Assembly (NCBI GenBank): GCA_021292105.1
Contig: CM037868.1
Coordinates: 3,029,721 to 3,093,720 of the forward strand
Direction: 5' to 3'
Length of the DNA stretch: 64,000 bases
DNA from: Anadara kagoshimensis
Lineage: Eukaryota > Mollusca > Bivalvia > Arcoida > Arcidae
The position numbers and the translations under genes were made by a program. Numbering within the stretch: position 1 is the first letter of the stretch; every line of letters starts with the position of its first letter. Shown here in pieces: positions 1 through 64,000 of this stretch. Below the pieces are notes generated by a model that saw only the letters and a program-made list of their open reading frames with translations, searched no databases and was not told the origin of the DNA.

Positions 1-524
1 AGCAGCAGTTAAGAACCAAAGATCAAGCTTTCAAAGCGTGCAGCTAATTTAATAAACGCGCCATCATCAACGCAATCAAACGGAAGAAAGAAAACAAAAA
101 TGAATCAGAAGAAATATGGTAATTTAGAGGTAGACACACAAACAGGAAACAAATAATATCGATAGTAATGTTGTTATTTCGTTAATGATGAAAATGTATG
201 GTCACAGAATGCAAAGTCGCTGTTGATCAACGTCTTAATTATAAAAAACAAATACAGATTTGGTTGTTCCTGTTGGCAAGAAGTATTTTGCTGTGTATTC
301 AAACACAAATAAACCAGTTCAAATCACAATAACTGCATTAAAGTGAAAACTATGACAATCATCAACAAAGCTATTTTCCCAGGAATCTAAACCTGTGTAT
401 TGTTTTACATAACCAACTTCAATTTATTCCTTGGGTCTATATTTTAAATCAACATTGAAATCCGTATTATATGTATTTTGTTCCACACAAGTTTTGAACC
501 ACATTATTATGGTGTCCATTTCTT
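1..524. other. AT-rich non-coding DNA
   Basis: No gene, RNA gene or clear repeat is visible in the first part. The end (about 421-530) resembles the sequence at 735-870 on the far side of the PLE fragment that follows; both hold the block 'tatattttaaatcaacattg'. Confidence 0.6.
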
Positions 525-745
525 ATCCCAATCAAAAACAAACATACTCATCCATGTCAGAATCACAATTCAGAAGCAAAGTAAAAACCCCAGAACTACT
601 AAGTCAGGTTAAACATGTGAACTTAAATTACACCAAGAAAGTGAGGTCAGGCGCTTCGGAAGGGGTAGCATCTTTTGTTTAGCTAGGTTCACCCGTCACG
701 TGTGTAATCAAAATAATGTGAAAGGAACCAAATTCAATTGATTTC
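525..745 (-). mobile_element. Penelope-like element, 3' end fragment
   Basis: The sequence is an antisense copy of the PLE 3' untranslated region found throughout the window. Recognisable blocks in order are 'aaaaacaaacatact', 'ccatgtcagaatcacaatt', 'agcaaagtaaaaac', 'cacgtgtgtaatcaaaat'. It is diverged and carries no coding part. It sits between two direct copies of a ~110-base flank, so it is either an insertion with a long target duplication or an insertion inside a tandem repeat. Confidence 0.7.
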
Positions 746-1189
746 TTACGTCTATATTTTAAATCAACATTGACAATCCGTATCATATGGTTTTTAGAAT
801 AAGCGTTATAGTACATGCTTCACACATGTTCTTGAACCACGACATTATTTTGCATCATATCCTTTCCATTCATAATCTATACATCATGAATTTGTTTTGA
901 TGTTTCATTTCAATTAGTTTCAAAACTTTATATAAAACTTTGGTCACGCATTTTTAACATATTTGTTTTAAATATAATTTCTGTACAGTCTGTTCTCTTC
1001 TTTTATTTAGGATTTTATTTTTGAATTTAATTTAATGATTACTCTAAAATTCAAAGAAACTCTCGTCTTTGAAACATTACCAATACTAACTCAGACGATT
1101 CATATAATAATTAATCTTTGCCGTTTTAACATACAGATAGTATTTCAGATGAACATCTTCATCGATTAACAGTAAGCAGGAAATTGACT

Positions 1190-1730
1190 TAAGATACTTG
1201 AAATGTGCTGAATTTGCCTCTATTCAAGTCTTTTTATGTGTTTTCAATTATTATTTCCCCTTTTAATATTACTAATTTAATTTTAATATCATGTTCTTAA
1301 AATAAAAACTCGTTCTCGAGTACATTGTGTATGTACAGTGCTTGAAAATTAAGAAACGGAGGGAATTTATTTTTCACGTATGTATTCTTGAAAGCAGACT
1401 CAATGACCTGAAGTTGCCTCCATTCAAGTCTCTTTATGAATTATGAATTATATCTTACATTTTGTATGTTCCTTTAATTAAGTTCTCAAAATAAAACCTC
1501 GTTCCCGAGTACATTGTGTATGTACATATACAGTGTTGAACAACAATCTAGAAAAGGAAGAATGTTATTTTTCATGTACATGTATGTAATACTGAAAGCA
1601 GAATTTGTTTAAGAAATCTTTATGAATTATTATTATTTTTTGTATGTTCTTTGAATCAAATCTTCAAAATAAACAGTAGTTCTCGAGTACATTTAATATG
1701 TTCATATGATATACAATTTGTGAAAAAAAT
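1190..1730. repeat. Tandem repeat, three ~180-190-base units
   Basis: Three diverged units share 'tcaagtctttttatg', 'aaaataaaaactcgttctcg' and 'agtacattgtgtatgtac'. The GAG of the anchor falls at 1318, 1507 and 1685, giving spacings of 189 and 178 bases. Units differ by substitutions and small indels, so the array is old. Nothing coding is seen. Confidence 0.75.
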
Positions 1731-1764
1731 CAAGATACGTAGAGATGATAGGTCTCATAAAAAA

Positions 1765-2135
1765 CATTCATAGTTCGAATCACAATCCCAAAGCAAAATT
1801 AAACGTATGGAAATTAACATATAAGGTTAAATACGCACAAACCCATCACTGAAGTGAGATCGGGTGTTCCGAAAGAGTAAACACCTTCTATTTACCTAGC
1901 TGCATCTGCCACGTTTGTAATCAAAATTGACAGTGGAAGGAACATGGGGTTATGGGACGTCAAGTATATCCATAGCTTTCCTGGAAACAGATATACTTAT
2001 GAGTAATACTGCAGTGACGGCCATCAAACTTTTGGAGGGCCCTGATAAGCCTGATGTATTACTGAATATCATTGTAGCTGAAATGGTTATAGTTCCTTTA
2101 TTACTCAATCCCATGATCTTGTTTGAAAGAAATGC
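1765..2135 (-). pseudogene. Penelope-like element: C-terminus and 3' UTR
   Basis: Read on the minus strand, this copy begins in the last codons of a PLE protein and runs into the 3' UTR. The minus-strand frame from 2258 ends ...SVSRKAMDILDVP followed by stop at 1950. The same ending (SRIALDI) can be read at 32820-32880. The rest down to 1765 is the shared 3' UTR. No reverse-transcriptase core or GIY-YIG region is present, so it is a 5'-truncated dead copy, as expected from target-primed reverse transcription. The upstream amino acids in this frame do not look conserved. Confidence 0.65.
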
Positions 2136-3298
2136 ATGAACATTTGAAATCAAGATGAAACATGTACACATAATGAAAGAACATAAAATGATGCAAGTCG
2201 CCAAATATAAGAGCGAAACAAGAAAAAGAAAAAAGGAAACAAAAAAAACCAACAACACTGGATTTTAAATATCCCTAATTTTGTCGGACATTGAAACATA
2301 TACCAAGTAGCACATTTAGAACATTATTTTAGGGGTAAATCTCTTTTTCATAATCTGAGATCCACAAACTAAAAACATTTTGAAAAAAACCAAATTCATA
2401 TTATAAGCACATTATGGTTAAAGTGTCTGAACTAAATTTTTCAAAATTAGGTTAAATGTTGAAGGAAGAAAGCACATGACATGAAACAAGTCTTAAAATA
2501 GAAAACCCAAACAAAAGCAGCAGAAAAGATAAACATTCAGAAAATTTAAATTACGTGTTATCTTATTACTGTCAAAACTGGCCTTACTATAATGTATGCA
2601 AATAGGTAATAAAAAACAAACATACTAATCCATGTCAGAATTAGTGTCCAGTATAAATATAAAAGTACGACTAAGTATTAAAAAACACTATCTATGAGAA
2701 CTGTGTATCTCCAAAACAGGAAGATTTAAAAGACATATGGTGTTCCGCATGAGAACGGACCTTTATGTAGAAAGCAACAAAGTAAAATAAATATAGAACC
2801 TGTTATGAAACACTTGACGTGCCTTTTGACAATTTCTGCACAGTTACTGGATTGATTTCACTTATATTGTTATTTTGCATAACCAAATGTTGGTGCTCCA
2901 ATAATGTAAGAGTAGGTAAAATTCTAAGTTTTTTTGTACTTAAGGGCCATTTTTGCATATGGATGGCCATATTAGTATTGTGTTTGAACTGATACGGCAA
3001 TTTACTTTTTTACTGTCAGACTGGAAAATAACCGGAGATAAAATAGACCATTCATTATGTAAACCTAGGCTTTTAATATAAAGTCACCGGAAACCAAACG
3101 CAAAAAAAACCTAATCATTTATAGATTGAATAGTCATTCATATGTGTGTAATATAATTCAGATATTGATATTAAAGAAGACAAATAATCATAAGCCAGGT
3201 TATTGTCGTACGTTCTTAAAACACGTTGCTTCTTAAGTTACGCTGTTTATCATAACTAACGCTTAAGATAAAAACCAATGACATGTAACTAATGATAG
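2136..3298 (-). other. Non-coding, with a short PLE scrap at 2608-2660
   Basis: Bases 2608-2660 hold the extreme 3' end of the PLE UTR in antisense ('acaaacatactaatccatg'). The remainder is AT-rich and shows no gene or array. Confidence 0.5.
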
Positions 3299-3352
3299 AG
3301 AGAGACAGACTAGAGAGGAGAGAGAGAGAGAGAGTGTGTGTGTGTGTGTGTG
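3299..3352. repeat. (GA)n(GT)n compound microsatellite
   Basis: A GAGA tract passes directly into a GTGT tract. Confidence 0.95.
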
Positions 3353-3593
3353 TATTGATCTAGGACTATGAAATTAATGTAGATGTATGGACATAGTTTA
3401 TGTATGAGAAAGAAAAAAGGATGCTTCAACCGTTGATATGTTTCAATCAAAGATATTTCTCTTGATATGGGGTCAATTTTCTGTACACGGATCAACGGTA
3501 GAAAGTTTGACAAGAATGTCTTAATGAGAGTACGAGAAGGAAGATAAACGATTGACTACAAGAAAAAAAATATAAAATCATAATAACATTAGT

Positions 3594-3695
3594 ACCCCGC
3601 CTCACTTTCCTGGTGGAAGTTCGCGTGTTTAACTCGATTGGACCAGCTTCGAGAAATCAGTTTCCTTTTGGATTGGTATGTTTGATTTTGATTTT
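3594..3695 (+). mobile_element. Penelope-like element, 3' UTR fragment
   Basis: A sense-strand piece of the PLE 3' UTR with 'cctcactttcctggtggaag', 'ttcgcgtgtttaac' and the terminal 'ggtatgtttgattttga'. It is shortened in the middle compared with the copy at 36991-37178. Confidence 0.65.
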
Positions 3696-3738
3696 AACAT
3701 TTTATCGTTACATCCGTTTCAATAATTTCTTCTTCAGT

Positions 3739-4085
3739 TTTCGAGCTAACAATCTGATACATTGTTCATCATATTTTAGCTTTTTACAAGTTACTAGCAT
3801 GTCCTTTTGAGATATCTTGAGATCTCGGGCAAACAACCTGATACATATTTTATCATATTTTAGCTTTTGACCAGTTACATGCATGTCCTATTGAGTTCTC
3901 GAGCAAACAACGTGATACATAGTTTATCATATTTTAGCTTTTGACCAGTTACAGGCATGTCCTTTTGAGTTCTCGAGCAAACAACATGATACATTGTTCA
4001 TCATATTTTAGCTTTTGACCAGTAACAAGCATGTCCTTTTGAGTTCTCGAGCAAACAACATGATAGATAGTTTATCATCTTTTGC
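3739..4085. repeat. 74-base tandem repeat, about 4.5 units
   Basis: The anchor 'gagcaaacaa' recurs at 3901, 3975 and 4049, an exact 74-base period. Units contain 'tcatattttagcttttgacc' and 'gcatgtccttttgagttctc'. The leftmost unit is the most diverged. Confidence 0.9.
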
Positions 4086-5165
4086 ACGTAGACATAATCA
4101 GATAACTACATGTTATGTAACTGTATAACTTATAAACCATCTATCTTTATCCTCTACAATGATATACCTATTAATCTACATCATGTACGTCCTATTATAG
4201 ACACATATATCATTGCAATATGGACATTTTACTTATAGCTGTATACCAGAACAAGCATTGATTCGCTCTTTACTCCTTTTTGGCTTTTGGTTGTCTGATA
4301 ATTAATGATTTTTTCAATGCAAGGTGCTTCAACTGCTGTTTATTTTTTATTGATTCTTGCAATGTTGTGCAATTGTTTATCTGATTGCGATATTTCCCTG
4401 CTTTCTTCAATCCATGCAGATTTTGATTTACAGTGATATGTTACTTTTTTGTGAATTTACCTTGTTTTTCAATTATGCGTTGTATATTACAAAAATTGTT
4501 ATCGCGCAAAATATATTTTGCAAAACAGTTGTCCCAATCTCAGACATTGTCTTTTTTTTATATTTTCCTTTCGGATTTGTTACCATAAACATAATATATT
4601 TGTGTCGTATTTCCGGTGAATAGGTTGTTGCCAAGCACATATTTTCCTTGTCTTTGATGATATTTACCATCTTTAAAAAAATAACAATAAATTCATCTTC
4701 AAAATTTCTTTTTTACATTTTGAACAATTCAAAATTGGTCTGGGAAATTTTTCACCAAAATCTTCATTTTTCTTCTTTTCCTAGCCATCTTATAAAATTT
4801 TTTTGCAAGAAAAAAATAATTCAAACTTAATGATAATGTTATGGAAATATTTATTTGTTTTTCCTAAGTCTCATAATTCTCGTTTGATAATAAAGGAAAT
4901 AGTAATCATTTGCTACTGGTAATATAGAAATATTACTGTCAAATTTCACTTTTCATGATGAAGAATTAATGCAATAAAATCCGTATTCTGCATTAATGTC
5001 ACATTTAATATAATTCTGATGAGCTTCTATTCTGAGCTTTTGTTTTTGTTTAACCGATATTTGTTTTCTTGATACGACGAATGAGAATTTTGTTCTCTGC
5101 CGTTCTGATATTTGATTTAATCTTTTTTATACTTACACACATTTTAATTAATAAATCGTATATAT
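4086..5165. other. AT-rich non-coding DNA
   Basis: Very T-rich on the plus strand around 4330-4800. Short overlapping frames are open only because of the composition. No splice-flanked exon or repeat family was recognised. Confidence 0.5.
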
Positions 5166-5285
5166 TAACCAGGTAGCTAGTTAAACAAGAGGTGCTTACC
5201 CTTCCAGAGCACCCGGCCTCTTTTCCATGGTTTAAGTTTACGTGTTTAACCCAACGTGTCAGTTATATCATACCGGTTTCTATGG
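5166..5285 (+). mobile_element. Penelope-like element, 3' UTR fragment
   Basis: Blocks 'gtagctagttaaacaagagg', 'tgcttacccttccagagcac' and 'tttacgtgtttaaccc' match the PLE UTR in sense orientation. The copy stops before the terminal 'gattcggacatgg' block. Confidence 0.7.
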
Positions 5286-5599
5286 AGATAGGATATTATG
5301 CGTAAAATTATGTTTATTTCTTTCATTTATTTTAATCTATTTAATAATTTAAATCCGGTTGACACTAGGTCAGTAAGCATATCTTCAAATCTGGCTTATA
5401 CAGTGTTTTTTAATTTCATTCATACAGTTATTTTTTTAAAAAAAGCCATAAAGCTATGTTTTTATTTAGATAGCCGTCGTACACCTAATGTATATCTTGT
5501 AAATCCCATAGCACCAACAAAATGCGCATATCCAATACCAGCTATTAATGGTATTCTTAACATACCCAAAAACATTAAATTAAGAACGTAAAAAATGAT

Positions 5600-6010
5600 T
5601 GATTAAATGTTTTGTAAATTACAATCTAGATGAGATCGTCTCCATTTTAGCAAAGCGTTTGGATTTAGACAACACTTTTTATATCTGGTGTCGAAAGTCT
5701 TAAGTAAATAAGTTAAACGATATTCTTGAATAAAACCAAACTTTAGCAACACAAGGATGTTTTAAATGCAGTATATGGTACAATCATTATCATTGTTAGC
5801 GAAACGTATGCATTTAGAAATCAGTCATTATACATGGTTTCGAAAGTTTAAATTAAATTAGTAAAGAGTATTCTTGATTATAGCCAAACTTTAGCAACTC
5901 AATAAAGAATTTTTTCAATGCATGGACAATTACAACCATTATCACATCAGCATTTCGAAATTAGTTATCATACATGGAATCGAATGTCTTAATTAAATTA
6001 GTTTTGCTGA
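5600..6010. repeat. ~148-base tandem repeat, about 2.7 units
   Basis: The anchor 'ccaaactttagcaac' occurs at 5736 and 5884, 148 bases apart. Flanking blocks such as 'attatacatggtttcgaaag' and 'tatcatacatggaatcgaat' repeat with the same spacing. A poly-A run follows near 6095-6113. Confidence 0.75.
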
Positions 6011-6239
6011 GCAAACAAATTAATGAATTAAAAACAGAAAAATCAATTTTGTGATACAAATGTCCCAATTATGTGATGTTGTCATGTTTAACAACAAAAA
6101 AAAAAAAAAAAAAACAGAAAGAAAACACTTTCCAATGTTGAACATATAAATATTGTACTACTTAATTCTTGTTAACACGCTTTAGAACCATACTCACATT
6201 ATCCAATAATGTTTTCTCTCAACGATTCTAATATTTGTT

Positions 6240-6620
6240 TATGATTTTGAAGCTTTAATATCAGTTTTGTCATCAGGTTTGATCATTAAACGAGTTGTAT
6301 GAATTTTATCAATGTATTTTAATGTAATTAATTGATGTTGTTAAAAGGAACCGAGTCGTGTTAAGCCTTCATTACCATTTGTTTAGGACTATTTACAACA
6401 CTTATCTATGTTTTATCAATGCTCCTCAGTCTTCTGTGTGAAATGTAATTCCATAGATTTTAATCAATAAAATTTTTATTACTACAGGGCATTATTTTAA
6501 TGAAATACGTCGATTTAGCATTTTTGCTGAAACTTTGCAAACATTATTATCCAAATTGGAAATGACGCGGATAAAAACTTCGAAATCCGGACATTTATAG
6601 CTTTAATCAGAATTGTCAGT
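6240..6620. repeat. Left member of a diverged duplicated segment
   Basis: This stretch is repeated at about 7900-8150 plus 9050-9130. Matching blocks are 'aaatgtaattccatag' versus 'aaatgtaattctataa' and 'ttggaaatgacgcgg' at about 6556 versus 9067. The second member is interrupted by the MITE at 8155-9050, so this member shows the uninterrupted state. Confidence 0.65.
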
Positions 6621-6799
6621 TGTATTGTATTATCATATCTGTCATGATAGGGAAATTTATATCAACACATCATGAATTTCTCTTTATTATCATAGAACAT
6701 TAACAAATATTGATCGCTATTTGTGCAGTCAATTCTAACCATTTTGATACTGTTGTAATATCGCTTATATTCATGGATTTGCTTTTTAGTGTCGTAATT

Positions 6800-7080
6800 A
6801 CAAACAAACATATTAATCCATGTCCAAATCACAATTCCTAAACAAAGTAAAAACTTTGAAACTGCTAATTACGAGAAACAAGTGAACTTCCACTAGGGAA
6901 GATAGGTCTGGTGCTCCGGAAGAGTAGGTACCTCTGGTTTAGCTAGCTACTTCTGACATACGTGAAATCGAGATTGAGAATAACAAGCACAATGAACTAT
7001 GGAATGTCAAATGTACCCAGGGGAATTGTGTATACAGAGACATCACATTTATGAAGAAAGTTGTGATGACAGCCAATATT
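6800..7080 (-). mobile_element. Penelope-like element, 3' end fragment
   Basis: An antisense copy of the PLE 3' UTR that extends into the end of the coding region. Blocks are 'acaaacatattaatccatg', 'gtgctccggaagag', 'tttagctagctacttc', 'cagagacatcac' and 'gttgtgatgacagcca'. No intact frame remains. Confidence 0.7.
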
Positions 7081-7900
7081 TTTATTTATATTTGTCTTGT
7101 CCATTGCTTCGATGGTCGTCAGTCAGCATTCAAAACTTGTTTTTTTCATTATGCAATTTTTTCCTTTGCTTCCATATTTTATTATCAGGCGAAATTCGAC
7201 ATCTTCGTGTTTCATTTGCGTTTCCTTGTAAAATAGCGGTGTTTATTATCATTCTTGATTGCGCTCTCAAAATTGATTTACTTATCTGAATTATGGTCAC
7301 CTAATTAGCATTAATAGATAAATAAATAAATGAATAAATAAATAAAAATATTTAAATATATAATATCCAAACGATTTTATTTAACATGATTGCTACATGA
7401 ATTTATTGATTTATTTTGATAAAGAAAACAAATTTTTTGATGAATAATTTTAAATACCGAGAAGTATAGGTATCATGATCTGTACTTTAATTTATAAACG
7501 TAAAGGACATGTATAAATACTATATCCTTGTTCCATGTTAGCCTGCATGGCAGCAATGCTAAAATAGAACTGTCTCGAGAGCCAAATATTCCCCGCACCC
7601 TACGTTTAATGTTATTCTGCGACCTAGACCTTTCCTGTATGACCTTGGTTCAATGGCATGCCTCGCTTTTGGACTATGAAGATTATTCATTTCAAGTTTT
7701 ATGACAGTCGACCAAAGCAATTATATAAGATATGGCCCGGAAACGATTTTACATCGACAGACAGACAGACAGACATGGTTATTCCTACATAACCCCCCAA
7801 AATAGTTTGTAAGGGTAAAATTAACCCTATGTTGCGTTATAAACAAAACGTATATTTGTCATTAAAAAGCGTGCAACAACAAGGCTTTAGATGTAATTTG
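7081..7900. other. Non-coding with short microsatellites
   Basis: Holds an (AAAT)n-like run near 7316-7350 and a (GACA)n run near 7757-7775. The stretch at 7560-7750 is less AT-rich, but no exon or RNA gene was recognised. Confidence 0.5.
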
Positions 7901-8154
7901 TTCATTAATTGCTTAACGTGAAGTTAATCAGTGTATTCTAATTACTCGATCCTGTAAAAAGGAAGACTTTCGTATTTAGTTTCAATTTAGATTTATTTAG
8001 CATTATTTAGATCGCTTATCGGTGTTTATCAACAATAAACAACCTTCTTAATCAAATGTAATTCTATAAATTACAATCAATAACAGTTTTATTACTCCGA
8101 GGGATAACTTTAATGAAATAGTTCGATCTCGCATTTTACTCTAACTACCAATAC

Positions 8155-9050
8155 ACAGTACAGATCTGTCGAAAGTTTAATAATGATCTTATGAAAAGAA
8201 GTCAAACCTGGTTTGTCGAGTGTTAGAGACACGGATAGTTAGTGACCAAAAAAATTATCGCGCTTTAGATAGCAGCTGCCAAAAAATATATAGAGAGACG
8301 AGCTGCCGTTCCAGCACTAAGATCGATTTCCCTCTTTATTGTAATTAGTACTACCGATGTACAGAACAGATCTGTCGGTAGTTTAACAGTGATCTAACCA
8401 AAATAATCACATTCGGGTCGCCGAGTGGTAGAGATACGGATACTTAGTGACAGAAAAACTGTCTAGATAAAGGTACCAGCTTTTAAAAATACAGTTAACA
8501 AAGATCAGAGATGAGATGCCGATTCATCATCAAGTTCGATTCCCCACCGATGCACAGAACAGGCCTGCCGAAGGTTTAACAATGATCTAACCAAAAGAAT
8601 CACATTCAGGTCGCCGAATGGTAGAGATACGAATAGATCGTGACCAAAACTCACTGATCTAAAATAAAGTCGAATCTTATTTGTTCGAGTTATAGAGATA
8701 CAAATAGTTTGTGACTAAAAGAACTGTCTAGATGTATGCGAAATAAATAGACAACAACTGTCAAAAATCTCTCCGAAATATATTATAAACGTTTTTATTT
8801 TCGCGGTGTACTAATTTTCGCTCATTGCGCGGCCGTTTATTTTGCGCGAAAATCAATACAAAGCAAAATATATTTTACTTGTTAAATAGCATATTTCAAA
8901 AGCGCAAAAATTTAACTATGCGGATATGTTTAAATATCTTTTACCGCAAAAATAGATACACGCGAAATTACATACATTTACAGTAGTTATCGGGGATCGG
9001 AAATGAGCTACTGTTTCGGCATCACATCGTAAGCGCGGCAGGCCTGTACT
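8155..9050. mobile_element. MITE family B, expanded copy (B1)
   Basis: The left end is 'cagtacagatctgtcgaaag' at 8156 and the right end is 'ggcaggcctgtact' ending at 9050, which are inverted copies. The left-terminal block recurs inside at about 8358 and 8563, so the interior is triplicated. An embedded block rich in 'cgcgaaaat' (about 8790-8985) looks like another small element inserted inside. The related segment at 6540-6560 lacks all of this, which supports insertion. Confidence 0.75.
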
Positions 9051-9149
9051 TTTCTAATATCAAAATTGGAAATGACGCGGGTCACAACCCCGGAATTCGT
9101 GGTATTGAAAGTTGTAAACAACATCAATCATAATTATTTTATTCTTTGT

Positions 9150-9870
9150 GGCTGTAGGAATATTTGTAGTTTTATTAAATTATTTTGATTTATTGCCAGT
9201 ATTGTCTGTCATGATCTGTCAGGAAAGTTTTTGACATTCTTGAATCTGCCTAAATGCCTGTTATTGTTCGTCAGCTCTACTGTTATTTGCTATTTCAGTA
9301 TTTTCTGTGTTTGTACATACTTTAAGCTTGTTGTGTTGTATTTGTAGTTTATTAAGTTATTTTGATTTATTGCCATTTTGTCTGTCATGAAAGGGTTTAA
9401 GATTCTTGATTGTGCCTAAATTTCCGGTATTGTTTGACTTCTGTACTGTTATTTCCGATTTCAGTATTTCTGCGTTTGTGTGTGTACTTTTAGTTTTTGT
9501 TTGTTACGTTGTACATACCGACATTTTGAATTATTTTCATAACTTCAATAACTATATAAGAAAAGTAATATAGTTCCTTTTAATTGTACCGTCAATTGTC
9601 AAATGTCAAAATTTTAGTGAATGCCGTTACCGATTGATATTCATTATTATGCATGAGTTTTTTTGTTCATATTTAGGAGTATTCTACAGTTTTATTGAAT
9701 AATTCTTAGTCATTGTTAGTTTATCTTATGATAGATTGCTAAGCATTCTTAAATTTGCCATAATTATTGTTATTGTTTGCCGTTTGTGCTGTTATTTACG
9801 ATTTTAATATTCCCGTGAATTTGTTTGTGCTTTGTGTTTAGTTCTTGTATGCCATGTACTCAATATCGAT
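9150..9870. repeat. ~180-base tandem repeat, three units
   Basis: Units at about 9165-9345, 9346-9530 and 9677-9865 share 'ttattttgatttattgcca', 'tgtctgtcatga' and 'ctactgttatttgctatttc' or close variants. A spacer of about 145 bases separates the second and third units. Confidence 0.7.
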
Positions 9871-10323
9871 TGCATATTTTTATTAAAATTACCTTCATTA
9901 TTCCATAGGAAATATTTTATTGTAATATGATTTGGTTGTACCATTACATGTATAGTCAAATTCAAACATTCTGGTCAGATTTGGTATAAATAGTTTGAAC
10001 ATGTACCGAGCACGTGGCTTTGGATGTTTTATTTATTTTATTATTATCATTTATTTATTTATCTTATACATGTATAGCAGTGAAAATAAAGCACTCGATG
10101 TCATGGAACGAAACCCATTAAGAATTAAGAGACTTAAGACAGGACGAGTTACGCCCCCTTTCATGTTTCAATCTAATGTATTTTCTACAGCATGTACACT
10201 TTGGACATGAATTGATACGTTTGTTTTTTATTCTTGCTTAAGTTGGTGGTTGCCAAATACATTTTTGTTTCAAATTCATTCCTTTTATTTATGAAAATAA
10301 AGTCTACAGTAGAAATAAAATCC
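9871..10323. other. Non-coding DNA
   Basis: AT-rich. Short frames are open by chance. No recognised repeat. Confidence 0.45.
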
Positions 10324-10605
10324 CAGTCAAGAATATTTTACTTATATCAAGACGTCGCCAGCTATAGGCAAATGTTCATAATTTTTGCCTGTTTCGTTAC
10401 GCTGATTTCATTATACAGCAGGATTCTTTATCATGTCAACGCCTCCCTTGACACGGGAACTCGTTTAAATTCCTTTCCGAAAGAACCATGACTTTATTTT
10501 TTGTAATGCCGAGTGCTTGGCGAAAGATCAGTCACTACTCACTTTCAAGTCTTCGGTCAGAACCGATCGGGTTTCGAACCTACGACCTCCCACTTGCATA
10601 GCGAG
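10324..10605 (-). mobile_element. SINE-1 (tRNA-derived), truncated
   Basis: On the minus strand it starts with the tRNA-like B box (GGTTCGAAACC-like, plus-strand 'cgggtttcgaacc') preceded by 'agtgggaggtcgtagg'. The body follows, with the complement of 'gccgagtgcttggcgaaaga', and the tail end at 'cttatatcaagacgtcgcc'. The A-box head is missing. The body matches the full copy at 20581-20923. Confidence 0.85.
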
Positions 10606-10689
10606 TTCAAATATTTGAATAGTTTGTTTATAGCATTTTATACATGTACATTTCTGCTAAGTAATATAATGCAAACTATATATATTCTA

Positions 10690-10885
10690 CATACAATACA
10701 CACTTGTCGAAAGTTTAACACTAAGTTAACTCATTCGTGCAGCACATCTCGGCCCCTCATTAAGTATTTCTACACTGCTTTTTCGGCAGATTTTACATGT
10801 TTAGTCACTTGATAGCCATATCTTTACCGTCGACTCCTTTTTTGTTGCTTAGTGTTAAAATTTCGACAGGTTTGTACACGTGCAT
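10690..10885. mobile_element. MITE family B copy (B2)
   Basis: Left terminus 'cacttgtcgaaagtttaaca' near 10701 and right terminus 'tgttaaaatttcgacagg' near 10853 are inverted repeats of each other. The copy is about 190 bases with no coding capacity. Confidence 0.75.
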
Positions 10886-11299
10886 AAACTCACGTTTAGT
10901 TGTTCCTATCATTTACTTGTACATGTATAGTATCGTGTTCTTAATTACATAAGCATGCTTTCAAACTAAAAATCTTCCATACAGGAGCGACAAGTTTGGA
11001 TGTGTATTGTAGGAAGCGAGGCAACTCTTGTTTTAATAGAAAATAACCTGATGATGAAAATAAAAATGTCTCGACAATATCGAACCTGTAAAATGCGTAA
11101 GAAAAATTGTACATGCACTAATCAATTACCAAAAACAATTATTAAAACGATTAACGGTTATTATCAATAATCCTAGTTTATGACTCCTGTACCATATCAG
11201 TTGCTTTAGGAGCTTTTAAACTTTGTCATTTATTTTCTCCAAGTAACTTGATGATTATTTGTTTGATATTGTGCAGACTGATTGAATTGGTTACACGTC
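10886..11299. other. Non-coding DNA
   Basis: No gene or recognised repeat was seen. Confidence 0.45.
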
Positions 11300-11595
11300 C
11301 TAGTCAAGATTATTTTACTTATATCGAGACGCCATTAGATATAGGTGAAACGGCAGAAAAAGCCTAGGTTGAAGAGCACATAGGGCAATGTGCAGGGATG
11401 TTTCTTTTGCGTTTAACGCCTTACGTGACACATGGCGTCGGTTTTTAAGGTCTCTTTCGAAGGAACCGAATACTTTCATTTCGAAATGTTGTGTGTTCGG
11501 CGAAAAAAAGCAGTCACTACTTTATTACGAATCTTGGTGAGACCAAGCCTTGGTTCGAACACGACCTCCCACATACGTAAGGTATAGTACAGAGG
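11300..11595 (-). mobile_element. SINE-1 (tRNA-derived), diverged copy
   Basis: Plus-strand blocks 'cttatatcgagacgcc', 'ttcgaaatgttgtgtgttcg' and 'ttggttcgaacacgacctcc' match SINE-1 in antisense. It is more diverged than the neighbour at 10324, so the two are separate insertions. Confidence 0.8.
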
Positions 11596-11827
11596 GTAGA
11601 TGCATCTTGGCTTTCGTTGTAACCAATACAACTGCTTATACTGTGAACCAAAATATGACCTCAATTGGTAGAAGGTTATCGTGAACCGTATAAAAACTGC
11701 AAGCAACACTGAAATGTTAAAGCAGCAGAAAGCAAGCTAGTACTTGTTGTTCAGACGCAGTTGAAGCTGATAAAATAATGTTTGAAATCAATTCAATGAA
11801 ATAAGTAACAACATTAACAACAACGAC

Positions 11828-11859
<32 letters not shown>

Positions 11860-12242
11860 TGCATGTGTTTATAATCAGTAATAACACGGTGTGACTACGA
11901 CACACATCTGGCAAAATGTCATATAGTCTCCAGATTATTTATGGTATAAATTTTTCTCAATTATTAATAAAACAGAGATAGTTATAGATAAATAGATAAA
12001 TTCTGAATATGTTAAATAATGTTTGAAATATGAAGTGTCATTTAAAAAAATTAAAATCGAAGTGTGATTAATATAAGAACAATGCTCCTGCTTCAGGATC
12101 CTCATGAATTTTTGTATGTATATACGAAAAAAATATTGTTAAAGCAATATACATACTGTACGAACAATATGTCTGAAAACGTCGTACAAATCCAAACATA
12201 AATCAGGAAAATAGTTTTGTATAATGCATTTTATTCCGTTAA
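11596..12242. other. Non-coding, with (AAT)n at about 11828-11858
   Basis: Apart from the trinucleotide run no gene or element was recognised. Confidence 0.5.
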
Positions 12243-12251
12243 ATAAGCTCG

Positions 12252-12294
<43 letters not shown>
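12243..12294. repeat. (TC)n microsatellite
   Basis: A nearly pure CT tract of about 50 bases. Confidence 0.95.
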
Positions 12295-12296
<2 letters not shown>

Positions 12297-12671
12297 CTGT
12301 AACTAGTTATACAGATGGTGGTGAAATCAGTTTGATAACTCCCCATTATTAAGTCTATTAAGCACATTTATTATTTACTCGGATGTCATTATTTGTCTTA
12401 CAGAGCTGTGATTAAAGTAATTGTCTGTGTTATTCATTAAAACTGTCTGTTATATCATATCGTAATAACAGCAGGGAACACCAAAGTTCGTGTCAAAATA
12501 GAAAACATCAGCCAGTACATGAGGTCGTTCCGTAGAGAATTGGTATTTATATCCATACCCACAGTCATTTAAATATATTCATTGTCGGATGCTTCCTGTA
12601 AAACCGGTGTGTTAAAATTGTTTATATACGGAAGCACCTTGCAGCATCTATCCATCATTCCAAGATTTGTT

Positions 12672-12861
12672 TTATCCCACGGCGATTGGAGAACCATAGG
12701 TTTCTAGGGTCATTTCGTGTAATCTATTTTGGACTTCTATACTTGAGAAAACTGCATTATATCCTGTTAGACATGGGAATCTGGAAGAATGCATGAACTG
12801 TTCGACTTTAAAAATCCCTGTAGCATCATAGATCTGATGTAATTTCGTGTGCCACAATCTA
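12672..12861 (-). CDS. Candidate terminal exon, function unknown
   Basis: On the minus strand a strong acceptor-like sequence ('tcaattattttccag', with a CT tract at 12891-12920 further upstream) precedes an open frame of about 62 codons ending in TAA at 12672-12674. The frame starts in phase 1 and reads RLWHTKLHQIYDATGIF... and later RFPCLTGYNAVFSSIE. The residue mix is balanced and less AT-driven than chance frames nearby. I do not recognise the family. A polyadenylation-like AATAAA lies about 300 bases downstream, near 12367. It could still be a chance frame. Confidence 0.25.
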
Positions 12862-12888
12862 CTGGAAAATAATTGAAAATTGTGAATC

Positions 12889-12890
<2 letters not shown>

Positions 12891-12920
<30 letters not shown>
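12891..12920. repeat. (GA)n microsatellite
   Basis: About 15 GA units, directly upstream (minus sense) of the exon candidate at 12672-12861. Confidence 0.95.
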
Positions 12921-13654
12921 CATTTTGGCGACTACTACATTTTAATTTAGATCTCCGTTTTCATTTTCTAATATATATATCTAAAACTTGTAGAAACACT
13001 TCCACATATTTACAAAATTATATCTATGATTAAATGGATTTCATTTCCCAATAGCTAACTTGGAACATTATGCAGCCATGCTGCTGGTCATCGTCTTTTC
13101 ACGGTAGACTTTATAGGGAACAATATTAAATCTTTTTGAAATCGATAGTAAATGTAAGGAAGTTTTTATAAAGCTCATTGTTTCAGTTTAAACTCGTTTA
13201 CTTTCAAGATAAGATTTTTCCCTCACGATGACAATTTGATTTTTATAGAGACCATTCTTTTATATAAGATAATTGTGATATCAAAATGTTGTTTATTTCA
13301 AATCTAATTAACCGAGAAAACTGCTAACACAGTGCTGTGCGTTTGTCACTTATTAAAATAAACTCTCAAAGGAATCAGATCGTATTTGTATCTGGTAAAA
13401 TTTACAAAAATGTCCAGACAGTTATTGTTCAATACCATAAAACGTGTATGATTATTAAATCTTAGAAACAGCAATAACATAAACTGTAGCGTATTAATTT
13501 ATTTTGTCGGGAAATAGATCTCATTATGCAATTGGAAAAACATATAGTGCGCTATAACCTCTGTTAATGGCTTAATTTTAATTTTAATCGTAAAACGAAA
13601 GAAAAAGTCAATTTAATTTATATGTTTGCTTTATAAACCTAATTTGGTTTATTA
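12921..13654. other. Non-coding DNA
   Basis: AT-rich, with no recognised gene or repeat. Confidence 0.45.
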
Positions 13655-13800
13655 TCACTGCAGTAGCTCAGTTGAAAGAGTGCTCGCTCCGTGAGTGGGA
13701 GACCGTTGGTTCGAACCCCGACCAGTTCTGACCCAAGACTCTAAAGTGGGTAGTGACTTTTCTTTTGCCAAGCACTTGGTATTACGGAATGAAATTCTAT
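13655..13800 (+). mobile_element. SINE-1 (tRNA-derived), 5' part
   Basis: The head has an A box in 'tagctcagttgaaagagtg' and a B box in 'ggttcgaacccc', the internal RNA polymerase III promoter of a tRNA-like gene. The SINE-1 body follows ('agtgacttttcttttgccaa', 'attacggaatgaaa'). It ends early at about 13800. It is not a functional tRNA gene, because the body continues past the acceptor-stem position. Confidence 0.85.
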
Positions 13801-14334
13801 TCTTGATTCTCATTCATAATACTGAATGAAAACACTTGAATAGAATTAAATTTATTTAGTTAAGAAACAACACGAAAAGCCTTTGGTAAAAAGACCCACC
13901 TTACAGCAGATAATGATGCACTGTGCATTTAAACAAACAAACAAACAAACAAGCCACAAAGCTGCACGTGCATATGCATTTATACCGCTACATGTATATA
14001 TGGCTAATATACATTTTATTATAAATGCAGTTGATTTTAACTGTCAATATTTACCTGAATATCAACCTCAGGATTTAAAATAGGTGTTTGTGTCCAAATA
14101 ATTCAAATCATTATAAAGTAACAAGTGCGATAAAAAGGTGTTAGCGTTTTAAAATGTAAATATTTTCCAGATTAATTCAATAAATTGTTTGGAGATGTTA
14201 AATGCAGCGTAAACTCGTTATTACGATTGATTACTCGCCAAATACCGTGTATAATAGATACTTCAACTGGAGAATGTCAATACAACATGCTTGGCTTTGA
14301 CGGCTGATGATAACCTTATAACCGGGATATAGCT
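13801..14334. other. Non-coding, with (AAAC)n at about 13930-13950
   Basis: No gene recognised. Confidence 0.45.
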
Positions 14335-14590
14335 ATAGTGTTATACTGCGTCAAGTTTGACCTGGCCGTTTGACCTTTCATTTGACTATTCCGACAGATA
14401 TATGCTTAGTGTAATTTAGGAGCTATATAAAGTTAATATATAAGGATAGATTATAGTAAAACTGGGTATAGATGTTTATGGAAGTAAAGCATGTTATCTT
14501 ACCTATATCACGCAGTCTGTAAGCCCAATCTAGCATTCAAATTAAAGGTCAAACGGCCAGGTCAAAATTGACGCTCTATATTACTTAATC
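14335..14590. mobile_element. MITE family C copy (C1)
   Basis: Termini 'gtcaagtttgacctggccgt' on the left and 'acggccaggtcaaaattgac' on the right are inverted repeats of about 30-36 bases. The interior ('ataaggatagattatagtaa', 'aagcccaatctag') is repeated in the opposite orientation at 41335-41565. There is no coding capacity. Confidence 0.85.
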
Positions 14591-14785
14591 GGTAATCTTC
14601 GGGTTATATGAGAGAGATCATGACTGTTGTATAATGTTAGTTATGCAATAATTGATTGATTCCTTCCACAAGTTGGTTAATTCTCTATTATAGAGGGCAT
14701 TCAATACGGACAAGAAGTGTATTCGAGCTGAAACTTCCACCCGCCCTGCAACGATGGACCAATCCAAGATGGATACCTACTTCTT

Positions 14786-15000
14786 ATGTAGGAGCCTTGC
14801 CCTATCTTACCAACATGCAAATCCCAATGTCTCTAACGCCTGCGAATCCCAACCTGATGTAGGAGCCTTGCCCTATCTTACCAACATGCAAATCCCAATG
14901 TCTCTAACGCCTCCGAATCCCATCCTGATGTAGGAGCCTTGCCCTATCTTACCAACATGCACATCCCAATGTCTCTAACGCCTCCGAATCCCAACCTGAA
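14786..15000. repeat. 71-base tandem repeat, three units
   Basis: Units beginning 'atgtaggagccttgccctat' start at 14786, 14857 and 14928, an exact 71-base period with very few differences, so the amplification is recent. Confidence 0.95.
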
Positions 15001-15900
15001 CAGATTTGTTAGTTTTCTCGCGATGGTTTTTTACTGGTTGCTACGTTTTGTTCCACAATTCGAGAACTGACCGCCTAAACAAAAGTGAAACAATCTTGAT
15101 GGAGCGTCGAACCAATAATTGCTAATTTACCGGGTGCTGAGAAAGGTTTTAAGAAATTGTATAACAAGGTAATATATATTATCAATAATAAACATTTTCA
15201 ATTGCGCTTACAACGACGTATTATAAAGGCATCACCATTTTACGTATCATCACTCTTTTTTTCAAATTTCGGCATATTGTCAAAAAAAAAAAAAAACGGA
15301 ATTGATTTCCACACGAGGACCATCGTTTGAGCTTATTGGCAATCTAGGACATATCAAAGCGTTAAATATGTCGTAAACAATTTGGTGTTCGTCAAAACAT
15401 GGTTTTTGAAAATGCTTGATCAAACAGACAACAACTGTGATAAAACCGATTGAATTTTAGCTGTTCTGGACATCAATTTCTCCGTGTAATGATACACAGT
15501 TTAGAGCACGTGACTATACAACTATTGCAAGTATCGCCGCATTGTTAGTTGTATTTGAATTTCAAGTAATATTGGATAATAAACTGCGGTAAAAAAGTAC
15601 AAAAAGCCAGCATCTCTCCTATACATATTTTGTTTGTTTTGCTTCTGACATTAAGAATCCATCTAAATTCAAAATGAATGTCATAACTCCGTCTAGGACA
15701 ATATCTTGATGTGTATTCAAAGACCTTTAATAACTGGTTGTTTATGATTACTTCTGTCTCAGCGGGAAGATAAACATCACGAACGGCGTGTCAACAAACT
15801 GTCTGAACCAGATGAGGTTTTTACAAGTCCAAGTGTTTTATAACAATACACATATCATCTGGTGACAACAGTGTCTGTTGTCCATATCGCCACAAACAAT
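15001..15900. other. Non-coding DNA
   Basis: Holds a poly-A run near 15281-15296. No exon or repeat family recognised. Confidence 0.45.
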
Positions 15901-15904
15901 GAAG

Positions 15905-16225
15905 AATTTCAGAATAATAATATTTGGAAGTCAATACCACATGTGGTTCATATACTTAGTTTGTTCATGTCTTTATTGCATAGGTTTTAACTCATTTTGA
16001 AACAAGATTGATGGAAACCAGGATTCATGCCTGATTATAATCCATCTTTCTTGGAGACGTATAAAACAGATATATTCTAGAATCATAATATTAGAAGTCA
16101 ATATCACATGTGGTCCAAAACCTTTACATGTCTTTATTGTACAAGTTTGTACCCAGTTTGCAATACGTTGGATTAAATTATGGTTCATGTTTGGTGTTCT
16201 TGCTTGAATACGTAGAACAGAAACG
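15905..16225. repeat. Diverged tandem duplication, ~175-base unit
   Basis: 'aagtcaataccacatgtgg' near 15930 and 'aagtcaatatcacatgtgg' near 16097 lie in two copies that continue through 'catgtctttattg'. The 109-codon minus-strand frame across it appears to be by chance. Confidence 0.65.
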
Positions 16226-16329
16226 ATATAAAGAATTGTATATATGTATGAAAGATGTATGGGGTGGTGATTTATTACAATAAAAAAAATCGACAGCGAC
16301 ATTTCATAGCTTGTTTTTTGTTAACCGTG

Positions 16330-16460
16330 TCTTTTTCATGAGGTCTTCCGGAGCACCGAGCCTTACTTCTCTAGATCTGGTGGTAGTTTATCTGTCTGTT
16401 GCATCGTATTTACTTTGCTTTTGGATTGATATTTGGACATGAGCTAGTACGTTTAATTTT
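16330..16460 (+). mobile_element. Penelope-like element, 3' UTR fragment
   Basis: Sense copy, quite diverged: 'cttccggagcaccgagcctt', 'ttactttgcttttggatt', 'tttggacatgagctagtacg'. Confidence 0.65.
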
Positions 16461-17344
16461 ATTCTATCTTATAAAGCGCTAAGTCTTATTTTCATACCAT
16501 ATACATGTACTACAAACACATGTAACGCATTCTAATTTTGATGAAGAAGATATATAGCTTCGATAGCAAAACAAGTTGTTTACCGTTTCCACCTTGCTTG
16601 GAGAACCACCATTACAGCTAAAAGTCTACCCTTACCAACTCCAGCATTTGTGGTGACGTTCATCTAGTGGGTTTAATATTGCATTTGGATAATAATAATG
16701 ATATAGTACATCGTCTCCAGTTTGATGTAATCGGGCGCTTTAATATCGTCAATACACTTTGGTGTTATAACGGTTGAAAAATTCCAATCTTAAAATTATG
16801 TAATCTTCAAAATTATCAACGTGTATTTTATTACATTATATTGATGATATAAATATTAGTTTTCAAAAGATATTATAATTGGATAAAATTTTCTTTAAAG
16901 GAACAAATGGTAGGATTGGTCATTTGAAATAAATTTGATTATTGTTTAAATGTTAAAATTAAAGCAAAATATGGGACTTTAATACAAAGTTACACATTGA
17001 AGATTTCATGTCAATACAACTTCAATCATTGGGAAATCAATACACCAAATACATGTATAAAGTTGATAACAAACACTTCACATAGCATCACCATATATCC
17101 TGATCATTGCCGTACGCTACCGATGTTACATAGCGTGCAACAGCTCTATAAATGATCGTGTTAATAGTTCGTTTTTCTGAGTCAAGTATTTAACGGGGTA
17201 GTAAAATCAGTGTTAATCGCTTCCAAAACGTAGTGGAATAATGGAAACAGCAGATTACGAATCCCCATTTCATAGATGAAAATAAAATAATGGACTGTTT
17301 CATTGGATAAACATTGTAATTGGAAAATACTCTCACTGGTATCT
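16461..17344. other. Non-coding DNA
   Basis: A minus-strand frame (17182-17400) follows an acceptor-like 'tgctttacag' but shows nothing conserved. I see no supported feature. Confidence 0.4.
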
Positions 17345-17350
17345 GTAAAG

Positions 17351-17381
<31 letters not shown>

Positions 17382-17481
17382 GGGGGAGGGATATGGTCAA
17401 AGAACGTCATTTTCAATTCTATTCCTCTTACATTGTCTACATTTTCCTGTTTAAACATTAAAAGAGAGATATTGACAGTGT

Positions 17482-17571
<90 letters not shown>

Positions 17572-17658
17572 TCTGAGACGTTATTTCAATTTAGTAGGAT
17601 AAGATATGTATGGACATGAATGTCCTTTTTCCGTTGCTTTGTCCACATTTATTCCGTT

Positions 17659-17707
<49 letters not shown>

Positions 17708-17803
17708 TCTGCTCTGCCGAGACGTTATTTCAATTTAGTAGGATAAGATATGTATGGACATGAATATCCTTTTTCCGTTGCATTGTCCACATTTATTCCG
17801 TTT

Positions 17804-17846
<43 letters not shown>

Positions 17847-17855
17847 AGAGAGAAT

Positions 17856-17880
<25 letters not shown>
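17345..17880. repeat. Compound microsatellites and a ~140-base duplication
   Basis: Contains (GA)n at about 17353-17385, (TA)n at about 17486-17524 joined to (GA)n to 17567, then two copies of a ~140-base unit. Each unit has 'gatctgctctg' (17566 and 17706), 'ggataagatatgtatggaca' and a terminal (GA)n tract. An (ATTT)n run follows. Confidence 0.9.
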
Positions 17881-17889
<9 letters not shown>

Positions 17890-19641
17890 TTCACTTATTA
17901 TTCATCATTTATTCTCTTTAAACGGAATAAAACTGACTATCTTTTTACAAAAATTCCTACCGTTATATATATATAGTAAATAATCCCCACTGCTATATAA
18001 CGTATTTGTGAATTTTGATGAAGCCATCAGCATTTAAGTCACGGTGGTAATTTTGAGTAGTAAACAGATCACAAAATGGTCACACGCGGGGTATTACTTA
18101 TACCGTTATAATGATTCAAACTCGTGGAATAAATTGAAAATATATATAAAGCTTACGATGAACACTCAAGGTTGTAAATAAATACAGTCGAATAAAGAGG
18201 CACTGTATGAAAAAGTATATGCTTAAAGAAGCGACGGGGCTTATAATCAAAAGTTGATATAATGTTGGGCCGAGAAAAATACCTTCCCAGCATATTATGG
18301 CATGTCATGGGGACTCTCTGTTAACTGTTGTATATAAAATTACATGATTCATTTAAAATGGAAAATATTCTTGACTTTCATTTAAAATGGTTGATGCTTT
18401 TCGCATGCATTATAAAGTTTTGATGCTTCTTAAGAGATAACATTGGGATTGAAACGTTAGAATAATATTTATATGTGATAAAAACTATACCAACAAGTCG
18501 TTAGGAAATAAACATTATGAATGGGTTTAGTGCCTACCTTTTGATTGTTATTATTTCACAGAAAAAGAATAGATTGACGAATAAAAGCTAAAAATAGCAT
18601 CCAAGTGATATGACTTTAGAGTTTAAACCTTTGATAGAGAATATCAATCTGACTTGAAAAAAGAGACATACACTGTATCTTGAGGCAACGATTTGTCTCT
18701 GGACCACAATGACTTTCAACACCAAGATTATAATCCCATGTTTGTAGTCTCTAGCGCAACACGATCAAGAATATTCTCCGTACAATTAGTCGATGAGACA
18801 AAACTTTGAGGAAGCCGAAATGTCTGAAGAAAACCACAAATTGGCAAGCCAACAAATGAACTTTCTTACACTAGGATTTGGTCGAACGGTATTCTGAAAT
18901 ATACTTGTATAATTAGCGACAAGAGACGCTTGAACCCAAGCGATTTACTCAGAGAAATTCAAACCATAATAATGAAATCTTTAAAACAGTTCAAAAGTTG
19001 TTTTTTTTTAAACTATCTACGCGATTTTCAAATTAGAACAATATTTTATCAACTAATTATTTGTGTAGACCAGAACCAGCATGCATATCTTACATGTAAC
19101 TTGTTATTGATTGATGTGCATAAACTATTGCTTATATTCAACAGTTTGCATGTAACGATTATAACTGGCTTCCCCATAATATGTTCCTAAACGTATGTCT
19201 TGGCCATTCAGATTTAATTTGCCCTTCAGAGTTGCTATGGAAACGTGTTAATATAAGCCTTTTTCGGCTTGTTCCTGGATCAAGTTCTATGTTTGTTTGA
19301 TGAATAATATATAATTGTATATTGCTTTGTTTTAGAATAAAATATAGTTTAAACTAAGCGCGGTTTAGAAACTTTTTGCTTTATGTCTTTGTGGTTTTTA
19401 TTGGACCTCAATATGAGCTATCACGTTGCAGTTTTATGCGTTTCATTTTTCATGTTTAAATCACGTTTTAATTTGATACAACTCCTAAAAAAGTCGTTAC
19501 GATTGATCTTCAGCAATTATATTTTATACATCAGTAATTGTCAATGGTAGTAATCGGCCATGGAAAATACTTCAAAGAAGATGATATTAATCTAATAATT
19601 TGATAAAGCTCAAACAACATAAAATCGAACATATGCAGTAA
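17881..19641. other. AT-rich non-coding DNA
   Basis: No exon, SINE or MITE recognised. An 86-codon plus-strand frame at 18930 has no recognisable domain. Confidence 0.4.
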
Positions 19642-19879
19642 AGTACAGACCTGACGAAAGTTTAACACTGAGGCAACGAATAAGTTCGTTAAAATAAATG
19701 TCAACTATATAAACAGTATTTGACTTTGTAGTTTAAAATATACGAAATACTCTCGGACAATTAAAAAAGAGGTTTTGTTCAATACAAGCAGACAATACGC
19801 ACTTTAATCCTCTAGCAATTTTTTCATATAAAGGAATTCATTATCAAATATAGCTACAAAAACCTACACGCTGAACAAA

Positions 19880-20103
19880 AGTTATTTTTTTAGAATTGCC
19901 TTTAAGCCGTATTTAAGTGACAATTAATGCTTAAAGAGGGCTTATGTTTTGACTGCCAAGAACTATGCTTAAAAAGGGTTTAATGATAGATTAAAGATAG
20001 CAGTAGCTATAAGTTACCATTAAACCATCTTTTAGCTCCCTTAAGCCAATCTTTAAGCTTCTTTACGCATGGCTTATAGGGGGCTTAAAGATCGCATTTC
20101 ATC
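19880..20103. mobile_element. Foldback element rich in CTTAAG-type motifs
   Basis: The left arm 'ctttaagccgtatttaag' with 'gcttaaagagggcttat' and the right arm 'taagccaatctttaagc' with 'ggcttatagggggcttaaag' are near inverted copies, so the transcript or single strand would fold into a long hairpin. No coding capacity. Confidence 0.6.
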
Positions 20104-20105
20104 TT

Positions 20106-20335
20106 GTGAGAATCAGAAGCTTGTCTCGTTACACATATCTCCTTGGTATTCAAACATCTGATATCTATCTTTCGGTGGCTTTTCGGTCACTAGCTATCCA
20201 CATCTCAGCCACCCGACAGTCGTGTTACACATATCTCCTTGGTATTCAAACATCTGATATCTATCTTTCGGTGGCTTTTCGGTCACTAGCTATCCACATC
20301 TCAGCCACTCGGCAGTCGTGTTACAACGCATTAGT
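20106..20335 (-). repeat. Duplicated MITE B interior, ~103-base unit twice
   Basis: Two nearly identical units contain 'acacatatctccttggtatt' (about 20130 and 20226) and 'cactagctatccacatctca'. In antisense they match the 'gccgagtggtagagatacgg' interior of the copy at 8155-9050. High identity means recent duplication. Confidence 0.8.
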
Positions 20336-20580
20336 TAACAAAAACATACACTTTAACAACTAGGACAAGAAAAAACTGTACCACCATATTGAAGGGAGAT
20401 GTTGTTCTGTTAAAATTTTGATGTTTGTTGAGATAACAACTATTTGACATACCAACACCTCCCACCGATATTGTGGTGCCGTTAATTCTCTTCTTGATCG
20501 AAGTTTAAATTTTGCTTCCAAACGCCTTATTTTACCAAATACTTTGTAACACAACAGAGCTTCGACTCTTTTTCGTTAGG

Positions 20581-20923
20581 GACCGCTGCGGTAGCTCAGT
20601 TACTAGAGTGCTCTTTCCGTAAGTGGGAGGTCGTGGGTTCGAGCCCCGGCCGGGTCTGACACAAGACTTGAAAATAGGCAGTGACTGTTATTTCGACAAA
20701 CACTCGGCATTACAAAATGAAACTCACGGTTCTTTCGGTTGGGAACTTAAAATAAACGAGGTCCCTTGTCATGGTGGGTTTGGCACGCTAAAGAACCCTG
20801 ATGCATAATGTCATCAGCGCAACGCACAGGCAAGATATTTCTGCACCTTCGCCTATGGTTGGCGACATCTCGATATAATTGAACTATTCTTGATTGGGAC
20901 GTTAAAAGCCATTACTCGACTCA
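20581..20923 (+). mobile_element. SINE-1, full-length, with target-site duplication
   Basis: This is the best SINE-1 copy (about 343 bases). A box in 'gcggtagctcagttactaga', B box in 'gggttcgagcccc', then the family body and the 3' end 'cattactcgactca'. Flanks 'actctttttcgttagg' (20565-20580) and 'actctttttcgtcagg' (20924-20939) are a 16-base target-site duplication with one mismatch. The target is the right arm of a family B MITE, so the SINE is younger than that MITE. The head is tRNA-derived, but it is not a tRNA gene. Confidence 0.92.
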
Positions 20924-21029
20924 ACTCTTTTTCGTCAGGCCAGTGTTAAACTTTCGACAGGCCTGGACTGTAACTGTTTTATTACATCAATAAACAGATT
21001 TTTATGATATTTAGATGCATAAATAAATA

Positions 21030-21312
21030 TATGACATTATCAGATGTAACTGAAGGATGTTGTGCTTGTTTTTCACTCGTATGTTTCATCTTTTACAACT
21101 CGAGGTCCATTGAACTTCAATAATGTTAAATTAGGTTTTACTCATTTTTGCAACATTATATATAATATTATATTAACAAAGATGTAATATTGCTGATATT
21201 ACTGAAGGGTGTTGTGGTTGTTTTTCATTCGTATGTTTCATCTTTTACGACTCAAGGTCCATTGAACTTCAATAATGTTAAATTAGGTTTTACTGATTTT
21301 TGCGACATTATT
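21030..21312. repeat. ~145-base tandem duplication
   Basis: Two copies share 'tcgtatgtttcatcttttac', 'ggtccattgaacttcaataa' and 'tgttaaattaggttttact' with few differences. Confidence 0.9.
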
Positions 21313-21531
21313 GACGTTTGAAATTTTTGATATTTAAATTGTTTTGGAATTCGATTACATAAAACAGCTTGGTTTTTCAACAATACATGTATTACATTTG
21401 ATTGAATATTCTTTAGATTACAGACAAACTATAGCTAGACAACAGGCGAGTAATGCTAGTTTTCATATTGAATTCATTACAAGTAATCGACGGTTGTCCA
21501 TTAGTTTATAAACTTGAGAAACTAGTTAATA

Positions 21532-22286
21532 CAGTACAGACCTGTTGAAAGTTTAACACTGAAATAACGGAAATGGTTCGAATTTCAGCTGTCAAGTTGC
21601 TAAGTTATTGATAGCTTGTGGTCGAAATGCTGCTGAGAGATAGTAACAGTTGAATGCTGTGATATAGCTAGCGAGGAGCCGATATAGCTAGCAAGGAGCC
21701 GATATAGCTAGCGAGGAGCCGATATAGCCAGCAAGGAGCCGATATAGCTAGCGAGGAGCCGATATAGCTAGCGAGGAGCCGATATAGCTAGCGAGGAGCC
21801 GATATAGCTAGCGAGGAGCCGATATAGCTAGCGAGGAGCCGATATAGCTAGCAAGGAGCCGATATAGCTAGCGAGGAGCCGATATAGCTAGCGAGGAGCC
21901 AATATAGCCAGCAAGGAGCCGATATAGCTAGCGAGGAGCCGATATAGCTAGCGAGGAGCCGATATAGCCAACAAGGAGCCGATATAGCTAGCGAGGAGCC
22001 GATATAGCTAGCGAGGAGCCGATATAGCCAACAAGGAGCTGATATAGCTAGCGAGGAGGCGATATAGCCAGCAAGGAGCCGATATAGCCAACAAGGAGCC
22101 GATATAGCTAGCGAGGAGCCGATATAGCCAGCAAGGAGCCGATATAGCTAGCGAGGAGCCGATATAGCTAGCGAGGAGCCGATATAGCCAGCAAGGAGCC
22201 GATATAGCTAGCGAGGAGTTGATATGGGCTGTCGATACGGCACTTATTCGCTAGTTAAGTGTTAAACTTTTGACAGGTCTGTACTG
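21532..22286. mobile_element. MITE family B copy containing a minisatellite (B4)
   Basis: Left end 'cagtacagacctgttgaaag' (21533) and right end 'cttttgacaggtctgtactg' (ending about 22286) are the family B inverted termini. Between short unique parts lies the 20-base array 21661-22220. Without the array the copy would be about 200 bases, the usual size. Confidence 0.9.
21661..22220. repeat. 20-base minisatellite, 28 units
   Basis: The unit 'gatatagctagcgaggagcc' repeats 28 times with no indel. Variants carrying gccagcaagg, gccaacaagg or gctagcaagg tend to appear every third unit, which makes a 60-base higher-order period. A single related unit, 'gatataccttacggcgagcc', sits at the same place in the copy at 38941-39151, so the array grew from the MITE interior. 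Confidence 0.97.
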
Positions 22287-23362
22287 CAGGCTTTTATTCA
22301 GTATCATTTACATGTTATTGTTTTTTGCCCGCCTTAATCCATTACAAAAATTGAACGTTGACAATTTCTATAGAACCACACAATGTAAACCCCGTGGACT
22401 GAGGAACAGTTCCCGACTCGCGAAAATAAATGCAATAATAGTATTCTATCGTCGTTGTTTCTATAATTTTTTACGACGATTTCAAATACAAATGTCAATT
22501 TTTTTAATTGTCTGTATGTTATTTTTATACATTGAAAAAAATCATTATTCGGTCGAACTATAAGTACATTGCAAAGTGGGTGGTGAAAATATTTTAATAT
22601 ATTTTCTGAACGAGCGATAACAATTGCAAAAATAAAAAAATGAAAGAAACTTTCATTGTAAATGTAAATAGAGCAATTTAAATGATCTTCAAGAACACAC
22701 TAAAACTACGAGTTGATTTTTTTTTTTACAAAAAAATTGTTTTAACCAGGTTAACTTTTACGATTTTTCTCCGTGTTAAGCATACATTATGTCGTTAACT
22801 GTTGACCCTAATTCAATCCTTTACGATATTCCTGGTGTGTAACTGGTAAAAAAATTGATATACTTCAGCCATAAGCTTGCCTTTATTGGTTGTAACTAAT
22901 GTTGAAAAATGTTATACATGTAGCTGGTTATATTCTAGTGTACTGTTAACAATCGCCAAAACTGGTAAAACGTATATTTCCGCGTTTGTAAGAACTCAGA
23001 TGAAAATCACAAACCGGTTACTCGAACTTCTTTCCGATCGAGTACTCGAGTACTCGTTAAACAAAATTATCTCTGCAGTGATTAAAATAATTAAGATTTA
23101 TTATTTACAAAACGAACTAACTTCATATATATATATATAAATTGATTGCCAATGAACATTTAGGATACGTAACTTCGTTTAACTATTTGACACTTACGAA
23201 AAACAGTACAGAGTATTCAATTGGTAAAATGGGAACCGGTTAGCGATTTTCCGATCAAGTACCAAAGTACTCGTTGACAACCCTAGTAATAATTTTTATA
23301 ATATTGAAAACATAATATAGACAAAAGTTATGAAATGCAATAGACAGTATAGAAAGTTTAAA
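22287..23362. other. Non-coding; a short repeated block near 23000 and 23250
   Basis: 'aaccggttactcgaacttct' near 23010 and 'aaccggttagcgattttccg' near 23234 head related ~75-base blocks ending in 'gtactcgtt'. Nothing else recognised. Confidence 0.45.
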
Positions 23363-23374
23363 GCAGTGCTAAAG

Positions 23375-23720
23375 ATGGGTCTCTCACAGCTGTGAGTTCG
23401 AACCCCAATCAGACCACAAGTGGGAAAGTGAAATTCCCCTGCCGTTGGCCTTTACTGGTTCACCTGGTGTCCGTATAATGTGACTGGTGGAGTGATACGC
23501 TTGTCTGTAGCGTATTTCAATTGACTATATGGGTAGCACGTTAAAGTCGCCCCGAGTGCGCGCTAGTAAAAGGCAGAACATAAAACACACTCGCACTTCA
23601 CATGCGTGCACGAACTTTTTCATTAATTAATCTACAGAGTTTAATAAAATAGCTCTCGTCGCGAATAGCTGAAAAGTTGCTGATGCGACGCTAAGCAGCA
23701 TTTATCAAACTAACCAACCA
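23375..23720 (+). mobile_element. SINE-2, 5'-truncated, with target-site duplication
   Basis: It begins inside the tRNA-like head just before the B box ('gtgagttcgaacccc') and lacks the A box. The body ('gtgggaaagtgaaattcccc', 'cacgttaaagtcgccccgag') and the tail 'ctaaccaacca' match the copy at 34069-34450. The 12-base duplication 'gcagtgctaaag' at 23363-23374 and 23721-23732 brackets it. Confidence 0.92.
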
Positions 23721-23732
23721 GCAGTGCTAAAG

Positions 23733-24237
23733 AAATGGAGCAGATCTCAACTGCTGTTTAGTAAAAAAAGGGATACACAATGGCCAACAATCTGCCGGGG
23801 GACAGATAGTAGCTGGTACGATTTGTCGAGATAAGCATCTTATTCGACATTTATTTGTGCTTTCGACAAAACTGTAGTGTATATATATATAATACATAGA
23901 TTTATTAAATGATGCATTCAATAATTCAAAGCGCCAATACATTTGAGGATAGGGAGTCAATCGTCCGGGATAGATTACTGATTGAATACTAAAATTAAAA
24001 AAGTAATCTATTGACCCGAAGGTAATCAATTAGAGAGCGTAACAATACTCTCCTGATGTTTTTTTCTGATAATAAAAAATGATGTATTATATCATAAACC
24101 TACAATGATTTCTTGTAACTAGGACAGAAATTTACCATAGTAACATAGCCACTTTTTTATTGGTCCAAAAATTAAAAGCATCCAAGACACAACCCAAAAA
24201 GAAGCTAGGACAAAAATAAGCCACAGTTGGAAGGAAC
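23733..24237. other. Non-coding DNA
   Basis: No recognised gene or repeat. Confidence 0.45.
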
Positions 24238-24372
24238 CCATTTGCTTACTTTTCCGGAGCACCGGTATCATTTCTCTGGTGGAAGTTTACATATTAAACT
24301 TATTTGTGAACATCAAAGTTTTAACCTTGCTTCTGGATTTTGATTTTGAATCGGTATGTTTGTTTTTGATTT
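24238..24372 (+). mobile_element. Penelope-like element, 3' UTR, left arm of inverted pair
   Basis: Sense copy: 'cttttccggagcaccggtat', 'ctctggtggaagtttac', 'ggtatgtttgtttttgattt'. An inverted copy follows at 24630-24775. Between them, at about 24493-24530, 'tactactga' and 'gtctagt' may be the last trace of a hammerhead core, but this is weak. Confidence 0.7.
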
Positions 24373-24629
24373 TGATGATTACTTATCTAAAGTGAAAAAA
24401 TAACACTAACATAAAGATTGATGTTCAAATCACAATAACAAAGGCAAAACAATAACTTTTGAATATAGACATATTATGAATGATTCCGGGTACTACTGAA
24501 AGGTCTGTTCTGTCTAGTCAGTAGTAAGCTAAACCCGCTATTTTACATCAACTGTATTTGTAATTTTATTAAATAAAATAAGGAAATCAGTAGGCGACAA
24601 TTGTACGTAGATATCACAAAACACATCAA

Positions 24630-24775
24630 TAAAAAACAAACATAACAATCCATGTCCAAACCACAGTTCCAAAATAAAGTAAAACTTTTAAATTTGGCAA
24701 ATGAAGTTTAACAAGTGAACTCTCACAGAGTAAGAGAGTATGGATGTAAATTAATACATTCATATTGACACCCAG
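24630..24775 (-). mobile_element. Penelope-like element, 3' UTR, right arm of inverted pair
   Basis: Antisense copy: 'aaaacaaacataacaatcca', 'ccaaaataaagtaaaac', 'acaagtgaactctcac'. It faces the sense copy at 24238-24372. Confidence 0.65.
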
Positions 24776-25229
24776 TGTGTAAAACACAACACGATCAACG
24801 GGATAGAATAATACATAAAAATAAACAAAGAAACGAAGAAAAAAGCACAACATTTGTGAATTTTTTGGTTTGAAAATGTTCTAAAAGTTATTAAAAATAT
24901 TCATCGTGTGAAGGTACTTCTTCATAGATCCTGACTTAAAATAAAAAATGGAAAAATAAGTACTTTAAATAAAATAAGTGTTTTTTACTACTTGATATCT
25001 GGTACCAGTATATCACAACATCTATATAATAGTTAACCGTTGACCCCGATACAATCAATTACAACACGGTTACAAAAAAGCTTTGATATTCCAACAATAA
25101 AAATGTCATGGTTCTTGTCATTAACCTAGATAAGTGTATTGTAACCAAGGAAGAAATATGCAGTAGTTTTATCCTTCTGTTTAGGGACCAATGTTTGTAT
25201 AAAAAAGTTTAATGGTAAGCATCTATCGT
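24776..25229. other. Non-coding DNA
   Basis: No recognised feature. Confidence 0.4.
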
Positions 25230-25350
25230 TTTTTTATTCTTATGAATCAATTAATGTAAAACCGTGTTAAATCTGGAGAAAAGACTGTCGCCAGATCATT
25301 CAACTCCACACACAGATATATAGATCACGTTCTGTCTCTTAAGAATCCTT
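25230..25350 (+). pseudogene. Penelope-like reverse transcriptase fragment (YIDH)
   Basis: The plus-strand frame reads KSGEKTVARSFNSTHRYIDH, continuing VLSLKNP then a stop. It aligns with the palm region at 36862-36993, where the active-site motif is YIDD. Here the second catalytic aspartate is histidine (codon cac at 25326-25328), so this copy could not polymerise. Sequence before and after does not continue the protein. It is a fragment of about 40 codons, not a gene. Confidence 0.8.
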
Positions 25351-25639
25351 AAGCTGGAGAATATATGAGAGTGCAACCTATCTTAGTGAACTTTTTTGAT
25401 ACTCGTACATGTACCTGTAACTCTTGGCAAATCCATATGCATTTTCTTAAAATAGCTTTAAAAATCCAGATACCGATAAAACAAGTGACTAAAACTCACT
25501 TGTCTGACTACGATTACTGTAAATTACCATCAAATGAAAATTTTAAATTTTTAAAAGATTATCTCTTCATTTTAAAAACGAGTATAATTAGTCTATGAAA
25601 AATACTACACCGGAAAACCTTTTTGACTCTATTCAAACT

Positions 25640-27300
25640 CTTTAATTTCTGTTGAATCATTTTTTCTTAGCACATGCTATGAGACATTTAAATATGGTGA
25701 TGATTCGAATTCAATTATGAACACAAATGTCTGTATAAAAGTTGAAGGCATACTAGTAAATGGATGTCTTTGTTACGCCAAGTCTGTTGGGGTTTAACGT
25801 GCAATTTAATTTTTTAATTGGATTTAAGTTATTTATTAGCTGCATATGCCAACCCGTCTCCTACAGCTTGATAAATGCACAATGCAGAAATTACACATGT
25901 CTTGACTTAATACTGGTTAACTAAATTATGCCTTAAAATGATAAAATGGCCCACATCTGTAAGTAAGAGTCCTGATACAATATCAGAATGTAAATACTTC
26001 AACGCTGAATTGCAGTAAGAACTTTTATAATAGATAGTATTCAAATCTTTGTTACTCAAAGTGTCATGAGGTATAACATGCACTTTAACTTTATAAAAAA
26101 ACATTGGCTCCATATGTAACAATTGTTCCCTAAAGATAGATAAATGCATAACGCTGATGACTTGACTATATACTAGTTATTTGTTAAAGTTATTAAATAG
26201 CCCACATTTGTAAGCAAGGGACCTTATACAATGTAACAATGTAAATACCTCAGTGCTGATTGCAGTAACTTTTATAATAGATAATATTCAATTTTTTGTT
26301 ACACAAATTATCTTGGGGTTTACCATGCATTTTAACTTTATAATTGGATTTAAAAAATGTATTAGCTGCATATGTAACAATTGTTCCCTAAAAATAGATA
26401 AATGAATAACGCAGATTTTACAGATATCTTAACTTACTGCTAGTAAATAAAACAATTTGTTAAAAATAATAAAATGATGCACATATATAAGTAAGGGCCC
26501 TTATACAGATTAACAATGCAAATATGTAACTACGTACATTAAGGATTATCTATAATATTCAAATCTATCAAAATCTGTCTTTGTTACACAAAGAATATTG
26601 GGGTTTAACATCCACTTTAACTTTATAATTGGATTTAAAAATGCATAAGTTACATATGTAAGAATTCTTCCCTAAAGATAAATAAATACACAACGCAGAT
26701 ATTACTGGTATCTTGACTAAATACTAGTAAATATTATTTTTTAACGTGTTTAAATAACCCGAATATGTAAGTGAGCGTCTCGATACAATATAACAATGCA
26801 AACACTCATTAAGGAGTGTTATAATATATAATTATTATATCAAAGACAATTAAAATATATCTTTGTTACGCAATGGTGTCTAGGGGTTTCACATGCACTT
26901 TAACTTTATAATTGGATTTGCTGCATATGTTACAATTATCCCCTCAAGATAGATGCATATGCATAACACAGACATTACTGAAATCTTGACTAAATACTCG
27001 TAAATAATAGTATTTGTTAAAATGATAAAATAGCCCACATCTGTATGTAAGGGTCCTTATAATATGTAAAAAATGTAAGTAGCTTAACGCTTAATTACAT
27101 TAAGGGGTGTTATATAATAAAATATAATATTTAAATGAATTAAAACATATTTTTGTTACGGGTTTGACATGCAATTTACATCTTTACTATGATTTAAATC
27201 ATTGGTTAGGGCTGCATTTGTGACAAAAATCGTTCCCCAAACCTTAACGATACACTATGTCAATATATTGCAGATATTATGATGACAAAGATGAGACATT
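25640..27300. repeat. ~280-base tandem array, about 5.5 units
   Basis: The anchor 'actttataattggattta', or a variant, begins near 25801, 26080, 26327, 26612, 26895 and 27171 (spacings 279, 247, 285, 283, 276). Each unit also has 'cagtaa', a 'taatagat' block, 'tttgttac', 'ggggttta', 'agctgcatatgtaacaattg' and 'agatagataaatgcataac'. Units are diverged. Any frame inside is composition-driven. Confidence 0.9.
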
Positions 27301-27329
27301 TTGTTAAAAATATAAAATACATCAACTGG

Positions 27330-27575
27330 TGCGTACAAACATACTGATCCATGTCCGAATCACAATCCAGAAGCAAAGTAAAAAACTTTGGAACTGACAA
27401 GTTGGTCAGTTACGTGAACTTCCATCGGGGGAGGGAGCCCGGGTGCTTCTGAAGGGTGAGCACACGCCACGTTTGTAATCAAGATTGTGTGAAAGAAACA
27501 TGGAACTATGGGGCGTCAAATATACCCAGGCCAATCTTGACACAGAGACATCAAACATAGAAATTGAATATATAA
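27330..27575 (-). mobile_element. Penelope-like element, 3' end fragment
   Basis: A well-preserved antisense copy: 'ccatgtccgaatcacaatcc', 'agcaaagtaaaaaactttgg', 'cacgtttgtaatcaagattg', 'tatacccaggccaatcttg', 'acacagagacatcaaacat'. It lacks part of the 'tttagctagcta' block. Confidence 0.8.
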
Positions 27576-27689
27576 GTGCTCTACAAGCATGGCGTTACAT
27601 TTTTAACTTTCATTACTACAACACATATATTACAGAAGAGTTCCAAAACATTTGGCAACTTGATATCCTTGTATGTTAATCTTCAAAAT

Positions 27690-27875
27690 TAAACAATCCG
27701 TGTCCAAATCAAAATCCAAAAGCAAAGTAAGGTAAATTTTAAAATTTAAAATTTAAAACTTTAAAATTAAAAAAATAGGTTAAACACCAGGTTTTACACC
27801 AGGGAAGTGAGACCGGGTGTTCCGGAAGGGTAAGCACGTCCTGTTTAGCTAGCTACTTCACTACATTGTATGAGT
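27690..27875 (-). mobile_element. Penelope-like element, second 3' UTR fragment
   Basis: Antisense copy directly beside the previous one in the same orientation: 'gtgtccaaatcaaaatccaa', 'gtgagaccgggtgttccgga', 'gtcctgtttagctagctact'. A low-complexity 'aatttaaaatttaaaa' stretch interrupts it. Confidence 0.75.
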
Positions 27876-28674
27876 TAAAGTAACAAAGATGAATTAATGG
27901 ATGTTAGAACAGTTTATTTATGTGTCCCTGGTAAAAAATATCGTTGTTCCAATGTTTGTTTGTATATGTTTGCATTACAACATTTCTTTTTAAGTTATGA
28001 TATTAATCTTCTCTTAACGAATCTTTACAGTATTAATATTGTTTAGTTGTTCTCATGAATAAACCATGCTTTCCGAGGTAAAATATGAACTGTCAAGTGT
28101 TGATATAGTTTCAGATGATTACATAAAATGATTGTTTCTCTTGGGAATTAACCATGTGAAATTTATTGCATTGGATGAACACGGTGATGGATATTGTTAT
28201 TATTTTCAATAATTGAAATCGCACATTAAACAATATCTCCAAGCAGATATAAAATTAAGTCCTGAATCGAAAAAGGAAACCGAACTCGAATTCTCTAGAC
28301 AGGCGATAGAATGTGGATGTAAAAGAATCTGTTTAAATCTAGAATTTGCACGAAGTCTTTGAATCGAAATTACATACGCTGTATATGTATAGACTTTAAG
28401 TGTTACATTTTCCTATTAATATGGATTATTATGTTGTAATAAGATTCGGAACATGTTCATGCGGGATGCGATATGTAAAAACATACGTTACACATCTTGT
28501 AATAAGACCAATTTGTCAAATAAGCGAGACATTAAAATACAAATAGGAATAAAGATTAAAATAAGTTTTATCAAAATGCACACAAACAAAGTTCGTTAAA
28601 ATTGTTCCCGGCAAATTGAATTTATTGTAAAGAAATTAAATCATTTTGAACTTTATATAATTTCTTTAAAACTA
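27876..28674. other. Non-coding DNA
   Basis: No recognised gene or repeat. Confidence 0.4.
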
Positions 28675-28870
28675 AGGTATACTCCCTCATGCAAAGTATT
28701 TCTTTAGCTCAATTTGGTAACTATATTTTGGTCCTTTGGGTAGCTTTTCAACATCTTCAAAATAATTTTGGTTTCATAATTTTGGTCCAAGCACTACTGA
28801 TGAGGAATTGTATTCCGAAACGGCCGTCTAGTGCTGTAAAATTAAAACTGGTATAGTATGTAATATATAC
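28675..28870 (+). mobile_element. Solo terminal repeat (pLTR) of a Penelope-like element
   Basis: About 195 bases are shared with 31363-31575. Matching blocks are 'tattttggtcctttgggtag', 'cttttcaacatcttc' and 'ggtccaagcactact', then the ribozyme and 'gtaaaattaaa'. At 31 kb the same sequence lies directly after a PLE 3' UTR, which ties this repeat to the PLE family. No coding sequence adjoins this copy. A retrozyme unit, which also carries a hammerhead, is the main alternative. Confidence 0.75.
28790..28835 (+). ncRNA. Type I hammerhead self-cleaving ribozyme, intact
   Basis: All conserved core positions are present in order. Stem I 5' strand AGCACUA (28790-28796). CUGAUGA (28797-28803). Stem II GGAAU/AUUCC closed by a UGU triloop (28804-28816). 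GAAAC (28817-28821). A short GC loop with very short stem III, then GUC (28826-28828). Stem I 3' strand UAGUGCU (28829-28835), which pairs perfectly over 7 bp with the 5' strand. Predicted cleavage is after C28828. The minimal stem III is the form known from animal retrozymes and PLE terminal repeats, often most active as a dimer. Activity is inferred, not seen. Confidence 0.9.
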
Positions 28871-29261
28871 TTTCTGATATGTAATTGCAACTATTGGCGT
28901 GGGTTTTGAAAAAAAATACTGTAACATAATTTATTTTCGTTATGTGCCATTCTTTTTCCCCTTGCAATTAGACCCATGAATTAACTTGTCAAAGAAATAG
29001 TATATGCTACTTATTTACGTTAAACTGAAGCCACAAGCCACCTATTAAGAAACTCACAAAACAGTATTTTTCTTAGAACAAGGAAAATCAATCATTCAAC
29101 AGTAGTATTTAAAGGTACGTGTATGAATTCAATATCTTCTTTACCGATGGTGATAAAAACAATATTGACATGAGATATAATCTGAAATTGATCAAGGCGT
29201 GGTTGACTTTTTCATATTATGAAGTTATGAGAGGGGACAAATTTGCATGTGAAAAACACGT
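28871..29261. other. Non-coding DNA
   Basis: No recognised feature. Confidence 0.4.
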
Positions 29262-29466
29262 ACAGTTCTGACATGTTGAAAGTTTAACACTTAAGCTAAC
29301 GGAATAGCCAAGTGGTCTTGGTATGAATAGCTAGTGACCTTAACGATGGCGAGACAAAACTAGCAGATGTTGAAAACCTGCCGAGTTATAGATAACGGAG
29401 AGTCTAGATTACCTGTCGATCCAGAACTAATTCTTTAGCCAAGTGTTAAACTTTCGACAGGTGCGA
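29262..29466. mobile_element. MITE family B copy (B5)
   Basis: Left end 'acatgttgaaagtttaacac' and right end 'gtgttaaactttcgacagg' are inverted. The interior has 'gatggcgagac' and 'gccgagttatagataacg'. Total about 205 bases, the standard size. Confidence 0.85.
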
Positions 29467-29469
29467 TAC

Positions 29470-29661
29470 AATTCAGTGCTTTCGAATGTTTAATACTTAG
29501 TCAACCAATCAGTGCCGAAACACAGCTTAGTTCGGGAACTATTAGACAGCTTCTATCCATCTTTACATACCTGTTTTGGAAGCTTGATACCAATACCTCG
29601 GTAATTCGGCTAAAACTAATATTCTTCATCTAAATGTTAAATTTTAAACTGGTCTATATTG
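29470..29661. mobile_element. MITE family B copy, diverged (B6)
   Basis: It lies directly beside B5. Left end 'cgaatgtttaatacttagtc', right end 'aaatgttaaattttaaactg'. It is more decayed than B5, so it was probably the older resident. Confidence 0.65.
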
Positions 29662-30072
29662 TATATAAGTATTTAAATCGATAGCTGTACTGTATAGTTG
29701 TCTTGAAATTTAATACTGTTTTATGAATTATAAAACAGGTAACAGCTGTGTTATAAATAGTATCAGTTGATAAATCTTACATTCTGAAACAATGTAAGAA
29801 TTGAAATCATTAAAACTTCATCGAGCGATCGCGACTTACACTCCGTTCTGTTATATAAAAATGCCCTGATGGACGATTTTAGAGGGTAATAATTACATAT
29901 GTTTGTAGGAGATGTTATTTCATTGACTGGTTAAGGAGGCATAATTTTAACTTTATCTAAGTACGTTAATGTAACGTCCGTAGTAAAGAATTTTGGGTTG
30001 AAGAAGGGCGACAAATAAAGTACTACAATACAACACTTCATTTTTTGAGTATCAATTTCAGGATGCTTTCAT
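29662..30072. other. Non-coding DNA
   Basis: Nothing recognised. Confidence 0.4.
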
Positions 30073-30293
30073 CCCCAATTTTGATTACCTACAGTGACGG
30101 GTGTAGTATGCTGGACAAAAAGCGCTGATTCCTCAAGATCATCCGGTCTCACATCCATATAGTGTTTTACTGATTTGCCGGTTTTTAAGGCTTTTAAATT
30201 TCGTTTTTTTATGCGATTTGAACATAGACCGCAAAGTTTTTGATTGATCAGATTAAAATATTTCACGCCAATGGTGATGAGAAAACTATTTAG
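30073..30293 (-). CDS. Candidate exon, function unknown
   Basis: The minus-strand frame of about 70 codons includes KLCGLCSNRIKKRNLKALKT, then HYMDVRPDDLEESALFVQHT. The residue use is balanced and charged, unlike the chance frames around it. Upstream there is a possible acceptor ('gggttctaaatag'). Near the 3' side a possible donor, 'ctgtag|gtaatc', precedes the stop. The start of the chain could alternatively be the Met at 30266. I do not recognise the family. The basic stretch after a CxxC could be a membrane-proximal segment, but this is speculation. Confidence 0.3.
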
Positions 30294-31014
30294 AACCCAG
30301 TAAAATGAATAATCTCAAGATTTTAAATGTAGATATATACCAAATTGAGGAAAACAACTAAACTTGAAAAAGTAAATGTGTAGAAAATTAAATAAATGAT
30401 ATATTGGCCAGAAGATATAATATGACACCATCGATGCACTAAGCTACAAACTAGGAGGAGAATAAATATTTATTGAAATAGCAAAGGCACTCAATTAAAA
30501 GGTAATCCGTTTTCAATTGCCGAGTTCTAATCTTGATATATTGAAATATATTTCAACAAATTATTTACGTGTTAGAAAATTAAAATAAACGGACATGTTG
30601 TACAAGAGACTTTTTAATCCATTCATTCTAGTGTCAAAGACGAAAGAAGTTATCTGTTTTCTACTTGTTTGAACAAATATGCAAATCATTATTAATGAGT
30701 CTGGGAATTACAGGAGACGTTCAGACAGAGCAAACTATAAATTTCATGACGATTAATTTAAATATATCCTCCATTGATATGATGCAAGTTTTGTTTTGCG
30801 TCCCTTATTTAGGAGTGGACTTTTCAACTGCAAATATTTGATAAATTAACGTTCACTTGATTGAATCTAGTTTATATCTGGACCATGACGCACACGAAAG
30901 GCTACATTCAGAACTTTTTCTTTTGTAAATTTTCCTTTTCTATGCATCAGTAAAACTGCTTCACCTGCTTATGGTGTGTTTGTTTCCAAACTAATACGCT
31001 ATGGTAGAGCGTGT
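30294..31014. other. AT-rich non-coding DNA
   Basis: No recognised feature. Confidence 0.4.
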
Positions 31015-31362
31015 TCCCAGTACGGGGACTTTGTACAACGAAAAAGGCTGCTTTCAAATCAATTGTTGACGTAGGTATATTTCAAGCCTGTGCTTATCAC
31101 AGCCCTCAAAAAGTTTTATGGCTGGATCGTTTGTGTCCAAGATTGCCCTGGAAGTATTTGACGTCTCATAGTTCCATGTTCCTCTCACTCAAGCTTTATT
31201 ATACACGTGGCGGGTGTAAGTAGCTTACCATTCTGGAGCACCCGGTCACACTTCCCGTATTAAAGTTCACGTGTCTAACCCAACTTGTCAGTTTCAAAGT
31301 GTTTGCTTTCCTTCAGGATTGTGATTCGGACATGGATTAGTATGTTCGTTTTTGATTGAATA
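31015..31362 (+). pseudogene. Penelope-like element: C-terminal codons and 3' UTR
   Basis: In the plus frame LKKFYG (31105-31122) matches the FYGRHH-type C-terminal motif of PLE reverse transcriptases; the RHH part is deleted here. A second piece, SKIALEVFDVS, ends at a stop near 31166. The 3' UTR follows with all its blocks: 'cacgtggcgggtgtaag', 'tctggagcacccggtcacac', 'gattgtgattcggacatgga'. It is 5'-truncated and frame-broken. Confidence 0.75.
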
Positions 31363-31575
31363 TTGAATTACTCTAAAACTAAAGTTTTCCCTCACTTGCC
31401 AATTATTTCCTTGGTTACATTTAGTAAAATGTATTTTGGCACTTTGGGTATCTTTTCAACAGCTTCAGGAAAAGAAATGTGGTTAAATGATTTCGGTCCA
31501 AACACTACTCTCGAGAAATTGCTATTCTTGAATTCGAAAAGGCTGTCTAGTGTTGTAAAATTAAACCTAGTATAA
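31363..31575 (+). mobile_element. PLE terminal repeat (pLTR), decayed
   Basis: It aligns along its whole length with 28675-28870 and lies directly downstream of a PLE 3' UTR. This is the arrangement expected of a 3' terminal repeat. It contains the decayed hammerhead at 31501-31554. Confidence 0.8.
31501..31554 (+). ncRNA. Decayed hammerhead ribozyme with compensated stem I
   Basis: Stem I is AACACUA (31501-31507) with UAGUGUU (31548-31554), perfectly paired over 7 bp. Compared with the intact copy, the second pair has changed from G-C to A-U on both strands. GAAA (31536-31539) and GUC (31545-31547) remain, but CUGAUGA has become CUCUCGA and stem II is enlarged. The core is therefore lost and cleavage is not expected. 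Confidence 0.7.
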
Positions 31576-31579
31576 TATG

Positions 31580-31800
31580 TAAATTAATCAAAAACAAACA
31601 CATTAATCAATGTCCAAACAAAAATATAGAAACAAAGTAAAATCAATTTATGTTAAAACATGAACTTCTACAAGATAATTGAGTTCTGGTGTTTCAGAAA
31701 GCAATTCCTGGTTAGCAAGCTTCACTCGTCACATGAACAGTACAAATTTGGAATGAAAGAAAGATTGAACGATAGGACGTCAAACTTAATTGTTCAGTCT
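31580..31800 (-). mobile_element. Penelope-like element, inverted 3' end beside the pLTR
   Basis: Antisense UTR: 'aaaaacaaacacattaatca', 'agcaagcttcactcgtcac', 'gataggacgtcaaactt'. With 31015-31362 it forms an inverted pair around the pLTR. Confidence 0.7.
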
Positions 31801-32268
31801 TTTTGAACTCGGACATGTCTGTCTGTTTGTTTTTTTAATGTTTAATTTCAAATAAAATTAGCTTGTAGAGATTATATCATACGTCTTGAAAATTGTGACA
31901 TTATACGGAAACAGACAATCTAAATGTGACAATAATATCATATTTGTATTCTATTTTCGATATCTAACGTCTGCAGTACGTCCTGGAAGATTAATATAGA
32001 CATGTAAAAACAAAGAATAATTTTATTAGCATTATTTTTGTGTGATAGATATGGCTATACTCACAAACTTACATACCAATCACACATAATATTTTGATGT
32101 CCCATAGTAATTGCATTTTATTTGATTTTAATCGATCCTGGAACACCAATATGAAATTTTCAGAGGAAAGGAGAAATCTATTGAATTTAAGTTAACAGTG
32201 AATCATGAGTTTATATAGTGTGTGTGTAACATATGCATGGAAATATCAATACAATATAGTTGTTTTTC
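31801..32268. other. AT-rich non-coding DNA
   Basis: No recognised feature. Confidence 0.4.
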
Positions 32269-32545
32269 ACAAAAGTGTGATTGTTTTATAGTTTTTTTAC
32301 ACAAAAGTGTGATTGTTTTATAGTTTTTTTTACACAAAAGTGTGATTGTTTTATAGTTTTTTTTACACAAAAGTGTGATTGTTTTATAGTTTTTTTTACA
32401 CAAAAGTGTGATTGTTTTATAGTTTTTTTTACACAAAAGTGTGATTGTTTTATAGTTTTTTTTACACAAAATTGTGATTGTTTTATAGTTATTTTTTACA
32501 AAATTCTGATTGTTTTATAGTTGTTTTTCTCAAAATTGTGATTGT
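32269..32545. repeat. 33-base minisatellite, about 9 units
   Basis: The unit is 'cacaaaagtgtg' followed by 'attgttttatag' and a T tract. Starts fall at 32300, 32333, 32366, 32399, 32432 and 32465, so the period is 33. The last two units are diverged. Because 33 is a multiple of three, both strands stay open for about 80-88 codons, which is not evidence of a protein. Each unit has a small hairpin CACA-AAAG-TGTG. Confidence 0.95.
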
Positions 32546-32814
32546 TGTAAATAAGTTCCATCTTTATTTTTTTCTTTGATAATTTGTGTTGTATTCGACA
32601 TATGTTTATTTTAAAAATGTATCACTGTGTTTAAAAATAGATCCACACAATGCGACAGTTCAGAGTAATGCGTATAAGGTTAAATATTAGTGTCAACTTA
32701 AATACAACAAATGCAACAATGAATTCGACATATTGAAGTTTTTGGAAAAAAAATAAAATAAAACACAATTGTATTGTAGTGTGTATTTTATTTGAACACC
32801 TGATTGTATCAGGC

Positions 32815-33078
32815 TGTACAGTATTGTTGATAAGTTTGATGTCTTTGAGTCCAGGATTGCCCTGGACATCCAATAATTCCATGTTCCTTTCGCACAATTT
32901 TAATTATACACATGGCGGATGCAGCTAGCTTATCAGGAGGTAATTACCCATCTGGAGCACCCAGCCTCACTGCCCTGGTGGAAGTTCGCGTGCCTAACCT
33001 GACTTGTCAGTCACAAACATTTTACTTTGCTTCTGGTTTGTGATTCGGGCATAGATTACTATGTTTGTTTTTGACGAA
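32815..33078 (+). pseudogene. Penelope-like element: C-terminal codons and 3' UTR
   Basis: The plus frame reads DKFDVFESRIALDIQ near 32830-32875, the same protein ending as at 1950 (minus) and 31166. The 3' UTR follows: 'tacacatggcggatgcagct', 'gaagttcgcgtgcctaacct', 'gtgattcgggcatagatta'. It is 5'-truncated. Confidence 0.75.
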
Positions 33079-33115
33079 TAACTCGGTAACCATTACTAAA
33101 ATTATTGAATTTTGC

Positions 33116-33165
33116 AGCACTAGACGGCAGTTTCGGTGAAAAATAATTTAAAAGTGGAAAGTAGT
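33116..33165 (-). ncRNA. Hammerhead relic, 3' half only
   Basis: On the minus strand GAAAC (33134-33130), a short loop, GUC (33125-33123) and stem I UAGUGCU (33122-33116) are intact. The CUGAUGA box and stem II are not recognisable. It is a decayed PLE terminal repeat in antisense. Confidence 0.65.
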
Positions 33166-33841
33166 AAGGTAATTATACTGTCTGGAGACCGAATCAAAGC
33201 ATCAAGTCTTACAAACATTAAACTTTAAATTATAAACATGTACATTTAAAATTGGTCAACCAACCGTATAAAACATATGTATATTATTACCATATTACAG
33301 TCATCAACTTATTTATTTTTAATTTAAGTCTTATAGTGGTTTATTTAACCGGACGATGTTACATAACTCTTTAAAATGTTTTTACAATTATGTGTAGGTA
33401 TTTAAATCTTTCTGATCCGTATCGCAAATTCATTGAATTTTTTTATTCAAAATATAATTTTGGTTATAACATAAACACGTTATTTTAATAGTGGTATGAA
33501 TATACTTTATGTGTAATGTGACGACTGTGAATTCCGCGATTAGTTTAAAATAAAAATAATTCTACCTTTTGTCATATTTAAACATAAACAACACTAGCCT
33601 ATGCCCTAATGTCTTTCAAAAAAGCAATGCAAATACTTTAAAAACTAAATTAATTATACACGTGATATTTAACCAAGGAAGCAAGTTCCACTCCTGCCTA
33701 GCTGGCTATAACCACCCCAGTATGAAAATTAAAAGGACCTCGAACTGTGAGATTTTAAATATATAGTAAATAAAGTAATTGTAATTGAATTGGACTTGAT
33801 TTCTTGTAATTCTTACAAACATTTCCAAATAGCAATATAAT
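33166..33841. other. Non-coding DNA
   Basis: No recognised gene. Probably decayed PLE-flanking sequence in part. Confidence 0.4.
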
Positions 33842-34500
33842 TAAAAAACAAACACTAACTAATGTCCACATAACGTAAACACCGACCGGGGTAGTAAGAA
33901 TGGTTGTGGTGAGCGCATCCCGTTCAGCTAGCTACAACACGTACACATGTATTATAAAAGCAACATGGATCTATGGGAAGCCAAACATATCTAGGGCAAT
34001 TTTGGGTACATAGACAGCATAGGTATCCTTAATGTTGTTATGACGGCGGTCATATGATAACCAGTACGTTGGTTGGTTGGTTAAATGTTGCTTAACGTCG
34101 CATCAGCAATTTCTCAGCTATTCGCGACGAGAACTATTTAATTAATCTCTATGGATTAATCTATGAACAATTTTGTGTATGCATGTGAAGTGCGAGTGTG
34201 TTGCATGGTCTGCCTTGTACTAGCGCGCACTCAGGGCGACTTTACCGTGCTAGCTCACAGAGTCAGTACGCCTCAGACAAGCGTACCACTCCCCCAGTCC
34301 ATTATACTGATACCAGGTGAATCCGTAAAGGCCAACAGCAAGGAAAATTCACTTTCCCACATGTTGTCCGAGCGGGACTCGAACTCACAGCGGTGAGAGA
34401 CCCTGGATTTGAAGACTAACGTCTTATCCATTAGGCCACCGCGCCCTCTTTGATAACCAGTACGGTTAAGTTTGGTTATGAATGTTAAAGCGCAGTAAAT
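33842..34500 (-). mobile_element. Penelope-like element 3' end split by a SINE-2
   Basis: Antisense UTR and coding end at 33842-34068 ('aaaaacaaacactaactaat', 'cgttcagctagctacaacac', 'tatctagggcaattttggg', 'gttatgacggcggtcat'), continuing after the SINE from 34465. The insertion shows the PLE piece is older than the SINE. Confidence 0.75.
34069..34450 (-). mobile_element. SINE-2, full-length, with target-site duplication
   Basis: On the minus strand it starts 'gagggcgcggtggcctaatg' with an A box ('ggcctaatggataagacg'), then a B box ('gtgagttcgagtcccg'). A body rich in 'gtgggaaagtgaattttcc' follows, and the tail is (AACC)n, seen on plus as 'ttggttggttgg'. A perfect 14-base duplication 'tgataaccagtacg' at 34055-34068 and 34451-34464 brackets it. 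Length about 382 bases. A LINE partner probably moved it; none is visible here. Confidence 0.95.
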
Positions 34501-35204
34501 TTAAGTGCAACCTAAATTAAACTACAATAACAAAGGTTTATTGTTATATCGGACTAAAAACGTCCAATTAAGAATATATCGCTATATCTATTGCTCCTTT
34601 AAAAAGAAAACATAACATGAAAATCACACTTAATGTTCGTCAATGTCTATCTGCATGGTGATTTAATTCAATTTCTGTAGAATCTACAAAATTGATACAA
34701 AATCATATTCAATCGTCCACAAGATAACCGTTAACCTAACATAATATAGATCAAAGTGAAACCGTTATTGGTCTGTTGTGTATTAAATTTTCATATATAA
34801 TATAATACTATACCGCTATAATCTATTTTCCATATGTTTATATTATAAAAGATACAGTGATATTCATATAAATCAGAAGATGCTTGGTAGTGCAATGTAA
34901 TTTTCCATAATATGTAGATCTGTGATTGTCATTCAACTACTTTTTTTTCCAATATCGGATATTTCTTGTATCATCAATAACTATATGCATGCGCTATTTA
35001 GAAATGCAAACATCAAAAGAACAGTGACATTTATTCAAATAACACATTTCCTTTTTGTAATAAAACATTCATAACAAACTAATAAACAAATATACAAGGT
35101 ATTTTTAAATAATATGATAAATATTCAGGTTTGGTGGTTCATTGTTCGCAATTGGTATGTTATATATCTTCAGTGTTTTTTTAGCGTCAACAAATATAAC
35201 ATAT
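34501..35204. other. AT-rich non-coding DNA
   Basis: No recognised feature. Confidence 0.4.
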
Positions 35205-35395
35205 ATAAAAAATCTATTATGTTCCATGCTCCTTTCACACAAATTTGACTACACACATGCTTACCCTTCCGGAGCACCCGGTTTCACTTTCCTGGTGGAA
35301 GTTCACGTGTCTAACCTGTTTTGTCAGGTCCAAAGTTTTTACTTTGCCCCTGGATTGTGATTCAGACATGGATAAGCATGTTTGTTCTTGATGTG
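35205..35395 (+). mobile_element. Penelope-like element, 3' UTR, left arm of inverted pair
   Basis: Sense copy: 'atgttccatgctcctttcac', 'cttaccctt' with 'ccggagcacccggtttcac', 'gattgtgattcagacatgga'. The 'ggcgggtgtagctagcta' block is deleted. It ends directly against the antisense copy at 35396. Confidence 0.8.
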
Positions 35396-35580
35396 CATGT
35401 CCAAATCACAATAATTATTACAAAAGCTAAGCGAAATTTTCTAACTTGACGAAGTTCTATTTGTGAACTGACACTAACAAAATAGGCGCTAGTGGCATGC
35501 ATCCTCTATCTAGCTAACTACATCTGTCACATATAAAGTCATTTTTTACATAAAAAGTACCAATCCATGTCAAAAAGCAT
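35396..35580 (-). mobile_element. Penelope-like element, 3' UTR, right arm of inverted pair
   Basis: Antisense copy: 'catgtccaaatcacaata', 'tctatctagctaactacatc', then a further end fragment 'taccaatccatgtc' near 35557. No pLTR core separates it from the sense arm, unlike the 31-kb pair. Confidence 0.7.
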
Positions 35581-36002
35581 GTCAACATTGAATGTATGAT
35601 CAACACTGTGACATAAGTCATATGCCTACCATAAGGGTCAAATGGAGTTTAAACATTAAACTACATGTGATAAGTAAAACCACTGAAACAATAGACATCT
35701 TTCAGGATAGTAATAAAATAGATTTCTATTCCAATTCAACATCGTGTGTAATCTATATAGATATAACAAAGGCATGCAAATCCTTTATCAATCACATTCA
35801 AATCTGTTGTGTTGACAAAGTCTGTTTAATTTTCTACTTCTTGCATTGGAGTATTTGGACTTCATATTTATTCAGGGTCAAATTTAGGTCAACTTAAATG
35901 TTCTTATATCATCGATATAGTACCAATAATACCATGTTTTTCTCAGATTCAATTTCACACATTCCAGTTGTAGCATTTTCTGCTTACTCTTAAACAACAC
36001 AT
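35581..36002. other. Non-coding DNA
   Basis: A 101-codon plus-strand frame (35592-35897) has no recognisable domain and is probably chance. Confidence 0.4.
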
Positions 36003-36350
36003 CAATGTGGTAGCTCAATAGGTAGATTACTCGCTTCGTACGTTAGTTGGAGTATGAGGGATTCGAACTGCTACTGGATCTGGACCACGTCTTGAAAGTG
36101 GATAGTGACTGTTTTTCGACAGGTATTCGGAATTACAAAATGAGAGTCATGGTTTTTTCGGATTGGAATTTTATAAACGAAGTTCTGTGTCACGGTGTAC
36201 GTGGAATTCTAAGAACCCTGCAGCGTTGTACCATCAGCGCAATGCACAGGCACAATTTCTGCTCTTTTGCCTGTAGCTTGCGACGTCTCGATTTTAGTGA
36301 AATGTTCTCAACTGGGAAGTAAAACGCCATTACTTAACTCAACTCTTCCA
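36003..36350 (+). mobile_element. SINE-1, near full-length, diverged
   Basis: A box in 'gtggtagctcaataggtag', B box in 'gggattcgaactgc', body 'gtgactgtttttcgaca', 'accatcagcgcaatgcacag', and 3' end 'cgccattacttaactcaact'. A few internal changes set it apart from 20581-20923. Confidence 0.88.
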
Positions 36351-36849
36351 CAACGCCAGTCTCATCTGCCTTATATGATTTCGCGTCGTTAATTTTTGCA
36401 AGTTTTCACAGTTCTCACTTTATGGGGGGACGGTTATGATATGAACATAGTCCAGTACGTTCGTGCTTGATGACAACAGTTTATAAATATTTTGCTTTAA
36501 ATCTTGATAATTCTACTATTCAGCCACTTCTTTTTGATACGTTTTTGTGAGTGATTAGTATGTTTGTTTTTGATTAGTAATATTGTTTATCAAGCTACTA
36601 GTGTTTGGTGAACTACAACTATCACCATCATTCATTTACAGGTATTTGTATATTAACCATGCAAATAACTTGTTTTAAAATATCCAGTTTTTTAGATTAG
36701 GACAAACTTTCTTTTTTCATTAAACACACATTGTTTACGTATAGTGTTAAGTGATAACCAACAAAATGACAACCTTTATAGCAGGTATCTCAGCAAAGAA
36801 CATATATTTGACATCATTTATATTTTAATCTTAATTACATTGCTTGTTG
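36351..36849. other. Non-coding DNA
   Basis: No recognised feature. Confidence 0.4.
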
Positions 36850-36993
36850 ATTTGTTTTTTTTATTCTTATGAAGCAGCATTTATGCAGAACCTTGGTAAA
36901 TCTGGAGAGAAGAATGTCGCCAAATCATTCAACTCAACATACAGATATATAGATGACGTTTTGTCTCTAAACAATCCTAAATTTGGAGACTAT
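36850..36993 (+). pseudogene. Penelope-like reverse transcriptase, palm fragment (YIDD)
   Basis: An open frame of 44 codons (36862-36993) reads YSYEAAFMQNL, then FNSTYRYIDDVLSLNN and PKFGDY. YIDD (36946-36957) is the catalytic aspartate pair of the reverse-transcriptase palm, and the surrounding residues are those of invertebrate PLEs. The protein then stops being continuous: at 36994 the sequence jumps into the 3' UTR, so the thumb and the C-terminal GIY-YIG endonuclease region are absent. It is an internally deleted dead copy. Confidence 0.88.
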
Positions 36994-37180
36994 TTCACAC
37001 AATTTTAATTACACACGTGGCGGGTGTAGCTAGCTAAACAAGAGGTGCTTACCCTTCCGGAGCACCCGGCCTCACTCTCCTGGTGAAAGTTCACGTGTCT
37101 AACCTAACTTGTCAGTTGCAAAGTTTTTACTTTGCTTCTGGATTGTGATTCGGACATGGATTAGTTTGTTTCTTTTTTAT
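36994..37180 (+). mobile_element. Penelope-like element, 3' UTR (best-preserved copy)
   Basis: All UTR blocks are present in order: 'tacacacgtggcgggtgtag', 'ctagctaaacaagaggtgct', 'cttccggagcacccggcctc', 'gttcacgtgtctaacctaac', 'gcaaagtttttactttgctt', 'gattgtgattcggacatgga'. It is fused directly to the palm fragment upstream. Confidence 0.85.
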
Positions 37181-38940
37181 TACAATATGACTATAACTTC
37201 AATATAGCGATATCTCTTCGGTATTTACTCCGAATGATTAATCAATATTAAGCATTGTTCTCAAGATTCTTCTTTGAAAGTAATAAAATATTAAGCTCTT
37301 TCATAGATTTAGATTGTTCGATGTAGCTTTGTTGTGCATTACCAAACAATTTTCTTCCGTTTTGCATTCAATGCTTTGCAGTCATTTCTCGACAGTAAGA
37401 TTTGAAAAATTTCCAGTTTATATAATGGTAATAATGATTCTTTTGCTATATATTAATCAAACATGGGTGAGTTGATTAGTCTTGTCTTAATCTTTTAAAA
37501 GCTTTTCTTGTTGCATGGTATTCAGCGATTTCACTAATATTTGGAAATACACGTCTTCGCTTTCATATAGCAAAGCTGCTTAAAATTATATAATCATCTT
37601 TAATTCCGGAACATAAAGACAAATTGTGAAAAAGCGTAATCCAACCAATACATTTATTAGCATCGGAAAGTGTATAAACGAAAAAAATAAATTCAGTCGG
37701 AAAATCAAAAGCAAAATCACATTTATTGCAAAATTGGTTTAATAAAAGCATCAAAACATTGAAGAAAAATGTCATCAAGATATTTTGTTTACCCTTAATG
37801 GCTAAGATCCTAAAACAGGCTCCATCATTAGGTGATTTTTTAAAAGTTTTAAATACACGTATACTATATAATTCAATATATATTACATTAAAATGTGTAA
37901 GACGCAATTGTTCGTACCAAGATTTAGTCGATAAAAAGGCCAAGTGTAATTACCAAAATAACAAACGAAATAAAGCGTAGACAATGAGCTACATGATATA
38001 GTAATGTTCAATATATTTAATGTCCGTAAAATATGAAGATATAATTTAATATCCAATATCTTTGCCGGCGACAGAGCTTCATCGTTCAAACCATTGACGA
38101 AAACATTTGATAACTTTTCTTGATGCCGAACTTACAAACCTTAATCATATTAAATATATATACAATATTTGGTTGGACATTTGATTTAATTTGTGTGTCG
38201 ATTACACAAACATAAGCATCTGTCTAACCATGTTTCTATTAAATCAAATTTGTATACTAGTTAATGTTTCAAAGTTACATACAGTTTATCATCTGGTGAA
38301 ATTACCATTACAACATTGTTTAAGATATCAATCAAAAGTGTGTCTACATTGTCAAATCGGTACATTATGCTACATTAAACAAAATGAAACAAACAACTGC
38401 TATTAATTTATTTACTTTTATTCATAACAATATGGGCATATTTAGCATAAGCAACATACCACTTCATAAGCAAAATAAACAAAAATAAAACTGACGATTT
38501 TAGTGTCACAAATTTTACGATTATTTTTCAGCAATTAAATCTTACATAACTTTACTCATATTGTCCGGTATTTAAAAATCTGCTGGTATTTTGTCCTTCA
38601 TTGGGTCATGAATATGACAACTCTTTCAACATTTCTATATGAAAACCTTGTTTTAATGTCCCTTTGTTTCAAATTGGAACAAAACAAGATCGTTTTACAA
38701 AATATCTGTCTATAAAGTCCATGTTTCTTAGGTCTTTAGTTTGGTCTTTATATATAAGTCGATCTAACTTGAAACAAACATACCGAACAAAGTTTATATG
38801 AAAATTGTAATCCCAAAAGAAGACTCACATATATCAAAAAATGAAAAAAAAAATAGTTAAACACGTTCACTGTAGTGAATTATAATTTGTATTTATTTCA
38901 TAACAATGATGAAATAAGGATAAATCATCGCTCACAATAA
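37181..38940. other. AT-rich non-coding DNA
   Basis: Contains the longest open frame of the window (37563-37943, minus, 126 codons). It is rich in Phe, Leu and Ile, overlaps another open frame on the plus strand and shows no domain. I see no support for a gene. Confidence 0.45.
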
Positions 38941-39151
38941 AGTACAGACCTGTCGAAAATTTAACACTGAGCTAAAGAAATGGAGTCGAAGCTCGTCCAT
39001 GGAGTTACCGAAAGGCACATAGTTATGTGCCCGAAACCTACCGAGGGGTAAATAGCAGCTGCTAAGATATACCTTACGGCGAGCCGATATAAGCCGCTGA
39101 TCCGGTACTAATCCGTTAGCTCATTGTACAACTTTTGACAGGTCTGTACTG
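38941..39151. mobile_element. MITE family B copy, standard form (B7)
   Basis: Left 'agtacagacctgtcgaaaat', right 'cttttgacaggtctgtactg', followed by TA. The interior holds a single 'gatataccttacggcgagcc' unit, the ancestor-like form of the minisatellite in the copy at 21532-22286. Confidence 0.92.
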
Positions 39152-39229
39152 TATGATATATATGAAGTCATTCGACATTACGTGACAAACTGCTATCAAA
39201 TATAATTTTAATTCCCAATACAATTATAA

Positions 39230-39745
39230 CGTAATGTAGAGTTATGTGTTTGTTTCATTCTGTTACATAGTAAAGCAATAGCAACTACATCCTGCAATTT
39301 ATTTCATCAACTCTTCTTTAATTCAAGTAGCCTATATCGTGTCTAAGGACATAATATATACTTGAACTTTTTAAACTAAAATACTGATATAACTTTTCTC
39401 CAAGAAATTGAATTATGTGTTATATTTATATTCCATCCGTTACTAATTCGTTTGTTCAAATTAAATTTATTTCATAAACTCTTCTTTAGTTTAAGTTACC
39501 TATGTGTCTCAGAACACACGATATACTTGAACTTTTTAAACTAAATTACTGATTTAACTTTTCTCCCAGAAAATGTATGTATGCGTTATATTTATATTGT
39601 TACTAATTTGCTAGTTCATTGTAGTATGTATGTTAAATTATTTCATGAACCAACTCTTCTTTATCTCAAGTACCCTATATCGTGTTTAAGGACACACGAT
39701 ATGTTCGAACTTTTAAAAGTAAAATATTTCTTTTTTTATATATTC
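39230..39745. repeat. ~170-176-base tandem repeat, three units
   Basis: 'aactcttctttaattcaag', 'aactcttctttagtttaag' and 'aactcttctttatctcaag' begin near 39309, 39477 and 39653. Each is followed by 'atacttgaactttttaaac' or a variant and 'gttatatttatatt'. Confidence 0.85.
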
Positions 39746-41334
39746 CATACAATTTCACTAACTGTAAGCTTGTATGTGCAATAATAGTAATTTTACCTAA
39801 ATGACTGTATACAAGAACAGATTGACTTTTGTCCAGGTTTTCCATACCAACAACGATAATTTGGACACAACAACAATGTATTTTATAGTAAAACGATAAT
39901 AAGTTTACTAAGGAAATATATTGCAATTATTTTATATTAAACGTGTTCTGTTTCAGAATAATATATGAACATCAAATATATATTTCAAAGGATGTCATCG
40001 TTACAAAACGGTAGTTATACATGTGCAACACATATATGTAAAAACAAAATTAGACCACTGTATTGAGAAATATTGAAGTTAATTGGCACAAATTGTCTCA
40101 TGCATTTGCTTCAAAACAGGTCTAATGACATGATACCATATTATAAACCATTTCCTGAAGGTTCCAATAATATCCTAACTAATTCTTAATAATCATTTGC
40201 GTAATGGAATGAGAAAATCTTTATTACTTTCAAGTAATTTGCTAAATGCTTTCTGGAAACAAACCATTAGAAGTGATGACATCATTAATCTATCATGGGA
40301 TTAATTGGTTAGATTTCTGTATTCAGCAACTCTAATTGACCTATAATCATTAAACAAATACCTATTTTTTTTAAAATATTAATTATGTGTTTGTTTATAT
40401 TCATTTGAACTCTACAATATCTGCGGTTTTTTTTTATTATTTGCAAAATCAGGACTGCATCGGCGTTATTTTCAAAACCAAATGCGATGCAATAAAATGA
40501 AAACCATATATATACTAATTGGTTTTTGCGTTTGACAACTGTAGAGGTTTGTTTCAAAAACGAAAACTGCAAAGCTATACTCGTTTGTGACTACAAGAAC
40601 CTGCCTATAATTTATACCAGCGGTATCCATAGGCAATCCGTTTTACTAGACACTAAAATAAAATAATATTATAAAAATGCTAAAAAGATAAAAGATATGA
40701 CCAAATATTATCATAAAGATGACACCAGTTACCATAAATCATGACACTTCAATCAGTGGCTTTAAATTTGATGATTCTCTATTTAACTTTAACAATGAGA
40801 ACATATGTCGTTTTATTTAAATAAATATATAGTTTTTGTTTTTGAAGAAACGAAAACTGTACAATCAATGGTAAATGAATACTTGTTAAGCCTGACGCGT
40901 CACAAATGTTACGTAATGCATATCAATGACTTATTGGTATTATAAAGACACGTTTTTTGCAAAGCAGTTGTCTAAAGTTGGAAATATAAACTATAAATAT
41001 AGTTTCACTATACAAACAACCCATGATACTTTCACACTCAATCAAACGTTAACATTGTTTACCATGGTAAACTTTTGTTATTTATATATACATGTAATAG
41101 GGTAGCATAGAGCTTTCCATTGTATAACCTTTGCCATCTGATAAATGCGGTTTAAATTTCATATCCTCGCTCTATGAACTACCATTGTTTATTATTGTGT
41201 AAAATATAATAAGGACTGCGTACGTAAAGCAGTTTGGCATTCATTGCATTAAGCCATCGCCGGGATATGAAGCTGATTGAAACAACGCATGTTAACGATA
41301 ATGTTTTGCTACCCGATGCCACATTATGTAAAAT
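39746..41334. other. AT-rich non-coding DNA
   Basis: No recognised gene or repeat family. Confidence 0.4.
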
Positions 41335-41565
41335 AATACTATAGTATGTAAAGTTTGACCTGGCCGTTTAAACTTAGTATAACTATTTGATTGGGCTAAT
41401 AGACTCTGTGATTTAGGGAAGACAACATAATCCATTGACCGATACCTAGTTTTACTATCATCTATCCTTATATATAAACATCTAGCCCCTACGTTACACA
41501 ATGTATAGCTCTGTTTGAATATTCAGAGGTCAAACGGCCAGGTCGAACTTGATGCACTATGTATA
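41335..41565. mobile_element. MITE family C copy (C2), opposite orientation to C1
   Basis: Ends 'aaagtttgacctggccgttt' and 'aaacggccaggtcgaacttg' are inverted. The interior 'gattgggctaatag' and 'ttttactatcatctatcctt' is the reverse complement of the C1 interior. Confidence 0.88.
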
Positions 41566-41719
41566 CTGGGGCATGTAAGATCTATCGCATGCAATTAGAG
41601 ACACCTTCAGTAAGTATATGGGTCTATTTCATTCAGCTAGTGGCAATAATCAAGTAGAGACCTGTTGATCATATTACTCTTCGTGGACACACATTTAAAT
41701 GTACTGTAACATGCATTAT

Positions 41720-42450
41720 AAATATAGTTGTCACGGCGATAAAGCTCATTCACGGATTGCCTCGCCGAATTAGCTACGGATACGATCCGGCATCATTCGT
41801 GGTAATCTGTAGTGTTCCGTAGCTTTCCGTATAGTAGCCGTAGTCATTCGTAGTAGTATTTCTATATCCGTGACAATTTTTAACATGTTCAAAATTTGTA
41901 CCACGGATCAAACAACCGTTGTAGTAGTAGTAACACTGGTGTTTAACGTCCCAGTCAAGAACATTTCACTTATATCGATACGTCGCCAGCTATAGGCGAA
42001 AGTGCAGAAATTTTGCCTGTGAGTTGCGCTGATAGCATTTACAGCATGGTTCTTTAGCGTGCAAAGCCAACCGTGACACGAGACCTCGTTTATTTTAAGT
42101 TCCCATCCGAAAGAACCGTGACTTTCATTTCATAATGCCGAGTGCTCGGCGAAAGAACAATCTTTACCCATTTTTAAGTCTTGGGTCAGATCCGGTCGGT
42201 GTCAACCGTAGTATATCTTACTTAACCGTATTAGAACGTACTGATCTGTTTTAGTCCCCATCAAATCGTATTTACCCGTGCTTATCAGTAAGCCGAACTC
42301 GTCAAGGATTTATACGGTTAGTTTACGGTTAACTACGTACCAGTGCGTCCGTATAGGATCCGTGCCGGACTACGAAATTGGCTCTTCTGGGGTCATCCGT
42401 GAAATTTTATCCGTAGTGGTACGCGAGGTGATCCGTGAATGTGTGACTGG
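41720..42450. mobile_element. Unnamed element rich in 'ccgtag/attcgtag' motifs
   Basis: The stretch is less AT-rich than its surroundings and full of short variants of 'atccgtagt' and 'attcgtagt'. 'attcacggat' near 41748 and 'atccgtgaat' near 42430 could be inverted ends. A SINE-1 (41926-42211) interrupts it. The family is not recognised; a MITE or degenerate microsatellite-like element is possible. Confidence 0.45.
41926..42211 (-). mobile_element. SINE-1, 5'-truncated, with (GTA)-like tail
   Basis: Antisense body: 'gtttaacgtcccagtcaaga', 'acgtcgccagctataggcga', 'aatgccgagtgctcggcgaa', ending just before the B box at 'cagatccggtcgg'. On plus the left end is 'gttgtagtagtagtaac', the 3' tail. 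Flanks 'caaccgttgta' and 'caaccgtagta' are a likely target-site duplication. Confidence 0.88.
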
Positions 42451-42494
42451 GACATTATATAAAACTAGACTAAACAACGAACAAGGAAAAAAAC

Positions 42495-42501
42495 ACTTAC
42501 T
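42495..42501 (-). other. Splice donor of the guanylate cyclase exon
   Basis: On the minus strand CAA|GTAAGTG follows the NEYA codons. It matches the animal donor consensus and argues against a processed (intronless) pseudogene. Confidence 0.75.
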
Positions 42502-43212
42502 TGCATATTCGTTGCTTATCTGCTCGGCCATGTTATTTATTATATCATCAATGGTGTCAAACTTGAAGTATTCTTGTTTGAGATCTGGAATGACATTTTG
42601 AATCTTCAAACCGTAGTGGATGCCATCAGCCGCAATATGGCAGTATTTCTCAACAATATTCCTTGTGACCCTCAGGATCGTATATAATCTTAACTTTTCC
42701 CCAATTATAATACTTAAGCATCACTAACAAGAACTGTACAAAATGGTTTAGATTAGGACCCATCCTGGTCATCAACTAAACATGGATCGCTTCAAGATGG
42801 CAAAATCTCTTGCCATGGCGCCTGGTGTGATCATGGGATATCCAGTATCGGATTTGACGACCTACTGGGGCAGCAGCATAATCGCAACAAGGACCGAAGA
42901 AAACATCAACTTCCTTTTCACAAAAAAATTGATAGCTTGGTTAATCCCATCAGCGACGCTGCAGTTTGAATCCGCATATTTAATTGTTAGATTCCTTGTG
43001 GTGACAAGTTTGTAATTCATTTGTTACTTTTTCCAGTGCAATGCTCATTGCTGTTTGAATCCGGTTTATAGAAAACAACCCTCCGATTTCAGCAGGAACA
43101 ATTGTACGCAATTGTAATTGGCTTCTGAGCTTGGTCCCTCAGCAGGAATTATTTGTATCCATCCAAGAAAACACAGGACAAACACAATCGGAGCTACTCT
43201 TAGGGAAGACAT
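42501..43212 (-). pseudogene. Receptor guanylate cyclase, N-terminal exon with broken frame
   Basis: This encodes the start of a natriuretic-peptide-receptor-type membrane guanylate cyclase, which makes cGMP on ligand binding. ATG at 43212-43210 starts a signal peptide (MSSLRVAPIVFVLCFLGW). Ligand-binding-domain pieces follow in order but in changing frames: RIQTAMSIALEKVTNE; IKYADSNCSVADGINQAINF; VDVFFGPCCDYAAAPVGRQI; MITPGAMARDFAILK; FLLVMLKYYNWGKVKIIYDP; NIVEKYCHIAADGIHYGL, ending NEYA at a consensus donor (GCAA|GTAAGT, 42501/42500). Conserved residues are kept while the frame shifts about six times. Several shifts look like lost bases in short homopolymers (for example GG before VDV and A runs before NIV). 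Either it is a young pseudogene or the assembly has indel errors in a live gene. Transmembrane, kinase-like and cyclase exons are not seen in the window. Confidence 0.85.
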
Positions 43213-44210
43213 GATAAAGGCTATATCCAGTAATGAAATGAATCACTATACACTCTATCCACAATACAATGCAACTATTAATTTTTATCACAGCTGAGAT
43301 AGATATATACAACTATATATAATGAATATATATGTATTTTTTTAAAAATAAAATAAATATCAATTTTTCAAGAAATTGACTTATTTAACCAGCTGCTGCA
43401 ACACAGATTTAATTTAAAACATCTCGCTATTCTTTCTATATTTTAAAATTTAAATCCCGTATCCGACTTCTATGAGGTAATTCTTTCGGAAATAAACTTT
43501 GAAAATGATATGTATAACCCAAAATTCGTTTGATATGACATTATCAATTTCATCCATTAATCCTGATCAATTCAATGTATTCCAAAAGTGACAAATCACG
43601 CGGAAGGATTTCTACTTAATTCATATGGACTTTTTTTTTTCACGGATGACTTCATCTTGATCTGTAAAGAGTAACTTCGTTCCGCCCTCTTCCCATTAAT
43701 GCTCCGACCGTAATCCATTGGCTAAAAAACGCAAATAGATTATATATTACTTATATATATACATACATCAACGCCGTCAATGAAACAGAAAATGTGTAGT
43801 ATACACATTTCAATGATTTGCGATGTCTGGTCTATTCAAACTGTACATTAATTTACATATCATTACAGAATGAAAGAGTGTTTTCGGTAATGTAAAATTT
43901 TTGTAATTTGATACAAAATGCATAGTACGTGTTTGAAGTGTAAAAATGACAACTATTCAATACGAATTTAGCCCCTTTCTCCTCCTAGAGAATAAGTTTA
44001 TATTTTGATATTTAGATAAATCAACTATCTCTTTAATCTCACAAGCAGTTTTTCTTAGTTTCGCTTAAGCACATAACAATCCTCTATCTTTTTTCACTTA
44101 TATGTAACTGTTTTTCTTTTAGTTTCACTAAAGCGAACATAAATAAAAAAAATGTTTACACTCTCTCTCATTTGTGTAATGTTTTTCCTAACTTTCGTTT
44201 AAGCATACGT

Positions 44211-44212
<2 letters not shown>
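43213..44212. other. Non-coding DNA upstream of the guanylate cyclase exon
   Basis: If the gene is live this holds its 5' UTR or promoter. No TATA box, CpG-rich stretch or other motif was convincing. Confidence 0.4.
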
Positions 44213-44244
<32 letters not shown>

Positions 44245-44299
44245 GCAGGTCATTCTCATTTCATTACGCATCAATATTACCAAGGAATGACTCTCTCTC

Positions 44300-44364
<65 letters not shown>

Positions 44365-44365
44365 C
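44213..44365. repeat. (TC)n and (TA)n microsatellites
   Basis: A CT tract at about 44213-44241, another at about 44290-44340 and a TA tract to about 44364. Confidence 0.95.
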
Positions 44366-44748
44366 CATGTAACTCTTAATTAATATACGCAACAATATTA
44401 CCAAGATATCGATCGTGACCTGACATAAACAAATTATTTAAATTCATTTGAATTCTATGAATACCACCATTTTGAATAATTTTAGAATAAACATCATAAT
44501 CTTGTAGTTTAGAAGATCGATGTCAAAAGTTATAGAAAATTACTGAAGAAATTTCAAATACCAGCTATAATACCCTGTTCTTTTTTTCTTCATTCATATG
44601 CAAAATAGATGACTGCGTCTTAAGTGATGATGTTCATTACACTGTAAAATTACTGTGTAAAATTGTTTATTTTGCTATAAAAAATCATGTTTGAACACAT
44701 GATTACAAAGATAAACATATCCGTATCATCTTAGGGTGCAATATATAT
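44366..44748. other. Non-coding DNA
   Basis: Nothing recognised. Confidence 0.4.
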
Positions 44749-44957
44749 AGTACAGCCCTGTCAAAAGTTTAACACTAAGATAACACAGCCACGGTTAATC
44801 GTAAACTATGTATTATGTCTTCGCAGCTTATCAACAGCCGTTGTCTATCTCGTGTCTCGTAGGTCATGTTTGGTCGGATGTAAATGTTTTATTGATTTTG
44901 CGATGTTTTATTATGAAAATTGACTTTTATTTTTTAACATGTGACTTAAATAAACTA

Positions 44958-44997
<40 letters not shown>

Positions 44998-45109
44998 TAT
45001 CTCTCAGTAACTTTCATTCATTACTTGTGCATATCAAGGTCACGTGGGAGTCGAGCACCGAACCGTTTTCGTTAACTCGGTGTTTCTACTTTCAACAGGC
45101 CTGTACTGT
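44749..45109. mobile_element. MITE family B copy with (ATT)n insert (B8)
   Basis: Left 'agtacagccctgtcaaaag', right 'ctttcaacaggcctgtactg' followed by TA. An (ATT)n run (about 44959-44995) lengthens the interior. Confidence 0.85.
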
Positions 45110-45408
45110 ATTTCACAGAAAAAAAATTATGGTGCAATATTTATTGATCAAACATGGCTGAATAAAATTCTGATGAAGCGCCGTTAAATGTAACTATTAT
45201 TACCATCGTTAAATATGTTATTTTTTATAATTGTAATAACAGCTCAATTACATTGCAGTCGTTAACTCGTTCATAAATTGACCTTTTTAAAAATGCTTTG
45301 ATATTTGTTCATCGTAAATTATGAATAAAGTTCATAAAATCTTCTTTACGTTTTTTTTTTTTTATTTTTTTTATTTTTTTTATTTTACGTATTCTTTTAT
45401 TATTTGAC

Positions 45409-45445
<37 letters not shown>

Positions 45446-45569
45446 TATTTATTACATCTTTGATTTATGTTTGAAAAAATAACACGATAATCAGTTTATA
45501 AACAACTTCTAGTTATATATAAGACACGCTAAGTATTCTCATTGTAGATAAAACATGTCGTGTATTACA
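45110..45569. other. Non-coding with T-rich and (GATT)n tracts
   Basis: A T-rich run near 45350-45385 and (GATT)n at about 45407-45443. Confidence 0.6.
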
Positions 45570-45690
45570 CGTTCACGACGCGGTGTGGTTAGTGGTTAAG
45601 ACGCCAGCCTTCAAAATGAAAGATGCCTCACCGGTATTGCTGTGGGTTCGCTAGTCAACTTCAATTGAGGAAATGCGTTTTTATTGTCGG
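45570..45690 (+). mobile_element. tRNA-derived SINE head (third type), fragment
   Basis: 'gacgcggtgtggttagtggt' with 'taagacgcc' resembles an A box and 'gtgggttcgctagtc' a diverged B box. The body is not that of SINE-1 or SINE-2. Its 3' limit is uncertain. Confidence 0.55.
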
Positions 45691-46399
45691 ATTCCTTTAC
45701 TGATTGGCTCCTTACCATTATAATAGACTTAGTATCCCGGATGTTAATCTATAGTATTTCGAACAAAAGCACTCTAAAATATTTACCGTTGCAAAGCACA
45801 TGTTTTAGTTACATTTGTCGATTCTATTATTATGAATTTAAATACTATCCAGGTGCCGTGAAAGTTAAATTACAGCTTGTTCTTTCTAGTGTGTATCGGT
45901 CGTATTAACTAATATAAAGAATGATATGGAATACGGGGCGAATGGTTTTATTTTAACTTTTTATATTAAAAATCAGAACTTTCATGTGACATTATTTTCA
46001 ATTATATTTGGCTGTATTTTTAAAACTAACTGATATTTGGAAAACTGTGGGTATTGTGAATGCCTATGTAATACAGAACCTTTCTACATCACCGTTGAAC
46101 CAAAATACTATTTTCTGGGTAAGCACTTGGTACAGATTCGAGTGCGAGTAGAATTTTACTATTTTTACGTCCCAATAAAGACCCATTCCACTTAAAAAAG
46201 GAAGTCGGATTCGGAAGGACGGAGGAAGTCGAAGTACCAGGAGGATATTGTATAAGTATGCTCCCCACATATTATTTGATCAGTTTTTGTAGAATATACT
46301 ATGATTCAACAATGCTTCCTAAAATACAATAATGTGATAACATCACATTGAAGGACGTCTATGTACGAACATGAAAACAAATCGATATACTACAAGTCT
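45691..46399. other. Non-coding DNA
   Basis: A ~65-base block near 46308-46375 recurs at 47178-47240 ('aataatgtgataacatcaca' versus 'aataatgtggttatattaca'). The PLE and MITE pieces between them may have landed between two halves of an older repeat. Confidence 0.45.
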
Positions 46400-46711
46400 A
46401 GGCTTATCAGGGCTTTCAAAAACTTATGTGGTCGTCATCACAGTAGTGTTTGTGACATGATGTTTCTGTATCAAACATTATTTTAGATATATTTGACGTT
46501 CCATAATTCCATTTTCCTTCCATTCTCAGTTTGGATTTTACATGTGGCGGTTATAGCTAGCTAAACAAATGGTCCTTACACTTCCGAAGCACCCGAATAT
46601 TACTTAAGTGGTTGGAGATCACGTGTTAAATGTAATTAACCAGTTTCAAATATTTTAGTTTGCTATGCGATTGAAATTTGGACATGGATTGTTATGCTTG
46701 TTTTTATGCTT
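46400..46711 (+). pseudogene. Penelope-like element: C-terminal codons and 3' UTR
   Basis: The plus frame at 46409-46450 reads RAFKNLCGRHHSSV, the FYGRHH-type motif near the C-terminus of PLE reverse transcriptases, with Tyr replaced by Cys. The UTR follows ('acatgtggcggttatagcta', 'acttccgaagcacccgaata', 'tttggacatggattgttatg'). Diverged and frame-broken. Confidence 0.75.
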
Positions 46712-46875
46712 ACAGTACAGGCCTGTCGAAAGCTTAACATTGACCTATCGGATTAGTGCTGAATAGGAAGTCCCTTACATCTTGGCAACATTTAGACAGC
46801 TGTTATCTGTCTCTCGACAGCTTTTTTATCACAAGCTTTCATTATCTTGTCAATTCGGTATCCGAAGTTTTGATA
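46712..46875. mobile_element. MITE family B, left part (B9)
   Basis: TA then 'cagtacaggcctgtcgaaag' at 46713, with interior 'agacagctgttatctgtctc'. It abuts the PLE 3' end. No right terminus was found, so it is truncated. Confidence 0.75.
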
Positions 46876-47284
46876 TATAAATATATTCTGTTACTATATA
46901 AATTTGACTCATGGGACACAATCGCTACATTAATCTTTAGTGATATCTATATTAACACTACAGGTTTTTTTCTGGAACAGAAATTATGTTTAAATTCAGA
47001 ATAATTGATGCAATTTAAATAATAAGTAAAATATTATTTGTTATATCGCTACAATCATTTTTTTAAACATGATTATATTTTGTTATCTGATATTTCATAT
47101 CATGCATTTTCGTGCTACACGCAACATAGTGTGTAGATGACAAATAAGTATTTTAACCAGAGGCATAAAAATGATCTATTATTCAACATTGCTCCCTAAA
47201 ACATAATAATGTGGTTATATTACACTAAACGCTGTCTATATACGTCCTTAGTCTATTATCAGCATTGCATCTTATATTTTACTT
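46876..47284. other. AT-rich non-coding DNA
   Basis: No feature except the repeated block at 47178-47240. Confidence 0.4.
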
Positions 47285-47935
47285 TAAAACCTCATTGCGG
47301 CAGCTCAGTTGGTATAGTGTTCGTTCCGTAATTGGGAGGTCGTGGGCACGACTGAGTGTGACCCAAAACTTTATATTGAGTGGTGACTGTTCTTTCGAAA
47401 AGCACTCGACATTACGAAATGAAGTCCCGTGTCACGGTAGAAAAGCACTCGACATTACGAAAGTAGTCCCGTGTCACGGTAGAAAAGCACTCGACATTAC
47501 GAAATGAAGTCCCGTGTCACGGTAGAAAAGCACTCGACATTACGAAATGAAGTCCCGTGTCACGGTAAAAAAGCACTCGACATTACGAAATGAAGTCCCG
47601 TGTCACGGTAGAAAAGCACTCGACATTACGAAATGAAGTCCCGTGTCACAGTAGAAAAACACTCTACATTACGAAATGAAGTCCCGTGTCACGGTAGAAA
47701 AGCACTCGACATTACGAAATGAAGTCCCGTGTCACGGTAGAAAAGCACTCGACATTACGAAATGAAGTCCCGTGTCACGTTAGAATTTGCGTAAAGAATA
47801 CTCCGTATTATGCCATCAGTGCTACGCACAGGCAAAATGTATGCATCTTTGCCTATATATAGCTGGTGACGTATAGATATAAGTGAAAGGTATTTGACTT
47901 GAACGGTAAAAACCTTTACTCAACTCAACTTTAAT
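47285..47935 (+). mobile_element. SINE-1 enlarged by an internal minisatellite
   Basis: A box in 'gcggcagctcagttggtata', a damaged B box ('gtgggcacgactgagtg', where TTCGA is lost), the body, then the array 47398-47783. The normal SINE-1 3' part resumes ('atgccatcagtgctacgcac', 'cctttactcaactcaact'). Confidence 0.93.
47398..47783. repeat. 43-base minisatellite, nine units
   Basis: Unit 'aaaagcactcgacattacga' then 'aatgaagtcccgtgtcacgg' and 'tag', starting at 47398, 47441, 47483, 47526, 47569, 47612, 47655, 47698 and 47741. One unit lacks a base. The unit is ordinary SINE-1 body sequence, present once in other copies. Confidence 0.97.
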
Positions 47936-49979
47936 ATAAAATAGCGTATTAATATACAAAACGTGTTTCCACATGGTACATGTAAATACGAAAAGCATGT
48001 TATCAAATGAAACATATATTATCTTTGCATTTCAAATTTTTAGGAGTGAAATTGATATATTTCACCAGTGAATTTCTAAATTGCTTTACGTGCAATTTAA
48101 AGATGTTTATATAAAATATAAATTTGTATAACTTATTTGATGACTTTTGTGATTCGGAGTACTATGGACAATGGACTATTCTAAAAAATCCCTATATAAA
48201 CAATTTTAGGACTAAATGATATGTTATATTAAAATATTTTTTAATGTCTGAAAAAATAGTCAAACATATAATACGATGATAAAATCATTGGAACATTTCT
48301 TCTGTAAACAGAATTGATACACATAAAAAATAAATTCCCTTTAGAAATCATGCTGATTTTTTGTCCCATGTCACGCAACCTATTTTCTATTTTTAGAAAC
48401 ACAATTATTCCGATGTATAAGCTCTACTTTTTATCAGAGATAGAAAGGGTTAAATAGTACGAAATAGTCTATATCAAACAAACTGTCGTATTAATTATTT
48501 AAGCGGATTTCCACATGTAAAACAAAAACTGCTGATGTGGTGTCGACATAATCAATTGGAGTATATTTTTTCAGACAATGTTATCCATCCTTGAGACATA
48601 CATACAAACTATTGGTTCAAGCTTTAAACTAATCCGTGTGATGAATTTGTTTTATTTTGTATTTTTTGGTAAAATCAAATGTATGTTAGGAATCTCGTCA
48701 GATTACCAATACATCTAGCGTGGTCGATACATACACTGTACTTCCTATGGAATTGACATTTTCATATTATTTAACAATTAAACTGTTTTGATACGGCGTC
48801 CATAGTCAATATAAATGCCAAACCTTTGCACGACAAACTGAATAATGCGCGATAGCATTTAAAAAATATTTTTAAATTCTGGATAGTTTATTTTAAGGGT
48901 TAATTTGCGTTCAATTCTGGGATTATATTTCCGAGGGTTTTGATCACTAAATTGGACGTGAAAGAGTCACACGAATGTTTACTGCGTTATACGTATACTG
49001 CGTGACATAGTTGTGTATTACGTCACCAATACCGTGTTTGATTCAGTTCACATTTACTGACGAACGCAAAGGCATGCCCGATGGTCATGAAAAAAATAGC
49101 CACACGCATTGTAAAAACTATTGAATTCTTTGATAAAAATTGTCGTTTTACACACTTAAATTTCCGATAGACTTTGTGAAGTTGAAAAACGACTTTATCA
49201 TCTAATACAAAAGCATTCGGTACCTCAAGAAGGAAACACCTGGAACATGGGATGCGGTCTTTTGGCATTTATAATCCTACACCTATGAATGAAAAAATCT
49301 AAAACTGAAAGATATGGGAAAGATGCAAGGCTTATGAAAACATTGTGGTTTATACCGCATATAATCTACTGTGTGTTATTGTAAACAGATAAAGAAACAT
49401 GCGTCAAATGCTTTGTTGTCACGCTAATCTTGCTATTTTTACGTTTTGCTGTGCGCCTTATATAAGTTGAAGGAAATGTATGTGTCAAATAACTGTCACG
49501 TCAAGGATGCTGTAGATCCTAATATGGTCCTTATCATCATACGTTTGTGCTAGTCTTCAAGAAGTTCAAATAGCAAAAAATGGTTAAAGGCAACACATTT
49601 GACACATATATTTAAAAGAAAGTGCCCATATAATTGTTTTCTGATTTGTCCTTCTATTGAACTCAGATTTCTTCTTGTAATCTGGTTCTAGTGTGATACG
49701 ACATAATATATCCAATAGGATATGTACGGATTTTGTTTTGTGGCTGCTTAGAAACGAGTGACTGATGAGTATACATGTACATATCCAACACCTGAACGAT
49801 AAAATGATAAATGTATGCAAAACTAAAACACATCAAGTTACATCCTAACGCTTAATATAGAATAAGATCCGTACTCAGTCAAAGCGACACTGTTGTTTTT
49901 ATAGATCGGCATTACCAGAAATGCGTATGAATATCATCTTTACGTGCTGATATTTAATATATCTTTTTAGGGGTAGCAG
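47936..49979. other. AT-rich non-coding DNA
   Basis: No repeat family recognised. A minus frame at 49023-49268 (81 codons) has RVAIFFMTIGHAF, loosely like Harbinger-type transposases, but the rest does not match, so no call is made. Confidence 0.4.
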
Positions 49980-50150
49980 TTATGCGGGAAGACCGAATGG
50001 CTTAAAGCGAAAGCTAACAAATAGCACAGACTCTCACCAACTAGGTCCGAATTCCAATTGGGACATTCCAGTTTCTCCTGCCTCTTTACAAGTAAAACAA
50101 TTTTGACGTGGGACGTTTAACGCCATTGCTCATTAATTCATGAAGTAATG
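49980..50150 (+). mobile_element. Decayed tRNA-derived SINE, tentative
   Basis: 'gaccgaatggcttaaagcg' and 'aggtccgaattccaattg' are at A-box to B-box spacing. The end 'gggacgtttaacgccattgc' resembles the SINE-1 3' end. Confidence 0.5.
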
Positions 50151-50470
50151 GTTGTGACCCCACCCCCCTTTCACTTGACAGCATTGGTCATTTTTAAATG
50201 TTTGCAGAATTAAATTTCATTCACACTCGAACTTACTGATTAAAATTTTATTACCATTGAACTTTTAGAAAAAAGCCATACATATCCCTGTTGTAAGAAA
50301 TATTGTTTCCATACGAAAAAATGATAAGGCATTCCAACTTTCTATATTTGTACACCAGAACCTCAATCATAGTTTACATCATAAATCTGTCCAATGGGTT
50401 CATATGAGATTGAAGATACGGGCGCATTATTCGTTATAGAATTAATTCGATTTCCTTACTTAGATTGTCA
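50151..50470. other. Non-coding DNA
   Basis: Nothing recognised. Confidence 0.4.
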
Positions 50471-50687
50471 TACAGCACGGGCCTGCCTTAAATTTAACAC
50501 TTAGCTCTTTTTATCATAACAAAACGGTAGCTAAATTTGACTCCTGGTTAGCAACTTTCCAGCACCTGCTTCCTATCTCCCGTCAGCTTTGCGGTCACTA
50601 CATATCCATACCTCGTCTACTCAATAGCCAATCTTTAACTCCCTTTCGTCAGCCAAATCTTAAATTTTTGAAAGGTCATTACTGTAT
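50471..50687. mobile_element. MITE family B copy (B10), TA at both ends
   Basis: TA-'cagcacgggcctgccttaaa' on the left and 'ttttgaaaggtcattactg'-TA on the right. A TA on both sides is the best direct evidence in the window for a TA target duplication, the mark of Tc1/mariner-type elements. Confidence 0.8.
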
Positions 50688-51429
50688 GTGTGTTGTCAGA
50701 TTGGATAATTGAATTTCTAGCGTATACTCTCTCTAGAGAAAACAATGCAAATATCTGGCATCAAATATAAATGTACCAACTTAATTATGCCCCTTGACTT
50801 ATGAAATTCTGTAAGTTGGATTTTACTTTACGTTAAATCAACTATTTTCGGAGAGATACACTTTTTTGAAGGCCTATCCACTAAGTTGTGATATATTAAG
50901 CTTTGTTTTGATTAAGAAAGTTGAATGTTATATGATTGCACGTCCAAAGTCTTGCATTTTAGACTAAATAGCCCCAATATGCGTTTTTCTATTCCTGCGT
51001 GTTAGTATTGTATATATGTTTGTGTTTGCGTTTTTAATTACTTTGTTCTTCTAGTTGTAAATCCTTATATTATTTTTTTTATATCCACAATCCTGTTTGT
51101 TTGGGTCTTTGCATTTTATCCATGCAAAAGAAATATTTTACTTTTTTAGAACTGCATTTCATAAAGAGACGTTATCATCTAGAAAAAAAAATTGTATATA
51201 AACTAAGTCTGATGTAATTACAAGTGTTATAATTTGATCAAATTAATTTTTAAAACATATACATGGTATAGTTTTATCAGAAAACGAATTATGTTTATTC
51301 AACTTACTTTATCATATGTTATGACTTAGATACACGATTTGTATAATTGTATCAATTCCTTCCGAAATACCCACCGTTCATGTTTACGAATGTAACCAAA
51401 GAAAGTATTGTTTCTGTTAAATTGGCCAA
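50688..51429. other. AT-rich non-coding DNA
   Basis: Nothing recognised. Confidence 0.4.
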
Positions 51430-51502
51430 AAATACTATCTAACCCTTCTTCATTTACCCTTTAGTTTAACACATTCTAAACGCAAAGACATTGCCAAATC
51501 AA

Positions 51503-51695
51503 TAAAAATCAAACATCCATGTCCGAATCACAATGCAGAAGCAAAGTAAAAACTTTGGGACTCACAAGTTAGGTTAGACACGTGAACTTCCACCAGGAAA
51601 GTGAGTCCGGGTACTCCGGAAGGGTCAGTGCCTCCTGTCTAGCAAGCTTCACCCGCCACGTGTTTAATCAAAATCGTGTGAATGGATCATTTAAG
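51503..51695 (-). mobile_element. Penelope-like element, 3' UTR fragment between direct repeats
   Basis: Antisense copy: 'catccatgtccgaatcacaa', 'gcaaagtaaaaactttggga', 'gtccgggtactccggaaggg', 'tcacccgccacgtgtttaat'. Flanks at about 51430-51502 and 51715-51790 are related ('aacacattctaaacgcaaag' versus 'aacacattccaaacgcaaag'), so the element lies between two copies of a ~75-base sequence. Confidence 0.8.
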
Positions 51696-52034
51696 AATGA
51701 CACAGCAGAATATGCTAGAACTCTAACCAAACACTTTTAATTTTCTCTTTTGTTAACACATTCCAAACGCAAAGGCATTGCAAAGTCAAATGAGGTTTTA
51801 TATACTATGTAGATCGCTTTCCTTCAGAAGGTCGGTTGCTTTATTTAGAAGAAACCATCTTGATGTCCAAATTAAAACCCGAAGAACAATCTGAAATAGT
51901 TGAAACTGGCAAAATAAAAAAAAGACATTCAAAGAACGTTGTAATGAGTATAAAGAATACATTGGCATCATATTTATAAAATAAATACTGTTTTGACGAC
52001 CAAAACTGTTTGAATATAAAGAGACTTGTCTGTT

Positions 52035-52560
52035 TCATGAAACACGTTATATACACGAAACATATTGATCCAAACAGTACTAATGTACCTCATATTTACG
52101 ATCTTTCCTCCCAACTGCATTCGCACTTCAGTTATATAAAAAAGGAAAGATGATAAATTCTTATTAAGTTGATTGTATTTGTTAGACGTTTTGATTGAGG
52201 GATTCAGCCAGTTTCATATCACAAGGGTATAAACGTTCCTGTAATATTCTATTGAATCAAGAGTTTACCAAGTACGATCTCAGGAGAATGTCCTAATCTT
52301 TCTGCGAAGAGTTTCGTTTGCAACGTAATTCCGTATTGATAACGGTTGATGTCTTCACAAGGATACAATTATTTAATTATTTTCCGTTCAATCCTAAATG
52401 GAAGACTTGTTTTTAGCTAGGTTAATCAGAAACTATTTTTCGGAAGTGAAAATATGATACAATTAGTTTCTGGTTCGACATTTTAAAAGGCCGAAATGTT
52501 TAAGAAAATGTGTTTTGAAAATATATGACTAAAACCATATTATATAAGGTGAACTAAACT
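52035..52560. repeat. Segmental duplication R1, copy 1
   Basis: Shared with 54240-54780 and 57100-57470. Blocks: 'aagggtataaacgttcctgt', 'aagagtttaccaagtac', 'aattccgtattgataacggt', 'gatacaattagtttctggtt'. Short frames here are not conserved between copies, so it is not coding. Confidence 0.8.
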
Positions 52561-53089
52561 GTTTTTAAATATCCATTAGGTGTATATTTAGTAGGATACT
52601 ATGTCATTTTCAATGACATATATGGACTGTCACCCTATTCGAAATGCAATATTTATTTTATAATACCGATTGTTGGTGTTTATTACACTGTGCAACTAAA
52701 GTTTATTGGATTGAAAATCATGGCAGTCAGCTGTCATCTGTAAGCAACTTGTGAGCCGCTTATAACATTAATCATATTTAACATTGATTTTGAAATTTAG
52801 AAGACGATTGCGTTCGAACCGCATACGTAATTTTTCTGCGCATGTGTCATTTTCCCTGTGACGTAAGATTTTCTGAAATTCAGGGTTGACATTAAATTTA
52901 CTAAAACGCTTTTTAACAAATTAAATTTCAAGACATTTACAAAAGGCATAATAATCTAATGAATCTGTTTGCCAAGCGTTTGTCAACAACGCTGATTTTG
53001 CGGATGGACATTAAAAAAGTCAGATAGAAGAGTTTTGAGAACTGTATAATAACACAGGACCAAATAGTATCAGTGAAACTTATTTGATT
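52561..53089. other. Non-coding DNA
   Basis: Nothing recognised. Confidence 0.4.
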
Positions 53090-53097
53090 GCCGTTTC

Positions 53098-53145
53098 CAC
53101 TTTATTATGATGAATATTTGTACACCGAAACAGCCGTCTAGTGAA
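53098..53145 (+). ncRNA. Hammerhead relic
   Basis: AUGAUGA (first C of CUGAUGA changed), GAAAC, a four-base loop and GUC (53136-53138), followed by UAGUG, which pairs in part with upstream CACU. Stem II no longer pairs well. The order and spacing match the intact ribozyme, so it is a decayed PLE terminal repeat. Confidence 0.6.
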
Positions 53146-53539
53146 AAGGTCACAATGGTACATGCATAATTTGTAATCTTATGAAATTTATAGATGTGAC
53201 ATAAGTTTCTGGAGTGTAATCTTTTTTTTAAGGAATCTGTTTAAGTTGGATGTAATTTATGCTCTTATCTAAAGATAAAGCTAAAATTGCGATACAAGGT
53301 CTCTTTAATTGTCAACCACGTTAGATAGGTTCTAGAGTCGAATTGGAATTAAAAATTAAGGAATTTTGAAGAAACAACCAAACTTTGTTACAAAACTAGA
53401 AAAAAATGTAATTGACAGGTTAGGATTTCCTGTTTTTTATGATTACTATGTTATTGAGTTACAAATGTATTTTTGTAATACATTTTGTAGTAGTCCTCAA
53501 TCGTTTTTTCGGATCAATATATTTTATTCGTGATATCAA

Positions 53540-53630
53540 AAACAAGCATACTAATCCATGTCCGAATCACAATTCAGAAGCAAAGTAAAAAACTTTGGAA
53601 CTGAGAAGTCAGGTAAGAGCGTGAACTTAA
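53540..53630 (-). mobile_element. Penelope-like element, 3' UTR end
   Basis: Antisense end: 'aaaaacaagcatactaatcc', 'atgtccgaatcacaattcag', 'aaaaaactttggaactgaga'. With the ribozyme relic at 53098 it reproduces part of the core-then-inverted-arm layout of the 31-kb locus. Confidence 0.75.
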
Positions 53631-53904
53631 TAAAAAATATTTTATTTCTTGAAAAAAGTATAATAATTTTATTTACGATGTAACTGTTACTCTCTAGAGA
53701 CCTCACATCTAAACAAAATGTGTACTGGAGATCTTTAAACTTCCATCAAACCACTTTGTTTGACACATAGGGGCTTTAACCATGACCAAAATAAAGTTTG
53801 TTCTACTGACTTCCTCAAATTGATTTACTGTTTCCACGACTTATGATATATAATAATATGATGTGTTGTATAATTATACCTGTAGAAAAGGAAATGTACG
53901 TGCA

Positions 53905-54200
53905 CGATAAGCACCTCCTGTTTAACTAGCAACATCTGTCACCTTTAAAGTCGAAATTGAGCATATACTGACATGGGCAGTTAGCAAAATGTATTCAACA
54001 ACAATTTGGATAAAGAAATGCCAATATAGTTTAAACACGTAAATTTCCACCGGTGCTCTAGCAGGAAAGCAACTCCTGTCTAGCTTGCTACACCTCTCAC
54101 CTTCGAAATCGAAACTGAAATGCAGGAATGATAGTATGACATGTGGATTTAATCCAACATCCATTTGACTACAGAGACATCAAACAATTTTGTGATTACG
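53905..54200 (-). mobile_element. Penelope-like element, diverged 3' UTR pieces
   Basis: 'taagcacctcctgtttaact' near 53909 and 'cctgtctagcttgctacacc' with 'gactacagagacatcaaac' near 54076-54187 are two antisense pieces, the second reaching the coding end. Confidence 0.65.
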
Positions 54201-54239
54201 ATCATGAAATACCTTCAGGTTAAAGCATGTTTCTACTCT

Positions 54240-55000
54240 GCACTTATATATTCACGAACCATATTGCTTCTTACAGTACAAATATATCTCAAATTTACGC
54301 TCTTTTTCTAAACAACTGCATTCAAACTTAAGTTAAATCAATTTAAGAAAGATGACAAATACATATTCAGTTGGTGGTATTTGTTAGACATTTTAATTCC
54401 GTGAGTTAAATATCAAGGGTATAAACTTCGCTATAATATTCTATTAAATCTATTACAGCAAGAGTTTACCAAAGACAACCCCAGGAGAGTGCAACAATCT
54501 TTTGGATAAGTGTTTAGTTTACAGCTTAATTCCGTATTGATAACTGTTGATGTCTTAAAGAGGAAAAAGTCCATTAAATATTCCTTATTCAGTCTCAGTA
54601 AAAGACTTGATTTTTGCAAGGTTAATATCTTTGTTAAATGTGAAAATATGTACTGAGTTAGTCTCTGGTTTGACAGATTTTAAATGAACGATCAAGCTTT
54701 ATTTAGAAAAAAAGTTTTGGAAAATGTATCTTGATGTAGAACCAAAACTTATAATGAAAATTAAATTGTAACTTTCGATTTGTTTGGATTTAGTCGGCTA
54801 TAATGAAATCATCAAAAACCAATAAAAATAAATACCTGAAATATATTTCATTTAGTTACTTTCTATTTAAACACTCTATTGCATTGAAAACTCAAGTTTG
54901 CAGATGACGAACGAATAATGTGACCAGGTTGTGGTGAATAGCACTGTTTTAAAAAACACATTCCTTTGAGAATCGACACCGTTGTATCTTTCGAAACAGG
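54240..55000. repeat. Segmental duplication R1, copy 2
   Basis: Matches 52035-52560 and continues further than that copy, alongside 57100-57700 ('ttgcattgaaaactcaagtt', 'tagttactttctatttaaac'). Confidence 0.8.
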
Positions 55001-55969
55001 AAAATTAAGGGAAAGACGTACAAATTCAATTAATCAATAAGCGATATTTATTAAAGTTCTTACATATTTTAAAGGATCTTAAATGAATACATGCATATTT
55101 ATATTTCTGTTTTAAACCTCAAAAAGTACAAAATGACTTTATTTCTTTTTTTAAAGCTGCAGATATAATTAAAACTGAATAAAGTTTACGTTTAAAATAA
55201 CGATTGCAGTAGTTTCCGATAATTGCATTTTGCAATTCGTCAACTATTAAATGTATTATCATATTCTAAAGGAATCTATGCAAAATAATAAACCATCGAT
55301 AAACACATTTTCCACAAAATATTCATAATGAAGGTTTCAATATTGCAAAATTATTGCTTCTACTACGAATGGCAAGACGCAATGTAGCACGTACCATAGT
55401 GCTTGACTTAATTTAAAAAACACAGTCGCATTTAAGACATCCGAAGATTGTTTTTAATAAATACGACGCTAAAACGTTATACACACTGGAGTTATAATTT
55501 AATAAGTGTATCCAGTGGAAAGCATTGTCTACATAATCCATATAACCGTCACACTTCAAGTATGTAAAACCATATCACCTTTTACTGAAGTATATAGCAT
55601 ACAACTTGATAATATATTGCTCAGAATCTTTTAAGGTTTTTCTGTCACTTAAATATGTTTTCTCCCATTTTGATCAGTATTGTATAACTATATAATATCA
55701 GATTACAAACAAAACAAAATACTAGGCAGTGTGCGGAAACTGTTTTAAAGGGCATCTAAAAATAAATGCACCGATTATAAAAAATGTATTTTTCATCAGA
55801 AAAATGACAAACCAGGCAAACATTTGTCAGGGAAATGTATAACGACAGGAAATATGCTATGGTTGCAGTATGTTACATGAAATCAAAACAAAATATGTAA
55901 TGGTTTTTAAATTGTTGAACATACCACGATTACTACTACAATCAAATAGTTACGACTAATCATATAGGA
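55001..55969. repeat. Segmental duplication, diverged continuation
   Basis: 'aaatgaatacatgcatattt' near 55081 matches 57727. 'gttataatttaataagtgta' near 55491 matches 'cttataatttaataaatata' near 58171. The two stretches are the same ancient segment with indels. Confidence 0.65.
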
Positions 55970-57010
55970 ACACTCGGCCTAACTTCCCAGGTTGACGTTC
56001 ACTTTCCAGCTTCGAAGTTTTTACTTTGCTTTGTGGGTTAGACATGGACTTTGTACAATTTGTTTTGTATATGTCTGCCATTTTAATACACCAGTATATA
56101 AAAATATTTCCCTGCACAAAAGCAGTTTCAATAGAACACATTTTCAAATTTACACATACGGTTCTTCACAGTTTTAGCATGTTAAGCTTTTTATCACTAC
56201 TTCCACAATATTAACAATTGCAATATTGTTCCTTTACTATAGTATTTGACATCGACTATACTTTGCAACTTTATAGAGTCATTGCTCCACCCGCTGACGC
56301 CAGGTGTCCAATGCTTCCGTTGACTGACAGGAGACGATCAATATTCATGAGAACGTGCACAACAGCTCATTCTAAAATTGTTTTCAAATTAAAATGGAAA
56401 ATGTGAGATAAAATTAATTTCTATAAATTATGTAAATATAAGAAATAAGGTTATTTTTCAATGTTTTTTTTTAACTTAAAAATATAATGGACTGCCTCGC
56501 ATTTTATGCAACGTGAGACAACCCACTATATTTTGAAAGTTCATAAAGACATTGGAAAATTACCTTATTTCTTAATTATGCCTGTCATATCAAGACGACT
56601 ACTTTCACATTCCAATCATATTACATGTTGGAAATTTTCGTTTAGATTCACATTTAATTTAAAATATTTGTCAACCTGTTTAGTTGTTAGTTTAGATAAA
56701 ATGGATCCCTCTGAGTAACATCTATTTCACAACACTCTAATAAATCCATTTATAACTTGTACCAAAATCTAATCACGGGGGAATATCTCAATTCTGCTGA
56801 GAAGTGTCTATTTTACAACTCAATTTTATATTAGTGGGAACAATTACTTCTCTTAAGAAGGTCAAATCATACATTTTTCATATAACAGAGTTGCTCTAGT
56901 GTAACAGGAAAAGTGTTGCTAAGAGTAGAAATATTGTAGATTGGATTTTTTCGGATTTGTCGATAGTTGCGTACATAATACAACTATTATCACCGCCGCC
57001 ATTACTTCTA
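55970..57010. repeat. Segmental duplication R3, copy 1, starting in a PLE end
   Basis: Begins with a diverged sense PLE 3' UTR (55970-56075, 'agtttttactttgctttgtg') and continues through 'catattacatgttggaaatt', 'atttgtcaacctgtttagtt', 'ccatttataacttgtacc' and 'tacaactcaattttatatta'. All of this recurs at 61345-62090. The end is a degenerate ACT/ACC trinucleotide run. Confidence 0.8.
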
Positions 57011-57099
57011 CTATCACTGCTACGTTTACTACTGCTACTACTATTATTAATAATAATAACGCAAAATATGCAATAACATATGTTAAAAAGATGTGTTAT

Positions 57100-58275
57100 G
57101 GAAAGGATCATCAAAGGTATATACTTTGCTGTAACATTCTTTTAAATCTTCTAACGCAAGAGACAAGCCCGATATGACAACAATCGTTCGGATAAGTGTT
57201 CAGTTTGTATCTTAATTTCGTATTGATGATTGTTGGTGTCTTTAAAGAGGATAAAATTACTCAATTCTATCTCATTCAGTCTCATTTTAAAACTTGTCTT
57301 TTTGCATGATATATGTTTTTGTTGGAAGTAAAAATATGTACTCAATTAGTTTCTGGTGTTACAGTGTTTGAAAGGACGATCAAGCTTTCTTAAAGTATTT
57401 TGAAAAAAATGTATGATGATGCTTATACTGTAAATTAAATTGTTTGTAATTTTCGATTTGTTTGTGTTGAGTCGGTCATTATGAAATCACAAAAAACAAT
57501 AAAAGTAAATAACGGAAATATATTTCATTAAGTTACTTTTTATCAAAACACTTCATTGCATTGAAAACTGAATTATGTAGATGACGAACTGATAATGTAA
57601 CCGGGTTGTTGTGCATAATATTGCTTTCAAAATCACATTCCATTGTGCATTGATACAATTGTTTTTTTCGAAACAGGAAATAAATTAATTAATTAAAAAA
57701 AAGATCCTTATTAAGAATCCTATATCAAATAAATACATGCATATTTATATCTGCGGTTTCAATCGCAAAAAATAGAAAAAGGTCATTATTGGAAATGGTT
57801 TGCTAGGCTTGTAATATAATAACATACTTAGAAAGCCTACAGTTTGAAACGAAAATTTAAGTATTTTGATCATATAATAATTGCATTTTACATTTGGTAA
57901 GGACTAAGTGTAAGATTATGTTTGTAGCTATCTATGCAAAAACTGAAGCATCAATATACACACTACCCATTATCAATAAAAATGGATTCTGAAATATAAT
58001 CTTCACAAATCGTGCTACAAACATCATCCTTAATCTTTAATGATGTAACTTCAGATGTTGTTTTAGACATTTGTGATAAAGGTGATAATATTGCAAAACA
58101 TCCTTCACACAAAATGACTAGACGTCACATTTGTTTCAACAAATAAGACGTTAAAAGTCCATATATACCGAGCTTATAATTTAATAAATATATCTAGGGA
58201 AAAAGCAATTTCTACATAAATCCATATACCCCCACTCTTCAAGTGTCTAAACCCATATAACCTTTAAAGGTCATC
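57100..58275. repeat. Segmental duplication R1, copy 3
   Basis: Third copy of R1 ('gtgtttgaaaggacgatcaa', 'tactcaattagtttctggtg') followed by the continuation matching 55001-55585. Confidence 0.75.
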
Positions 58276-59340
58276 GGTCAACAAATTTATCAATTTTGTA
58301 TTTTGCATTCCTATGGGTGGAATAGTCAATATTGATGTGTCTGACGGTTTCCCACGCCTTACATTTACCTGTAATACACTAAAACCTTACCTAAACGAAC
58401 TGCTAATACTCGGTAGTTTCCAAACCGCTCGTAACTTTCTAGCGACCTAATTGATGACGTACATTTCGTTAAGCTGCTGAGGAAAGACCCATTACTTACA
58501 TGTATATATGTAGTCATATATTACATGTGGGTTTGTGTGGTGTTTTGGAGGGTTTTAAAGTTTGATTTCAAGTCAAGATGATATATTTTGTGTAGTTTGG
58601 ATATAATAAAATCACAATGACCGATGAACATGTCTTTTCCACAAAATTCAGAACAAATTAAAGCTAGATCTACACAAGTTCTTCATGCAGCTTTTTAATT
58701 GTTTTGAATGTATTCAGATTAAACACAAGGATATAAGTCAGGAAAATAAGAACGGTATTATCATTGAAGACAATTAAATTTTTTATGAATGAATTCAGTC
58801 AAATATATAGATTTTAAACAATATTAATTTTCAAAATCGATTTAATTCCGTTATTCAATCAGTTCACTAATTCACACGTTCAAACAGAGACGTGTGTCTT
58901 GTTCAAATTAACTAATCTAATTTAACTTAAATTTATTCGATTTTCAGAATCCATCAAAAATGACAAATAACATTTACCGGGTATATCATAAAGATATACG
59001 CACGTGTCAATTAATGTTGCATATTGTAAGGTAAACTCTGTTAATTACAGGTGGTAGATGTCTACATCTAAACAGGATGTTTCCCAATGCAGCATATTGA
59101 TAATCTCTTAATTACTGGTATGTGAGGGGTGTAAATCACACTTTGAACGATATTAATTGATGGTGAATAAATAAAAGAAAGTTTCACTCGAGTTTTGAGT
59201 CCATAATTAGTCGAGGATAATCCCATTGGTATCACATTTTTTTGACGTTCTTTTCATCTCATTAAAATTAAGCCAAATAAAGTTATTATTTGATAATTTT
59301 TATTTTTTTTATTTTATTATGGAAACAGTAATGATGATGA
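58276..59340. other. AT-rich non-coding DNA
   Basis: Nothing recognised. Confidence 0.4.
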
Positions 59341-59575
59341 TGATTATTATTATTATTATTATTAAACTTACTGCAAATAAGAAATAGGAAGCTATTGAAA
59401 TGAAATTGTTTTCATATTGAAGTAATACTTCGGTGGAATATTTATTTGAGAGATAATAAGAGATAATAAGAAATTATTTTAAACCTTTATTTTGATATTT
59501 TCATTGTACTAAGAACTACAGGTCTTGGACGCAGATTCTACCCGAAAACGTGGTTTTTTATTCATTACATGGGTA

Positions 59576-59621
<46 letters not shown>

Positions 59622-60084
59622 CTTTGATTTTAATCTTAAAAGGAATTAAAATGGGACAATTTCTAAATCAAATATGAAATAAAATCAATTTGAAGTCAAA
59701 ATATAGCTGTACTAGAGAGAAGAACAGATTTTTTTAAAAATAAAAAACAAAACTTTGGGTTCTTTTTATTATTCCTTATAATAAATGGATAAAAATTAAT
59801 TAATTAATTAATTAATTTATCAGAGATATGTAAAGATAATTAAAATGATATTAAATATTAATAAAAATTAATGTGAACAATATTTTAAACAAAAAACGGA
59901 AATTTGGTTTTTTTATGATTTTTTGTGATAAATAGATATAAAAAAATAAATAAATAAATAACTCAAAGAGATATGTAAAGATAATTAAAATGATATTAAA
60001 TATTAATGAAAATTAATGTAAACAATATTTTCAATAAAAAACGGAAATTTGGGTTCTTTTATTATTTGTTGTGATAAATAGATA

Positions 60085-60151
<67 letters not shown>

Positions 60152-60160
60152 AAAGAAATG
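59341..60160. repeat. Microsatellites and a ~140-base tandem repeat
   Basis: (ATT)n near 59341-59365, (AAT)n near 59577-59620, then two clear units and one worn unit containing 'gatatgtaaagataattaaa' and 'aaaacggaaatttggg', and a long (AAAT)n run at about 60083-60152. Confidence 0.9.
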
Positions 60161-61344
60161 TAAAATCATGTTTTGTAAAAGTATTAGTAAATAGTATATC
60201 ATACTTAGAGCAAACAAAAATATAGTTTTTTTTCTGTATTTATTTCTTATTATTATGTTTTATTTTTTATTTATCTTTTTCTGCTGATGGAAACTGAAAT
60301 ACCCAATGCTACAAAAAAAAATATATAAAAACACTAGAAGTTATTTCTGATAAATCTGGGTAATAAATGCAGTTCACTATACAAGTTTTATTTACTAAAT
60401 AGCTGGATAACACCTTCTGCGTCACTTCCGGTTTTGTGCCCTTTTACTACCAAAGGGAGATAACACAGTTTTTCAACAGTTTCAGGACTTTAATTTACGC
60501 TGTATAAAAGGACAAAAATTATTTTAAAAATGTTATTTGTGGCTAAATCGACTTTTTATGATGTAATCTTTCGGAAAATAGAACTAAAAAAAATCGGTTT
60601 TTGGTGACCGGTGACCTTTAATAAAGTATGCAAATCCAAATAACCTTTTTCTAAAGTATGTAACACACATCTTGATTTTATATTACTGTGGAATCTTTAT
60701 CTGAGTTTTTCTGTCCTTTCAATCTGTTTGTCTGCTCTCATTTCCTCAACAACGTTTTGAATACTGTAAAGGGGGATGTTTGCGTGGGTAAAATATTAGC
60801 TTTTTTCGCACTAAAAAATTTTTTACCAACGCCAAAATGCAAAATGTCTACCATACAGGTTAAAATATCATATATATATATATTATATATATAAGAAATT
60901 ATATATATACTGTATACCCACTTATATTGGATACGTAAAAATTCCTCCCATGCGAAATGCTAAATTTCTGAAATCAGGAAATTTTCAACCCGCGAAATAA
61001 TCCCTTTTAAGTACAGGTAATAAATCGTCTACAAAACAAAACTCTTTAAAAAGTGCTTTTTGAATTTATATGCAAAACGGAACATTCAATATACATTCGG
61101 ATTCAATATACATTCACCTACTACGGAATATCACTTGGGATAAGTACAAAACGCCGATCAAACACACACCTTTCGCAAATTGCATAAGGATCGCTTAACG
61201 CAACTTTATATGGAAATATGCTTTGCCTGCAGCATGGTGCATGATATGAACTAAAACATGTTAGAATGTCTTAAATGGTGATCGCACTGCAATTACTTAA
61301 AACTAATACAATGGATTAAAATATTGTGGTTGAATTAAACATAT
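60161..61344. other. AT-rich non-coding DNA
   Basis: Includes a TA-rich palindromic stretch near 60868-60912. No gene recognised. Confidence 0.4.
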
Positions 61345-62090
61345 TTTGGTTGAATTGGAGCACCCGGTCTCATTTTCCTCTTGGAAATTCATGTGTTTAA
61401 CATAATTCACCAGCATTAAATGTTTAAATTTGCTTTTGGGTTGTAGGTAATGTTTGCTGTCAATATATGTCTGCCATTAGGTTCGGGTTATGTTTGCTTT
61501 TCATTTGTGTCTGACATTATCAAATCACTATTCGATAAATATTTCCCTGCTTAAAAAAACCCAACAAAAAAACCCATTCAATTGAAGATTTTTTACAAAT
61601 CAAAAACCAGACACGGCAGATTTATGAAGGTATTGATCACTGTTTACACCTAATTCTGATCATTTCAAGACGAATCCGTTAACATTTCAGTCATATTACA
61701 TGTTCGAAGTTTCCTTTCAGATTCACATTCAATTTATAATATTTGTCAATCTGTTTAGTTGTCAATTTAGACAAATTGGATTCTACAGAGCAACATATAT
61801 TCCACATTACTCAAATAAATCCATTTATTACAACTTGTACCGAAATCCAATCACAGGGGAATATCTCAAATGTGTTCAGAAGTCTGTATTTTACAACTCA
61901 ATTTTATATTAGTGGGAACGGTTGGTTTTCATAAAAAGGTCAGATCATACAAGTATCTTCGATCCACTCTCAATATTGCAAACTCGCGTTACTGTGGCAA
62001 GAAAACTGTTGCTTAAAGTAAAAAATATTGTAGATTAGAAGTATTTTCGATTTCGCGATAATACAACTTCTTTCAACACCACTATCACAC
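61345..62090. repeat. Segmental duplication R3, copy 2, starting in a PLE end
   Basis: A diverged sense PLE 3' UTR (61350-61455, 'attggagcacccggtctcat') followed by the R3 sequence ('cagtcatattacatgttcga', 'aatctgtttagttgtcaatt', 'gaatatctcaaatgtg'). The PLE end was already there when the segment was copied. Confidence 0.8.
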
Positions 62091-62405
62091 AACTACTTTC
62101 AACACCACTATCACACAACTACTTTCAACACCACTATCACACAACTACTTTCAACACCACTATCACATAACTACTTTCAACACCACTATCACACAACTAC
62201 TTTCAACACCATTATCACACAACTACTTTCAACACCACTATCACACAACTACTTTCAACACCACTATTACATAAATACTTTTAACACCACTATCACACAA
62301 CTACTTTCAACACCACTATCACATAACTACTTTCAACACCACTATCACACAACTACTTTTAACACCACTATCACAAAACTACTTTCAACACCACTATCAC
62401 TATTA
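62065..62405. repeat. 26-base minisatellite, about 13 units
   Basis: Unit 'aacaccactatcacacaact' plus 'actttc', for example starting at 62101 and 62127. It sits where copy 1 of R3 has an ACT/ACC-rich run. Confidence 0.95.
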
Positions 62406-62429
62406 TTACTTCTTTCACTTTTAAACAAC

Positions 62430-62670
62430 AAACAGCAATAATAATAATAATAATAATAATATAATAATAATAATAATCATAATAATACCAATACAGATTA
62501 ACAATCATATAAATGTAAATGTAATATCTGAATTTGTTGTTGTTATGTTCGGAAATTGACTGCTCATGCAAGTTGTATTTTTTGTATATAAGTGATATTT
62601 TGCGGATTATTTGTCTTTATTATTATTATTATAATTATTAATTATTATTATGAATGTTTCGTGTTTGTCT
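62430..62670. repeat. (AAT)n and (ATT)n microsatellites
   Basis: AAT runs near 62437-62478 and ATT runs near 62615-62652, oriented as inverted repeats about 140 bases apart. Confidence 0.85.
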
Positions 62671-63379
62671 TACTACTTTCCATTAACAGTTGTGATTTGA
62701 ACATAGAATTAACAGTTGTGTTTGATTTTGCATACACTTTTTTATTTATTTATATCGTAATAATTTATTTTATATTTTACTGTAATTTCAGAAATAATCA
62801 TAAGTTGAGTCATATGTCGGCAACAAGATTTTGGTATGTATGTGTCTTCAAAAACATTTTTCCTCGGTGTAATAAACTTGTAATCTTGTTTGTTTGTCGT
62901 GCTTAAATATTTGTATTTTTTGGTCTGAAATATTATCTGTAACATTCTAATGCAATTATATATGGCAAAAGGTAAAACAGAAACCAACATTGTTTAAGAA
63001 TTTGCGTAGCTTACAACATTTTTATATTGATAACTGTGATGATTTACTTTAAGACATTCGGAAATTTAATTATCTGCGATTAATTCAATTGTTTGATTTA
63101 AAAGAGATAGTGTTTGGTTGTTTCGGAAGAACAGCATGTGGATCAATAGTTCCATCAATGTTTTCTGAGTAAAAATATAATGAAATGCGAGATTGTTTTA
63201 TAATCATAAGAAGGCTGTTGCAAGACCAAGTGTTGACTGGCAATGTATATAATGTACAGTCGTCGTATAGTTAGGCACAGACATATCAATACATAAAGAG
63301 TACTAACAAATAACGTTTTACAGTATTTTGTAATAATTTTTATATTTTATTTTGTCGAAAAGACAATGAGAATTTAATA
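62671..63379. other. AT-rich non-coding DNA
   Basis: Nothing recognised. Confidence 0.4.
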
Positions 63380-63630
63380 AAAAAAACAAACATACTAATC
63401 CATGTCCAAACCACAATCCAGAAGCAAGGTAAAAACTTTGGAACTGACAAGTTAGGTTAGACACGTGAGCTTCCAACAGGGAAGTGAGGCCGGTGCTCTC
63501 GAAGGGTAAGCATCTCCTGTTTAGCTAGCTACACCCGCCACGTGTGTAATCCAAATTGTGTGAAAGGAACACGGAACTATGATACGCCAAATATATCCAG
63601 GGCAATCCTGGACACAGAGACAACAATTAT
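63380..63630 (-). mobile_element. Penelope-like element, 3' end, well preserved
   Basis: Antisense copy with all blocks: 'catactaatccatgtccaaa', 'aaaaactttggaactgacaa', 'tgtttagctagctacacccg', 'ccacgtgtgtaatccaaatt', 'tatccagggcaatcctggac', 'acagagacaacaa'. It stops at the coding end. It is one of the youngest-looking copies. Confidence 0.85.
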
Positions 63631-64000
63631 TCAGTAAATTGTTTAATATATCTAACGAGAAATTGGCAAAGAAGCGCTATAATAATTTAGGTAAACATGA
63701 TATAATCATATCTTATTATACTTAACGTGTTATGTATGGTCAGGATACAACTGCAATAATCAAATCATGGTAGAAAAAAAACTTCCAACCTAAAACCTAA
63801 TTTTTTACCGAACTAACTAAACATAAACATGGTCCTGGATTAAGATAATAGAAAACGAATCTAAAAAATAATTTGTGTTTATAAACACAGTTAAGAGCAC
63901 TTGTGTTATGAACTTTAAACTGATGATCTTAAAGCTGCTATAGATAAACGACACATCTGTTGCAAAACTTAGAGTATGATAGATGCTATACTATGTATCG
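63631..64000. other. Non-coding DNA
   Basis: Nothing recognised. Confidence 0.4.

Follow-up and report, generated by a model that had tools for sequence, protein, structure and literature searches.

A type I hammerhead motif of Anadara kagoshimensis in a probable truncated retrozyme copy, and the insertion boundary of its repeat family

The stretch of Anadara kagoshimensis DNA analysed here (the window; 64,000 nucleotides) carries a type I hammerhead ribozyme motif on its forward strand, at 28790–28835. The motif is real, and the sequence that holds it (28659–28864, +), which aligns with 206 of the 339 bp of a tandemly repeated unit at 92–93% identity, is very probably (probability about 0.88) a solitary, 5′-truncated, dead-end copy of a metazoan non-LTR retrozyme. 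Retrozymes are a known class, and this copy is an ordinary one. A first-pass annotation of the window had assigned the motif to a terminal repeat associated with a Penelope-like element (PLE); the source proved instead to be an independent 339-bp tandem retrozyme, of which the window holds the truncated copy.

The hammerhead motif and its repeat family

The first-pass annotation had listed all core elements in order, with a 5-bp stem II and a 7-bp stem I, and each was found in its place, letter for letter. The 5′ strand of stem I (AGCACTA, 28790–28796) is followed by the catalytic box CTGATGA (28797–28803) and by stem II (28804–28816), in which GGAAT (28804–28808) and ATTCC (28812–28816) form five pairs around a TGT loop, as folding also indicated. 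Next come GAAA (28817–28820) and C-GGCC-GTC (28821–28828), which contains the minimal stem III, and the 3′ strand of stem I (TAGTGCT, 28829–28835), which forms seven pairs with AGCACTA in both the sequence and the descriptor scan. Within 28817–28828, the sequence of the minimal stem III, ACGGCCGU, is palindromic over 8 nt and can, in a two-molecule fold, pair from one molecule to the other. Cleavage, which we place after GTC from established hammerhead anatomy, would fall between 28828 and 28829, in agreement with the RNA 5′ end expected at 28829 in the first pass. The layout is of type I with a minimal stem III, in line with the first pass: the conserved core and all three helices are present, and stem I is open. 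Self-cleavage is predicted for it.

Scanned on both strands with a type I descriptor, the window gave 28790–28835 as its sole match. In a simulated control (12 Mb, one strand, same dinucleotide make-up) the descriptor found four matches, one of them with equally long stems, so that the motif by itself is modest evidence. When 111 bases were aligned to the Rfam model Hammerhead_1 (RF00163), all 45 model positions (1–45) were covered at 28.1 bits and an E-value of 1.7e-5; the score is strictly below the gathering cut-off of 34 bits, and so below the above-threshold covariance-model match that the first pass had proposed as a check. A scan of the whole window at Rfam gathering thresholds gave no matches, and a hammerhead was absent from the output of a 3-kb Rfam scan at E-values up to 10.

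The decisive evidence that the hammerhead is real is genomic repetition. In 1,115,223,567 bases (the 1.1-Gb genome; 36 contigs, both strands), the exact core occurs 4987 times (2524 + 2463) and the reversed-pattern control not once; with stem II left free, the core pattern occurs 6832 times (3441 + 3391). A chance match, or plain satellite DNA devoid of ribozyme function, could draw on the long-stemmed match in the simulation and on the extent of decay, seven contiguous stem I pairs being kept in 61 of 93 copies. Set against the count of cores, the full-length Hammerhead_1 match and the retrotransposition-like ends of the copies described below, this explanation is extremely improbable.

On contig C1, five cores are spaced 338–339 bp apart in a head-to-tail array of the 339-bp unit, which contains the window's repeat (blast); the units of this array are 98.5–100% identical to a two-unit stretch of it. 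Exact unit-to-unit junctions number 967 genome-wide (491 + 476). Among the first 100 junction matches listed, the spacing is mostly in runs of 338–340 bp, with one run of 352–368 bp, and contig C3 has one run of at least nine junctions among the matches listed. The unit has a GC content of 33.9%, within the retrozyme range of less than 50%, and is non-coding like other retrozymes, its longest stop-free stretch being 83 aa. A type I hammerhead within the repeat is likewise a retrozyme character, as are tandem repeats of 150–450 bp in many copies, which the family has and of which the window copy is a solitary fragment. With its non-coding tandem arrays and thousands of cores, the family bears out animal retrozymes, one of the two comparisons drawn in the first pass. 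Visual inspection of 100 of the 6832 matches, the first ones listed, for compensatory changes in stem II showed mostly single decay changes, which lends no support to selection in place.

In folding models, the 58-nt window segment taken alone pairs its stem III strand with the core (−13.4 kcal/mol, vs −8.9 kcal/mol for the hammerhead), and two molecules together form a dimeric hammerhead whose stem III is continuous over 8 bp (−36.7 kcal/mol). The hammerhead shape would, in these models, be preferred only with two molecules, via the palindromic stem III. The GGCC loop is conserved in 58 of 93 copies, and 59 have self-complementary loops. The gain in pairing energy is not unusual, being equalled in 54 of 200 shuffles, so that dimer action is argued from the specific structure and from a published amphibian precedent (PMC7229834). 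For the unit folded as a circle, 31 of 60 mononucleotide shuffles were equally stable.

Blast of the window found no second unit beside the copy at 28659–28864. Because a lone unit with one cleavage site should be unable to release a circle, the circular reads proposed in the first pass seem ill-suited to this locus, and the description of the motif as the most functional-looking element of the window fits a lone truncated unit poorly. The hammerhead is unlikely to act by itself from here. As the first pass had observed, the surrounding repeat recurs at 31 kb: an older copy, 75% identical to the unit, lies at 31366 to 31585 or 31587 (+), directly behind sequence ending at 31357 (blast). Its core is broken, with CTCTCGA replacing CTGATGA, and Rfam gave no hammerhead match in it. 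Blast also detected retrozyme scraps that include part of the hammerhead, at 33136–33110 (−, 27 bp) and 53108–53143 (36 bp). The window holds other tandem repeats as well: at 32259–32555, a 33-bp repeat in seven overlapping 99-nt registers, the middle ones 99–100% identical, with ACACAAAAGTGT inside most units; and, at 26020–27195, a diverged repeat with a period of about 250–290 bp and 3–5 copies.

Ends of the inserted copies

Copies were aligned outwards from the hammerhead to find their ends at 93 sites, namely the window and 92 of the first 100 core matches listed (C1, 0.29–18.6 Mb, L001–L090). At 83 sites the copy is 3′-terminal, with no unit behind it, and at ten a further unit follows; merging duplicated loci reduced the 83 to 73 independent 3′ flanks. 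The sample comes from one chromosome and was selected by exact core and stem II, a choice biased towards recent copies and towards 3′ ends no earlier than the cleavage site, with copies ending before it excluded. In it, 58 of the 73 insertions end at unit position 339–349 (56 of them at 342–349) and the remaining 15 at 311–338. The common boundary is thus about 38 nt past the predicted cleavage site (306/307). None of the 73 ends at 304–309, though the search would have detected a copy that stopped exactly at the cleavage site. Among 44 pieces lacking the exact pattern (partly overlapping, some counted twice), 30 end at 331–349 and 14 elsewhere. In the locus alignments the 3′ tail of the window copy (28836–28864, +), which ends ...TATGTAAT, stops at this common boundary of the family.

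The 5′ ends, on the other side, are scattered across the unit. Length exceeds 345 nt in ten of the 71 copies that could be measured, and in a single copy (L075) the 5′ end coincides with the 5′ end that cleavage would make. A fixed 3′ end combined with variable 5′ truncation is the product of primed reverse transcription. As the cleavage site lies uninterrupted within the copies, the RNA that was copied had probably been circular or an uncleaved multimer, with synthesis apparently starting about 38 nt beyond this site and not at an RNA end made by cleavage.

LINE/SINE insertion likewise gives a fixed 3′ end and variable 5′ truncation. The retrozyme might accordingly have a true transcript 3′ end, produced by termination or RNA cleavage at TATGTAATT, and be copied by a LINE-type enzyme; the one clear target-site duplication among the 93 copies (L012, 32 bp) would fit. 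However, the boundary is internal to the repeating unit, intact array units continue through it, duplications are otherwise unclear, and no poly-A or simple-repeat tail was seen by eye behind the copies. We regard copying by a LINE-type enzyme as a serious but rather doubtful alternative.

Target-site duplications of metazoan retrozymes, where they occur, exceed 4 bp; in the present set most copies show none. Flank-to-flank matches of at least 8 bases were found in 25 of 93 copies (11.4 expected) and of at least 11 bases in five, L012 included (0.6 expected), with many of the matches lying away from the copy ends and array-internal units forming part of the set. At the junctions (20 nt, 64 copies), A+T was 0.69 on the 3′ side and 0.71 on the 5′ side, compared with 0.67 in the background, values close enough to background that a strong target preference of PLE type is not evident.

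Penelope-type elements near and apart from the retrozyme

The sequence before the 31-kb copy comprises the 3′ end and 3′ UTR of a reverse transcriptase (RT) element, here termed E (30915–31357, +), recognised by blast and RT comparison. An inverted E fragment (31585–31784, −; blast) touches the 3′ end of the 31-kb copy, and another fragment (36838–37182), about 92% identical to the E copy L002, has a readable YRYIDD stretch that an internal deletion has fused to the 3′ UTR. L002 encodes a 173-aa RT stretch with 5640 relatives at E-values up to 0.001, the closest named relative, at 79%, being from Tegillarca granosa. In a profile alignment (hhalign) that set 14 relatives of the E RT against PLE alone among RT classes, the RT of the GIY-YIG PLE L092 matched over 206 columns (29% identity, probability 88%, E 3.4e-6), which argues that E is probably a Penelope-type element, as the first pass had proposed for the sequence before 31361. 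We also take the RT motifs of E (PKLHK and others) to be Penelope-type. As to a GIY-YIG endonuclease in E, the L002 frame ends behind the RT tail and Pfam detected no domain in this fragment, from an element recovered in part upstream of the RT; among six relatives, Pfam matched RVT_1 in three, each time below its cut-off. PDB searches found no RT relative, and the predicted structure of the E RT was poor (pLDDT 54). Among the matches listed (40 and 50), GIY-YIG and E places showed no overlap by eye.

The contact at 31 kb had been read in the first pass as linking ribozyme and PLE. With 31 blast hits across the 64 kb of the window, E pieces are so dense that this contact is weak evidence. Contacts were compared with 500 random placements for 76 copies, left after 17 duplicate or array-internal sites were dropped by hand, in counts that exclude both the 31-kb copy and L014 (which adjoins a short second tail missed by blast): the retrozyme 5′ end followed an E tail of the same strand at a distance of at most 25 nt in three of the 76 (0.59 expected; 10 of 500 draws as high), an inverted E contact at the 3′ end was found once (1.1 expected; 348 of 500), and any E boundary lay at most 12 nt from the 5′ end in five (2.9 expected; 68 of 500). 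Template-switching chimeras of E and retrozyme (L033, L051, L007) were considered and dropped, boundary contacts not being clearly enriched in the last of these counts. As a separate observation, at L089 a run of ~45-bp repeats derived from an inverted E tail stops right at the retrozyme copy.

These contacts bear on the possibility that the hammerhead is part of a PLE pseudo-LTR and that the retrozyme-like repeat is that terminal repeat in tandem. A Penelope-type tail stands directly before the 31-kb copy, and four other diverged copies (L007, L014, L024, L081) lie behind such tails. On the other hand, the 339-bp units run head to tail with no ORF between them, and do not flank an ORF for RT, and usually GIY-YIG, as the repeats of a PLE would; same-strand contact with E tails is rare in the counts above; and the GIY-YIG PLE L092 has a different hammerhead-like motif. 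On the parts of E recovered here, from its RT and 3′ UTR, we consider a pseudo-LTR origin very unlikely, and return to the independent retrozyme.

In L092 (G000:C15:54986100-54990400), Pfam detects RVT_1 and GIY-YIG in an open frame of 762 aa, and a further frame of 267 aa lies upstream; the element faces an inverted second copy (648 bp matching, 97%) and lies beside an AT repeat. At 79 nt past its stop codon is the motif CTGAAGA...GAAAGTAC, with a 6-bp stem I and a palindromic AGUACU, which on our own reading would be a minimal hammerhead distinct from that of the retrozyme. Rfam gave no match to this motif, which occurs in fifteen exact copies in the genome and, taken twice, folds into a hammerhead dimer. 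Among 40 genome matches spanning the motif, 38 end 40–74 nt past its predicted cleavage site, at ends blurred by the AT repeat, and the other two (its own locus and one 92% identical) reach the end of the query. The boundary geometry of the retrozyme appears similar to that of this one GIY-YIG PLE, in that both end past their own hammerhead or hammerhead-like motif. The resemblance is circumstantial, and it is the best reason found here for supposing that PLE enzymes move retrozymes.

Known relatives and a possible mode of spread

Mytilus galloprovincialis has about 5000 type I hammerheads in 350–390 bp repeats that are expressed as circles (Cervera and de la Peña 2020, PMC7229834). The Anadara family resembles these retrozymes, as portrayed there, in its type I hammerhead, tandem repeats, ~5000 copies, low GC content and non-coding unit; it differs in its 339-bp unit, and is known here from DNA alone. 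A fixed boundary past the cleavage site, as seen here, is not described for the Mytilus retrozymes in the text available from that source, and stem III, being weak and palindromic, is nearer to that of the axolotl hammerhead reported in it than to Mytilus (PMC7229834). Work in print reports retrozyme circles in mussel tissue and closure of RNA by the RtcB ligase in vitro; unlike the self-paired circles it describes, the circular unit here is no more stable than shuffles.

The HHR_Amex1 hammerhead of newt and axolotl, described in the same paper, resembles the present motif in that its stem III is very weak and closed by a palindromic tetraloop, and it works better as a dimer (PMC7229834). The stem III here, unlike that of HHR_Amex1, has two pairs, and the host is another. 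Published work places most canonical type I animal hammerheads in retrozymes, and its authors name PLEs as no more than strong candidates for mobilising them (PMC7229834, PMC7761336).

From PLEs the retrozyme differs in having neither RT nor GIY-YIG, and in a hammerhead sequence distinct from the PLE motif of this genome. Minimal hammerheads of Penelope-like elements were reportedly described by Cervera and de la Peña in 2014. The type I layout is common to those hammerheads, to the Anolis element PAc (PMC11167929) and to the motif studied here. For PAc, that report places an internal start of reverse transcription 111–118 bp into the ORF, past the cut site at 26, with reverse transcription mainly on unprocessed RNA (PMC11167929). 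Here too, reverse transcription would start downstream of the hammerhead on RNA uncut there; the distance from cleavage site to start is larger in PAc (26 to 111–118 bp) than the ~38 nt seen here.

In the scheme that we propose, the master loci would be the tandem arrays of the 339-bp non-coding unit, and their transcripts would carry one hammerhead per unit. Neighbouring hammerheads may pair by the palindromic stem III and cleave as dimers, and the released units may be circularised by a host ligase. A reverse transcriptase, most likely a PLE's, would always begin from one internal position, ~38 nt beyond the cleavage site, and its template would be RNA still intact at the cleavage site, either a circle or an uncleaved multimer. 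It would copy a variable distance, sometimes more than one round, and leave 5′-truncated copies such as 28659–28864. That animal retrozymes are moved by Penelope-like enzymes in this manner, through internal initiation within circular or uncut RNA, ~38 nt downstream of the hammerhead, and possibly over more than one round, is a tentative suggestion to which we give somewhat less than even odds.

A literature search for the insertion ends of animal retrozymes, at the level of titles and opening lines of abstracts, found no paper, in a coverage that took in few subscription journals and leaves the absence of such work unproven. The insertion boundary is the part of the present case worth following. 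If the proposal is true, the fixed boundary would be the footprint of a PLE start site, and would name the long-sought partner of metazoan retrozymes. The question of mobilisation becomes testable in this genome, which combines some 5000 cores and near-identical arrays with a PLE whose RT/GIY-YIG frame is open, and in which the sampled retrozyme insertions resemble PLE insertions in boundary geometry: a test would involve a single enzyme, a single RNA and a single predicted start.
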